51,145 bases of DNA from assembly GCA_021731085.1 (NCBI GenBank), contig JAKFYB010000007.1:96907-148051 (forward strand), read 5' to 3'. The notes beneath the pieces were generated by a model, which worked only from the letters and a program-made list of their open reading frames with translations, ran no database searches and was not told where the DNA came from. This DNA is from Dehalococcoidia bacterium (GTDB lineage: Bacteria; Chloroflexota; Dehalococcoidia; DSTF01; JACRBR01). Shown here one piece after another: positions 1 to 51,145 of this stretch. Each line of letters starts with the position of its first letter. The first letter of the stretch is position 1. The translations under genes were made by a program, and so were the position numbers.

Positions 1-1105
1 ACCGCCCCGGCCACTTCACCGACGCCAGACCGGCCTTTACTGTCGTCGGTGCGAGGTCGGAGGTCAGAAGTCGGATGTAGGAAGTTGCGGGTTCGAACAT
101 CTGACCTCCGACATCCGGCATCCTTGCGACCATCTCCTCGGCCGCGACCACCGCCGTCACCGCATTCTCCAACTGATGCCGTCCCGCAAGCGGAATCTTC
201 AGCCCGTCATACTTCGCACGCGGCGTCTTCAACCGGAACTCCTGGCCGTCCGCATTCGCCGACGTGCGCTGCATCTGGCACACTTTCGCGACCTCAAGCA
301 GCGTCGCCCCACGCTCTCGCGCCACCTCCGCGAACACATCGATCGCCGACTCACGCTGCGGCGCGACAACAACCGTACACCTGTCGGTGATGATCCCCGC
401 CTTCTGCCGCGCGATCGCCTGGATCGTGTCACCGAGAATCGCCGTGTGCTCAAGCGAAATCGGCGTCAGCACGACGACATGCTCCCCCTCTCCACGACGT
501 GGAGAGGGGGCAGGGGGGTGAGGTGCTACGGCCGCAAGACTGTTGTGGAAGACGTTGGTCGAATCGAGCAGGCCGCCGAGACCGACCTCGATGATCTGTA
601 CATCGACGTTCACCTCACGAAACGCCACGAACGCAGCGGCAGTCAACGCATCGAACGCCAGAAGAGTGCGACCAGGGAACCGTGGCTGCACTGCTTCAAC
701 CGCTGCGTGCACCGCCGTCATCGCCGCAGCAAATCCCTCGGGCGCGATCGGCTGCCCATCGATCCGGATGCGTTCGTTGTACCGATGCAGATGCGGACTA
801 ACGTAGTGCCCCGTCCGCATCCCCGAAGCCCGCAGCACCGACTCGATCATCGCCCCCGTGCTGCCTTTGCCTTTGGATCCCGCAAGGTGGATCGTAGGAC
901 AGTACCCGCGGAGCTTCAGCTCCGGCGCGATTTCCTCTTTCGGACGCTCTTCGCCCTCCACAGCAGCGCCCGCACGCAGATGCGGATCGCCAAGCTCCCG
1001 CAGCAGCGCCATCATCGGCGCGAGATCTGGCCGATCCGCGAAGTCGCCGGTTCGCTCGAAGTCCGGCAGCGTCAGCAACCAGCGAATAGCGTCGTCGTAG
1101 TCCAC
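1..1105 (-). CDS. folC: Bifunctional folylpolyglutamate/dihydrofolate synthase (C-terminus cut by window edge)
   Basis: Mur-ligase-type enzyme that adds glutamate to folates in the cytoplasm. The reverse strand reads openly from a GTG at 1105 to the edge (about 368 residues). The P-loop GSKGKGST is near residues 76-83, followed by the HYVSPHLHRYNERI segment, EVGLGGLLDSTN, ISLEHTAILGDT with the conserved His, and GRHQLENA near 308. The GTG lies 9 bp after the stop of the upstream kinase gene, so the two are probably co-transcribed. Two stretches are foreign to the family. One is a Pro/Arg/Gly-rich insert near residues 194-208, encoded by a perfect palindrome. The other is near residues 328-351, encoded by a GACCTC-type stutter. 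Both keep the frame, and normal FolC sequence (KAGLASVKWPGR) resumes after the second. The missing part is the C-terminal domain. Confidence 0.93.
   Translation of the reverse strand, partial: MDYDDAIRWLLTLPDFERTGDFADRPDLAPMMALLRELGDPHLRAGAAVEGEERPKEEIAPELKLRGYCPTIHLAGSKGKGSTGAMIESVLRASGMRTGHYVSPHLHRYNERIRIDGQPIAPEGFAAAMTAVHAAVEAVQPRFPGRTLLAFDALTAAAFVAFREVNVDVQIIEVGLGGLLDSTNVFHNSLAAVAPHPPAPSPRRGEGEHVVVLTPISLEHTAILGDTIQAIARQKAGIITDRCTVVVAPQRESAIDVFAEVARERGATLLEVAKVCQMQRTSANADGQEFRLKTPRAKYDGLKIPLAGRHQLENAVTAVVAAEEMVARMPDVGGQMFEPATSYIRLLTSDLAPTTVKAGLASVKWPGR
53..123. repeat. GACCTC/GACATC stutter element inside folC
   Basis: The left half is a run of GGAGGTCAGA/AGTCGGATG units and the right half contains the same motif in the opposite orientation (CTGACCTCCGACATCC), giving a loose inverted repeat around a GC-rich centre. 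The same motif recurs at 1662-1706, 4621-4664, 27836-27860 and 27980-28054. Here it lies within the folC reading frame and adds about 24 residues absent from typical FolC. Confidence 0.75.
484..522. repeat. Palindromic element inserted in folC frame
   Basis: Positions 484-496 and 498-510 are perfect 13-base inverted arms (CCCCCTCTCCACG and its complement) with one base between. A G-rich tail (CAGGGGGGTGAGG) follows. On the folC strand it encodes APHPPAPSPRRGEGE, a peptide that does not belong to the FolC fold. Flanking folC sequence is conserved on both sides, so the element looks like an in-frame insertion. Confidence 0.85.
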
Positions 1106-1114
1106 GGAGTGAGG

Positions 1115-1648
1115 TTACCGCTCGGCGACTGGTTGTAGGCCCGTGAGAATCGCGTCCACCGTCTCCTCGACCGACAAGGCAGTCGAGTCCACGAACAAAT
1201 CGACGCCCGGCGTCGCGCGAGCCTCCTCGTTCATCCACGCCCACTGCTCCCAGAGCGACGTACCGCGCCCAGCCTCCCGCGCCTTCACCGACTCCAGCGA
1301 AGGCGTCAGCATCACAAGCACGTACGGCGTCTCGCCCATCTCTTCGCGCAGGTGCTGCGACCGCTCGCCGATGATGATGTCGTCGAGCACGGCGGCGAAC
1401 CCCACCTCCGCGAACGACCGCCCGAGCAGGCACAAGTTGCGCAGCCGCAGCCGCAACTGCATGGCCGCCTCGTCCGACATCTCGCGCCCCTCCGGCCACA
1501 GATGCCCGGACACCACCATGCGCGCAAGCACGTCGGCGCTCACATGCACACCGCGCGCAAACCGCCGCGCCAGCGCATCAGCGACGGTCGTCTTACCGGC
1601 CCCCTGCATGCCCGAGACCACGATGATGCTTGCGGCGGATCTATTCAT
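1115..1648 (-). CDS. P-loop kinase-like ATPase (AAA_33/CPT-like)
   Basis: A 177-residue cytoplasmic protein with a P-loop GMQGAGKTT at residues 13-21, close to the N-terminus as in small-molecule kinases such as chloramphenicol phosphotransferase-like and shikimate/gluconate-type kinases. A second Asp pair (LDDIII) probably serves as the Walker B or substrate region, and the Arg-rich EAGRGTS segment resembles a lid. The substrate cannot be read from sequence. It lies 9 bp upstream of folC on the same strand. Its start faces ruvB across a short gap filled by a stutter repeat. Family confidence is good; specific function is unknown. Confidence 0.8.
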   Translation of the reverse strand: MNRSAASIIVVSGMQGAGKTTVADALARRFARGVHVSADVLARMVVSGHLWPEGREMSDEAAMQLRLRLRNLCLLGRSFAEVGFAAVLDDIIIGERSQHLREEMGETPYVLVMLTPSLESVKAREAGRGTSLWEQWAWMNEEARATPGVDLFVDSTALSVEETVDAILTGLQPVAER

Positions 1649-1661
1649 CCGGAAAGCGTAG

Positions 1662-1706
1662 CTGACCTCTGACGTCCGACGTCTGACCTCTGGCGTCCTA
1701 CCTCCG
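1662..1706. repeat. GACCTC/GACGTC stutter between divergent genes
   Basis: The short gap between the kinase start and the ruvB start is filled by imperfect copies of an 8-10 base unit (TGACCTCTGACGTCCGACGTC and variants, period about 8-10). It is the same family as the element inside folC at 53-123. Any ruvB or kinase promoter must overlap it. Confidence 0.7.
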
Positions 1707-1719
1707 TTATCATTCGCTG

Positions 1720-2763
1720 ATGCCCGACGACCCCACAGAACGCATTACGGATGGCGAGCCGCAGGAGGGCGACCTCCAGGCGGACACGTCGCTGCGCCCA
1801 AAGCGACTTGCCGAGTACATCAATCAGGACAAGGTCAAGAGCAATCTCAGCATCAGCATCGAGGCCGCGAAAGGCCGCAACGAAACGCTCGACCACGTGC
1901 TTCTATACGGACCACCCGGCCTCGGCAAGACGACCCTCGCCTACATCATCGCCGCCGAGATGGGCGTCAGCATCCGCATCACGTCGGGGCCGGCGATCGA
2001 GCGCATCGGTGATCTCGCGGCGATCCTGACGTCGCTGCAAGAGGGCGACGTGCTCTTCATCGACGAGATCCACCGCCTCTCGCGCATCGTCGAGGAGTTT
2101 CTCTATCCGGCGCTTGAGGACGGCGCGATCGACTGGGTGACGGGCAAGGGGCCCGGCGCGCGCTCGATCAGGCTCGCCATCAAGCCCTTCACGCTCGTCG
2201 GCGCGACGACGCGCTACGCGATGATGTCGCCACCATTGCGCGACCGCTTCGGCGCCGTCTACCGGCTCGACTTTCACGACACCGACGCGCTCTCACAGAT
2301 CATCCGCCGCTCGGCGTCGATCATCGGCATCGAGATCGATGACGGCGGCACCGACGCCATCGCCCGTCGCGCCCGCGGCACACCGCGCGTCGCCAACCGG
2401 CTGCTGCGCCGCGTGCGTGACTACGCGCAGGTGCGCGCGGACGGCCACATCACCGACAAGGTGGCGGCGGACGCGCTGGAGCAGCTTGAGATCGACCACA
2501 TCGGGCTGGACGGCGTCGACTATCGCGTGCTGCGCACGATCATCGAGAAGTTCGACGGCGGGCCAGTGGGCCTCGAGACAATCGCTGCCAGCATCTCCGA
2601 GGAAGCGGACACCATCATGGACGTGTACGAGCCGTACCTGATGCAGCTGGGCTTCCTCCAGCGCACCCCCCGCGGCCGCCAGGCCACCCGCCTCGCCTAC
2701 GAGCACCTCGGGCTGGAGCCCAGCGCAAAGGCGCCCGCACCACAGAAGTCGCTGTTCGACTGA
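1720..2763 (+). CDS. ruvB: Holliday junction branch migration helicase RuvB
   Basis: A 347-residue AAA+ motor of the RuvABC resolvasome that drives branch migration of Holliday junctions on DNA. Walker [10 protein letters not shown] is at residues 64-72, Walker B/DEIH at 115-118, sensor 1 GATTR follows, and the arginine-containing segment SPPLRDRFG is present. The C-terminal winged helix ends with the family-typical [10 protein letters not shown]. Length is normal. The N-terminal tail before [11 protein letters not shown] is slightly long but ordinary. ruvA and ruvC are not adjacent; pyrE follows within 50 bp. Confidence 0.97.
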
Positions 2764-2803
2764 CTCGTTGCCCGTGGAATCGCCTTGCGCGAAACTGCCG
2801 GCG

Positions 2804-3427
2804 ATGCCAACCACACACGACGAAGTCCTCACCCTCAAGGCCGCGATCGAGAAGCACTGCCTTTCCGTGCACGAGACGCCGGTCAAGCTGAACTCCGGCG
2901 GGTACAGCAACTACTATCTCGACCTCAAAGGCGTTGCGCTGCATCCGCGGTATGCGCGCATCATCGGCCAGCTCATGACGCCTGCCATCATCGAGTCGGG
3001 CGCGGAGGCTGTCGGCGGGCTGGCGGCGGGATGCATCCCGATAGCCGACGCCGTGTCATTCGCCGCGTACGACAGCGGCGTCGTGTTGCCGACATTCTTC
3101 GGGCGGGCAGAGGCGAAGGATCACGGGCGCCCCGACCAGGCGATGTTGCGACAGGCGGTTGCCGAGGACGAAGGTCCGCTCGTACGTCCCGGACGCAAGG
3201 TGGCCATCGTCGAAGACGCGGTGACCACGGGCGGCGCCGCGATGCAGGCGACAGAGTTCGCGCTCGCCGCCGAGTGCGACGTCGCGCTCGTGATGTGCGT
3301 CGTCGAGCGGCATGAGGGCGGCGGGGAGGCGTTCCGTGCACGTGGCCTGACATTCAAGCGCCTGTTCTACACCCACGAAGACGGCAGCCTGCACGTGGAT
3401 GAGGCGATCGACGCTCTCACGCGTTGA
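2804..3427 (+). CDS. pyrE: Orotate phosphoribosyltransferase
   Basis: Converts orotate and PRPP to orotidine 5'-phosphate in pyrimidine synthesis (cytoplasm). The PRPP-binding motif VAIVEDAVTTGGA is clear, as are YYLDLKG and the AVGGLAAG loop. The flexible catalytic loop reads FGRAEAKDHG; the first Lys of the usual RKEAK is replaced, but the second Lys and the His remain. The ATG at 2804 is chosen because the protein then begins at the usual distance from the first conserved helix; an in-frame upstream start at 2768 would add 12 residues. It follows ruvB closely on the same strand. Confidence 0.92.
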   Translation: MPTTHDEVLTLKAAIEKHCLSVHETPVKLNSGGYSNYYLDLKGVALHPRYARIIGQLMTPAIIESGAEAVGGLAAGCIPIADAVSFAAYDSGVVLPTFFGRAEAKDHGRPDQAMLRQAVAEDEGPLVRPGRKVAIVEDAVTTGGAAMQATEFALAAECDVALVMCVVERHEGGGEAFRARGLTFKRLFYTHEDGSLHVDEAIDALTR

Positions 3428-3505
3428 CGTTTCGTGGCCCGTTGTTCGCGCCACCCACCCCAGCGCCACATCTCACCAGGCGACACGGCAGCAGGAGGAA
3501 CGAAC

Positions 3506-4300
3506 ATGGAACGACGACGGGTAGGCCATGTCGATGTCATCGCCCTCATCGACAACGTGCAGACGTACCCGGCGGGCGCCGTCTATCCCGAGGCGGGAGG
3601 CGCGCTCGCCCGATTCGCCGGCTACCTCGACAGGGACGGCGGCCTCACTCTGAACTTCGCCGCGTTCGTCGTGCGAGATGGTGCGACGACGGTGCTCGTC
3701 GACACCGGCTGGGGTCCGGAACTCAACGGCCGTCTCCTGGCCGAGCTGGCCGAAGCGGGTGTTTCGCTGGACGACATAGATATCGTCACGTTTACGCACC
3801 TGCACGGCGACCACACAGGCTGGAATCTGGATCGCGCGACGGGCAAGCCGCTGTTTCCGCGGGCGCGCTACCTCGTTCCGACGGGCGACTGGGACCACTA
3901 CGACGCCGCGACACCGCCAACGGACTCGTTCACCCGAGACATGCTTCCCCTGCAAGCGACTGGCCGTCTCGAACTCATCGACGGCGAGCACAGCCTCTCG
4001 CCCGGCCTCACCACGCTGCCCACGCCCGGACACACGCCTGGCCACACGAGCCTCATGATCTCCTCGTCCGGCGAGCATGGCTGCATCCTGGGCGACGTTG
4101 TGATCTCGATGATCGACGCAGAGGTGCCATCGCTCAAGACCGCGTTCGACTCGGATCACAGCATGGCGCGGGCAACGAGGGAAGCGACGATCGCGCGCCT
4201 TGCCAGCGAAGGATCGCTCGTTGGCGCGAGCCACCTGCCGGCGCCGGGCTTCGGGCGCTTCAGCATCGGCAGCGGCACCAGCCGCTGGCTCGCGGACTAG
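3506..4300 (+). CDS. MBL-fold metallo-hydrolase
   Basis: A 264-residue metallo-beta-lactamase-fold hydrolase. The metal-binding signature THLHGDHTGWN is intact, followed by a later His in PTPGHTPGHTS and an Asp in LGDVVIS, which complete a dinuclear zinc site. The architecture resembles AHL-lactonase-like and other N-acyl or ester hydrolases, but the substrate is not determined. The start at 3506 is supported by AGGAGG a few bases upstream; a longer frame from 3434 lacks this. No signal peptide is seen, so it is probably cytoplasmic. Confidence 0.88.
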   Translation: MERRRVGHVDVIALIDNVQTYPAGAVYPEAGGALARFAGYLDRDGGLTLNFAAFVVRDGATTVLVDTGWGPELNGRLLAELAEAGVSLDDIDIVTFTHLHGDHTGWNLDRATGKPLFPRARYLVPTGDWDHYDAATPPTDSFTRDMLPLQATGRLELIDGEHSLSPGLTTLPTPGHTPGHTSLMISSSGEHGCILGDVVISMIDAEVPSLKTAFDSDHSMARATREATIARLASEGSLVGASHLPAPGFGRFSIGSGTSRWLAD

Positions 4301-4344
4301 CCGGCGCTGCAGGACCACACGGGCGCAACGTCCGTCGTCGGGGT

Positions 4345-4533
4345 TTACGTCCCGCAGTCCGCGATCAACTCCTCCGGCGCGACATCCCACTTCCGCCGGA
4401 ATGCGCCCACGCGTGGCTTCACCGCCGCATCGGGCCGCAATCGCTTTCGCACGGCGCGCCCACACTGCAAGCAGCGCAACTCCACTTCAAGGCCGTCAAA
4501 CATCATCTTGCCGCCGCACCGCGAGCATTGCAT
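4345..4533 (-). CDS. Small zinc-ribbon protein
   Basis: A 62-residue protein beginning MQCSRCGGKM, with a second CLQC pair about 17 residues later. This gives a CxxC-x16-CxxC zinc ribbon like those of small rubredoxin-like or transcription-factor-like zinc fingers. The rest is basic (RKRLRPDAAVKPRVGAFRRKWD), suggesting nucleic-acid binding. It is convergent with the MBL hydrolase and divergent from the enoyl-CoA hydratase. The frame extends upstream, but the Met immediately before the first Cys pair is the natural start. Function unknown. Confidence 0.6.
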   Translation of the reverse strand: MQCSRCGGKMMFDGLEVELRCLQCGRAVRKRLRPDAAVKPRVGAFRRKWDVAPEELIADCGT

Positions 4534-4586
4534 CGCTCCACCCCATCGCGCTAGCCACCTTGGAGGCTTCCACAGTAGAGCCGCAG

Positions 4587-4620
4587 CGTTAACAGACGGC
4601 GATCCCACCGTTAACGGACG
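4587..4620. promoter_or_regulatory. Pair of CGTTAAC direct repeats in divergent gap
   Basis: CGTTAACAGACG at 4587-4598 and CGTTAACGGACG at 4609-4620 match at 11 of 12 positions and are 22 bp apart from start to start, about two helical turns. They lie between the zinc-ribbon gene and the enoyl-CoA hydratase and could be a tandem operator. No promoter boxes are clear. Confidence 0.35.
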
Positions 4621-4664
4621 TTCCAGATTCCAGCCTCTGACCTCTGGCATCCGACATCGCTTCC
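4621..4664. repeat. GACCTC/GACATC stutter upstream of enoyl-CoA hydratase
   Basis: Imperfect units such as CAGCCTCTGACCTCTGGCATCCGACATC fill the leader about 55 bp before the ATG at 4718. Same family as the elements at 53-123 and 1662-1706. Confidence 0.65.
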
Positions 4665-4717
4665 AACGCGGTACCATTTCGGCCTATCACCGACTGGCCC
4701 AGAGGAGGCACACGACC

Positions 4718-5509
4718 ATGACTTACACCGACCTGATGTACGAAGTCGACGGCAACGTCGCGACGATCACGCTCAACCGCCCCGAGCGCCTCAACGCGAT
4801 CAGTGGCGGCATGCTCGCGTCGTTCTCGCGCGCCTTCCGTGACGCCGATCTCGACAAGGACGTCCGCGCTATCATCCTCACGGGCGCGGGCAAGGGATTC
4901 TGCTCCGGGCTCGACCTCAAGGAGCAGGCGAGCGGGAACGGGCTTAACGGCGGCGGCGGGCTGCCGTCGAAGTTCGACCTCGCTGACTCGCCGCCGATGG
5001 TGCTGCACACGACGGACAAGCCTGTGATCTGTGCGCTCAACGGCGCCGCTGCCGGATACGGCATGGACCTAGCGCTCGGCTGCGACATCCGCGTTTCGTC
5101 CGAGCACGGAAAGCTCGCCGCTGTCTTCACGAAGCGCGGCGTATTGCCGGAGAGCGGCGGCACCTGGTACTTGCCGCGACTCGTCGGCTGGGCGAAGGCT
5201 GCCGAGATCGCGTTCACGGGCCGCGTCCTCAACGCGCAGCAATGCCTGGACTACGGGCTGGTGAACAAGGTCGTGAACCACGATGACCTGATGCCGACGG
5301 CCCGCGCTCTCGCAGACGAGATCGCCTCGTGCGCGCCGATGGCCGTCCAGGCGACAAAGCGCATGATGCGGCTGGGTCTGCAGGAGACCTTCGAGGCGAA
5401 CGTACACCACGTCTACCTGCAACTGCTGCCGCTCTTCCGCTCGAAGGACTTCGCGGAGGGCGTGCAGGCCTTCATCGAGCGACGCGAGCCGTCGTTCACG
5501 GGGCGATAG
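4718..5509 (+). CDS. Enoyl-CoA hydratase/isomerase family protein
   Basis: A 263-residue crotonase-fold enzyme acting on acyl-CoA thioesters, probably in fatty-acid or related degradation. The first oxyanion-hole segment GKGFCSGLDLKE and the second, NGAAAGYGMDLALGCDIR, are intact. The usual second catalytic Glu region reads FTKRGVLPESGGTWYLPR, consistent with a hydratase or isomerase. The ATG at 4718 has AGAGGAGG 8-9 bases upstream; the frame is open further upstream but only across the repeat region. Exact substrate chain length is not evident. Confidence 0.92.
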   Translation: MTYTDLMYEVDGNVATITLNRPERLNAISGGMLASFSRAFRDADLDKDVRAIILTGAGKGFCSGLDLKEQASGNGLNGGGGLPSKFDLADSPPMVLHTTDKPVICALNGAAAGYGMDLALGCDIRVSSEHGKLAAVFTKRGVLPESGGTWYLPRLVGWAKAAEIAFTGRVLNAQQCLDYGLVNKVVNHDDLMPTARALADEIASCAPMAVQATKRMMRLGLQETFEANVHHVYLQLLPLFRSKDFAEGVQAFIERREPSFTGR

Positions 5510-5634
5510 TAGGTCACATTCAGAGTGATGGTGGGCCGACGTCGACCACCGTGGATGAGTGCTTGCGCACCCAGCTCACTACCGGGTCGTCGCCGATCCT
5601 GTAGCCAGCCTGCCGTTCCCTGTAACCTACCGCC

Positions 5635-7122
5635 ATGCCCGGCGAAGAAGAGCTCATTGCCCTCCGGCGCGAAAAGCTGCAGCGTATCCGCGACCGCGGC
5701 ATCGACGCGTACCCGCCTCGTACCCCGCGGACGCACGACGCTGTCGCGGCGAAAGCTGCGTACGAGCAGTGGGAGGCGGTAGGTTCGGACGGCGATGCGC
5801 CGACGGTGTGCGTCGCTGGACGGATAACGGCGCTGCGGGATATGGGAAAGGCGTCGTTCCTCGACCTGCGCGACGGCACGGATCGCATCCAGTGCTACAT
5901 CAAGAAGGACATCATCGGCGCTGACGCGTACGCGCAGCTCGCTGACCTCGACCTGGGCGACTTTCAGGCGGTCAGCGGCCCGCTGATGCGCACGCGAACG
6001 CAGGAGATCACGGTCGAGGCGCGCGAGCTGACGGTGTTGGCGAAGGCGCTGCGGCCGCCGCCGGACGAACACTACGGACTCGCGGACATCGAGATCCGTT
6101 ACCGGCAGCGGTATCTCGACCTCATGGCCAATGCCGAAGTGCGCGACCTGTTCCGCAAGCGGGCGGCCGTGGTCGCCGGGATGCGGCGGTACCTCGACGG
6201 GCGCGGGTTCATGGAGGTCGAGACACCGGTGCTGCAGCCGGAGGCCGGCGGTGCGGCGGCGACGCCATTCACGACGCATCACAACGCGCTCGATCAAGAC
6301 TTCGTGCTGCGCATCTCCTTGGAGCTGCACCTGAAACGCCTGATCGTCGGCGGGTACGACCGCGTGTACGAGATCGGACGCATCTTCCGGAACGAGGGCG
6401 TGTCGTGGAAGTACAACCCGGAGTTCACGATGCTGGAGATGTACGAGGCGTACGCCGACTATGCCGACGTGGCGCGCACGGTCGAGGACATGGTGTCGAG
6501 CATCGCCGAGCATGTAACCGGCGGTACCACTGTTGAGTACGAAGGGCACACGATCGACCTGAAGCCGCCGTGGACGCGCGTGACGATGCGGGATGCGCTC
6601 ATGGAGCACAGCGGCATCGACTTCACGGAACTTCGCACGCGCGACACGTTGTTCGACGAGCTGAAACGCCGCAACTTCAGTGATCTTGATCCCGCGTGGT
6701 CGTGGGCAAAGCTGCTCGACGAGGCGGTGTCGCACTACGTCGAGCCGAAGCTCATTCAGCCGACGTTCCTGCTCGACTATCCGAAAGAGATCTCGCCGCT
6801 GGCGAAGAGCAAGCCGGGCGAGGACGGCATCGTCGAGCGTTTTGAGTTCTTCATCGCGGGATTCGAGATGGGAAACGCGTACTCCGAGCTCAACGACCCC
6901 ATCGATCAGCGCGAGCGCTTCGAAGTGCAGCAACGGCTCGCGGCCGCCGGCGCGGAGGAAGTCGAAACGATGGACGAAGACTTCCTGACGGCGCTGGAGT
7001 ACGGCATGCCGCCGACGGGCGGGATGGGCATGGGCATCGATCGACTGACGATGATCCTCACTGGCCAGAAGTCGATCCGCGAGGTCATTCTCTTTCCGGC
7101 GTTGCGGCGCAAGGACGGCTGA
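5635..7122 (+). CDS. lysS: Lysyl-tRNA synthetase, class II
   Basis: A 495-residue class II aminoacyl-tRNA synthetase that charges tRNA-Lys. An N-terminal OB fold (VAGRITALRDMGKASFLDLRDG) is followed by the catalytic core: motif 1 around RYRQRYLDL and FMEVETPVLQ, motif 2 IGRIFRNEGVSWKYNPEFTMLE, and motif 3 GMGMGIDRLTM, ending in the family-typical IREVILFPALRR. Length is standard. About 125 bp separate it from the hydratase gene upstream. No T-box or other leader structure is evident. Confidence 0.97.
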   Translation: MPGEEELIALRREKLQRIRDRGIDAYPPRTPRTHDAVAAKAAYEQWEAVGSDGDAPTVCVAGRITALRDMGKASFLDLRDGTDRIQCYIKKDIIGADAYAQLADLDLGDFQAVSGPLMRTRTQEITVEARELTVLAKALRPPPDEHYGLADIEIRYRQRYLDLMANAEVRDLFRKRAAVVAGMRRYLDGRGFMEVETPVLQPEAGGAAATPFTTHHNALDQDFVLRISLELHLKRLIVGGYDRVYEIGRIFRNEGVSWKYNPEFTMLEMYEAYADYADVARTVEDMVSSIAEHVTGGTTVEYEGHTIDLKPPWTRVTMRDALMEHSGIDFTELRTRDTLFDELKRRNFSDLDPAWSWAKLLDEAVSHYVEPKLIQPTFLLDYPKEISPLAKSKPGEDGIVERFEFFIAGFEMGNAYSELNDPIDQRERFEVQQRLAAAGAEEVETMDEDFLTALEYGMPPTGGMGMGIDRLTMILTGQKSIREVILFPALRRKDG

Positions 7123-7196
7123 GTCCGGGCGCCATTAGCCTTCGCTATACTCACGACACTCCACACAGATACGCGATGGCAGCCGGGAGCTGATGC

Positions 7197-7913
7197 ATGG
7201 TCCGCAAAGCGCCGCTCGATACGCCGTCCTCGACCGTTGAGGACTACCTTATGGAGATCTACGACATGAGCCGGGCGGGCCAGCCCGTGATCGCCGCGCG
7301 CTTGACAGACAAGATGGGCGTGGCGGCGCCGACGGTGTGGAATACGGTGCACCGCATGCAGCGCGACGGTCATGTCGACATCGACGACCACTCGAAGGAG
7401 ATCACGCTTTCAGCGACGGGGTTCAAAGCGGCTGAATCAATCAAGCGGCGGCATCTACTGACCGAGCGGCTTCTCGTGGACATCCTGGGCCTCGATTGGG
7501 CCGACGCGCACGAAGAGGCACACCTCATCGAGCACACGATCACGCCACGCGTCGAGGCCAAAATCATGGCGAAGCTGGGCAACCCCACGACATGCCCGCA
7601 CGGCAATCCGATGCCTGGCCTTGAGCCTGCGATGCGGCCGACGACGCGTCCACTCTCGACCGCAAAGGCCGGCGAGGCCTGGGATATCGACGGCATCAAC
7701 GAGCCGGCGGAGGAGAACCACGAGCTGATGACGTTCTACCAGCGCAACGGGTTCGTTCCCGGCGCGCACATCGTGGTCAAGGATGTCGCCTCGTACAACT
7801 CGACGATGACGGTCGAGGTAGGCGGACAAGAAGTGACGCTCGGAATGGTTGCGGCCGAGAACCTTCGCATCGTCATCGAGCCGCCCGCGAAGACGCCCGC
7901 ACTCAGCCTTTAG
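7197..7913 (+). CDS. DtxR/MntR-family metal-dependent regulator
   Basis: A 238-residue iron- or manganese-dependent repressor. The N-terminal winged helix (TVEDYLMEIYDM, then VAAPTVWNTVHRMQRDGHV) is followed by the metal-binding dimerisation domain with RRHLLTERLLVDILG, EAHLIEHTITPRVE and the conserved CPHGNPMPG. A FeoA/SH3-like domain closes the C-terminus. The start has GGGAGC upstream. A TATACT hexamer at 7146-7151 could be a -10 box, but no -35 match is clear. It is immediately followed by a glycosyltransferase gene. Which metal it senses is not visible. Confidence 0.92.
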   Translation: MVRKAPLDTPSSTVEDYLMEIYDMSRAGQPVIAARLTDKMGVAAPTVWNTVHRMQRDGHVDIDDHSKEITLSATGFKAAESIKRRHLLTERLLVDILGLDWADAHEEAHLIEHTITPRVEAKIMAKLGNPTTCPHGNPMPGLEPAMRPTTRPLSTAKAGEAWDIDGINEPAEENHELMTFYQRNGFVPGAHIVVKDVASYNSTMTVEVGGQEVTLGMVAAENLRIVIEPPAKTPALSL

Positions 7914-8008
7914 TGCTCCCATCTCACACGCATGTCCGTCAGGTTCTCTATGCGCCTACGGGATTGCCCTACTGTGCCAAGCAACCGGTCAGGAGTAACC
8001 TACGACCG

Positions 8009-8731
8009 ATGAAATCGGTTGACCTCGTCATCCCCTGCTACAACGAGGAGCGCGTACTGGCGCAGAGTGTAGAGAAGCTGCGCGCCTGGTGCGACGAGAA
8101 CCTGTCGGCGTACAAGTGGCGTGTCGTGGTTGCTGACAACGCATCGACAGACCGCACGCTTGAGGTTGCGCAGGGGCTTGCCGCTCAGGATCCCGACGGC
8201 ACGGCCGCTCTCCATCTCGACCGCAAGGGGCGGGGACGCGCGCTTACGAAGGCGTGGCTGGAAACCAGCGCCGACGCGATGTGCTACATGGACGTCGATC
8301 TCTCCACCGACGTGAAGATGGTTGCGCCGCTGCTCGCGGGTGTGCTCGAAGAGGGGTACGACATCTCGTATGGGTCGCGCGTGTCGAAGGGCAGCGACAT
8401 CGAGCGGTCATGGAAGCGCGAGATCAACTCGCGCGGGTACATCACCTTCATCAAGCTGCTGTTCTGGACGAAGGCGGCGGACTACCAATGCGGCTTCAAG
8501 GCGATGACGCGCGAGGCAGCGCAGGCGATCCTTCCACATGTGCAGGACGGCGAGTGGTTCTGGGACACCGAGATGCTGATCATCGCCGAAAAGGGCGGCT
8601 GGAAGCTCAAGGAAGTGCCCGTGCGCTGGATCGAAGATCCGGACACGCGCGTCCGATTCCCGCAAGACATCTGGAAGATGGGCAGCCAGCTCGTGAAGCT
8701 CCGGTTGCGACGAGGACTGCCACGGAAGTAG
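8009..8731 (+). CDS. Family 2 glycosyltransferase (dolichyl-phosphate-sugar synthase type)
   Basis: A 240-residue GT-A enzyme that probably transfers a sugar from a nucleotide donor to a polyprenyl phosphate. It begins MKSVDLVIPCYNEERVL, has the VVVADNASTDRT segment, a metal-binding DVDLSTD triplet, and the later QCGFKAMTREAA and WFWDTEML motifs typical of dolichol-phosphate glucosyl- or mannosyl-transferases. No C-terminal membrane helices. The ATG at 8009 follows AGGAGTAACC; the frame is open from 7913 but lacks a better site. It may provide lipid-linked sugar to the GT39-type protein at 38076. Confidence 0.88.
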   Translation: MKSVDLVIPCYNEERVLAQSVEKLRAWCDENLSAYKWRVVVADNASTDRTLEVAQGLAAQDPDGTAALHLDRKGRGRALTKAWLETSADAMCYMDVDLSTDVKMVAPLLAGVLEEGYDISYGSRVSKGSDIERSWKREINSRGYITFIKLLFWTKAADYQCGFKAMTREAAQAILPHVQDGEWFWDTEMLIIAEKGGWKLKEVPVRWIEDPDTRVRFPQDIWKMGSQLVKLRLRRGLPRK

Positions 8732-8755
8732 TCGCCCGCCACACGTACCGTGCGC

Positions 8756-9637
8756 TCATTCCTGCGTCGTGCGGACGTCGCGCGTCCGAAACACCTGGAA
8801 CGAAATCGCGAGAAAGATCAGCGAATACGCCGCAAGAACCAGCGTCGCCACCCAGACGTCGGGCACGTCAGCGCCAGGTCCGGATTCACGGAACGCTAGC
8901 GTGTTCTGCTCTAACAGTCCGCTCCTGTTGGCCGCGATGAGCGCGCTGGCGTTGTAGCCGATGATCAGCGACTGAAACGCTTCGCCCGTCGAGCCAAGAG
9001 CGCCGAGCAGCGGCGCCACGATTGACTCCGCGATGATGTAGATCAGCGTTCCCGTCGCGCCAAGTGCCGTTGATCGGCCAACGACCGTCAGGCAGAAGGC
9101 GAGCATGCCGTACGGCACGATGGCGTACGCCGCACGCAGGACCATTAGTGGCACTTCAGCGGCGGAGGGTCCGTTGCGCGTGTCGAAGGTGATCGACTCG
9201 CCCGCGACCGCAGTGGCGACCAGCGAAAACACGACGCCGATCGCGAACACTGCAAGCATCATGACAACCGAGACTGCGACGATGCCGAGCAGCTTCGCCG
9301 TCAGGTACTGGTTTCGCGTCTGCCCGCGCGCGAGCGCCAGGCGCACGGTGCCCCAACTATGATCCGTGGCGACCATGGACGCCGTGAGCACCGCGACCAG
9401 AAGGGCGCCCCAGAACTGGCCCGTATCAAGCAGGGCAGAGAGCGAGTACGGGAACGAGAACGTCAGTCGCGATGAGATGCCGTACTCAAACTCAGAATCG
9501 TTGCGCTCGGTGAGCCATGCCACGTAGCCGAAGAGCCAGACCTGCGCGGCAGCGCCGGCGACACCCACGAGAAACAGCACGTACAGCAGCCAGCGCGTAC
9601 GCACCTTCATTATTTCGGCGGCGATCATGTCAGGCAC
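8756..9637 (-). CDS. ABC-2 type transporter permease
   Basis: A 293-residue membrane protein with about six hydrophobic helices (WLLYVLFLVGVAGAA, LLVAVLTASMVA, VVMMLAVFAIGVVFSL, AAYAIVPYGMLAFCL, IYIIAESIVAPLLGAL, VATLVLAAYSLIFLAI). The cytoplasmic motif DHSWGTVRLALARGQTR is typical of ABC-2 permeases. Its ATG overlaps the end of the ATPase gene by 8 bp, so the two form one export complex. Cargo is not identifiable; drugs, lipids or an antimicrobial peptide are all possible. Confidence 0.88.
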   Translation of the reverse strand: MPDMIAAEIMKVRTRWLLYVLFLVGVAGAAAQVWLFGYVAWLTERNDSEFEYGISSRLTFSFPYSLSALLDTGQFWGALLVAVLTASMVATDHSWGTVRLALARGQTRNQYLTAKLLGIVAVSVVMMLAVFAIGVVFSLVATAVAGESITFDTRNGPSAAEVPLMVLRAAYAIVPYGMLAFCLTVVGRSTALGATGTLIYIIAESIVAPLLGALGSTGEAFQSLIIGYNASALIAANRSGLLEQNTLAFRESGPGADVPDVWVATLVLAAYSLIFLAISFQVFRTRDVRTTQE

Positions 9638-10550
9638 CGACAGTCTCCTCGCCGGTCACATCGAGAAAGAATTCCTCGAGACTGCCATCTTGCGCGCGGA
9701 GTTCACTCAACCAGATCCCTTCGCCGGCGAGGACGCGGCTGATATCAGACGCTTTGTCCGCGGGTGCTTCGACGCTGATCGTGCCGTCGTCTTCGAGCGT
9801 GGCTGCCGCCACCCACTGCTGTTGCTTGAGAACTGCGAGCGCTCGCGGATCGGTGGCGCGCACGACAAGTCGCGTGCCGGACTGGACGAGCGTCGTGACT
9901 TCGCCCTGTGCGATGAGTTTGCCGTGCTTGACGATGCCGACGTCATCGCACATCTGCTGCACTTCGGACAGGAGATGGCTCGAGACGAAGACCGTCTTGC
10001 CATCCGCGGCGAGCTGGCGGATGAGCTGTCGAAACTCGCGGATGCCGGCTGGATCGAGACCATTTGTGGGTTCGTCGAGAATCAGAAGCTCCGGATCCTC
10101 CAGAAGGGCGACGGCGACGGCAAGCCGCTGCTTCATCCCGAGCGAGTAGTCGCGCACTTTGTCGTCGGCGCGACCGGAGAGGCGCGCGATCTCAATCACC
10201 GCATCGATGCGGGCGGCGTCACGCATGCCATTGAGCCGCGCCCAGAGGCGTACGTTGTCGCGGCCAGTGAGGTGGGGGAAGTATCCGAGGCCATCGAGAA
10301 CGGCGCCCGTGCGCCTCAATGCGGTGGCATGCTCCGATGCTGCGTCGTGCCCCAGGATCTCCATGCCGCCGCTACTGGGCGCCAGCAGGCCAAGGAGCAT
10401 CGCGATGGTCGTCGTTTTGCCTGCGCCGTTGGGGCCGAGAAAGCCGTACACGCGACCGCGACGGATCTCGAGGTCGAGCGCGTCCACGGCAAGACGCGCG
10501 CCATACTGCTTCGTGAGCGCTCGCGTCCTCAGGACAACGTCATCGCTCAC
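9630..10550 (-). CDS. ABC transporter ATP-binding protein
   Basis: A 306-residue cytoplasmic ATPase with Walker A GPNGAGKTTT, signature YSLGMKQRLAVA (a common variant of LSGGQ in the drug/bacitracin-type DrrA family), Walker B LLILDEPTNGLDPAG and the switch His in FVSSHLLSEV. A C-terminal domain of about 90 residues after the ABC core is typical of DrrA/BcrA. It is translationally coupled to the permease gene downstream. Confidence 0.92.
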   Translation of the reverse strand: MSDDVVLRTRALTKQYGARLAVDALDLEIRRGRVYGFLGPNGAGKTTTIAMLLGLLAPSSGGMEILGHDAASEHATALRRTGAVLDGLGYFPHLTGRDNVRLWARLNGMRDAARIDAVIEIARLSGRADDKVRDYSLGMKQRLAVAVALLEDPELLILDEPTNGLDPAGIREFRQLIRQLAADGKTVFVSSHLLSEVQQMCDDVGIVKHGKLIAQGEVTTLVQSGTRLVVRATDPRALAVLKQQQWVAAATLEDDGTISVEAPADKASDISRVLAGEGIWLSELRAQDGSLEEFFLDVTGEETVGA

Positions 10551-10586
10551 TTCGGTGACCTTTCTTGTCCATGGGGAAGTGCGGCG

Positions 10587-10946
10587 TCAGACCTCTACGT
10601 AGACGTCATCGCCTTCGACGCGGGTGGGGTACGAAGGGAGGCTGCCCTTGAGGAAGCCCGGATACAGGGCGTCCATGACCGTCTTCATCCATGCGGGACG
10701 GGCGACCCAGCTACAGAGGCCGCCATCCGTGACATCGAAGCGGGAGCCGTGCCACGGACACTGGACGACGGTGCCTTCGAGCGTGCCTTCGTGGAGCTTC
10801 GCGCGGAGGTGCGAACACTTGTCGCCGATGGCAAAAGCTTCGCCGTCAATGTTGGCGACAAGGATTTCCTTGCCCTTCGCCTTCACACCCACCATCGTCC
10901 CCGGCGGAATCTCGGAGAACCGCGCCACACGTACGAACTCGGCCAC
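10587..10946 (-). CDS. Rieske [2Fe-2S] ferredoxin-like protein
   Basis: A 119-residue soluble Rieske domain. The cluster ligands are visible as CSH near residue 44 and CPWHGSRFD near 63, spaced as in oxygenase-type ferredoxins. There is no signal peptide or membrane anchor, so it is probably an electron carrier for an oxygenase or a nitrite-reductase-like partner. The start is taken as GTG at 10946 because AGGAGG lies about 5 bases upstream; the frame is open further upstream but without family similarity. About 36 bp separate its stop from the ABC ATPase start on the same strand. Confidence 0.88.
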   Translation of the reverse strand: MAEFVRVARFSEIPPGTMVGVKAKGKEILVANIDGEAFAIGDKCSHLRAKLHEGTLEGTVVQCPWHGSRFDVTDGGLCSWVARPAWMKTVMDALYPGFLKGSLPSYPTRVEGDDVYVEV

Positions 10947-11195
10947 GCCAACCTCCTGCAGTCGCCGCGAGTCTACCGAAGCGTGAATCTTGACGCTACC
11001 GGCCTCGGGATCTTGGGCCGTTTCGGGCGCGAATGGGTTAGAATCGACGCAGGCTCGTTTGCCACGTCCGCGTGGGGTTTGCGTTCGGCAGCGCAACATC
11101 GAGCTTGACAAGCCGTTATTGGATACGAAGGTGCCATGTGGGCCAGCGCCCGCACGGCCAGAGCGCCGACAGCGATTCAGAGACGTATACCCGCT

Positions 11196-14100
11196 ATGCC
11201 GCACCTCCGTCCCTTACTTCTTCTGTTCGCGTTGGCGGCAATCGCCGCGCTGTCCTTCGCCGTGCCCGGCCACGCGCCGCAGACGGCGACGGCGGCTGCT
11301 GGAAGCTGGACGGGCGACTACTACAACACGACGAACCTGAGCGGCAGCATCATCGCTTCGCGGAATGACGGTGGCTCGGGCGCCGTACCAACAGCGAACG
11401 AGACCGCGGCGCTCGATTTCTTCTGGGGTGGGTCGCCCGCACCGGGAGTGAATGCCGACGGCTTCAGCGTGCGGTGGACGCGCACGGATACCTTCACGGC
11501 GGGCACGTATCGATTCACTTCAACATCCGACGACGGCATGCGCATCTATGTGGACCCCGCTGGCGCCACCGGCAATACGCTCGTTGTAGATGCGTGGTTC
11601 AATCAGCCACCGACGCAGTGGTTCAACGACATCACCTTGCCCGCGGGCACCACGGCGATCACGGTCGAGTACTACGACCTCGACAACGCCGCGACTGCGC
11701 ACCTCCTCGTGCAGAACCTCACAGTCCTTCCCGCAGGATGGACCGGCCAGTACTACAACAACGCGAACTTAACCAGCTTAGTCACAACCCGCACCAAGGA
11801 GCCCGACCCAGCCTTTGATTGGTCGACTGGGTCACCCGCGCCGGGCATTGGCGTCGACACCTTCTCTGTCCGCTGGACTCGCACGATGGACTTCCAGGAA
11901 GGCGTGTATCAATTCACGACGAACAGCGACGATGGCGCGCGCGTACTCGTAGATGGTCAGCTCATTCTGGACTATTGGATCGATCAGGGTCTGACGGAGC
12001 ACATCGCGAATAAGGAGATGACGGCGGGATCGCATACTGTCGTCGTTGAGTACTTCGACAACGGGGGCGGCGCGGCGATGTACTTCAACATGGAGTACCG
12101 GCCGGATCTCGGTGGCTTCGTCACGGACATCATCGCCGATACGAACGGCAGTGGGATGACCGACTTCCCAACGGGCATGGCGTTTGCACCCGATGGCCGG
12201 ATCTTTGTGACGATGCAGAGCGGCATCGTGAAGATCATCGACGCCGCCGGCACCCTGCTGGCGACGCCGTACTACACCGTGACGCCGGTGAACAAGCAGA
12301 CGGACCGCGGGCTGCTCGGCATCGCGATCGACCCTGCATTTGCGACAAACGGGCGCGTGTACCTCTCGTACACGTACGACGTGAACACAGGCAGTCCCGG
12401 TGGCTTGAAGACGGCGCAGGTGATTCGCGTGAATGCGACGACGCCGGCCGGGAACGTCGCCAGTGGCGCGAGCAAGGTGGTGCTGCTGGGGAGCGTTGTC
12501 GGGACGTCGGGGCAGCCGTCTTGTGAGAACCAGGCCGGCCTAACGACCAGCAACCCGGCCAACGGCAGCGGCGGCATCACGGTCGGCAACACGATCGACT
12601 GTATTCCGTCCGACTACGACAGCCATACGATCGGCAATCTGCGCTTCGGCCCGGATGGAATGCTGTATGTCGCAACGGGCGACGGCGCCAGCTACGCGGG
12701 CGTGGACGTTCGTGCTACGCGCTCGCAACTGATCGACAGCTTGGCGGGCAAGATGCTGCGCGTAAACCCGGCGAACGGGCAGGGCCTGACGGACAACCCG
12801 TTCTACAACGGCAACGTGAACTCGACACGATCGAAGGTGTGGGCGTATGGCCTTCGCAATGCGTTCCGCTTTTCGTTCAAGCCCGGAACCAACGTGATCT
12901 TTCAGGGCGACGTCGGCTGGAATTTGTGGGAAGAGCAAAACGTCGTCGTCGAGGGCGGCAACTACGGCTGGCCCTGCTACGAAGGCCCATGGCAACTCCA
13001 GAACTACCAGACGTACTACGTGTGCCAGAACCTCGATGACAACGAGACTACGCACGGAATCGTCGAGTACCAGCACCCCCCGGACGCGGCCGCCGTCGGC
13101 GGCGTGTTCACCGGCGTGAACGGCTATAGCCCGGAGTACCACAACACCTACTTCTACGGCGACTACCCGCGGAACGAGATCAGCGTGCTGAAGGTGAACG
13201 CCAGCAACCAGATCGTGGCCGGTAGCCAGAGTGTGTTCACGAGCGCCGCCGACGGGCCGGTTAGCCTCGAGATCAGCCCGATCAACGGCGATGTGTACTA
13301 CGTCGCGATCAACACCGGCGAGATACGCCGCATCCGCTACATCGGCGATAACCGCCCGCCGGTTGCCGTCGCGGCCGCCAACCCCAACGCGGGGCTGTCT
13401 CCTCTCACGGTGAACCTCTCAAGCGCGGGTTCGAACGACCCGGACGTGGGACAGACAATCACGTACTTCTGGGACTTCGGCGACGGCACGACATCAACGC
13501 TCGCGAACCCATCGAAGCAGTACACGACGAACGGCAACAAGACCATCACACTGACGGTGACCGATCCGTTCTTCCTCACGGACAGCGCTCAGGTGGTCGT
13601 GCAGGTCGGCAACACGCCACCGGTAGCAACGATCTCATCGCCTGGCAACGAGACGTTCTACGACATTGGCCAGACGATCATATTCAGCGGATCAGCAACG
13701 GACACGCAACAGGGAACGATCCCCACGGCGAATCTCGCCTGGAGCATCGTGTTGCAGCACTGCTCCGACGGAACATACCTGAGTTGCCATGATCATCCAC
13801 ACTTCTCTACCACGGGGAGCGGCGGCCAGTTCGACATTACGGATCACGGCGACTACGTGTTCTACGAGATCTACCTCACAGCGACGGATGCCGGTGGGCT
13901 TACACACACGGTGAAGCACAACATCCGCGCGAACACGGTGACGCTGTCGTTCGCGTCCAATCCGGCGGGCATTCAGATCGCCGTCGGTGGGACCACGCAG
14001 ACGGCACCATTCACGCGCGTGGTGCCTAAGAACTCCGCGCACACGATCTTTGCGGTCTCACCGCAAAGCCCCGGCGGTACGCAGCGGTTCTACACGGGCT

Positions 14101-15092
14101 GGTCCGACGGTGGTGCACAGCAACATGACATCATTGCTTCAGCTAATGCGACGTACACGGTGACGTTCGCATTGCCGACGGCGACGCCAACCAACACGCC
14201 GACGGCCACAGCGACGCCAACGCGCACGAACACGCCGACGGCCACACCGACGGCGACACGCACCGCAACGCCCACGCCGACGAACACTGCATCGCCGACG
14301 GCGACAACGACGCCAGTGCCACCGACTAACACGCCGACAGTTACGAATACGCCCACGCCAACACAAACATTCACGCCGACGAACACGCCTACTCAGACTT
14401 CCACGCCAACAGCGACATTGTGCGCGGGCGACAGTGATTGCGACGGCGTGCTGAATACGTCTGACAACTGCGTCTCCGTGGTGAATCCGGATCAGCTCAA
14501 CAGCAATGATGAAATCACGGAGCTGCCGTCACCGTTCCCGTTTACGGACCACACGAACGCGATAGCGCTTGCGTTCGGAGATGCGTGCAACCCTGATCTC
14601 GACAACGACGGCCTCACGGGGGGACAGGAGACGACGGCAGGAACGAATCCTTCGTTGTTCGACACGGATGGCGACCGGCAGCGTGACGGCGCGGAAGTCG
14701 CATGCGGCAGCAACCCGCTTGACGGGCTGAGCCGGGTGACGGGCTCGGACAGCGACGGCGATCAGCTGCCGAACACCTGTGAGGTAATTGCTGGCACCAA
14801 CACGAACGTGAGCGATAGCGACGGCGACGGGCTCCCCGACGGCATCGAGTTTCTCCGCCTGGGCACGAATCCGACGGTCGCGGACACGGATGGAGATGGC
14901 TGTGGGGATGGGAAGGAGACGGCGTCGTTCAACCACGACCTGTCAGTCAATCCCGCCGACCTTGGCATCCTGGCCTCACGCTACAGCGTGATTGGCGATC
15001 CGCTGTACTTCTGGAACTTCGACGTCAACAGGGACGCATCGATAAACTCGCTGGATCTGCTCATCGTCGCGCTGCAATTCGGCACGTGCTGA
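11196..15092 (+). CDS. Giant secreted PA14 / sugar-dehydrogenase-like / PKD / TSP3 / dockerin protein
   Basis: About 1298 residues, secreted. A signal peptide ([17 protein letters not shown]) is followed by two PA14-type carbohydrate-binding domains (roughly 36-175 and 180-305; GxYxFxxxSDDGxR motifs) and a Gdh/YliI/HHIP-like beta-propeller from about 307 to 715 ([47 protein letters not shown]). A PKD domain ([11 protein letters not shown]) and a second Ig-like region come next, then a Thr-Pro linker (about 994-1073). TSP3-like calcium loops ([24 protein letters not shown]) lead to a dockerin-like pair ending LQFGTC. The first EF-hand-like loop is degenerate; the second ([14 protein letters not shown]) is good. 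The start at 11196 puts the signal peptide at the N-terminus. Likely role: extracellular polysaccharide binding or oxidation; whether the propeller binds PQQ is not shown. Confidence 0.9.
14177..14414 (+). repeat. Thr-Pro linker minisatellite
   Basis: Degenerate tandem copies of ACGCCGACG/ACGCCAACG-type units encode about 80 residues of TPT, TNTP and TATPT repeats. Such linkers join folded domains in extracellular Chloroflexota proteins and are often glycosylated. The DNA is prone to length change by slippage in 3-base-multiple units, which would alter linker length without frameshift. Confidence 0.85.
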
Positions 15093-15172
15093 CAATGTTG
15101 CGAAATTCGTAGCCCTGGTGGCCGCGAACAGCACCACCTCCGCGATCTATCCTGAAGGACAGGAGGCGGACG

Positions 15173-15604
15173 ATGGCCAACTCAAACGACGACTTCGACG
15201 GTATCGATATCAGCGGCCCGTGGGGCGGCGTGCGCATCGGGCCAGGCGGAGGGCGGCGCTCGTGGGAGGATATGGACTCCGACGGTGACGCGGAGTACCG
15301 GCGCATCCGCCGATCTGTGCGCAACAAGCTGGACTTCTACCGGCACGCGGCGATGTACGGACTCGTCGTCGGATTTCTGCTGATCATCGACTGGCTCTTC
15401 GGCAATAGCTGGTGGGTGCAGTGGGTGGCCGGCATCTGGGGCATCTTCGTCGTGCTGCAGTTCTTCACGACGTTTATCTCGCCGAACGTCTGGGGCAAGG
15501 ATGTCGAGGAGCGTATGGTGCGCAACGAGCTGTCGAAGCGCCGCGGGCGCGCGATCATTGTCGACGATCCTGACGCTGAGGAACCACCGCCGCCGTCCGT
15601 TTGA
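15173..15604 (+). CDS. 2TM-domain membrane protein
   Basis: A 143-residue protein with a Gly/Asp-rich N-terminal 50 residues, then RRSVRNKLDFYRHAAMYGLVVGFLL followed by a second hydrophobic stretch (VQWVAGIWGIFVVLQFF), matching the two-transmembrane 2TM domain found next to histidine kinases and other bacterial membrane proteins. The C-terminus is charged and Pro-rich. An AGGAGG lies a few bases before the ATG. Function unknown. Confidence 0.75.
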   Translation: MANSNDDFDGIDISGPWGGVRIGPGGGRRSWEDMDSDGDAEYRRIRRSVRNKLDFYRHAAMYGLVVGFLLIIDWLFGNSWWVQWVAGIWGIFVVLQFFTTFISPNVWGKDVEERMVRNELSKRRGRAIIVDDPDAEEPPPPSV

Positions 15605-15648
15605 CGCCTGCTCCCCCATCCTCATACACTCGCCGTGGAGGAAGGTAG

Positions 15649-16524
15649 TTGGCAACCCGATCGTTCGGCGAGACCGGCGTCGGCCGCGACTTGAGCGCAA
15701 TCAGGCCGTTCCTCTGGCTCCCCCTCGTTACTACAGCACTTGCGGTCGCAGCGGCGCTGCTGCTCGGCGTGTTCGCGTCGGACAGCGGTGAGGCGCGGTT
15801 TCGCGCCAATGTAGTTGTTGATGCGCTGCCACCGCTGTTTGGCCCTCCTGTGCTGCCCGGGCCCTTCGACTATGCGGCGCTCGCGACGAGCGATGCGGTT
15901 GTGAATCAGGTCGCGAGCGACACGAACATTCCGGCGGGCGACCTCGCGCCGCGCCTGCGCGCGGAGCCACGCATCAACACGCCGGAGATCGACTTCTTCG
16001 TCACGGGCGACGGCGCGCTGGCCGTCGCGACGGCGTGGGAGCGCGCGTTTGCTGAAGCCGTTGGGCCGGCGACGCCCGTACTCCAGGAGCAACTTGTCCA
16101 GCCCTACCGTGAGCAGCTGGAGCAGGCTCGCATTCAACTCGCGCAGGCGACGCTTGCTGCCAGTGCAGGAGGCCCTGCCGCCGACCAGGCGCTTGCGGCC
16201 GCCGAGCAGAATTACGAGACGGCCTCGCGGCTGGTGCAGTCGTACGACGTTGTGGCGGCGACGATGAGCGCGACATCGTTCACGGTAAAGGCGCCGCACA
16301 CCTACGCGAGCGGGCTCGGATCGACGGCTGCACGGGTGGGCGCGGCGATCGCGATCGGCCTCGTCAGCGGAATCATCGGCGCCTGCGCGCTGGCGTTCGT
16401 GCGGGGACGGCGCGATGACGATGATGATGCGGATCTTGCGCCGCCGTCGATTCGTTCGGCGACCCGCGGCGAGACTCCCGTAACCGCCGGCACGCGAGCG
16501 ATCGGGCCGAGCGGACGCTCGTGA
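15649..16524 (+). CDS. Wzz-like polysaccharide chain-length/co-polymerase protein
   Basis: A 291-residue protein with one N-terminal helix (LWLPLVTTALAVAAALLLGV), a periplasmic-type middle with a coiled-coil region (QLVQPYREQLEQARIQLAQATLA... ), and a second helix near 225-250 (AAIAIGLVSGIIGACALAF) followed by a short Asp/Arg-rich tail. This two-helix hairpin layout is that of Wzz/VpsO co-polymerases without the kinase domain. It starts with TTG preceded by GGAGGAAGG. Its stop overlaps the GTG of the next glycosyltransferase gene, placing it first in an exopolysaccharide operon. Confidence 0.7.
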   Translation: MATRSFGETGVGRDLSAIRPFLWLPLVTTALAVAAALLLGVFASDSGEARFRANVVVDALPPLFGPPVLPGPFDYAALATSDAVVNQVASDTNIPAGDLAPRLRAEPRINTPEIDFFVTGDGALAVATAWERAFAEAVGPATPVLQEQLVQPYREQLEQARIQLAQATLAASAGGPAADQALAAAEQNYETASRLVQSYDVVAATMSATSFTVKAPHTYASGLGSTAARVGAAIAIGLVSGIIGACALAFVRGRRDDDDDADLAPPSIRSATRGETPVTAGTRAIGPSGRS

Positions 16525-17816
16525 GAATCCTGCTCCTTTGCGCGCTCGACGTGTGGTCGCTGGACCAGGGGAAGGGCGCGCCGACGCTGGAGCGCACGCT
16601 GCGCGCGTACGGGGAGGCCGGCCACCACGTCGATGTCGTGATGCCGGACATTGGCGCAAACCACTTCTATCGCCGCAGCGACCGCGATGAAGCGCCGGAA
16701 TCGCGTCCGGCGATTGCGAACGTGACCTTCCACGCGTTCCACATGCCAAGCCTGCGCGACCTTCCGCTGCCGTCGCTTCCCGGCCCGATCCTGGCGATCG
16801 ACCAGAAGGCGCGGTTCGCGGCGGCGTTTCCGTGGTTGGCGGCCAAGGAGGCGGAGCGCCTGCTGCGGTCATCGCCGGAGGCCTACGACGTCATTTATGC
16901 GTACGAAGTGCACGGCGTGCTCGCGGCGAAGCTGTTGCGGCGGCGGGGATTCCGGCTGACGCTCGTGACGCGCTTCCAGGGAACGGTGATGCATCCGGCG
17001 CTGAACGATCGCGTGATGTACTACCGCCGCTACGAAGAGGCGCTGGCGCTGAAGACGCCAGCAGACCTCGTGATCATGACGGACGATGGCACACAAGGCG
17101 ACGAGGTACTCGCGCGGCTGAATCCTGCGGTGCGGACGAAGACGAAATTCTGGCGCAACGGGCTCGACCTCGATCGGCTGCGTGCGCCAACGCCGGAAGA
17201 GCGTGCATCGGCGCGCGCGTCGCTCAACATCCCGGACGGCGCGTTCGTAATGTTGACGGCGTCGCGGCTTGCGGCGTGGAAGCGGGTGGATCGCGCGATA
17301 CGCGCGCTGCCTCGCGTAGCGTCATGGGCGCAGCACTCACTTCTGGTTATCGTCGGCGACGGTGAGGAGCGGGTGAGGCTCGAAGCACTCGCGCGTGAGT
17401 TGGGCGTGGGCGCGAATGTGCGGTTTGTGGGCGCGGTGCCTCAGGCGGACGTGATGTCGTACATGCATGCGGCCGATGTTTTCCTGGCGATCGCCGACCT
17501 GTCGAACGTCGGGAACCCACTGCTGGAGGCGATGGCATGCGGGATGTGCGTCGTCGCGGTGGATGCGGGCGACACGCGCGACCTTATTCAAGACGGTGTG
17601 GCGGGCAGGCTGGTCGACTCGTCGAACCGGTCGGGGATCGCGCGGCCGCTGGAGGAGCGCATGGCGGATCTGCTGGTGACGCTGGCGGCCGATGCGCCGC
17701 AGCGGGAACGGCTGGCGGCGGGAGCGGCAGCATACGCGCGAGAGCGGTTCTGGACATGGGATCAACGGATGGCGGCGGAGCTGGCGGCCGTGCAAGCAAT
17801 CGCGCGCTCGGGCTAG
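16521..17816 (+). CDS. Family 4 glycosyltransferase
   Basis: A 431-residue GT-B enzyme. The N-terminal domain begins MRILLLCALDVWSLDQGKGAPTL, and the C-terminal donor-binding domain carries LTASRLAAWKRVDRAIRAL, VIVGDGEERVRLEALA, VRFVGAVPQADV and the E-x7-E-like end NPLLEAMACGMCVVAVDAG. It starts with GTG in a GTGA overlap with the Wzz-like gene. Probable cytoplasmic enzyme of the exopolysaccharide operon; donor and acceptor are unknown. Confidence 0.88.
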   Translation: MRILLLCALDVWSLDQGKGAPTLERTLRAYGEAGHHVDVVMPDIGANHFYRRSDRDEAPESRPAIANVTFHAFHMPSLRDLPLPSLPGPILAIDQKARFAAAFPWLAAKEAERLLRSSPEAYDVIYAYEVHGVLAAKLLRRRGFRLTLVTRFQGTVMHPALNDRVMYYRRYEEALALKTPADLVIMTDDGTQGDEVLARLNPAVRTKTKFWRNGLDLDRLRAPTPEERASARASLNIPDGAFVMLTASRLAAWKRVDRAIRALPRVASWAQHSLLVIVGDGEERVRLEALARELGVGANVRFVGAVPQADVMSYMHAADVFLAIADLSNVGNPLLEAMACGMCVVAVDAGDTRDLIQDGVAGRLVDSSNRSGIARPLEERMADLLVTLAADAPQRERLAAGAAAYARERFWTWDQRMAAELAAVQAIARSG

Positions 17817-17864
17817 GAACCAGATCTCACACATTCCGACAGGTGAGGCGCACAGCAATGGTGA

Positions 17865-17880
17865 TGTTTCACGTGAAACA
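17865..17880. promoter_or_regulatory. parS centromere site
   Basis: TGTTTCACGTGAAACA is a perfect 16-bp palindrome identical to the bacterial parS consensus bound by ParB. It lies in the 174-bp gap between two exopolysaccharide genes. No other copy was found in the window. It implies a chromosomal position relatively near the replication origin, or recruitment of ParB at this locus. Confidence 0.9.
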
Positions 17881-17990
17881 TGCATCGCATCCGCCGCTGA
17901 TTCTATGTGGCGATATTCCGGCGCAGATTCGCCGAGTGCCATGCGAGTGTTGCATTTTGTCGACAGCGCGCGGGGATACACTCCCGACTG

Positions 17991-19370
17991 ATGATTGATG
18001 CTGAGGCCCTCCCCGAACCGCAGCAGCGCGGATCGTTTCTCGGTCATGTGAATGTTGTCGTCCTGACGTACCTCGTCGATGGCGCTCTGGCGTTCGCGAC
18101 GGGGATCCTGCTCGCGCGGGCGCTGGGGCCGGATGGGCGCGGGGCGTACGGGCTGTTCGTGCTGTCGGCGGCGTTCGGGCAGATCCTGCTCGGGTTCGGC
18201 GTCGGCAACGCGGCCATCTACTACATCAACAAGCGCGAGCTGACGGTGCGCGACGTGATCGGAGCGGCGCACAATGTGACGCTGTTCGCGACGCTTGCGA
18301 CCGCGCTGCTCGTCGCCGCGATCGTACCGTGGGTCGAGGATGATGCGCTGGGCGTGGGTGTCTCGCCGTGGATGCTGATCGCGGCGGTGCCCGCGCTGTT
18401 GTACTGGAATTTGATGCGATTCGTGCTGCAGGCGGAGAGCCGCTTCGTCGATCTGGGAGTCGCGACGGTGTCGCAGCAGGCGCTTCTGATTGGCGCGATC
18501 ATCGTGCTCGTCGTCGCAGGCGACCCGACGCCAACGCAGGCGGCATGGTGCCTGATAGGGGCGACGTCGGTTGCGGGCGTGTTCTCTCTAACGCGCGTGG
18601 GGCTCCGGCATGTGGACGTGGGGCTGATCGTACGGCCGCGGTTCGACACGCTGCGCAAGCTGGCGGGGTTCGGCGTGCAGGGCGAGGCCGGCAACGTCCT
18701 GCAGCTGCTGAACTACCGGCTCGACCAATTTCTCGTGCGGTACTTCGTCGGGCTTGCAGGCGTGGGCATCTACGCCGTCGGCGCGTCGATGACGGAGGTG
18801 ATCTTCGTGCTGGCGAACGCGGTGGCGCTGGTACTGCTGCCGCGGCTGACAGCGGACGAAGACGAGGCGCACTGGATGGCGCCCCTCGCGACGCGCAACA
18901 CAATCCTGATCGCTGCAGTGGCGGCGCTCGGTCTCGCGGTGATTGCGCCGGTACTGGTGCCGCTGGCATTCGGCGAGGAGTACAAGGACAGCGTGCAGGC
19001 GTTGTGGCTGCTCCTGCCGGGCACGGTGGTGCTCGCTGGATCGAAAGTGCTGACGAGCTACATCTTCAGCCGCGGGCGGCCGCTCGTGAACACGGGGATC
19101 ACTGCGGTGTCGCTGGTGGTGACGGTGACCCTGGACTTGATCCTGATTCCGATCTTTGATGTCAACGGCGCTGCGGCCGCGTCGTCGCTCGCGTACTTCG
19201 CGCACTTTGGCGCAGCACTGTTCGCCTACAGCGTGATCTCAGGTCGGTCGCCGCTGGTAGCGCTCATCCCGGGGCGCGAGGACGTGCGACTGTATCGCGA
19301 TGCGTGGACGACGGTCACAACGAAGCTGCTGCGTCGTCCACCGGCCCAGCCTGAGCCACCGGCGCCATGA
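17991..19370 (+). CDS. Polysaccharide flippase (Wzx/MATE-like)
   Basis: A 459-residue inner-membrane protein with about 12-14 helices, of the MOP superfamily that flips lipid-linked sugar repeat units. Typical features are LTYLVDGALAFATGILLARALGPDGRGAYGLF at the N-terminus and NYRLDQFLVRYFVGLAGVGIYAVG in the middle, followed by LLPGTVVLAGSKVLTSYIFSRGRP. The ATG at 17991 gives the usual short N-terminus; the frame is open from 17907, through sequence with no helix character. The stop overlaps the ATG of the next glycosyltransferase gene (ATGA). Confidence 0.9.
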   Translation: MIDAEALPEPQQRGSFLGHVNVVVLTYLVDGALAFATGILLARALGPDGRGAYGLFVLSAAFGQILLGFGVGNAAIYYINKRELTVRDVIGAAHNVTLFATLATALLVAAIVPWVEDDALGVGVSPWMLIAAVPALLYWNLMRFVLQAESRFVDLGVATVSQQALLIGAIIVLVVAGDPTPTQAAWCLIGATSVAGVFSLTRVGLRHVDVGLIVRPRFDTLRKLAGFGVQGEAGNVLQLLNYRLDQFLVRYFVGLAGVGIYAVGASMTEVIFVLANAVALVLLPRLTADEDEAHWMAPLATRNTILIAAVAALGLAVIAPVLVPLAFGEEYKDSVQALWLLLPGTVVLAGSKVLTSYIFSRGRPLVNTGITAVSLVVTVTLDLILIPIFDVNGAAAASSLAYFAHFGAALFAYSVISGRSPLVALIPGREDVRLYRDAWTTVTTKLLRRPPAQPEPPAP

Positions 19371-20539
19371 ATGTCGAGCGCGTGACCGACGCGCAACGGC
19401 TGCGGATCGCGGTGCTCGGCGATTTCGACGGCGTGCATACGCGATCGTGGCTGCGCTGGTTCATCGCGCGCGGCCATGATGTGCATGCGATCTCGTTCTA
19501 TCCGCCGTCAGCTCCAGTTGATGGCGTGACGCTGCATGTGCTCAAAGAGCGATTCACGAACGGTGACGGTGGAAGTGCAGCAGGCAGCGGATCGAGCCGT
19601 ATTCCACGGAGCCTCGTGCGCCTTGTGCACGCGGCCCGCTACCGGCAGGCGGGACTTCAGCGCGTTTTGCGTGAAATCGCGCCGGATGTGTTTCACGCGC
19701 ACTTCGTCGTCGAGCACGGATTCTACGGTGCGCTGGCAGGCTTCCATCCGTACGTTGTGACGGCGTGGGGTTCGGACGTGCTCGTCGAGCCAGGACGCGA
19801 TCCGATCTCGCGGCAGATCGCGAAGTGGACGCTGGCTCGCGCCGATCTCATCACATCGAACAACAACGTGATGGCGGAGCGCATCGTCGAGCTGGGTGCG
19901 TCGCGTTCAAAGGTCGAGATCGTGACGCTGGGGGCGGATGCGTACTTCGGCGACAGGTGGGAGGAGTCGGCGAACGTCGCCGCGCCGTTCGCGGGTGCGC
20001 CGATCACGATCCTGAGCACGCGGGCGCATGAGCCGCTGTACAACATCGATGCGATCATCGACGCGTTCGCAGTCCTTCACGAGAAGGCGCCGAACACGCA
20101 ACTGGTCGTCGCGCACAGCGGGTCGCTGTCGCCGGCGCTCGAGGACCGAGCACGACCTCTCGGCGACGCGGTGACGTTTACGGGCACGGTCGATGCGGCA
20201 CGGCTGCGCGACTTGATGACGGAAGCGGCGGTGTTCGTGTCGGTTCCGTCGTCGGACGGGACGTCGGTGGCGCTATTGCAGGCGATGTCGGCCGGCGCGT
20301 TTCCGGTCGTGAGCGCCCTCGAGACCGTGCGCGAGTGGATCGTGGATGGCGAGAACGGGCTCACGGTGCCACTCGGCTCGCCTGTGTTGATGGCGGAGGC
20401 GTTGATGAAAGCGGTCTCCGGCGTGGAGTTGCGGCGCACTGCGGCGGTGCGGAATCGGGCCATCGTGCGGGAGCGCGGGACGAACGAGGTGGAGATGGCT
20501 CGGATGGAGACGCTGTATCTTCGGCTCGCGTCGCGCTAG
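19367..20539 (+). CDS. Family 4 glycosyltransferase, second of the operon
   Basis: A 390-residue GT-B enzyme: RIAVLGDFDGVHTRSWLRWF at the N-terminus, YVVTAWGSDVLVEPG (a WGSD motif of GT4 enzymes), ADLITSNNNVMAERIVELG, and the donor-site end FVSVPSSDGTSVALLQAMSAGAFPVVSAL. It overlaps the flippase gene by 4 bp. It is the last gene of the exopolysaccharide operon and is convergent with the Crp-type regulator; the hairpin at 20610-20630 lies between them. Confidence 0.9.
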   Translation: MNVERVTDAQRLRIAVLGDFDGVHTRSWLRWFIARGHDVHAISFYPPSAPVDGVTLHVLKERFTNGDGGSAAGSGSSRIPRSLVRLVHAARYRQAGLQRVLREIAPDVFHAHFVVEHGFYGALAGFHPYVVTAWGSDVLVEPGRDPISRQIAKWTLARADLITSNNNVMAERIVELGASRSKVEIVTLGADAYFGDRWEESANVAAPFAGAPITILSTRAHEPLYNIDAIIDAFAVLHEKAPNTQLVVAHSGSLSPALEDRARPLGDAVTFTGTVDAARLRDLMTEAAVFVSVPSSDGTSVALLQAMSAGAFPVVSALETVREWIVDGENGLTVPLGSPVLMAEALMKAVSGVELRRTAAVRNRAIVRERGTNEVEMARMETLYLRLASR

Positions 20540-20609
20540 GGACGGAGCTGCCTCCAGAGGCGACTCTTCGAGAAGCCTCGTCTCTACGAGCATCCCTCAC
20601 ACAGCGACC

Positions 20610-20630
20610 GCGCGGGCTAAGAGCCCGCGC
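20610..20630. repeat. GCGCGGGCT hairpin repeat
   Basis: GCGCGGGCT (20610-20618), AAG, AGCCCGCGC (20622-20630): a perfect 9-bp stem with a 3-base loop. A second copy, with GAAA as loop, is at 51109-51128. It lies between convergent genes, where it could also stop transcription from both sides, though no T-run follows. Confidence 0.75.
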
Positions 20631-20673
20631 TACAGCGTCACGCGTCGGGCTACAGGCATCAGCGATCGCGCTG

Positions 20674-21366
20674 CTAGATCTCCGTCTCGAATGCTGACGG
20701 CTGCAAGAGCACGACGACCCCACGTTCTACATCGACCAGGCCGGCGGCGCGCACGCGAGCGAGGTGCTTGTTCACGCTCTCACGCGTGATGCCGAGCTGG
20801 CGCGCGCACTCCGTCTGGTTGATGCGCAGGCGCGCGCCCGCCGTGAGCCCTGCCGGCGACTCCAGAAACCGCTGGGCGAGGTGGTGGCGTATGCGCGTCT
20901 CGACGTCGAGCAGGCCAATCTCGGCGACCTGTTCGTTTGTGGTGCGGAGCCGGTAGGCAACGTGCTGGAGCATGGCGACGGCTGCGGCGGGATGCTCGCG
21001 CAGCCACGAGAGAAAGCGCGGCTTGGCGATGTGGAGGCTGCGGACGGGCGTGGCGGCAACGGCTGACGCGGTGCGTGTCTGGCCGTCGAGCACGGCGAGT
21101 TCGCCGAAGACATCGCCGTCGCTGAGCTTGCGTACGACGACCTGATTGCCGGACGCGCTCTCGAGGACGATGCGCACCTCGCCCGAGACGATGGCGAAGA
21201 TGCCGTCGCCGGGATCGCCCCGGTGGAAGAGCCACTCACCTGCGCGGTAGATGCGGGGACGCGCCTCCCGCACGAGGTCGCGCAGATCGGTCTTCGAGAT
21301 GCTACCAAGCAACGGCGAACTGGCGAGCGCCTCGAGAGCGGGTTGAGTGGATGCTGCTGGAACCAT
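20674..21366 (-). CDS. Crp/Fnr-family transcriptional regulator
   Basis: A 230-residue regulator with an N-terminal cyclic-nucleotide-binding fold (FHRGDPGDGIFAIVSGEVRIV, VFGELAVLDGQTRTASAVA, close to the cAMP phosphate-binding cassette) and a C-terminal winged helix whose recognition helix reads TECARQLGITRESVNKHLARVRAAG. There are no cysteine clusters, so it is not a canonical FNR-type oxygen sensor. It is divergent from the first methyltransferase gene, and a palindrome between them is a candidate binding site. Confidence 0.92.
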   Translation of the reverse strand: MVPAASTQPALEALASSPLLGSISKTDLRDLVREARPRIYRAGEWLFHRGDPGDGIFAIVSGEVRIVLESASGNQVVVRKLSDGDVFGELAVLDGQTRTASAVAATPVRSLHIAKPRFLSWLREHPAAAVAMLQHVAYRLRTTNEQVAEIGLLDVETRIRHHLAQRFLESPAGLTAGARLRINQTECARQLGITRESVNKHLARVRAAGLVDVERGVVVLLQPSAFETEI

Positions 21367-21430
21367 GTGATCTCCTGTGGCCAGCGAGGACGCCTAGCCG
21401 CTATGAGAGTAGAGCAATCCGCGCTGTGTG

Positions 21431-21442
21431 TGAACGCGTTCA
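21431..21442. promoter_or_regulatory. Candidate operator in Crp/methyltransferase gap
   Basis: TGAACGCGTTCA is a perfect 12-bp palindrome at the middle of the 163-bp divergent gap, flanked by TGTG on the left and ATATGTGA on the right. It could bind the neighbouring Crp/Fnr-type protein and control both genes. It is not an exact CRP or FNR consensus. Confidence 0.45.
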
Positions 21443-21529
21443 TATGTGACGCGCGTGTCCCGCTTCGATACTGGCCGAGACGGCAGCAGAGCCCACACGG
21501 GCACGGCCGTTGATCACAGGAGGACGGCA

Positions 21530-22621
21530 ATGACGACGGCAACAGCGCAAGCACCAGCGGCAATCGACACACAGAAAGCGGAGGAGTTCGGCGGCTACGT
21601 CGTCGGCGTCATCAACGGAGCGGCGCTTGCCTATACGATCAGCGTCGGCCACCGCACAGGCCTCTTCGACACGATGGCGGGGCTACCGCCGAGCACATGC
21701 GCGCAGATCGCCGGCGAAGCGGGCCTGAACGAGCGCTACGTGCGTGAGTGGCTGGGCGCGGCAACGACGGGCCGCATCGTCGAGCACGATGGGATCGCCG
21801 GAACGTACTGGCTTCCCGCAGAACACGCAGCCTCGCTGACACGAGCGGCGGGGCCCGGCAATCTTGCGACGATGACCCAGTTCTTCCCGCTGCTCGGGCA
21901 GGTGGAGGATGGCATCGTCGAGTCGTTCCAGAAGGGTGGCGGCGTCCCCTACGCACAGTTTGAAACGTTCCAGCAGGTCATGGGCGGCTGGAGTTCGGCC
22001 GTGTTCGATGCGACGCTCATCGACGTGACGCTACCCCTCGTACCCGGTCTCGTCGAGAAGCTGCGCGCGGGGATCGATGTCGCGGATGTCGGGTGCGGCA
22101 TCGGTCACGGGATCAACGTGATGGCGCAGGCGTTTCCGAACAGCCGCTTCGTTGGTTACGACTTCTCCGATGAAGGCATCGGCATCGCCCGGGACGAAGC
22201 GAAGGCCCTAGACCTGACGAACGCGCGCTTCGAAGTCAAGGATGCGGCGACGCTGTCGGGCCCGCCGGCGTTCGACCTGATCACGACGTTCGACGCAGTG
22301 CATGACCAGGCGAACCCGCGACGCATGCTCAAGGGCATCTACGACGCGCTGCGACCGGGCGGCACCTACCTCTGCGTGGACATCGGGGCGGACAGCACGC
22401 ACGCTGGCAACATGGACCACCCGCTGGCTCCGTTCTTGTACACCGTCTCGACGTTCCACTGCATGACGGTCTCGCTGGCCCTCGGCGGTGAGGGTCTGGG
22501 GACGTGCTGGGGCGAGCAGCAGGCGCGAGAGCTGCTGGCGGAGGCCGGTTTCGGACAGGTCGAGATCGCGAAGGTCGATGGCGACGTCCTGAACAACTAC
22601 TACGTCGCTCGAAAGGGATGA
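21530..22621 (+). CDS. SAM-dependent methyltransferase with N-terminal winged-helix domain
   Basis: A 363-residue protein. The N-terminal 100 residues look like the winged-helix dimerisation domain of O-methyltransferases (ISVGHRTGLFDTMAGLP, AGLNERYVREWLGAA), and the Rossmann domain contains motif I VADVGCGIGHGINVMA, FVGYDFSDEGIGIA and PPAFDLITTFDAVHD. The start at 21530 has AGGAGG 7-8 bases upstream. It is paralogous to the next gene. A bacterial family of this layout is common in actinobacteria and Chloroflexota; its acceptor substrate is unknown. Confidence 0.85.
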   Translation: MTTATAQAPAAIDTQKAEEFGGYVVGVINGAALAYTISVGHRTGLFDTMAGLPPSTCAQIAGEAGLNERYVREWLGAATTGRIVEHDGIAGTYWLPAEHAASLTRAAGPGNLATMTQFFPLLGQVEDGIVESFQKGGGVPYAQFETFQQVMGGWSSAVFDATLIDVTLPLVPGLVEKLRAGIDVADVGCGIGHGINVMAQAFPNSRFVGYDFSDEGIGIARDEAKALDLTNARFEVKDAATLSGPPAFDLITTFDAVHDQANPRRMLKGIYDALRPGGTYLCVDIGADSTHAGNMDHPLAPFLYTVSTFHCMTVSLALGGEGLGTCWGEQQARELLAEAGFGQVEIAKVDGDVLNNYYVARKG

Positions 22622-22651
22622 TGGTCGTCGGTCGTCAGTCGTCGGTGGGTG
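22622..22651. repeat. GTCGTC-type stutter repeat
   Basis: Units of GGTCGTC and AGTCGTC follow directly after the stop of the first methyltransferase gene. Same dialect as 27514-27540. Confidence 0.7.
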
Positions 22652-22708
22652 ATCCCGCCGGCGGCGCCGGCCGATGTGGGGTAGAGATAGGCGAGAGGAG
22701 ATGAGACA

Positions 22709-23803
22709 ATGGTTGCCATGACAAAGAAGCCACGCGTTGCGCTCGATGAAGCAAGCCGGGATGCGTTCGCGGAACGGCTGATGAACGCGACGATCGCGTC
22801 GATGGATGTGTTCTCGGTGCACATCGGGAACAAGCTGGGGTTCTATGCGGCGCTCGCCAACCAGCCGGCGACAGTAGCCGAGCTGGCTGCCCGCACGTCG
22901 ACGCACCCACGTTACGTTCGTGAGTGGGCGGAGCAGCAGGCCGTCACGGGCATCCTCAGCGCGGACCTTTCGGGCGGAGAGCCTGTGTTCGGCCTCTCGC
23001 CAGAACATGCGGAAGTGCTTCTCGACAAGGACAGCCTGAACTACGTGGCTCCGATCGCGCAGTTGTTCGCAGGCGCGGTCAGCCCGATGGACGCGATCAT
23101 CGAGGCGTACCGGAGCGGTGGCGGCGTGCCGTACGCGGACTACGGCGTCGACCTACGCGAGGGCCAGGGCACGATCAACCGGCCGCCGTTCCTCTACGAC
23201 TTGGCACAGTCGTGGATCCCTTCGATGCCCGACGTGCTGGCGCGTCTCCAATCGCCGGGCGCGCGCGTCGCCGACATCGGCTGTGGCGCGGGCTGGGCGG
23301 CGATCGGCGTCGCGAAGGAGTTTCCGGCGGCGACGGTCGATGCGTTCGACCTCGACCCGGCATCGGTCGAGCTCGCGAAGAAGAACGTCGCAGAGGCGGG
23401 CGTTGCGGATCGCGTGACAGTTTCGCTGCGTGACGCGGCGGACCCTGCACTGGCGGCTCAGTACGACCTGGTGATGATCCTCGAAGCGCTGCACGACATG
23501 TCGCGGCCGGTGGATGCGCTGCGCGCGGCAAAGAACTTGCTGCGCGAGGGTGGCGCGCTTCTCGTCGCCGACGAGCGCGTGGCTGAGGCGTTCACGGGTG
23601 AGGGCGACGACATCGAGCGGATGATGTACGGCTGGAGCATCTTGCACTGCTTGCCCGCTGGGATGTCGGAATCACCGTCGGCGGCGACGGGGACGGTGTT
23701 CCGTGAGCCGACATTGCGGTCATATGCGGCAGAGGCGAGCTTCGCGTCGGTGGAGGTGTTGCCGGTGGAGCATCTGTTCTTCCGGCTGTATCGGCTGTCG
23801 TAA
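22709..23803 (+). CDS. SAM-dependent methyltransferase, paralogue of the preceding gene
   Basis: A 364-residue protein. An N-terminal winged-helix dimerisation region (FSVHIGNKLGFYAALANQP, TSTHPRYVREWAEQQA) precedes a Rossmann fold with motif I VADIGCGAGWAAIGVA, the acidic loop VDAFDLDPASVELA and the segment YDLVMILEALHDMS. The shared blocks RYVREW and GGGVPYA are also in the upstream protein, so the pair arose by duplication and then diverged. AGGAGATGAGACA precedes the ATG. Substrate unknown. Confidence 0.85.
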   Translation: MVAMTKKPRVALDEASRDAFAERLMNATIASMDVFSVHIGNKLGFYAALANQPATVAELAARTSTHPRYVREWAEQQAVTGILSADLSGGEPVFGLSPEHAEVLLDKDSLNYVAPIAQLFAGAVSPMDAIIEAYRSGGGVPYADYGVDLREGQGTINRPPFLYDLAQSWIPSMPDVLARLQSPGARVADIGCGAGWAAIGVAKEFPAATVDAFDLDPASVELAKKNVAEAGVADRVTVSLRDAADPALAAQYDLVMILEALHDMSRPVDALRAAKNLLREGGALLVADERVAEAFTGEGDDIERMMYGWSILHCLPAGMSESPSAATGTVFREPTLRSYAAEASFASVEVLPVEHLFFRLYRLS

Positions 23804-23830
23804 GCGGTTGGTCGTTGGTCGTTAGGCGAC
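23804..23830. repeat. GGTCGTT stutter repeat
   Basis: Three imperfect copies of GGTTGGTCGTTGGTCGTTAGG directly after the methyltransferase stop. A related run is at 26971-27006. Confidence 0.65.
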
Positions 23831-23867
23831 GGATTAACTGCGCCCGATACAATTCGGGCGTACTTCT

Positions 23868-25223
23868 ATGTCTGAAACACCACCATCAATGCCCGGGCCG
23901 CCGCTACCGGACTGGCGCGAGCGATACGCGTCGAAGCTGGCGTCGCCCGAGGCGGCGGTGCGGGTGGTGCGCGACGGCGACCGCGTCGTCATCGGCATGC
24001 ACTACCTGACGCCGCTGGCGTTGTGCCGGGCGCTCGCGGCGCGCGCAGGCGAACTGCGTGACGTCGATGTCGAGAACTCGATCGCGACGTTCATGTCGTG
24101 GTGGGGTGACGACGCCGCTCCCAACAACTTCAATGTGCGGTCGTTCTTCCTGCAGGCGCCGGATCGGGCGGCGTTCCGCAAGGGGCTGCTCGATTATGTG
24201 ATTGCGCCGCCGACGCGGGAGGACGCTTCATACTGGCTCGACCGTAGGCCGGACGTCTTCCTGACGAGCGTGTCGCCGCCGGATGCGGACGGGTGGTGCA
24301 GCTTCGGGATGAGCGTATGGGGCGCGCCTGAAGTCGCGCGTGAGGCGCGGCATGTAGTCGGCGAGGTGAACCCACGGCTGATCCGGACGGGCGGCGACAA
24401 TCGGATCCACATAGATGACATCGAACTGCTCGTCGAGGCGCCGGAGCAGTGGAAGTTCCTGCGGCGCCCGCCGAACACCGACGAGGAGACGGAGATCGCG
24501 ACGGTGATCTGCTCGCTGGTCGGCAGCGAGATCGTGGGGGACGGCGACACGCTGCAGTTCGGCACGGGGACGGTATCGGCGGCGATGTCCGACTTCATCG
24601 GCCACCACCATGAGCTTGGCGTGCACAGCGAACTGATCTTCGGCGGCATCCCCGCGCTTGTCGAGGGCGGCGTGATCACGGGCTCGCGGAAGACGCTGCA
24701 TCCGGGGAAGGTCGTCGGGGCGTCGTTCGGGCCGCTGTCGGCGGAGGAGTTCGCGCAGGTGGATGGCGACGCGCGGTACGAGCTGTACTGCATGTCGCAC
24801 ACGAACGACATCCAGGTGATCGCCGCGCACGACAACTTCTGCGCGATCAACAACGCGCTCCTCGTCGACGCGACGGGCCAGATCGACGGCGAGACGATCG
24901 GGCCGGAGATCTACAGCGGGACGGGCGGCGCGTTCGCGTTCGCGGTCGGCGCGCTGCACGCGAAGGGCGGCCGCAGCGTAACAGTCCTACCGTCGACCTC
25001 CATCGTGAACGGCGAGCGGCGGTCGCGCATCGTCGCAATGTTCCCGCAGGGGACGGCGGTGACGGTGCCGCGCGGCTACGCCGACATCATCGTGACGGAG
25101 TACGGCATCGCGCGGATCCGCGGCGCGACGCTGCGGCGGCGCATCGATGAGCTGTGCGCAATCGCCCACCCGGACTTTCGGGCGGAGATCCGGGCGGAGG
25201 CTCGGTCGGCGTACGGGGTGTAA
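23868..25223 (+). CDS. Acetyl-CoA hydrolase/4-hydroxybutyrate CoA-transferase family protein
   Basis: A 451-residue class I CoA-transferase. The ATG follows no strong ribosome site, but the N-terminus DWRERYASKLASPEAAVRVVRDGDRVV matches the family. The active-site region LGVHSELIFGG supplies the catalytic Glu, and SGTGGAFAFAVGA and VTEYGIARIRGATLRRR are typical of the C-terminal lobe. It moves CoA between short acyl groups, possibly acetate or 4-hydroxybutyrate. It ends before a strong hairpin that separates it from groEL. Confidence 0.9.
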   Translation: MSETPPSMPGPPLPDWRERYASKLASPEAAVRVVRDGDRVVIGMHYLTPLALCRALAARAGELRDVDVENSIATFMSWWGDDAAPNNFNVRSFFLQAPDRAAFRKGLLDYVIAPPTREDASYWLDRRPDVFLTSVSPPDADGWCSFGMSVWGAPEVAREARHVVGEVNPRLIRTGGDNRIHIDDIELLVEAPEQWKFLRRPPNTDEETEIATVICSLVGSEIVGDGDTLQFGTGTVSAAMSDFIGHHHELGVHSELIFGGIPALVEGGVITGSRKTLHPGKVVGASFGPLSAEEFAQVDGDARYELYCMSHTNDIQVIAAHDNFCAINNALLVDATGQIDGETIGPEIYSGTGGAFAFAVGALHAKGGRSVTVLPSTSIVNGERRSRIVAMFPQGTAVTVPRGYADIIVTEYGIARIRGATLRRRIDELCAIAHPDFRAEIRAEARSAYGV

Positions 25224-25272
25224 ATGTAAGTTAATGAGGACTTGAGGATCGCCCTCCGTCTCGATTACAAGA

Positions 25273-25300
25273 GAGAGGCCCGTCTGACGACGGGCCTCTC
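25273..25300. terminator. Bidirectional hairpin between CoA-transferase gene and groEL
   Basis: GAGAGGCCCGTC (25273-25284), loop TGAC, then its exact complement (25289-25300) form a 12-bp stem. It sits between two convergent genes. No strong T-tract follows on either side, so it is either a bidirectional terminator or a Rho-assisted RNA stabiliser. Confidence 0.75.
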
Positions 25301-25335
25301 CTGAAATCCTCAATCCCTGAAAGACTGAAGTCCTT

Positions 25336-27036
<1,701 letters not shown>

Positions 27037-27387
27037 CTATTGAACCTTCGCGAGGACGTCCTTCTCGGAGATGACGATCAGTTCGTCGCGGTCGATCTTG
27101 ATCTCCTGGCCGGTGTACTTCGCGTAGAGGACGCGGTCGCCGACGGACACGTCCATGGCGATGCGCTTGCCGTTGTCGTCAAGCTTGCCCGGGCCGACGG
27201 CGATGACGGTGCCCTGCTGGGGCTTCTCCTTCGCCGTGTCCGGGATGACGATGCCGCTGGCGAGGACTTCTTCCTGCACCACGGGCTTGATGACGATGCG
27301 GTCCTGCAGCGGGATGAGCTTGCTGCCGCCGGACGCGCCGTTCTTCGCGGTCTTCACGGGCTTCGATGCCACCTTGGCCTTAGCCAT
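27037..27387 (-). CDS. groES: Co-chaperonin GroES
   Basis: A 116-residue co-chaperonin that caps GroEL. The core [18 protein letters not shown] and the mobile loop [17 protein letters not shown] are intact, and [16 protein letters not shown] closes the fold. The ATG at 27387 has AGGAGG seven bases upstream; an alternative further upstream has no support. The first 20 or so residues (Lys/Ala/Ser-rich) extend beyond the usual 95-100-residue GroES. Confidence 0.97.
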
Positions 27388-27443
27388 GCTGATACCTCCT
27401 GTAAGGTCTGCTTGCTTGATTCCGAATCTGTTTGGTCGTGTTG

Positions 27444-27470
27444 TTAGCACTCGTCAGCGGAGAGTGCTAG
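27444..27470 (-). promoter_or_regulatory. CIRCE operator (HrcA site)
   Basis: TTAGCACTC at 27444-27452, nine bases, then GAGTGCTAG at 27462-27470: the CIRCE inverted repeat with one arm base off consensus. It lies just upstream of the groES leader, so HrcA repression of groESL under non-stress conditions is expected. hrcA is not in the window. Confidence 0.93.
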
Positions 27471-27473
27471 GGC

Positions 27474-27503
27474 ATGGTACGGCAGGCGGGGACGTGAGAT
27501 CAA
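27474..27503 (-). promoter_or_regulatory. Putative groES promoter
   Basis: On the minus strand TTGATC (27503-27498) and TACCAT (27479-27474), spacer 18, lie directly upstream of the CIRCE, which then covers the transcription start. Match to the -10/-35 consensus is moderate. Confidence 0.5.
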
Positions 27504-27513
27504 GTTTTTGATA

Positions 27514-27540
27514 GCGGTCGTCGGTCGTCAGTCGTCAGTT
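27514..27540. repeat. GTCGTC stutter repeat
   Basis: GGTCGTCGGTCGTCAGTCGTC-like units of about 8-base period between the groES promoter and the XRE gene. Same dialect as 22622-22651. Confidence 0.75.
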
Positions 27541-27595
27541 CACGGCCGGGATCGGCACGCCGCCTCAGGGCTTCGGGCTCATACTTCGACCAATT

Positions 27596-27617
27596 GTCTA
27601 CACGGAACCGTGTAGAC
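27596..27617. promoter_or_regulatory. Palindromic operator just before the XRE start
   Basis: GTCTACACGG, AA, CCGTGTAGAC: a perfect 10+2+10 inverted repeat ending 6 bp before the ATG at 27624. TAGACT at 27613-27618 could be the -10 box, which would place transcription start at or next to the ATG (leaderless mRNA). Best read as an autoregulatory site for the XRE protein. Confidence 0.7.
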
Positions 27618-27623
27618 TAGGCC

Positions 27624-27893
27624 ATGGCCAAACAACGGAGGACGGCGTGGGACGCGGACGGCGTGCGCGGGCTGCGGCGGCACATGGAGCTAACGCAGGA
27701 GCAGCTCGCCGACGCGCTCGGCGTGCGGCAGCAGACGGTCAGCGAGTGGGAGACTGGGCAGTACCAACCGCGCGGCGCGAGCGAGAAGCTGCTGTCGATA
27801 GTCGCCGACAGCGCCGGGTATGCATACGGGGAGATGGAGGCTGGAGGTCAGAAATCGGAATCGCGTCCCGCGAAGCGCGGGACGAACCGATGA
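27624..27893 (+). CDS. XRE-family HTH regulator
   Basis: An 89-residue DNA-binding protein. Residues 15-65 form a Cro/C1-type helix-turn-helix (LRRHMELTQEQLADALGVRQQTVSEWETGQYQPR). The last 20 or so residues (EAGGQKSESRPAKRGTNR) are low-complexity: they are encoded by a stutter and a hairpin repeat rather than by conserved sequence. A perfect palindrome sits 6 bp before its ATG, and its stop overlaps the ATG of the next gene, so it forms a two-gene operon with the DUF2851-type protein. Confidence 0.85.
   Translation: MAKQRRTAWDADGVRGLRRHMELTQEQLADALGVRQQTVSEWETGQYQPRGASEKLLSIVADSAGYAYGEMEAGGQKSESRPAKRGTNR
27836..27860. repeat. GGAGGTCAGA stutter at the XRE 3' end
   Basis: GGAGGCTGGAGGTCAGAAATCGGAA-type units of the GACCTC family inside the end of the XRE reading frame. 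Followed directly by the hairpin at 27864-27884. Confidence 0.55.
27864..27884. repeat. CGTCCCGCG hairpin repeat in the XRE frame
   Basis: CGTCCCGCG (27864-27872), AAG, CGCGGGACG (27876-27884): a perfect 9-bp stem with a 3-base loop. It encodes SRPAKRGT of the XRE C-terminus. Confidence 0.65.
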
Positions 27894-29344
27894 TGGTCGC
27901 TGCACAGGCGTTCCAGCAACTCACGATCATTTGCGACGAGCCGCGCGAACTTGAAGTGTCACGGCGGAGCAGCCGGCCACCGACCTCGGACATCCAGCCT
28001 CCGACCTCGGACATCCAGCCTCCGACATCTGACCTCCGGCCTCCGGAATCCGACCACCTCACCGAACAACAGCTCTTCGAGATCTGGCGTGGGCAGCGGT
28101 TTCCGGAGGGGGCGCTGGTGACGCGGCAGGGCGTGCCAGTGCGTGTGATCTCGCCCGGGCGGCCGGGGCGCGGGCCGGGGCCCGATTTTCGCGGCGCGGC
28201 GATCGCCGGGCCTTCGGGCGTGACGCTCAAGGGCGACGTTGAGCTGCACGTGCGGGCGTCTTCGTTCACGGCCCACGGGCACGCGACGGACATGGCGTAT
28301 CGCGATGTCGTGCTGCACGTCGTGTTTGAGGACGATCTTGGTGAGGACACACGCCTGCCTGGCGGGAAGGTCGCGCCCGTCGTCGCGCTTGAGCCGTGGG
28401 TGGCGCGGCGCGAGGGCGAGATCCGCCACTGGCTGGAGCGGCCCCTGTTGTGGATGGAGCCTTGCCACGACGCCGTGCTGCGCATGGGCGCCGACGGCGT
28501 GCAGGCGGCGCTCGACGCGGAGGGCGACCTGCGCTTCGACGAAAAAGTCACCGTCTCGCGGGAGGCGATTGCTGCGCACGGGGTGGAGCAGGCGCTGTAC
28601 GCGGGGCTGCTGGAGGCGCTGGGGTTCGGCGGGAACGCCGCGCCTATGCGCGCGCTTGCGGAGGCGGTGCCGTGGCGTGCGCTCGAGCCGCTCGCGAGAG
28701 ATGCGATCGCGATGGAGGCTCTGCTGCTTGGCGGTGCGGGGCTGTTGCCGTCGCAACGCGGCTATGCGGGGCCGCTGGATGGTTACGTCGTGGAGCTGGA
28801 GGGGGCGTTCGCGCGATCGGGCAGATCGGCGGCGGCAATGGGCGTTGACGCGTGGAAGCTGTGGGGCGTGCGGCCGGCTAACCACCCGGCACGGCGGATC
28901 GCAGCGGCGGCGGCGTTGCTGTCCAGGCTTGACCACCCGTCGCGTGCGTTGTCGGCGATCGCGGCTGCGAAGACAGCGGACGCGATCGCGCTTCTCACTG
29001 TCAACGCCGTGGGGTTCTGGTCGCGCCACTTCGACGTGTGCGCGGGGCCGTGCTTGCTGCCGCTGGCGCTGATCGGGCGGTCGCGGGCGATCGAGATGCT
29101 GGTGAACGTCGTGCTGCCCGTCGCAGCGTCCACGGGCGACAACACGCTGGGCAGCGAAGCGCGCGCGCTGTATGCGCGGTTGCCGCGGCCCGCGGCCTAT
29201 GGGAAGACGAAGTTCATCGAGAACGCGCTGGCGTCGATGGAGGTGCCGTTGCGGATCACGGCGCGGCGTGCCCAGGGGCTGCTGGCGCTCGAGCGCGACT
29301 GGTGCACGCAGAACGGCTGCGGGCGATGTTCCCTGTCATCGTAG
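27890..29344 (+). CDS. DUF2851-like protein
   Basis: A 484-residue protein resembling the DUF2851 family: HLTEQQLFEIWRGQRFP near the start, GPGPDFRGAAIAG, GDVELHVRASSF, MAYRDVVLHVVFE, LIGRSRAIEMLVNVVLP, and a C-terminal Cys cluster (CTQNGCGRCSLSS) preceded by RRAQGLLALERDW. Function of the family is not established. Its N-terminal region contains a 7-residue repeat PPTSDIQ x 2, then PPTSDLR and PPESDHL, encoded by the 21-bp array at 27980. ATG at 27890 overlaps the XRE stop (ATGA), so translational coupling is likely. Confidence 0.75.
   Translation: MMVAAQAFQQLTIICDEPRELEVSRRSSRPPTSDIQPPTSDIQPPTSDLRPPESDHLTEQQLFEIWRGQRFPEGALVTRQGVPVRVISPGRPGRGPGPDFRGAAIAGPSGVTLKGDVELHVRASSFTAHGHATDMAYRDVVLHVVFEDDLGEDTRLPGGKVAPVVALEPWVARREGEIRHWLERPLLWMEPCHDAVLRMGADGVQAALDAEGDLRFDEKVTVSREAIAAHGVEQALYAGLLEALGFGGNAAPMRALAEAVPWRALEPLARDAIAMEALLLGGAGLLPSQRGYAGPLDGYVVELEGAFARSGRSAAAMGVDAWKLWGVRPANHPARRIAAAAALLSRLDHPSRALSAIAAAKTADAIALLTVNAVGFWSRHFDVCAGPCLLPLALIGRSRAIEMLVNVVLPVAASTGDNTLGSEARALYARLPRPAAYGKTKFIENALASMEVPLRITARRAQGLLALERDWCTQNGCGRCSLSS
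27980..28054 (+). repeat. 21-bp tandem array encoding a PPTSDIQ peptide repeat
   Basis: Two identical 21-base copies (27980-28000, 28001-28021) are followed by a third diverged copy and a partial fourth. The unit contains the GACCTC and GACATC words of the stutter family. Because 21 is a multiple of 3, copies read as 7-residue repeats and copy-number change would leave the frame open. Confidence 0.85.
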
Positions 29345-29390
29345 TGTGTTAGTGACTCAGTTTTTCAGTGTGGCAGCGGCTCAGTGGCCT
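29345..29390. repeat. CTCAGTG-type stutter repeat
   Basis: GTTAGTGACTCAG, TTTTTCAGTGTGG, CAGCGGCTCAGTGG: imperfect units of about 9-13 bases between the convergent DUF2851 and tsaD genes. Confidence 0.6.
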
Positions 29391-29437
29391 AGACCGAGTG
29401 CATCTCCTGACGAACGACTGAGACCTGTGACACTTCT

Positions 29438-30460
29438 TCATACATGCGCGAACTTCATGCCGGGCTGCGGGTCGAGGTCGGGGCCGGCGGCAAGCGCCTC
29501 GAAGCGGTAGTGGGCGCAGGCGGCGATCATCGCGCCGTTGTCGGTGCAGAGAACGGGCGGCGGGGCGTGCACGGGCAGAGGCGACCGGGCGACGAGCGTC
29601 TCGCGCAGTGGGGTGTTCGCGGCGACGCCGCCTGACAGCAGGATGCTGCGGACTCCTTCGCGGACGGCGGCTTCGACGGTCTTTTTTGTGAGGACATCGA
29701 CGACGGATGTCTGGAAGGCGGCGGCGATTTCTTCCGAAGGTGGCGGCGGTCCTGTCTCGCCACGCACGGTGTGAAGGACGGCGGTCTTGAGGCCGCTGAA
29801 GGAGAAGTCGTCGGTGCCCTTGAGCCAGGCTCGAGGCAGGCGGAGTGACGGCTTCACGTCGCCCGAGGCTGACGACGCGTCGCGGGCGGTGCGTTCGATG
29901 GCAGGGCCGCCAGGGAAGCCGAGACCGAGCATGCGAGCTGCCTTGTCGAAGGCCTCGCCGGCGGCGTCATCGCGGGTGCGGCCGATGCGCTCGTAGTCGC
30001 CGTGGCCGCGCATGAGGATGAGGTCGGTGTGGCCGCCGGAGACGATGAGGCCGAGCGCGGGCAGTTCGGGGATGACATACTCACGGCCATCGACCTCGAG
30101 CCAGTTGGCGTAGAGGTGGGCTTCGAGGTGGTTGACGCCGAGCAGCGCCACATCGTGTGCGTACGCCAGCGCCTTCGCGGTGTTGACGCCGACGAGCAGC
30201 GGACCGGCGAGGCCGGGGCCTGCGGTGACGGCGGCGGCGGCCAGCTCACTCCACGATGTCTTCGCGTCGAGCAGGGCTTCGTCAATCACCTGAAGGATGA
30301 CTTCGAGGTGGTGGCGGGCGGCGACCTCCGGGACGACGCCGCCGTGCTGGGCGTGGAGGTGGAACTGCGATGCGATGACGTTCGAGCGCAGCCAGCGGCC
30401 GTCCTCGACGACGGCGGCGGCGGTTTCGTCGCAGGAGGTTTCGATGCCGAGGATTTTCAT
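29438..30460 (-). CDS. tsaD: tRNA N6-adenosine threonylcarbamoyltransferase
   Basis: A 340-residue ASKHA-fold enzyme that adds threonylcarbamoyl to A37 of ANN-decoding tRNAs, with TsaB/TsaE. It begins [20 protein letters not shown], has the metal-binding [25 protein letters not shown] and [15 protein letters not shown]. The ATG at 30460 matches this standard start; a longer frame runs upstream only through a repeat. Its partners tsaB and tsaE are not adjacent. Confidence 0.97.
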
Positions 30461-30545
30461 CAGTGTCTCAGTGTCTCGGTGCGTCAGCGTGTGATCCACG
30501 AAGGACCACGAAGGAGACGAAGGCTCTACAGCGTCAGTCGTCAGT
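30461..30545. repeat. CAGTGTCTCAGTGTCTC / CCACGAAGGA / GTCAGTCGTC stutter upstream of tsaD
   Basis: Three different dialects in 85 bp: CAGTGTCTCAGTGTCTCGG, then CCACGAAGGACCACGAAGG-like units, then GTCAGTCGTCAGTC. The run fills the gap between the antitoxin-like gene and tsaD and touches the end of the former. Confidence 0.7.
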
Positions 30546-30738
30546 CGCCTCGTCGCGTCGCGAACTCTCGTTCGACTTCTTCGTGCGGGACAACTCGACC
30601 TGCGTCGATGTCATCGAGGCCTTTGCGGATCTGCTTAGTGAGGTAGAGGCGTTCGATGACGTGTTCCATCGAAGCGTTCTCGGGCAGGCTCGAGATCGCC
30701 GCGATCGTCAATCGTTTCGCGCTGAACGGGTCGGTCAT
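30541..30738 (-). CDS. Small antitoxin-like protein (no toxin partner)
   Basis: A 65-residue protein: [40 protein letters not shown]. The [16 protein letters not shown] segment resembles small RelB-like antitoxins that accompany RelE/ParE-type toxins. No toxin reading frame lies on either side (tsaD downstream, dapA upstream). The last residues run into a stutter repeat. It may be an orphan antitoxin or an unrelated small regulator. Confidence 0.55.
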
Positions 30739-30747
30739 CGGATCACT

Positions 30748-30790
30748 TTCTCAACGGCTGACACACTGAGCCACTGACTCGCTGACTCCC
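30748..30790. repeat. CTGAC/ACTGA stutter repeat
   Basis: GGCTGACACACTGAGCCACTGACTCGCTGACTC: imperfect units of about 9 bases between dapA and the antitoxin-like gene. Confidence 0.65.
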
Positions 30791-30791
30791 T

Positions 30792-31703
30792 TTACACCGG
30801 GATGGGGAGGTCGATGGTGTGCTTTGCTACTTCTTGCATGATGCGCTCGCCGGTGGCTTCGTCGGGGTCGCACATGGGGAGGCGGAAGGGGCCACATGCG
30901 AAGCCGAGCTGGTTGAGGGCGTACTTCACGGGGATCGGGTTGGTCTGGAGGAAGAGGGCGTCGATCAGCGGCAGCAGGCGCCGGTGGATTGATGCGGCAC
31001 GCGATGTCTCGCCCCCGGTCAGGGCGGCGATCATGTCGGCGATCTGGCGGCCGACGAGGTGCGAGGCAACGGAGATGACGCCATAGCCGCCGAGGGCGAT
31101 GACGTTGAAGGTGTCTTCGTCGTTACCAGACCAGACGCGGAACCCCGATGCTGCGCCCTCGATGATCTCGGCGTGCTGCACCATGTCGCCGCTCGCTTCC
31201 TTCACGCCGATGATGTTGCCTTCGTGCGAGAGGCGGATCTGGGTGGCGGCCGTCATGTTGACGCCGGTGCGGGCGGGGACGTTGTACATGATGCACGGCG
31301 TGTCGACGCTTTCGGCGATGGCGGCGAAGTGGCGGTAGAGGCCCTCCTGCGTCGGTTTGTTGTAGTAGGGCACGGTGAGGAGGATGGCGTCGGCGCCGGC
31401 AGCGGCGGCCTCGCGGGCGAACTCGATGCTGTCAGCGGTGCAGTTGTCTCCGGCGCCGGCGATCATGGATCCCCGGCCTGCGATGGCGTCCTTCACTTCG
31501 GACCAGAGGCGGACTTTGTCGGCGATGTTGATGGTGGGGGCCTCGCCGGTGGTGCCGGTGACGACGACGCCGTCGGAGCCGGAGTCAAGGAGCGCGCGAG
31601 CAAGCTCGCGCGCTTTGGCGAAATCGACGGCGCCGTCGGGTCGCATGGGGGTGACCATAGCGGTGAGGAGACGACCGGGGAGGGATTCCTGCGAATTCGT
31701 CAT
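30792..31703 (-). CDS. dapA: 4-Hydroxy-tetrahydrodipicolinate synthase
   Basis: A 303-residue TIM-barrel aldolase that condenses pyruvate with aspartate semialdehyde in lysine and diaminopimelate synthesis. The family markers VVTGTTGEAPTI, YYNKPTQEGLYRHF, MYNVPARTGVN (catalytic Tyr) and GVKEASGD (Schiff-base Lys) are all present. The N-terminus (MTNSQESLPGRLLTAMVTPM) is standard. No other dap gene is adjacent. Confidence 0.95.
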   Translation of the reverse strand: MTNSQESLPGRLLTAMVTPMRPDGAVDFAKARELARALLDSGSDGVVVTGTTGEAPTINIADKVRLWSEVKDAIAGRGSMIAGAGDNCTADSIEFAREAAAAGADAILLTVPYYNKPTQEGLYRHFAAIAESVDTPCIMYNVPARTGVNMTAATQIRLSHEGNIIGVKEASGDMVQHAEIIEGAASGFRVWSGNDEDTFNVIALGGYGVISVASHLVGRQIADMIAALTGGETSRAASIHRRLLPLIDALFLQTNPIPVKYALNQLGFACGPFRLPMCDPDEATGERIMQEVAKHTIDLPIPV

Positions 31704-32082
31704 GGGCTCAGCCTCAAATTGGATGGCAGAGTTGCAGTTTTCGCCAAATCGACGATCGCAATGCCACGAGACGGGATACGGCGATCATACGGGTTTCGTG
31801 GCGGATTGCAAACGGTCTCCGTGGCGGGGTTTGATTGACCCTGTGTTCGTCTGCTTTCTCTTGCACGTCTGATTGTCCTGAAGCTGGGACGATCAATGGT
31901 GTTTGATCGACCGCGCTCCGGGTGCTCTGGCCCGCAGCTGGTCTTGTTGCGGCCGCGGGCTGGGTACGGCGAGCGTAGTTTGCGTCACGGCTGACCTGCA
32001 AGCGCGTCATGGCATTTTTCTGGATTCGACCCGATGGGCTTTCTCGGGGCAGGGCTTTGTTACGATGCTCCGCGGAACATTC
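31704..32082. other. Gap with no recognisable gene; one inverted repeat
   Basis: Between divergent dapA and the flavoprotein gene. CGATCAA (31890-31896), six bases, TTGATCG (31903-31909) is the only clear symmetric site and could be an operator. No convincing coding frame, RNA gene or paired promoter boxes were found. The flavoprotein frame is open back to 31903 but without family similarity. Confidence 0.5.
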
Positions 32083-33255
32083 ATGGAAGCAGACGAGACC
32101 GATTTACTTATAGTTGGCGCCGGTCCGTTTGGTCTCGCCGCCTCAGCATACGCACGGCACGCGGGCGTCGAGCACCGTGTCGTTGGCGAACCGATGGGGT
32201 TCTGGAACTCCCATATGCCGGCGGGCATGCTCCTGCGTTCCGCGTGCGACTGGCACTTTGACGTCACCGACGAACATACGATTGAGGCGTATGCCGATGA
32301 GCTGGGCTTCGCGCCCGCGGACGTTGAACCCCTCTCCGTGGACTTCTACCTTGGCTACTGCGCCTGGTTCATCCGCCAGAAGAAGATCGTCACCTCACCG
32401 GGCCTCGTTACCGCCCTGAGTCGCTCGGGAACCGTTGAGCATGCTTTTGAAGCGGCACTGGATAGTGGCGGAAAGCTTCGGGCGCGCAATGTGCTGCTGG
32501 CGGTCGGGATGGCACACTTCGCGAACATTCCACGCGATCTCGCCGCCATGCTGCCGGCGGGACACTTCGGGCACACATGCGACACGGTGCATCTCTCGCG
32601 CTTCGAAGGAGAGCGCGTAGTGATCGTGGGCGGCCGCCAGAGCGCATTCGAGTGGGCTGCGTTGCTCGGCGAGGCCGGCGCCCGTGAGGTACACCTGACC
32701 TACCGCCATGACACGCCCACGTTCGTCGCGAGTGACTGGACGTGGGTACCGGCGTTGGTCGAACGGATCTGCGCCACGCCTGAATGGTATCGAGACTTGG
32801 CGAGCGAGGAACGGAGCGACATTGCAGCGCGCCTGTGGGGCGAGGGCAGGTTGAAACTCGAGCCCTGGCTGGCGCCGCGTCTCGAACGACCGAACATCCA
32901 CCTGTGGCCGCGAACGACCATCGCAGCATGTGAAACCGCGGCAGGCGGGTCGATGCAGCTAAGGCTAGACACAGGCGAACGTATCGATGCCGACCACGTG
33001 ATTTTCGCCACGGGCTACAAGGTGAACATGGGGCGCGTGCCGCTACTGGCGGACGGCGACCTGCTCCGACAGATCGAAATTGTGGATGGATATCCGGTGC
33101 TCGATGCACACTTCCAGACGAGCGTGCAGGGTCTGTACGTCACAAGCATGGCGGCGGGCGGGGCGTTTGGGCCGTTCTTCGGTTTCACTGTGTCCGTGCG
33201 CGCTGCGGCGCGGGCCGTCGTAGATCATCTCGTCGCATCCAACCGCACCGACTGA
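32083..33255 (+). CDS. FAD/NAD(P)-binding oxidoreductase (flavin monooxygenase-like)
   Basis: About 390 residues. An N-terminal FAD-binding motif LLIVGAGPFGLAASAYA is followed by a second nucleotide-binding motif VVIVGGRQSAFEWAALLG and the FATGYKVN motif that marks flavin-dependent N-hydroxylases and related monooxygenases. The segment GFWNSHMPAGMLLRS resembles the substrate side of ornithine/lysine hydroxylase-like enzymes. ATG at 32083 is chosen because the FAD motif begins within 7 residues; 32065 is possible. Substrate unknown. Confidence 0.8.
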   Translation: MEADETDLLIVGAGPFGLAASAYARHAGVEHRVVGEPMGFWNSHMPAGMLLRSACDWHFDVTDEHTIEAYADELGFAPADVEPLSVDFYLGYCAWFIRQKKIVTSPGLVTALSRSGTVEHAFEAALDSGGKLRARNVLLAVGMAHFANIPRDLAAMLPAGHFGHTCDTVHLSRFEGERVVIVGGRQSAFEWAALLGEAGAREVHLTYRHDTPTFVASDWTWVPALVERICATPEWYRDLASEERSDIAARLWGEGRLKLEPWLAPRLERPNIHLWPRTTIAACETAAGGSMQLRLDTGERIDADHVIFATGYKVNMGRVPLLADGDLLRQIEIVDGYPVLDAHFQTSVQGLYVTSMAAGGAFGPFFGFTVSVRAAARAVVDHLVASNRTD

Positions 33256-33295
33256 GACCGTGAACCGAGACCTCACGGCCATTGCGGCCTGCTCG

Positions 33296-33819
33296 CTACA
33301 CCGGGATGTTGGCGAGCAGGCGTCGGCTGTCGCGCTCGACCTTGCCCATGCCGGACTCCTTCGCGAAGTCGTGCGCCTGCTGCAGCAGGGCGATGGCGCG
33401 TTCACGGTCGCCGGGCGCGTTGCGGCGGAGAAGCATCTCGCCGTAGTCGAGCCGCGTCCACGCGGTCCAGGCTTAATCCCATGCGGTCATGCGCGGTGAA
33501 AGCGATCTCAAAATGCTGTTCCGCCTCGTCCCAGCGCTCCAGCATCGTGCAAAGCCGGCCGACAAACCGGGCGACGGAACCGTACTCCACGGAATTAGCG
33601 CTTGAAGCATTGAATTCCGCGTGGGGGATCAACTCCTCGAGCAACACTTCGGCCCCGTCCATGTAGTCGAGATCCGCGCAGGCGTCTGCGAGCACAGCCA
33701 GCGTGATTCTCCACATGAAGTCTCGCGGGATTGATTTGATGCCAGCCCGGACGAAGCCCGTCGAGTTCCACGCGGGCTTCCGCCTCTTTACCAGCGGAAG
33801 CCAGTGCCCTCGCGGTCAT
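33296..33819 (-). pseudogene. Decayed TPR-domain remnant of a large regulator/cyclase-like protein
   Basis: Read on the minus strand in three successive frames. First comes MTARALASAGKEAEARVELDGLRPG, then (after a frameshift near 33730) DFMWRITLAVLADACADLDY through YGSVARFVGRLCTMLERWDEAEQHFEIAF, then (after a second frameshift near 33460) LDYGEMLLRRNAPGDRERAIALL and a stop at 33296-33298. Together these match the C-terminal TPR helices of large ATPase/LuxR or adenylate-cyclase-like regulators, but the N-terminal several hundred residues are gone. Two frameshifts and the truncation indicate a dead gene. Confidence 0.7.
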
Positions 33820-33867
33820 GTGCCGCGATCTTACCCGAAGGGCGAAGTTGCCAGGCGCCGTGGGTGC

Positions 33868-34620
33868 CTACGAAGCGACGTGGGTGTAGATGGCGGCGTT
33901 GCCTTTGGAGCCTATGCGTTCGATGCAGCCGGCGCGGCTCAGGCAGTAGGCGGCCTTTTGCGCGGTGGCGCGGGGGCGGTTGAGGGCGGTGGCGATGTCC
34001 GACGTGAGGAACTGTTCGGGCAGTCCCTGAGGGATGAGGGCGAGGTAGTCGGCGCGCGTTTCGAGGGTGACGATGCTGTCGATTGCGAGCAGGCGGCGAT
34101 CAATGGTGACCCAGCCGCGACGGCGCCAGCGCTTCGGGCTGTCGAAACGCTCGACGCGCTCTTCGCTGGTGATGACGACATCGAGCTGGAAGTTCTCGTG
34201 GCCGATGAGGTCGGGGAAGGCGACGAGCTCGTCGAAGATGTCGATCACGTCGAGGTGTTTGGGTGACTTGCGGCGCTTCATCGCGTCGGCGGCGGTGGGC
34301 ATTTTGACGACCCAGAGGTCGCGCGCCATGGGGTAGACGAGGCGGACGCGGTGGCGCTGGACGAGGTCTCGCATTTTTCGCGCGATGTTCGAGAAGTTCT
34401 TCGTCTGGATCTCGATGATGTCTGCGCCACGCAGGATGTCGACGATATAGCCGTCGACGCGAACTTCGGTGGCGTCGCCCAGTTGGAGGTAGCGCTCGCG
34501 CAGGGATGCATGGAGGTGCTTTTCGTTAAGGGTGCCGATGGCGTTGGGTGCGGCTTCGCTGGCGACTGCCGGGACGACAGTGGGTGCGGAGCTTGCGGGC
34601 TTTATTCGCATCACGCGCAT
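33868..34620 (-). CDS. Conserved hypothetical protein, possible nuclease-like core with C-terminal HTH
   Basis: About 250 residues, not confidently assigned. LNEKHLHASLRERYLQLGDATEVRVDGYIVDILRG is followed by ADIIEIQTKNFSNIARKMRDLVQRHRVRLVYPM. The D-x(n)-E-x-Q pattern (VDILRG... IIEIQT) resembles a PD-(D/E)xK nuclease core in which Lys is replaced by Gln, plus a strand and Arg-rich helix. The C-terminus (LTSDIATALNRPRATAQKAAYCLSRAGCIERIG) looks like a winged helix. The frame extends to 34707, but that part runs through a hairpin repeat; ATG 34620 is preferred. No partner gene is obvious. Confidence 0.6.
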   Translation of the reverse strand: MRVMRIKPASSAPTVVPAVASEAAPNAIGTLNEKHLHASLRERYLQLGDATEVRVDGYIVDILRGADIIEIQTKNFSNIARKMRDLVQRHRVRLVYPMARDLWVVKMPTAADAMKRRKSPKHLDVIDIFDELVAFPDLIGHENFQLDVVITSEERVERFDSPKRWRRRGWVTIDRRLLAIDSIVTLETRADYLALIPQGLPEQFLTSDIATALNRPRATAQKAAYCLSRAGCIERIGSKGNAAIYTHVAS

Positions 34621-34664
34621 GGTACCCGGGTGTACGGAAGTCCGTTGCTCGACGCGTTGTAGGA

Positions 34665-34690
34665 GACGGGCGAGGACGCCCGTCCTCGTG
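34665..34690. repeat. GACGGGCG hairpin repeat, copy 1
   Basis: GACGGGCG (34665-34672), AGGA, CGCCCGTC (34677-34684), then CTCGTG. The 26-base block, read on the opposite strand, matches 25 of 26 bases of the copy at 51029-51054. It lies upstream of the preferred start of the nuclease-like gene. Confidence 0.8.
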
Positions 34691-34756
34691 GCGAATTGCG
34701 TTCGCATGAAGCAGGCGCACCAAAGCCACGCTGCTACCTGGTGTTCGGCGGCGAAC

Positions 34757-35344
34757 CTACGTGCGAGACGCCGCTAGTTCGCTCGATCGCGGCGTTGCTG
34801 GCGCGTGGCTGACGTCGGCCTCCGTAAACACCTTCGTCCAGCTTGCGAACTCGAGCAGGATGCCGTCGGGATCCTGGAAGTAGATCGAGCGGACGAAGAC
34901 GCCAGGGTGCATTTCGCGCGCGACCTGCGCGGGGCTGTCGTCGTGGTTGAGGACGGGCGATGTCTTCACACCTTTGGCGTGGAGCTTGTCGACGGCCTCG
35001 TCGAAGCGGTCGGCGGGAATGTCGAAGGCGATGTGGTTCATCGAACCATGCGCGGTGGTGAGCTCGCCGAGGCCGGGCATGCCGGCCGGCGATGCGATCC
35101 CGGGCGCGGCCTCGGGTGCGTTCGGGAACCAGAAGAAGGCGAGGGAGTCGCCGTTGCCCATGTCGAAGAAGAAGTGCTGTCCCAGGTCGTTCGGCAGGTC
35201 GAGCGTCTTGATCAGCGGCATGCCGAGGACGTTGGTGTAAAAGTCGACCGTCTTCGCCATGTCCTTGCAGACGAGGGCGAGGTGATTGACGCCTCGAATC
35301 GGGAACTCGCTGTTGGTCTTGCCGGTGAGTTCGGGCTTCGCCAT
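34757..35344 (-). CDS. VOC/glyoxalase-family protein
   Basis: A 195-residue protein of the vicinal-oxygen-chelate fold. It begins with the first beta-alpha-beta module after a 17-residue lead (GVNHLALVCKDMAKTVDFYTNVLGM); the second module contains SMNHIAFDIPADRFDEAVDKL and ends with IYFQDPDGILLEFASW. The metal ligands His (NHLAL), His (NHIAF) and Glu (LLEF) are in place. Likely a dioxygenase or lyase acting on a small metabolite. ATG at 35344 has GGAGG-like bases upstream. Confidence 0.85.
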   Translation of the reverse strand: MAKPELTGKTNSEFPIRGVNHLALVCKDMAKTVDFYTNVLGMPLIKTLDLPNDLGQHFFFDMGNGDSLAFFWFPNAPEAAPGIASPAGMPGLGELTTAHGSMNHIAFDIPADRFDEAVDKLHAKGVKTSPVLNHDDSPAQVAREMHPGVFVRSIYFQDPDGILLEFASWTKVFTEADVSHAPATPRSSELAASRT

Positions 35345-35543
35345 CGGAACCTCCGCACGCGGCTCTATTCGCCATCTGAAACGCTGGCGGGCCACCGCGG
35401 CGCCGCGACCGCGGGGTGGCGTCTATGTTAGCACCTTCATAGTCGGTTGTGGCGGTGGTGGACCGCTGTTCTTGACCGCTCCGGCGTCCAATGCCGCGCG
35501 GCTGTACACTCGCCGAACATCGATATTCGTCTGGAGGATGCAG

Positions 35544-36179
35544 GTGCCACGATTGCGACAGGTTTCACGAGCGGAGGCCGCGCCGGCCGTTGCGGCCATG
35601 TACGACCGGCTGTTTCCGGGACGGGATCCAGTGGCCGAGCCGGGCACGGTGACGGGCACGCCAGGCAACTGGTGGACGGTGTTCGCGCTGGCGCCCGACG
35701 TGCTGGCACACGCGCAGGCCGGGTTCGCGCTGTTCAACTCCAAATTACACGCAGTCACTCCGTACCAGCGCGAGCTGGCGCTGGCGCGCGCGGGGTTCTC
35801 GGGCGGGAGCCAGTTCGTGTTCTCGCAACACTGCAAGGCGGCGCGACACGCGGGCGTGCCGGACGAGAAGGTGCGCGACCTCCCGGCGTGGGCGGTGTCA
35901 CCGGTGTTCGATGCGGCCGACCGGGCCATACTCGCGTACACAGACGAGGTCGTGCTCGGCCGCGGGCGCGTGCAGGACGCGACGTTCGCGGCGCTGCGCG
36001 AGGTGTTGGCCGACGAGGCGATCATGGAGCTGACATACGCGATCGCGACCTACGGCATGCATGCGACGATCTGCCGCGCGCTGCGGCTGGAGTACGACGA
36101 TGTTTTGGAGCGGGTGGTGGAGGTCGCGGCGCCGGATGGTGGTGGTGCTGCGGATGTTATGGGGGAGATCAGCCGGTAG
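35544..36179 (+). CDS. Carboxymuconolactone decarboxylase-like protein
   Basis: About 211 residues, alpha-helical. The AhpD/CMD helix pair is visible in ELALARAGFSGGSQFVFSQHCKAARHAGVPDEKVRDL, with FDAADRAILAYTDEVV and LADEAIMELTYAIATYGMHATICRAL after it. The Cys/His pair (QHCKAARH) fits a CMD-like rather than a canonical CxxC peroxidase site. GTG at 35544 is preferred because GGAGG lies six bases upstream; ATG at 35538 is only two codons earlier but abuts the ribosome site. Followed by an SDR gene on the same strand. Confidence 0.8.
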   Translation: MPRLRQVSRAEAAPAVAAMYDRLFPGRDPVAEPGTVTGTPGNWWTVFALAPDVLAHAQAGFALFNSKLHAVTPYQRELALARAGFSGGSQFVFSQHCKAARHAGVPDEKVRDLPAWAVSPVFDAADRAILAYTDEVVLGRGRVQDATFAALREVLADEAIMELTYAIATYGMHATICRALRLEYDDVLERVVEVAAPDGGGAADVMGEISR

Positions 36180-36181
36180 GA

Positions 36182-36222
36182 GCGGTCAGCAAGTCAGCTT
36201 GTCAGCCGGTCAGCAGACAGGT
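36182..36222. repeat. GTCAGC stutter repeat
   Basis: GCGGTCAGCAAGTCAGCTTGTCAGCCGGTCAGCAGACAGG-like units of about 9 bases between the CMD-like and SDR genes. Confidence 0.65.
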
Positions 36223-36251
36223 GTTGAGAACGCGCGCATGGAGGGAGCACG

Positions 36252-37124
36252 GTGTTGAAAGACTTTGTTGGGAAGACGGCGGTGATTACAGGGGCGGCGA
36301 GCGGGATCGGGCGGGCGATGGCGGAGCGGTTCGCGCGCGAGGGAATGCGCGTCGTGCTGGCCGACGTCGAGGATGCACCGTTGCAGGCGGCGGCGGTTGA
36401 GCTGCGCGCGCTCGGCGGCGGGTCGGAGTCTGACGTAATCGCGGTGCGGACGGACGTGCGCAAGCTCGATGAGATCGAGGCGCTACGTGACCGGGCGGTC
36501 GATGCGTTCGGGAAGGTGCACGTGCTGTGCAACAACGCGGGCGTCGGCACGGGCGGCTTCACGTGGGACACGACGAACGCCGACTGGGAATGGGTGCTGG
36601 GCGTCAACCTGTGGGGCGTGATCCACGGCGTGCGGACGTTTCTGCCGGGGATGATCGCGCACGGCGAGGAGGGGCACGTCGTGAACACAGCGTCGATGGC
36701 GGGCCTCGTGGCGGGGCCGTTCATGGGGCCGTACAACGTGAGCAAGTACGGCGTCGTCGCGCTGTCGGAGACGCTGCTGCACGAGCTGCGGATGGCGGCG
36801 CCGCAGGTTGGAGTGTCGGTGCTGTGCCCGGGCTTCGTGAGCACGCGGATCAACGAATCAGGACGCAACCGGCCGGCGGAACTACCCGCGCGCGAGGCGG
36901 TCGACGCTGCGCAGGCAGGCGTCGGCGGGCCGCAGCTGCAGACGCTGATGTCGGAGCGGATCGCTGCGGGCACGCCCCCCCCGGAGATCGCGGCAGAGGT
37001 GTTCGAGGCAGTACGCGAAGGGCGCTTCTATATTCTTACGCACCCGGAGATGAAGCCGGCGATCGAGTCGCGGTTCTCGGCCATCATGGGGGATGGCGTA
37101 CCAGGTTCGCCGGGGTTTGTTTGA
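36252..37124 (+). CDS. Short-chain dehydrogenase/reductase
   Basis: A 290-residue NAD(P)-dependent oxidoreductase. The cofactor motif TAVITGAASGIGRAMAERFAREG is at the N-terminus, NNAGVGTGG follows, the active site is YNVSKYGVVAL and the PG motif is VSVLCPGFVSTRI. The start is GTG at 36252 with GGAGGG upstream. An 8-base C run at 36975-36982 lies in the reading frame. It probably acts on the same pathway as the adjacent CMD-like and VOC-like proteins, but no substrate can be named. Confidence 0.93.
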   Translation: MLKDFVGKTAVITGAASGIGRAMAERFAREGMRVVLADVEDAPLQAAAVELRALGGGSESDVIAVRTDVRKLDEIEALRDRAVDAFGKVHVLCNNAGVGTGGFTWDTTNADWEWVLGVNLWGVIHGVRTFLPGMIAHGEEGHVVNTASMAGLVAGPFMGPYNVSKYGVVALSETLLHELRMAAPQVGVSVLCPGFVSTRINESGRNRPAELPAREAVDAAQAGVGGPQLQTLMSERIAAGTPPPEIAAEVFEAVREGRFYILTHPEMKPAIESRFSAIMGDGVPGSPGFV

Positions 37125-37217
37125 GGCGCTCTGCGATGGATCCAAGTCGGGTTCAGGGCGTTCATAACTTGACGCGCGGCGGCATGGACTTCCGCGCTTC
37201 TTCATATATTCGAACGT

Positions 37218-38045
37218 ATGGGCGCGCCTTTTCGTCTCATCCAACTGATCTTGCTGGCCCTTGCATTAGTCGTGGCCACTAGCCAAACACGCGCACAAGC
37301 CGCCGACACATCAAATCTGGGAGCGCAATTCGAGTCCGCATCTCGCATGCTGGGGTCCGACGGTGATGGCGATGGCGTCGTCGATGGAATTGACAATTGC
37401 CCATCCAACTCGAACGCGGATCAACTGAACACGGACAGCATGTTCTCGTACAGCGTTTCGTCGGCATCGCCGCCCGTCGCCGACGCGCCGCCAGGAGACC
37501 GCACGCGGCCCGTCGGCGATGCAATGGGCGATGCGTGCGATGCGGACGATGACAATGACGGGATCAGCGACGCCGTCGAGGGGACGCTGGGCGTGCCGAG
37601 CCCACCCGGGCCGTGCGTGAGCGCGTCGGCGCCACTGGACCCACGGAATCACGACACTGACTCAGACGGGGCGATGGATTTGGCGGAGTGCACGCTGGGC
37701 ACGAATCCGGCGGACGGCGCCCTGCGGCCAAGCCTGACGGCGTGTGCGACGCATTTGAGTGTGACGGTGACGACAGATACGGACGGCGACGGGATTCGCG
37801 ATGCGGTGGAGTTCTGCGGCTACGGTTCGTCGCGGACGGCGACGGATACGGATCTGGATGGCTGCGAAGATGGACTGGAGGTCGCATCGGTCGACACGAA
37901 CCGGGTGGTGAACTCAAACGACCTGCTCGCCGTGGCGCTGCAATTTTCGCGGACTGATCGACTGGTGCAGGATATCGATAAGAACGGAATCGTTAACTCC
38001 AACGACCTGCTGGTTGTTGCCTCGAACTTCTTGAGGGTCTGCTGA
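37218..38045 (+). CDS. Small secreted TSP3/dockerin-like protein
   Basis: A 275-residue secreted protein with a signal peptide (RLIQLILLALALVVATSQT), three to four thrombospondin type 3-like Asp-rich loops (DGDGDGVVDGIDNCP, DDDNDGISDAVE, DTDSDGAMDLAE, DTDGDGIRDAVE) and a dockerin-like end. The second loop pair is VVNSNDLLAVALQF and DIDKNGIVNSNDLLVVASNF, closing on LRVC. The first Cys of the clasp is in DTDLDGCEDGLE. It has no other domain, so it is almost the isolated form of the C-terminal module in the proteins at 11196 and 47366. Function unknown; calcium binding is likely. Confidence 0.85.
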   Translation: MGAPFRLIQLILLALALVVATSQTRAQAADTSNLGAQFESASRMLGSDGDGDGVVDGIDNCPSNSNADQLNTDSMFSYSVSSASPPVADAPPGDRTRPVGDAMGDACDADDDNDGISDAVEGTLGVPSPPGPCVSASAPLDPRNHDTDSDGAMDLAECTLGTNPADGALRPSLTACATHLSVTVTTDTDGDGIRDAVEFCGYGSSRTATDTDLDGCEDGLEVASVDTNRVVNSNDLLAVALQFSRTDRLVQDIDKNGIVNSNDLLVVASNFLRVC

Positions 38046-38075
38046 TCGCCGGCGGCGACGAGCCAAGCTGCGCCC

Positions 38076-39698
38076 CTAAGGAGTCTGTGCCGGGACTTCG
38101 ATGGCGATCAGGTGCATGCGGCCGTTGTGCTTGATCGTGCGGACGGTGGCGTTGGGGTGGGCGGCTTCGATCGCCGGAAGCATGTCGACGTAGTCGTCCA
38201 TGAGGACGAAGACGGTGGGGCGCGTGGGGTCGTCGATGGTGACGACGCGGTTGCGGTCGCTGAAGTCGGCGCTGCGATCCTCTCCTTCGACGTCCGGCGC
38301 GAGGAAGCGGTAGATCTCCTGGTTGATCGGCGCGCGCCAGCTGTAGAGCAGGACGTACGCGCCGTCGGGCAGCGTGTCCATGTACTCCGCTGACGTGCGG
38401 ACCTCCTCGTGGTAGATGAACCGCGGCCAGTCGGCTTTTCGCCACGTCCAGAAGTAGTCGTACACGGTGGTCGCGCTGATGATGGCCACCATCACAACGA
38501 CGGCGGCGCCGCTGATCACGGCGACATCGCGGCGTTCGTGCCAGGCGCGGCGGGCCGTGCGCCACATCGCGGCGAGCGGCAGCGCGGCGATCAGCATCGC
38601 GAAGGGCGCGGCAGCGACGGGCTGGCGCATGATCGAGCCCTGCTGGAGTACGGCGGGCAGCGGGATGATGATGACGCAGCAGAGCGCGGCGAGCGCGACG
38701 GGGTTGCGCCGCTGGCGGATGGCGAACCCGACCCCGATGAGCAACAGTATCACCGTCGCCGGATCGAACATCGGCCGAACGCCGTTGCCGTCGACGATGT
38801 CCTCCGAGGCATCCCAGGCGTAGGCGCCGGCGAACGTCTCGACCTGGCGGGCGATGAGGTCGGCCTTGCCGAGCGCGTCTTCGTCCTTGAACTCCTCCGT
38901 CCGCCATACGCCGACCTCGCTGTAGTTCTCGACGTGCCACCAGTAGGCTGAGTCGCGGTCGAGTAACTGCGTGAGCATCGGCGCGAAGACGACGACTGCG
39001 ACGGCGGCCGTGGTGAGCAGCGAGCCGCGCCACCATCGGAAGTCATCGCCGCGGCGGTAGGTGGTGAGCGTTGTGATCGCGAGAAAGACGGCGATGGCGA
39101 CGACGGCGACGGGATAGAGGTTGTAGGTGTACGTCCCGAGCCCGAGGAAGAAGCCGGCCGCGATGAACCAGCGACGACCGTGATAGCGGTCGCCCTCGCG
39201 CGTGTTCATCCCCCGCAGAATGCAGATGAGGACGGCGAGTGTGATCGTGCCGTACGAGATCGACCAGTGGGCGACGCGGCTGTACAGCAGGTGCCAGTAC
39301 GAAAAGGCGAGCAGCGTCGCGGCGAGAAACGCCTCCGTACGCCCGTACGCCTGGCGCACGAAGACGTAGAGCAGCGGCACGGCGGCGAGCCCGACGAGCG
39401 CGAGCGGCAGTCGCATCGCGAACGGCGTCCAGCCGAAGAGCAGGAACGACGGCAGCGTGAGGTAGGCGTGGCCGGCGGGCTGGCCGAGAACGGCGCGCGT
39501 GTATACCGTCCAGAGTTCGCCATCGAGAATCTTGCGGCCGTCGGTGGCGAGCTGCGCCTCGTCGGGGTGGACGCCGTACGGCAGCTCGCCGAGCATGATC
39601 AGGCGCAGGATGGCGGCGGCGATCGTGACGATCGCGAGCAGTGTGAGGTCGGCGGCGAGCGGGTGGTCGGCGTAATAGCCGCGAATGCGCTGCATCAC
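38076..39698 (-). CDS. GT39-type membrane glycosyltransferase
   Basis: A 540-residue polytopic membrane protein of the ArnT/PMT-like GT-C fold. The first extracytoplasmic loop carries the family Asp-Glu pair in PYGVHPDEAQLATDGRKILDG, followed by about ten helices (LRLPLALVGLAAVPLLYVFV, FIAAGFFLGLGTYTYNLYPVAV and others) and a soluble C-terminal domain. It probably transfers a sugar from a polyprenyl-phosphate donor to a surface acceptor. Its ATG overlaps the stop of the small upstream gene by 4 bp. Confidence 0.85.
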   Translation of the reverse strand: MMQRIRGYYADHPLAADLTLLAIVTIAAAILRLIMLGELPYGVHPDEAQLATDGRKILDGELWTVYTRAVLGQPAGHAYLTLPSFLLFGWTPFAMRLPLALVGLAAVPLLYVFVRQAYGRTEAFLAATLLAFSYWHLLYSRVAHWSISYGTITLAVLICILRGMNTREGDRYHGRRWFIAAGFFLGLGTYTYNLYPVAVVAIAVFLAITTLTTYRRGDDFRWWRGSLLTTAAVAVVVFAPMLTQLLDRDSAYWWHVENYSEVGVWRTEEFKDEDALGKADLIARQVETFAGAYAWDASEDIVDGNGVRPMFDPATVILLLIGVGFAIRQRRNPVALAALCCVIIIPLPAVLQQGSIMRQPVAAAPFAMLIAALPLAAMWRTARRAWHERRDVAVISGAAVVVMVAIISATTVYDYFWTWRKADWPRFIYHEEVRTSAEYMDTLPDGAYVLLYSWRAPINQEIYRFLAPDVEGEDRSADFSDRNRVVTIDDPTRPTVFVLMDDYVDMLPAIEAAHPNATVRTIKHNGRMHLIAIEVPAQTP

Positions 39699-40138
39699 AG
39701 CTCGAACGATAACCGGATGCGTGCGTTGGCGTCGGCGGCGGCGTGGACGATGCGCCCGAGCTCCGCGAGACGCTCGGCGAGATCGGGCGTATCGGCCGTC
39801 AGCGTCGCGATGCGATCGTCGCCTGAGGAAACTGCATCCGCCGAGGCGAGCGCATCGAGGACGGCGTCGATGTTGGCGGCGAGGGGTGCGGCGTCCTGCC
39901 AGACGCGGTCGAACTCGGCCTGGTCGGCTTCTACTTCTATATCACGGTCGGCGAACGTCATCAGCGGGCCCATATCGATCTTCCGTTCACCTCTCAGTAG
40001 CAGTACGAGCTGTGAGAGCGGGTGGATGGAGCCGTATTTCGTTGAGTAGCCGAGGGAGAGGAAGTACACGAGCGTGTCGGTGGGTCCGGTGAGGGTGGCG
40101 TCGATGGGCGGGTCGGTCTCGACGTGGAGTGTGGACAT
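39695..40138 (-). CDS. Unrecognised soluble protein, coupled to the GT39 gene
   Basis: A 147-residue protein of mixed alpha/beta character (VYFLSLGYSTKYGSIHPLSQLVLLLRGERKIDMG, DLAERLAELGRIVHAAADANARIRLSFEL) with no recognised family. It starts with ATG at 40138 and its stop overlaps the GT39 ATG, so the two are translated together. It could be a regulator or subunit of that enzyme, but this is inference. Confidence 0.6.
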   Translation of the reverse strand: MSTLHVETDPPIDATLTGPTDTLVYFLSLGYSTKYGSIHPLSQLVLLLRGERKIDMGPLMTFADRDIEVEADQAEFDRVWQDAAPLAANIDAVLDALASADAVSSGDDRIATLTADTPDLAERLAELGRIVHAAADANARIRLSFEL

Positions 40139-40140
40139 AT

Positions 40141-40176
40141 CAGGTGACAGGTTACAGGGGACTGGTTACAGAGGTT
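40141..40176. repeat. GGTTACAGG stutter repeat
   Basis: GGTGACAGGTTACAGGGGACTGGTTACAGAGG-like units of about 8-9 bases between the permease stop and the 147-residue gene. Confidence 0.65.
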
Positions 40177-40179
40177 CTC

Positions 40180-41436
40180 TTACGACGAGCGCAAGCCCCG
40201 CCGAAGCCCATAAACGGCGGCGCCGATCGCCAGGCACGCTATACCGGCGGCGATGGTCTGCCATGACAGACTCGCGGCGAGAGCGACGCAGCCGATGATG
40301 CCGCCGACGGCTACCCACTGTGGCCACCGGCGTTCCGTCGCGTCGAGCGTCCAGGCCGAGGCATTGGCGATCGCGTAGTACGTCAGGATGGCAAACGAAC
40401 TGAAGCCGATCGCCTCGCGCAGATCCAGTGTGGCGGCGAGGACGACGACCACCGCTCCTGCGGCGATCTCGGCACGATACGGGACCGCATAGCGTGGATG
40501 CACGGCATCGAGCCACACAGGGAGATCACGCTCGCGTGCCATCGCGAAGGCCGTACGACTGACACCAGCGAGCAGCGACAACAGGACGCCGAGCGACCCG
40601 ACCGCAGCGCCAACGCGAACGATCGGGGCGAGGCCGTCGTAGCCCGCCACCTCCACTACGGACACCAGGGGTGCAGGCGATGCGGCGAGGCCTTCGGGCG
40701 TCAACGCAACCAGCGCAGCGCAGATGACGATCGTATAGACGATCAGTGTGACCGCGAGGGCGATCGGGATCGCGCGCGGAATGGTGCGTGCGGGCTCGAC
40801 GACCTCTTCTCCGAGTGTGGCGATGCGGGCGTAACCGGCGAAGGCGAAGAACAGCAGCGCGGCGCCTTCGAGAACGCCGAGGCCTCCGGGCGGGCCACCA
40901 TCGGGGAGCACGCGGCCGCCGTCGATGCTGTCGATGCCGAACACCGAGAGCACGGCGACGGCGAGCGATGCGATGACGATGATGACGAGAATCGTCGCTG
41001 CGCGCGCGGTCTTTGTGACGCCGAGCACGTTGATCGCTGTGAACACGACGACGGCAGCGACGGCCAACGGACGCGCGGCGTCTTCGTCGACGTAGTAGCC
41101 GAACGTGAGCGCCATCGCCGCGCATGACGCGAGCTTGCCGATGACGAACCCCCAGCCCGCGAGGAAGCCCCAGAACGCGCCGAGCCGTTCGCGTCCGTAG
41201 ACGTACGTGCCACCTGCTGCCGGATAGATCGCGGCGAGTTGTGCGGACGAGAGAGCGTTGCAGAGCGCGACGACGGCGGCAAGCGCGAGGGCGACGAGCA
41301 GCCACGATCCGGCGGCATCAGCAGCGGGCGAGATGGCGGAGAAGATGCCGGCGCCGATCATCGCGCCAAGCCCGACGAAGACGGCGTCTGCGAGGCCGAG
41401 CTTTCGGGCGAGTTGGAGTTCGGTGCGATCGATCAC
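40180..41436 (-). CDS. APC-family amino acid permease
   Basis: About 418 residues with 12 helices. The first helix carries the unwound motif FVGLGAMIGAGIFSAI typical of APC transporters; FLAGWGFVIGKLASCAAMAL and LLFFAFAGYARIATLGEEVVEPARTIPRAI (consensus amphipathic region) follow. GTG at 41436 is preferred, giving the short cytosolic lead ELQLARKLGLADAVF; a TTG at 41484 would add 16 residues. Transported substrate unknown. Confidence 0.88.
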   Translation of the reverse strand: MIDRTELQLARKLGLADAVFVGLGAMIGAGIFSAISPAADAAGSWLLVALALAAVVALCNALSSAQLAAIYPAAGGTYVYGRERLGAFWGFLAGWGFVIGKLASCAAMALTFGYYVDEDAARPLAVAAVVVFTAINVLGVTKTARAATILVIIVIASLAVAVLSVFGIDSIDGGRVLPDGGPPGGLGVLEGAALLFFAFAGYARIATLGEEVVEPARTIPRAIPIALAVTLIVYTIVICAALVALTPEGLAASPAPLVSVVEVAGYDGLAPIVRVGAAVGSLGVLLSLLAGVSRTAFAMARERDLPVWLDAVHPRYAVPYRAEIAAGAVVVVLAATLDLREAIGFSSFAILTYYAIANASAWTLDATERRWPQWVAVGGIIGCVALAASLSWQTIAAGIACLAIGAAVYGLRRGLRSS

Positions 41437-41520
41437 AGGCCACAGCCTAACCTTCGTGGCAGCAGAGTCGAGGCCTAGCGACAAACGCTAACCTTCGCGG
41501 CACGCGTTTATACTCGTGCG

Positions 41521-42705
41521 ATGGGACCGCTTTCCGGCATTCGGGTTCTGGACTTTACGTGGGCGCTGGCAGGGCCCTACGGCACGATGATCCTCGCCGA
41601 CATGGGCGCGGAGGTCTGGAAGGTCGAGCCCGTCGGCATGAACGAGCGCGACCGCGCGCCGGGGCCGATCGTCGATGGCGTGAACGTCTATTTCTTCTCC
41701 GTGAACCGCGGCAAGCAGAGCATCCAGCTCGACTTGAAGAGCGACGAGGGACGCGAGATCGCGCTGTCGCTTGCCGAGCATGCTGATGTCGTGACGGAGA
41801 ACTTCGCGCCGGGGGCGATGAAGCGCCTCGGGCTGGACTACGGCGCCGTACGCGAACGAAATCCGCGCGTCGTCTACGCATCGACGTCGGGCTTCGGGCA
41901 AACGGGGCCCGATGCGGGGCGCGGTGCGGTCGATGTGATCGTGCAGGCGGCGAGCGGCCTGATGAGCATCACCGGGTACCCGAACGGACCGCCTGCGCGC
42001 GCGGGTTACTCGATCGCGGATATGGCGGCGGGGATGTACACGGCGATCGGCGTCCTCGGCGCGATCGTCGAGCGCGAACGTAGCGGCGAGGGGCAATACC
42101 TCGATGTCGGCATGCTGGACGCGCAACTGGCGCTGCTTGAGGGGCCGTTGAGCCGATACTTCGCGCTTGGTTCCGCGCCGGGCCGCATCGGATCGCGGCA
42201 CCCGCTGATCACGCCCTTCCAGGCGTTCGCGACGTCGGACGGGTACGTCGTCGTCGCGAACGTGAAGGATTGGACGCTGTTCTGCGCGCTCATGGAGTTG
42301 GATGAGCTGGCGCGCGATGTTCGGTTCACCACCAACGAACTGCGGACGCAGCATCATGCGGAGCTGGAGCCGCTGCTGTCGGCAGCGTTCGCGGGGCGGA
42401 CGACGGCGGATTGGATCGCGGCGCTTGAAGGCGCGTGCCTCGCCGGGCCGTTGAACACCATCGCGGACGTCGCGGCTTCACAGCAGGCCTTGCACCGGGA
42501 GTCGTTCGTCGATCTGCCGACGGCGGCGGGCGGAACGATGAAGGGCGTGAACTCGCCACTGAAGTTCTCGCGTACGCAGACGGACGTAACACGCGGCGCA
42601 GACGCGGCCGGCGGCAGCACGCGCGAGATCCTGCAGCGTGTGCTCCGGATGGACGACGCGCGGATCGCAGACCTGCTCGCGAACGGCATCATCGGCGGCG
42701 GCTAA
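41521..42705 (+). CDS. CaiB/BaiF-family (class III) CoA-transferase
   Basis: A 394-residue enzyme. The N-terminus GPLSGIRVLDFTWALAGPYGTMILADMGAEVWKVE and the Asp nucleophile segment VDVIVQAASGLMSITG are typical. NRGKQSIQLDLKSDEGREI and the C-terminal RIADLLANGIIGGG also fit. It transfers CoA between carboxylic acids such as formyl-/oxalyl- or carnitine/crotonobetaine-type substrates. It is divergent from the permease gene. Confidence 0.93.
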   Translation: MGPLSGIRVLDFTWALAGPYGTMILADMGAEVWKVEPVGMNERDRAPGPIVDGVNVYFFSVNRGKQSIQLDLKSDEGREIALSLAEHADVVTENFAPGAMKRLGLDYGAVRERNPRVVYASTSGFGQTGPDAGRGAVDVIVQAASGLMSITGYPNGPPARAGYSIADMAAGMYTAIGVLGAIVERERSGEGQYLDVGMLDAQLALLEGPLSRYFALGSAPGRIGSRHPLITPFQAFATSDGYVVVANVKDWTLFCALMELDELARDVRFTTNELRTQHHAELEPLLSAAFAGRTTADWIAALEGACLAGPLNTIADVAASQQALHRESFVDLPTAAGGTMKGVNSPLKFSRTQTDVTRGADAAGGSTREILQRVLRMDDARIADLLANGIIGGG

Positions 42706-42849
42706 TTCCAACAATCAATTGCACTCAGGTCGGCTGTATGCTCGGTCGTCGCCCAATCGGTGTAACAAAAGTTACGCAATTCGGGAACAAGCCCGGTTCG
42801 TCGTTTCAACATCGTTCCGAGCGGATATGATGCTGCGTTGGTTGGATAG

Positions 42850-42895
42850 GAAGCCGCCGATCGCGTCACAACATATAGCGACGCCCGGCGGCTTC
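42850..42895 (+). promoter_or_regulatory. Long leader hairpin before the lipoprotein gene
   Basis: GAAGCCGCCG (42850-42859) pairs perfectly with 42886-42895, and GCGTC (42863-42867) with GACGC (42880-42884), around a 12-base loop CACAACATATAG-like with an asymmetric internal loop. It ends about 10 bases before the AGGAGG of the gene, so it could control translation. It is not an attenuator with a T-tract. No known riboswitch consensus was recognised. Confidence 0.55.
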
Positions 42896-42919
42896 GTGTA
42901 TTCCCGGAGGAGGGACAGT

Positions 42920-43837
42920 TTGTTCATGGGAAAGAGACGAGAAAGTTGGTGGCTGCGGCTCGCGGTTGCGGGCGTGATGGTCATCAGCACGGCGGCGTTT
43001 GTCGCATGCGGCGGCGATGATGACGACGGCGATGCGGACACCACGCCGGGCGCAACGAGCGAAGCCACCAGCGCCGCAACAGCTGCGGCCACAACAGAGC
43101 CGGTGACAGGCGATGCGGCGGACATCGAGGCTGCGATGCAAGCCGTCTTCGATAACTGGAACGCGAAAGACGTCGACGCATTCGTCGCAGGATTCACGGA
43201 CGAAGGAATCGTTGCCGTGTTCGGCGAAGAAGGCCAGACCGCTGCCGATGTCGTGGCGACGCTGCCTGAGTTCATTGGCAGTGAGCAAATCGAAAACGTG
43301 ACGTTCGCCAACAGCGAAGCAAGCGGGACGACAGGCTCCACCGAAGTGCAGTTCTCCAGCGGCGGCGGCTTCGAGAAGAGCAAGTACTCCTTCGTGAAGG
43401 AAGGCGACGCCTGGCTGGTCAACGCTGAAGAACGGCTGGCCGTCGAGCTTCCTGACGGCGTGACGCCCGTGCACGTCGATGCGAACGAGTTCGCGTTCGG
43501 CGTCGACACAAACGAGATCACGACCACCACCACTGCGTTTGAGTTCACAAATGTAGGCGAACAGCCGCACGAATTGGTGCTCGTGAGCATTCCCGTCGAT
43601 GCCGTTATCGACGACCTGCTGGCCCAGTTCGCCGCGTCCGAGGACGGCGAGGTGCCTGGCACGGAGTTCGCTGGGTTCGTCGACGCGGAGCCCGGTGACA
43701 CGAACAATCTCGTGCTCGCTGAGCCGCTCGCGTCGGGGCGTTACGTGATGCTGTGCTTCTTCCCGGATCTCGATGAGGGCGAGGAAGGCACACCGCACGC
43801 GCTGAAGGGCATGGTCAAGGATTTTACGATCCAGTAG
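42920..43837 (+). CDS. Secreted lipoprotein with NTF2-like and cupredoxin-like regions
   Basis: About 305 residues. An N-terminal signal (WLRLAVAGVMVISTAAFVAC) ends in a lipobox Cys (FVAC), then an Asp/Thr/Ala-rich linker. A SnoaL/NTF2-like domain (IEAAMQAVFDNWNAKDVDAFVAGFTDEGIVAVFGEEG) is followed by a beta domain (FAFGVDTNEITTTTTAFEFTNVGEQPHELVLVSIP ... GRYVMLCFFPD) that resembles a plastocyanin-like fold with His and Cys in copper-ligand-like places. TTG at 42920 has GGAGGAGGG at proper distance; ATG at 42926 is possible. Acts on the cell surface; role unknown. Confidence 0.8.
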   Translation: MFMGKRRESWWLRLAVAGVMVISTAAFVACGGDDDDGDADTTPGATSEATSAATAAATTEPVTGDAADIEAAMQAVFDNWNAKDVDAFVAGFTDEGIVAVFGEEGQTAADVVATLPEFIGSEQIENVTFANSEASGTTGSTEVQFSSGGGFEKSKYSFVKEGDAWLVNAEERLAVELPDGVTPVHVDANEFAFGVDTNEITTTTTAFEFTNVGEQPHELVLVSIPVDAVIDDLLAQFAASEDGEVPGTEFAGFVDAEPGDTNNLVLAEPLASGRYVMLCFFPDLDEGEEGTPHALKGMVKDFTIQ

Positions 43838-43852
43838 TGTCGCGAATCATCG

Positions 43853-43877
43853 TAGGGGCGGCCCTATGTGGCCGCCC
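43853..43877. repeat. GGGCGGCC hairpin repeat, copy 1
   Basis: GGGCGGCC (43856-43863), six bases, GGCCGCCC (43870-43877), preceded by CGTAG. A second copy in the reverse orientation is at 45412-45439. Confidence 0.75.
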
Positions 43878-43890
43878 GCTCGCTGAAGTC

Positions 43891-43918
43891 GAGAGGGGGC
43901 GCATCGAGCGCCCTCTCT
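43891..43918. terminator. Hairpin between lipoprotein and TetR genes
   Basis: GAGAGGG, a 2-base bulge, CGC, a 5-base loop, then GCGCCCTCTC. It is followed by TTGTTG, so it may terminate the lipoprotein transcript; the convergent TetR gene would also meet it. Confidence 0.5.
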
Positions 43919-43956
43919 TGTTGCCCGTCGATGTCGCTCGCCGAATCGGCCAGTGC

Positions 43957-44553
43957 CTACGCCGAATCGGCGAGCGCCTCTTTCACAGCAGCAACCATCG
44001 ACGCGCCGGCGACCTTTAGTGCCTCCGTGTTGCGGAGGGCGCGGCACAACATGAAGGCACCTTCGATGCTGATGATGAGTTGTATGGCGAGCGCGCGTGA
44101 CTGGCGCTTTCCGATGCCGTGGCCGCGGAACCACATCGCTGCCCCGTCGATCCAGCTCTCGAAAACATCGGCAGTGGCGAGACGCAGCGGCTCGTTCGTG
44201 CTGGCAACTTCAAGCGCGATCGTGGCGATGGGGCATGCGTCGGCGTAGTCCGTCTGCTCGAGTACAGCCGCGGCGCCTGCAAAGCAGTCACGGACACCGG
44301 TCACGGGATCGCCCGACACCGACATGATGCCCATGACGAGGTCGAAGTACATCGCGCCCGATGCGCGGATCACTTCCGCACCGAGCTGCTCCTTGCCGCC
44401 GGGAAAGTGGTGGTAGAGCGAACCGAAGGGGGCGTTGGCGTTCGCGACGATCTGCTTCATGCCGGTGCCGGTGTAGCCCTGGCGGCGAAAAAGCTCGGAC
44501 GTGGCATCGAGGATGCGATCCCTTGTCTGAGTCTGAATCTGGGTCTCGGGCAT
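43957..44553 (-). CDS. TetR-family transcriptional regulator
   Basis: A 198-residue repressor. The N-terminal HTH reads DRILDATSELFRRQGYTGTGMKQIVANANAPFGSLYHHFPGGKEQL, close to the standard TetR core, and the C-terminal ligand domain is helical. It is divergent from a two-gene operon, and paired palindromes lie between them. The ligand cannot be read from sequence. Confidence 0.92.
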   Translation of the reverse strand: MPETQIQTQTRDRILDATSELFRRQGYTGTGMKQIVANANAPFGSLYHHFPGGKEQLGAEVIRASGAMYFDLVMGIMSVSGDPVTGVRDCFAGAAAVLEQTDYADACPIATIALEVASTNEPLRLATADVFESWIDGAAMWFRGHGIGKRQSRALAIQLIISIEGAFMLCRALRNTEALKVAGASMVAAVKEALADSA

Positions 44554-44600
44554 GAATAGGCCTCCGGTGGGGTTGCGCCGATTGGCCCAGTATATCTAGA

Positions 44601-44637
44601 ATAGAGCGTTCTATCTACTAGAGAGATCACTCTAGTA
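44601..44637. promoter_or_regulatory. Paired operator palindromes in TetR gap
   Basis: TACTAGAG (44616-44623), six bases, CTCTAGTA (44630-44637) is a perfect inverted repeat. ATAGA (44601-44605), GCGT, TCTAT (44610-44614) is a weaker one next to it. Both lie about 50-85 bp before the TetR ATG and just before the divergent small gene, where a TetR dimer would block both. Confidence 0.7.
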
Positions 44638-44653
44638 AGCCGGGAGGATCGCC

Positions 44654-44884
44654 GTGCAAGACTTTGCCATCTTCGATAGCGTCGACTACGCCAATGCTGC
44701 CGCCTCCGAACGCGAACGCGCGATGAACGCGACACGACAGTCTCTCGAATACCGCCGCCTGGCGGCCGACGCGCACGGCGCACGCGAGACGTCGCTGTTC
44801 CGCAAGCTGCTCGCTGGTCCTTCCGCCTGTGGACACGCATCGCGCGAGCCCGCTGCGTCCGCCGGATGGAGTTCGTGGGTCTAG
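44654..44884 (+). CDS. Small unrecognised protein, first of TetR-divergent operon
   Basis: A 76-residue protein with GTG start (44654) preceded by GGGAGGA. It contains DFAIFDSVDYANAAASERERAMNATRQSLEYRRLAADAHGARETSLFRKLLAG, likely helical. Its C-terminus is Ser/Ala-rich. It sits 10 bp before the membrane-protein gene and opposite the TetR gene. No family was recognised. Confidence 0.5.
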   Translation: MQDFAIFDSVDYANAAASERERAMNATRQSLEYRRLAADAHGARETSLFRKLLAGPSACGHASREPAASAGWSSWV

Positions 44885-44894
44885 GAGCGGAGCG

Positions 44895-45362
44895 ATGGCA
44901 ACCTCGATGATCGACGCAAGCGCACTGTCTGGAGACATGCGCCACACCACGCACGAGACGCGCCTATCGGTGCTACGCCTGATCATCGCGTTCACCGCAA
45001 TCTCGACGGCGCTGCACTACGCGCACAATTACTTCCAAATCGAGCACTACCCACCCGCTGACTTCGCGACGAACAACACGATCAAGGTCGCCATCCTGAT
45101 CTCGTGGCCGCTGCTAACGGCGATCGGCATGCTTGGCTACGCGCTGTATGCCCGGCGTGGCTACGCGCCGGCGTACGTTTGTCTCATCGCCTACTCGCTG
45201 CTTGGGCTCGTAACGTTGGGCCATTTCACCGAGGGCTCGCCGCACATCGGCCCCTTCTGGTACGCGACCATCTTCACGGATGCGATCGGCGGCGTCGCGC
45301 TGCTCGCGTTCGTCGCGTGGTCGGCGGCGACCACCGGGCCCGATGCACCGAAACTGGCCTGA
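44895..45362 (+). CDS. Four-helix membrane protein, second of TetR-divergent operon
   Basis: A 155-residue protein with about four helices (VLRLIIAFTAISTALHYAHNYF, IKVAILISWPLLTAIGMLGYALY, PAYVCLIAYSLLGLVTLGHF, IGGVALLAFVAWSAA). Paired His residues (HYAHNYFQIEHYPP) lie at the helix ends. ATG at 44895 has AGGAGCGGAG upstream. It is probably the gene controlled by the divergent TetR protein; substrate or ligand unknown. Confidence 0.6.
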   Translation: MATSMIDASALSGDMRHTTHETRLSVLRLIIAFTAISTALHYAHNYFQIEHYPPADFATNNTIKVAILISWPLLTAIGMLGYALYARRGYAPAYVCLIAYSLLGLVTLGHFTEGSPHIGPFWYATIFTDAIGGVALLAFVAWSAATTGPDAPKLA

Positions 45363-45411
45363 GAGATCCCCGCCAGAACTCCCCATGTGCATCTGCACGG
45401 ACTAAGACTAT

Positions 45412-45439
45412 GGGCGGCCACGTCGGGCCGCCCTCTACA
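45412..45439. repeat. GGGCGGCC hairpin repeat, copy 2
   Basis: GGGCGGCC (45412-45419), six bases, GGCCGCCC (45426-45433), then CTCTACAA. Opposite orientation to copy 1; the arms and the CTAC tail match. Confidence 0.75.
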
Positions 45440-45499
45440 ATGCTGCCGATACTCTTGGTAACGAATGGCGTTGTTCGCATGGCGGGAAGAGGGTCCAAC

Positions 45500-46414
45500 A
45501 TGAAAGTGCTTGTTACAGGCGGCGCGGGCTTTATCGGCTCCTGGGTGACGAAAACGCTGCTGGCCGAAGGTCACGACGTCACCATCGTCGACAATCTCTC
45601 GAAGGGCTTCCGCGAGCTGATCCCGCAGGGAGCAGCCTTCATCGAGGGCGACGTACGTGATGAGAAGCTGACGGAGTGGATGCGCGGGCACGACGCCGTC
45701 ATCCACCTCGCCGCGTTCATCGAGGTCGGTCGCAGCGTCACGGAACCGCTGGTCTTCGCCGAGAACAACATCATGAACGGCCTGCGCGTGCTCGAAGCGA
45801 TGCGCAAGGCGGATGTCGGCAAGATCGTCTTTGCGTCGAGCGCGACCGTATACGGCGTGCCGCAGCGCCTGCCCATCGAAGAGAGCGATCCGATGGGCGC
45901 GCAGAACAACCCGTATGGAGCGACGAAGGTCAGCACGGAGACGTTCATCGTCACGTACAACCAGCTCTACGGCATGGACGCGATGATCCTGCGCTTCTTC
46001 AATCCGTTCGGCCCCAACGAACTCCACGATCCGGAGACGCACGCCGTACCGAACTTCGTGCGCGCCGTCATCGACAAGCAGCCGATCCCGCTATTCTGGA
46101 ACGGCGACCAGACGCGCGACTACATCTACATCGAAGATCTCGCGCGCGCGATGACGTCAGTGCTGCCGCTCTCCGGCCTCGAGTACTTCAACGTCGGCAG
46201 CGAGACCGGCGCGAAGACGATCGACCTCGTCCGCACGATCATGGATATCGCCGGCTACGAAGTCCCGATCAAGGATCTCGGCGAGCGGCCGGGCGATGTG
46301 CCCGCGAACTACGCATCGTCGAAGAAGCTGATGGCTGCGACGGACTGGCGCGCGCAGCTCACGTTGCGTGAAGGACTGGAGCGCACGTACGAATGGTTCC
46401 GCTCGCGCGCGTAG
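45500..46414 (+). CDS. NAD-dependent nucleotide-sugar epimerase/dehydratase
   Basis: A 304-residue SDR-extended enzyme, closest to UDP-glucose 4-epimerase (GalE)-type. The cofactor motif VLVTGGAGFIGSW starts the protein, and the catalytic YGATK follows NNP. RDYIYIEDLARAM is typical of NDP-sugar epimerases. The ATG at 45500 gives the standard N-terminus; the longer frame from 45104 only overlaps another gene. It may supply a sugar nucleotide to the glycosyltransferases of this region. Confidence 0.9.
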   Translation: MKVLVTGGAGFIGSWVTKTLLAEGHDVTIVDNLSKGFRELIPQGAAFIEGDVRDEKLTEWMRGHDAVIHLAAFIEVGRSVTEPLVFAENNIMNGLRVLEAMRKADVGKIVFASSATVYGVPQRLPIEESDPMGAQNNPYGATKVSTETFIVTYNQLYGMDAMILRFFNPFGPNELHDPETHAVPNFVRAVIDKQPIPLFWNGDQTRDYIYIEDLARAMTSVLPLSGLEYFNVGSETGAKTIDLVRTIMDIAGYEVPIKDLGERPGDVPANYASSKKLMAATDWRAQLTLREGLERTYEWFRSRA

Positions 46415-46437
46415 TCCTGCAGAACGAACGCGTGCGA

Positions 46438-47202
46438 TCAGCCCGCGGCGCCCTGCTGATGCTCACTCGTGCTTGCAGGTCGCGGCAGAAGGCCTGTTCC
46501 TGAAGGCCGCCAGACGCACCACCAGGCAGAGAACAGCACCACGGCACCGCCAACGGCCGCGTCGAGGAAGAAGTGATTCGCGGTGGACACGATGGCGAGC
46601 AGCATCAGCGCTGGCACCAACCCCGCGAGCGCGCAGTGCCACGGCTTTAGCTTGTACGCCTGACAGAAGCCGATCGTGATCAGCAGCGGGAGGCCGAAAT
46701 GGAAGCTTGGCATTGCCGCAAAGTTGTTCCTGCCGCCATCACTGCTGGCAATCGCGTCGCCGTGAATGACATCCACGAAGCCGTACTCCGGCAACATGCG
46801 CGGCGGAGCTACCGGCAGCACCGTAAAGAACACCAGGCCAATGGCGAGCGACATGAAGAACGCCGACCGGTACTTCGTGTACAGCTGCCGATCGCGAAGA
46901 TACCCTGCGGCCGAGCCGAGGATGATGACGGGCAGATAGGTAAAGCGATACGCGGCCTCCATGGCGACGAGCAGGCCAGGAACCGCTGCGAAGGCATGCT
47001 GGATCCGCAGCTCGAAGAAGATGCCCATGCGCCGTTCGAGCGCAATGACGCCGAACGCGTTGTCGACGGCAACGCCCGGGGTGCCCTCGACCAGCACGCG
47101 CACGAGGCTATAGGCGCCGTAGACGGCGAGCACCAGCAGCACTTCTGCCGCTGCAGGAAGCAGCCAGCGACCCCTGCCCAGAGCCAGCTCCCTCGATATC
47201 AC
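46438..47202 (-). CDS. PAP2-superfamily (inositol-phosphotransferase-like) membrane protein
   Basis: A 254-residue membrane protein with about six helices. FTVLPVAPPRMLPEYGFVD, NNFAAMPSFHFGLPLLI and ANHFFLDAAVGGAVV match the PAP2/aureobasidin-resistance-like group of phosphatases and lipid phosphotransferases; the conserved His and Asp are in the last two. Probable role in lipid head-group transfer or dephosphorylation at the cell membrane. It is convergent with the epimerase gene. Confidence 0.85.
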   Translation of the reverse strand: MISRELALGRGRWLLPAAAEVLLVLAVYGAYSLVRVLVEGTPGVAVDNAFGVIALERRMGIFFELRIQHAFAAVPGLLVAMEAAYRFTYLPVIILGSAAGYLRDRQLYTKYRSAFFMSLAIGLVFFTVLPVAPPRMLPEYGFVDVIHGDAIASSDGGRNNFAAMPSFHFGLPLLITIGFCQAYKLKPWHCALAGLVPALMLLAIVSTANHFFLDAAVGGAVVLFSAWWCVWRPSGTGLLPRPASTSEHQQGAAG

Positions 47203-47365
47203 CCGCAGATCCTAGCAGCGCCCGGCCGGAGGCGGGATGGTCATTTCCACGCCCCATGTTGCAAGCGCGTAACGACAACACACTCCGAAGACCGGCCTGA
47301 ATCTCATGGGGTCGCTCTGTGCCTGCCGTGACCCCGACGAGAACGTGGCAACCGTTCGCGTTGGA

Positions 47366-49729
47366 CTACGCGCACATCAGCACGCTCTTCCCAGACTGCG
47401 ACGCAGTCAGCCCAAGGTCCGCGGCGTTGATCACTTTGTCGCCGTTCTGGTCGATGCGCGACGGCGGCGGGCGCTTGCCCGTCTGGGCGGCGACGCGTCC
47501 GAGGTCGGCGGCGTTCACCGTGCCGTCGCCGCTGACGTCGGCCCGCATCGTCTTGCACGACAACCACGGGTGCTGCCCGAGCGCGAGTTCGAGTCCGTCG
47601 TTGTACCCATCACCGTCTGTGTCGGTGTGTATGCCAAGGTCGTAGCGCTCGGCGGAGACGAGATGGTGCTGCGGGACAGGGTCGGAATCCCAACCGCCGA
47701 TGATGAGCACACTACCGTCGGGCAGACGCAGGGCGAGGTGTTCACGGCGCGCGTCGTTGATGGGGCCGGCGTTCGACCAGCCACCGGTGGGTGCAAGGAG
47801 TTCCGCCGAATCGAGGATGGCTGTGATCGAGACCGGATCTTGCCCGCCAGCGACGAGGATCGCGCCGGAGTCCAGCAGGGTTGCCGATGCGGCGAGGCGT
47901 TCGTCCGCCATAGAGGCGAGCGGCGACCAGGTGTTGGTCGCGGGATTGTACTCCTCGGCGGTGGAGGCGTCCGGCGAGCCGCCGATGACGACGACGCGTC
48001 CGTTCGCGCGGGCGACGGACGTGTGACCGGAGCGCGCATGTCCCATTCCCGAACCGTCGGTCCAGGTGTCGGTCGTGATGTCGTAGATACGTGTTGTGGC
48101 TATGGGCGTCTGGTCGGGGAAGGTGGCGTAGCCGCCGGTGACGATCGCGCGTCCGCCGCCGATGGGGTCGAGGGTGCCGGTGATCTGCGCGGGAAGGCCG
48201 GTATGCGGTGAGCCCCAGGTGTTCGAGGCGGCGTTGTAGACGGCGCTGGAACTGACGGTGCTGGCGTCGGACATGAAGGCGAGGATGCTGCCCGGCGCGA
48301 GGTTCACCGCGCGCGTGAAGCCGCCGTTTACGGGAAGGGGCGGGCCCGCGGACCAGGCGTTGGTCGCGGGGTCATAGATCTCGGTGGAGGTGAGCGGTGA
48401 GAACGTGGGTGTGAACCCACCGATCGCGATCACCTTACCGTTGGGCAGCAGTCGCATGGCGTGATAGCGGCGCACTTCGGTCATCGGGCCGGTGGGCGTC
48501 CAGGCATTGGTCGCGGGGCTGTAGACCTCGGCTGTGCCGGAGCCGCCGACGAGGGCACGGCCATCGAAGAGGACGACGCCGGCGAGACCGGGTCGGGGTG
48601 TGGACATGGCGGCGACAGGCACCCACGCGCTCGGATCATACAGTTCGGAGACGGCGGTATAGATATCGGAGCCATTGATGTTTCCGCCGGTCACCAGAAG
48701 CTCGCCGGTGGCCAGCAGAGTCGTTGCGGCCCAGGTCTTGGCGATCGACATCGAAGCCGTGTTCGACCACGTTGTCGATTCAGGGTCGAACAGCTGCACC
48801 TTCGGTGTTCGCCCACTCGGGCCGGTTTGACCAAGGATGGCGACGTGGCCGTTGCCGAGCAGGGTCAGCGTGAAATCGAGACCCGGGCTTGGCGCGTAGG
48901 TGTCCACCGACTCGTTCGTGAGGGGATCAAAGATCGCCGCACGGGTCTGATCAAACTCAATGCCGTGCACAAACAGCACGCGGCCGTCCGCCATGCGGAC
49001 ACCTCTCGTCTCAATGCCCAATGAACCCGGTGGTGCTGTGGTCAAACTCCACAAGTTCGTCGAAGGATCGTAGATCTCTGGTGCGCCTGACCCTCCCGCA
49101 ACAACAACACGTCCGTCATCGAGTAGGACGGCAGCATGTCTTGACCGGGGCTCGGCCATGCTCGCGGCCGGGGTCCACGTGTTCAGGACGGGGTCGTAGA
49201 TCTCAGCCGTGTGCGATGTGAAGCCTGAGAACGCAATGTTAGGGTCCCCGCCGGTAACGAGCACACGACCATCGGGCAGCAGAGTCGACGTGTGTGCACT
49301 GTGCGCGTAATTCATCAACGGTGTGGAGGTCCAGGTGTCGGTGCCGGGCGTGTAGATCTCAGCGAGCCTGCCGTCCGCGCCGTGGTTCCAGCCGCCGGTC
49401 ACGAGCACGCGACCGTCTCTCAGCAGTGTTGCTTGATGAACCGAGCGCGCATACAGCATGTTCGCTGACGGTTCCCAGGTGTTGGTGGTGCGGTTGTAGA
49501 TTGCTGTTTCCCAATTGAAGGGGATGACCCCTCCGGCGCCACCGGTGACGAGAACTTTGCCCTTTGGCAGCAGCGTAGATGTGTGGGCGTAGCGGGCGTA
49601 CGGCATGCTGGCCGCGGACGACCATGTGCCCGGCCCCGCCGCCTCCGTTGCGGGCACACTCTGGGGCGCGGCGCCGAGGAGGGCGGCGATCACGAGGACG
49701 GCGGCGGTTAGTGCGAGTCGTGTGCGCAT
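47366..49729 (-). CDS. Secreted Kelch-repeat protein with dockerin-like C-terminus
   Basis: A 787-residue secreted protein with signal peptide (LALTAAVLVIAALLGAAPQ). Fourteen motifs of the G-x-V/L-x-V-x-GG type (GKVLVTGG, GRVLVTGG, GRVVVAGG and related) follow at about 45-60 residue spacing, consistent with two seven-bladed Kelch propellers. A TSP3-like loop (DTDGDGYNDGLE) precedes a first Cys (WLSCKTM), then two EF-hand-like loops (DVSGDGTVNAADLGRVA and DQNGDKVINAADLGLTA) and a final Cys one residue from the end (VLMCA). It is the third protein here with this C-terminal module. Confidence 0.9.
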   Translation of the reverse strand: MRTRLALTAAVLVIAALLGAAPQSVPATEAAGPGTWSSAASMPYARYAHTSTLLPKGKVLVTGGAGGVIPFNWETAIYNRTTNTWEPSANMLYARSVHQATLLRDGRVLVTGGWNHGADGRLAEIYTPGTDTWTSTPLMNYAHSAHTSTLLPDGRVLVTGGDPNIAFSGFTSHTAEIYDPVLNTWTPAASMAEPRSRHAAVLLDDGRVVVAGGSGAPEIYDPSTNLWSLTTAPPGSLGIETRGVRMADGRVLFVHGIEFDQTRAAIFDPLTNESVDTYAPSPGLDFTLTLLGNGHVAILGQTGPSGRTPKVQLFDPESTTWSNTASMSIAKTWAATTLLATGELLVTGGNINGSDIYTAVSELYDPSAWVPVAAMSTPRPGLAGVVLFDGRALVGGSGTAEVYSPATNAWTPTGPMTEVRRYHAMRLLPNGKVIAIGGFTPTFSPLTSTEIYDPATNAWSAGPPLPVNGGFTRAVNLAPGSILAFMSDASTVSSSAVYNAASNTWGSPHTGLPAQITGTLDPIGGGRAIVTGGYATFPDQTPIATTRIYDITTDTWTDGSGMGHARSGHTSVARANGRVVVIGGSPDASTAEEYNPATNTWSPLASMADERLAASATLLDSGAILVAGGQDPVSITAILDSAELLAPTGGWSNAGPINDARREHLALRLPDGSVLIIGGWDSDPVPQHHLVSAERYDLGIHTDTDGDGYNDGLELALGQHPWLSCKTMRADVSGDGTVNAADLGRVAAQTGKRPPPSRIDQNGDKVINAADLGLTASQSGKSVLMCA

Positions 49730-49786
49730 CTGAAGCTCCCTGAATGCCCAGCCTGCGAGCCAGCGGACTAGCTGTGACGCTACCGC

Positions 49787-49804
49787 CGTAGCGCCTACGC
49801 TACG
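49787..49804. promoter_or_regulatory. Inverted repeat upstream of the Kelch gene
   Basis: CGTAGCG, CCTA, CGCTACG: a perfect 7-bp inverted repeat about 58 bp upstream of the Kelch ATG. Adjacent bases (GCTACCGCCGTAGC) repeat the same idea. No promoter boxes are clear. Confidence 0.35.
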
Positions 49805-49895
49805 CCGATCCTAGCGCGGTGTCAATCACGGTCGCCTTGATTCGAAGCTGAGCGGGGTTATTCGCGGTCAATTTCGCTGGAGTGCCATCCGGCGC

Positions 49896-50396
49896 TTGGA
49901 GCTGATACGCGACACGGGGCACCATCGGCTCACGATGTGGCCTGAACCGCTGATTGCCTCCACCGAGCGACTCGACACGCACACCGTCGCCGTCACCACG
50001 CGTGACAGCGCCGGCGTCCCGGTCGCCGCAGTCATCTGCGTGCACAACGCGCGCGCCGGCTTTGGCATCTTCGGCGAGATGCGGATTCTCGACGACCGGG
50101 GCGGCCCGCGCCAGCGTGTGCGAGCGCTGGTGCTCCTCGTGCGCGAAGCCCTGCGCTACGCCGACACGATCGGCATCACACGCGTGAGCACGGAAGCGCC
50201 GGAGCGTCTCGTGCCGTTCGCGGCGCGGTTGGCGGGCATAGAGGGCGAACGGGTCTCGCGGCGGCGACTGTTCCACACAGACCTGCATGCGGCGCGCACG
50301 GCGACGCTGCGCGCGAGCGGCGATGACGGCAGCTTTCGCGCGCTCACGCCGGAAGAGGAGGAGGCGATCGATGCCGCAATCGACGTTCGCCGCTGA
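49896..50396 (+). CDS. Unrecognised protein, first of right-edge pair
   Basis: Up to 166 residues, from TTG at 49896 (ATG at 49935 is an alternative). Mixed alpha/beta sequence (VAVTTRDSAGVPVAAVICVHNARAGFGIFGEMRILDD, VRALVLLVREALRYADTIGITRVSTEAPERLVPF) faintly recalls a GNAT or tail-associated protein of a phage, but no family is confident. It overlaps the next gene by 26 bp, so the two are coupled. Confidence 0.5.
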   Translation: MELIRDTGHHRLTMWPEPLIASTERLDTHTVAVTTRDSAGVPVAAVICVHNARAGFGIFGEMRILDDRGGPRQRVRALVLLVREALRYADTIGITRVSTEAPERLVPFAARLAGIEGERVSRRRLFHTDLHAARTATLRASGDDGSFRALTPEEEEAIDAAIDVRR

Positions 50397-51145
50397 AGGC
50401 ACGCAGTTCATCGACGGCATCGACCCGGCGTACGCGCTCGCCGGCATCTGGAATCTCGACGCAATCTACCTCGGCGGGTCGAAAACGGCCGTCCGCCGCA
50501 GCCTCGGCCGCTTCGATGTCTTCGGTGCTGCCATCTCCGGTCGCGCGCTGACGGCCACGGACGCGCTCACCGCGGCGGAACTGGTGCTCGAAACAACCAG
50601 CGTCGCCGGGCCGAGTGCGTGGGCCGCGCGCATCGAGCGCATCACACGCGCTGACTGGGACTACACCACCGGCAACTGGACGGTCGCAGGCGGCGACGTC
50701 GGCACACCACCGGCTGCGGTCGCGTTCACATCCCCGGTCGCCGCCGGAGAGTTCGTCGTCAGCAGCATGCTCCCGTTCGTCACCGATGCCATCACCAATC
50801 GCAGCGGACTCGTGCTGCTTCGCCTGAAGGCCGACGACGAACAACCGGCGCAGTCACAGTGGTGCGCGTTCGATGCGTTCCTGCCGTCGACCCTGCGCCC
50901 GCGCCTACGCGTCACCTACACCGCAACAGAGCCAAGTGCCATCGATCACCCACACAAGACCACCATCCCCATCGCCCGCGCCGAAACGCCGGAACAACCA
51001 TCGCAGCCAGAACGAGCGGCGCCTCCGTCACGAGGACGGGCGCCCTCGCCCGTCGCACGTCGTCCGAACACCGTGCGACTTCGCCAACGCACCCGTCCCG
51101 ACCGGCGACGCGGGCTGAAAAGCCCGCGCCCCGTCCCTAGCCCCT
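50371..51145 (+). CDS. DNRLRE-like or phage-structural-like protein (open at window end)
   Basis: ATG at 50371 after GAGGAGGAGGCG, open to the window edge (over 258 residues). LDAIYLGGSKTAVRRSLGRFDV, RITRADWDYTTGNWTVAGGDVG, and RSGLVLLRLKADDE through LRPRLRVTYTA resemble DNRLRE-type beta-sandwich domains used in cell-wall or tail-fibre proteins. After about residue 200 the frame passes through two hairpin repeats (51035-51054, 51109-51128), giving a basic Arg/Pro-rich tail of doubtful origin. The true stop is outside the window. Confidence 0.55.
   Translation, partial: MPQSTFAAEGTQFIDGIDPAYALAGIWNLDAIYLGGSKTAVRRSLGRFDVFGAAISGRALTATDALTAAELVLETTSVAGPSAWAARIERITRADWDYTTGNWTVAGGDVGTPPAAVAFTSPVAAGEFVVSSMLPFVTDAITNRSGLVLLRLKADDEQPAQSQWCAFDAFLPSTLRPRLRVTYTATEPSAIDHPHKTTIPIARAETPEQPSQPERAAPPSRGRAPSPVARRPNTVRLRQRTRPDRRRGLKSPRPVPSP
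51029..51054. repeat. GACGGGCG hairpin repeat, copy 2
   Basis: CACGAG, GACGGGCG, CCCT, CGCCCGTC. This 26-base block matches the complement of 34665-34690 at 25 of 26 positions. Here it lies within the open frame at the right edge. Confidence 0.8.
51109..51128. repeat. GCGGGCT hairpin repeat, copy 2
   Basis: CGCGGGCT, GAAA, AGCCCGCG: an 8-bp stem with a GAAA (GNRA-type) tetraloop. It matches the stem of 20610-20630. Confidence 0.75.

Follow-up and report, generated by a model that had tools for sequence, protein, structure and literature searches.

Bacterial chromosomes are taught as having a single origin of replication. The ParB-binding site parS, present in one or several copies, usually lies near that origin, and even the 20-23 sites of Streptomyces and Listeria are near one origin (PMC7333895). 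In Caulobacter, a second parS cluster was tolerated only within ~500 kb (PMC5815017). More than one origin or centromere per chromosome has been described in the fused Vibrio cholerae NSCV strains, where two origins are active on one natural chromosome (PMC6284228), and in the dicentric chromosomes of Agrobacterium (PMC12153318). Whether multiple origins can be a normal bacterial state is a question that skew-based proposals raised and left open (Xia 2012, PMC3269012; Gao 2015, PMC4403523); they read several polarity changes as several origins. Human skew N-domains (PMC3320577, PMC4729899) share the sharp upward jump and gradual fall that are described below, a likeness of pattern only. Our search for literature on parS in Chloroflexi, performed with limited terms, found no paper.

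The window, the whole stretch of 51,145 nucleotides analysed here, corresponds to C8:96907-148051 of G000, a Dehalococcoidia metagenome-assembled genome (MAG) of 3.58 Mb in 52 contigs (96.6% complete, 0.9% contamination) whose close relatives are Dehalococcoidia or Chloroflexota MAGs. The parS set of this genome differs from the systems above in several respects. In contrast to Streptomyces and Listeria, G000 carries parS at 16 places on 14 contigs, and these tend to coincide with origin-like skew steps. The V. cholerae and Agrobacterium chromosomes are fusions of two replicons with differing origin types, whereas one same parS marks the ~16 places in G000; the human N-domains are eukaryotic and without parS. 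The skew-only proposals had no independent mark, whereas here the steps coincided with parS, occurred in two genera and were examined by an orthologue-flip test. The wider result is a genome-scattered parS set that coincides with origin-like strand switches. The features of the window on which the analysis rested were as follows.

14600..17880, no strand: upward GC-skew step zone, with skew of -0.012 left of the site and +0.085 right of it; best single change point 14600
16521..17816, plus strand: GT4 glycosyltransferase gene upstream of parS (PF00534, E 7e-32), with orthologues 72-78% identical
17824..17972, minus strand: parS-centred repeat unit, in which parS has TCGCACGCGATGCA on its left and TCACCATTCGCCG on its right, with a GGCACTC piece further out (profile match C8:114730-114878, E 5.5e-16)
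17865..17880, no strand: parS site TGTTTCACGTGAAACA, exact match, 1 of 29 exact genome copies
17991..19370 (open frame from 17907), plus strand: polysaccharide flippase gene downstream of parS (PF13440, E 1e-16), starting at ATG 17991 when aligned with relatives
19367..20539, plus strand: second glycosyltransferase of the operon (PF13477/PF13692)

The site at 17865-17880 is an exact parS and a perfect palindrome, and it was the sole match in the window even when up to three mismatches were allowed, a threshold at which dinucleotide shuffles of the window gave an expectation of 0.09 matches. The initial annotation had called it identical to the ParB-binding consensus. The identification as an exact parS stood, but TGTTTCACGTGAAACA is one of several accepted parS forms and differs at two positions from TGTTCCACGTGGAACA. 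The annotation's placement of the site in an intergenic gap between the GT4 and flippase genes was correct, as was its exopolysaccharide-operon context, with the two glycosyltransferase genes and the flippase gene all on the plus strand. In the relatives L008 and L010, the GT4-flippase order was kept and parS was not found in the same gap. Control of exopolysaccharide gene expression was rejected as the main role, as the same site adjoins unrelated genes elsewhere (MreB, RpsB, TetR and short-chain dehydrogenases) and is missing from the same gap in these two relatives. Misassembly at a repeat was also rejected, given the gene order kept in relatives and the sites of a second genome, G004, which have almost no common flank.

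The flank common to the G000 copies was asymmetric, reading (T/C)CGCACGCGATGCA - parS - TCACCATTCGCCG, and a longer unit with GGCACTC was common to approximately ten of them. The copies are dispersed and occur in either orientation. A profile search found no copy of the repeat unit without parS in the DNA searched, every copy having the site, and a mobile repeat unrelated to parS was therefore rejected. In G004, which belongs to another genus of the same family, the sites were flanked differently (AAT - parS - TTAGTTCTA), and the G004 sites had almost no flank in common. As the flanks of the two genomes differ, the parS expansions in G000 and G004 were probably separate events.

The suggestion that the site might be one of several dispersed sites was borne out on a larger scale than anticipated: 14 contigs carry a total of 29 exact copies, grouped into 16 loci. 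The genome also had seven one-mismatch copies, and a TGTTCC variant occurred once. With up to three mismatches, parS matched 48 places in G000 and the reversed control pattern matched one; the control had no exact copy in the whole genome. Exact copies fell outside called genes in 26 of 29 cases, though 85% of the DNA is coding. Among the few coding copies, one lay in frame within an NYN-domain gene, where it reads GDVSRETSV (L027:9787-10977). The cluster at C18:321-925 (L023:321-925) adjoins yidC/yidD, the usual origin-side place, while the other loci were among unrelated genes. This cluster is a near-tandem repeat of ~185 bp with three exact parS and the TGTTCC variant, and a similar 181-bp array was present on C30. 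Contigs C1 and C9 carried two parS loci each. Several small circular replicons were rejected as an explanation, given these two contigs and the lack of terminal overlaps in the ten contigs for which both termini were available.

Elsewhere in the family, seven members had 1-3 parS each; the exception was G004, with 10 parS on 9 contigs. The ordinary parS of the relatives and of G004 lay by rnpA/yidD/yidC. The parS places of G004 and G000 were mostly non-orthologous, and few genes were common to the surroundings of both sets. In a survey of the phylum, 103 of 251 genomes had parS, most with 1-3 copies, and some families were parS-rich, with the sites either dispersed (f92 and f113) or packed (G454, 24 of 27 on one contig). 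Three genomes of independent lineages, G479 and G399 in f92 and G356 in f113, had 17-22 parS; for G479 and G356, the places listed included many singletons on different contigs. One genus of f92 carried 5-22 dispersed parS.

The initial annotation had noted no dnaA or parB in the window, and both were located elsewhere, the single DnaA on C42 and ParB on C29, neither being on C8. A genome without ParB would have spoken against the site, but one chromosomal ParB was encoded by an open reading frame on C29 (TIGR00180, E 4e-52) and had solved Spo0J/ParB relatives. One full-length SMC was encoded on C12. By motif and gene content, the window site is a genuine predicted ParB-loading site. The likeness to chromosomal ParABS systems extended to the same 16-bp site, a same-family ParB, SMC and one yidD/yidC cluster in G000. 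A further difference was a Soj-type ParA, which was not found in the MAG at 96.6% completeness, perhaps through an assembly gap or a loss. The AAA_31 matches of G000 were CpaE-like neighbours of CpaF and one Mrp/ApbC protein, and a ParA-like gene inside the parS cluster on C24 was rejected as ParA, being Mrp/ApbC. In G004, parA and parB adjoin yidC. If the absence of ParA from G000 is not an assembly gap, ParB would mainly serve SMC loading.

GC skew over 5 kb rose from left to right at 16 of 16 parS loci in G000. At 10 kb, the mean step over the 13 testable loci was 0.107, compared to a background of 0.003 (sd 0.061); none of 20,000 random draws reached this mean, and a circular-shift test yielded p 3e-4, the smallest value reachable. 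In both G000 and G004, the step profile peaked at offset 0 and had vanished by 8 kb. Along the contigs the skew formed a sawtooth, falling slowly and rising sharply at parS, most clearly on C5 and at C9:36 kb. Strong upward steps were far more numerous than downward steps, of which hardly any was at parS. Step heights varied among the G000 loci from 0.01 to 0.22, with small values at C19 and C1:9135, and the window's own step was modest (87th-94th percentile), its best change point being 3.3 kb from parS. The upward GC-skew switch is an origin hallmark; taken together, the loci of both genomes showed it, and it was weak at the window's own site.

Left of parS, skew was -0.036 for plus-strand and -0.073 for minus-strand genes, compared to +0.048 and +0.044 to the right, and coding strands were balanced. 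Transcription was rejected as the cause, since the step was equal for genes of both strands. The step was carried by third codon positions (shift 0.19-0.27), with AT skew opposite in sign, and the strand outgoing from parS was rich in G and T, a bias of the leading-strand type. Equality on both gene strands, the third-position signal and the opposite AT skew are marks of replication strand bias. Among the strong upward steps of G000, approximately half were without parS. No parS-like site within 6 kb was found for the steps at C8:56600, C2:104000, C3:96000, C3:119400, C30:27800 and C23:10800, where the best matches had 4-6 mismatches. Steps of this kind may mark start zones that have no parS or that have lost it, or they may be noise.

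The hypothesis was drawn from G000, and the G004 loci had already been seen at ±5 kb before the full-contig test. Measured at 5 kb, the 8 loci of G004 had a mean step of 0.107 (p below 5e-5). Contig C22 of this genome showed a clean sawtooth across 280 kb, and 6 of the 7 strong upward steps were at parS, with a gradual fall in between. For genes within 20 kb, third-position GC skew was +0.036 when they pointed away from parS versus -0.179 when they pointed toward it in G000 (p 1e-23), and +0.041 versus -0.157 in G004 (p 1e-14). When orthologues lay in opposite directions relative to their nearest parS in the two genomes, third-position skew flipped in accordance with the nearest site. This was so for 30 of 35 pairs within 60 kb (p 1.4e-6) and for 10 of 13 pairs at 40 kb. 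The skew steps thereby had an independent landmark in parS, and the same genes flipped bias by parS position between genera. Conserved genes (at least 70% identity) were oriented away from parS versus toward it at 31:14.

Two other families supplied three genomes with dispersed parS, and at these sites the mean step was -0.027 at 1.5 kb, in a short-range and small test, compared to +0.046 in G000 and +0.039 in G004 at the same scale. Dispersed parS without a step in other families indicated that the link to skew is a property of the lineage and that parS alone is not enough. As an association, the link between parS and skew is solid in two genera.

Our tentative preference, held at slightly under an even chance, is that the lineage replicates from several or alternating start zones, each with parS, the sites having spread by repeat. 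Replication forks would leave each parS locus and the strand bias would be their record; we infer from forks so recorded that the lineage has several start zones, which could be used together in one cell or alternately among cells. The parS at each zone would allow ParB and SMC to gather and resolve the newly copied DNA there. The site would have spread as a parS-centred repeat of ~110-150 bp from the origin-side cluster to ~15 other places. A stronger form is possible, and we hold it as rather doubtful: a chromosome that, during normal growth, starts at ~15 or more zones, every one of which has a parS of its own bound by the same ParB. Both initiation and segregation would then be distributed, and the arrangement would have arisen in two or more genera of a single Dehalococcoidia family. 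Because skew averages over evolutionary time, it cannot distinguish origins that fire simultaneously from those that alternate or have moved serially.

Serial movement is the foremost alternative. A single origin at a time, often moved through copying or relocation of the surrounding origin-parS region while old parS stayed behind, would leave a skew that averages past fork directions and yields the same sawtooth. The unequal step heights, the mostly non-orthologous sites of the two genomes, which indicate fast turnover, and the one repeat unit common to the parS copies are consistent with such a history. However, one genus would need ~15 moves and the other ~8, and each new position would have to persist until a strong third-position step had formed. 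The neighbouring genes are also unrelated from site to site, and none is an origin gene brought along; we consider this history unlikely. Inversions with breakpoints in parS repeats could also have scattered origin pieces, and each place that received a piece with parS would then show a minus-to-plus junction. The dispersed copies in both orientations and the many gene neighbourhoods that are unlike between G000 and G004 agree with this, yet random inversions would create sharp up and down junctions equally, against the excess of upward steps and the few downward ones at parS. The gradual fall of skew between steps and the GT4-flippase order kept across the window's site also argue against rearrangement, which appears quite improbable.

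A bias that is not replicative in nature was considered as well. SMC, which is encoded in G000, is loaded by ParB at parS and then travels away (PMC7333895), and its outward traffic combined with selection or repair, such as avoidance of head-on transcription or polar guide motifs, could shape the strands; the tendency of conserved genes to point away from parS fits this scheme. Against it, genes of either strand showed the step equally, third positions showed it most, its G+T pattern was that of a leading strand, and other Chloroflexota with dispersed parS showed no step. No single polar motif stood out beyond general G-rich words. SMC is not known to bias mutation, and we regard this scheme as improbable. 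The step-free dispersed parS of other families would suit the view that these are ordinary extra copies whose coincidence with skew steps is chance; several independent tests in two genomes, including the replicate, make that highly improbable.

If the preferred reading, replication from several start zones, is correct, it bears on why parS does not normally stray far from the origin; this restriction might no longer apply where each parS has its own start zone. The parS loci, among them C5:112 kb, C9:36 kb and C20:51.6 kb in G000 and C22:181 kb in G004, also provide a list of places where a read-depth profile could probe multi-origin replication. Searches for further origin elements found no DnaA-box cluster within 3 kb of any parS locus, using E. 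coli-type boxes; no such cluster was near dnaA either, so this lineage may use another box sequence. The most AT-rich 50 bp near the sites reached 52-66%, with no clear AT-rich unwinding element, and neither initiator genes among the neighbours of the parS loci nor other shared 12-mers near them were found. The strongest skews seen were +0.28 where the parB contig begins on its left (L031:1-12000) and -0.17 along the dnaA contig (L030:1-18045), and the main origin may therefore lie between these two contigs.
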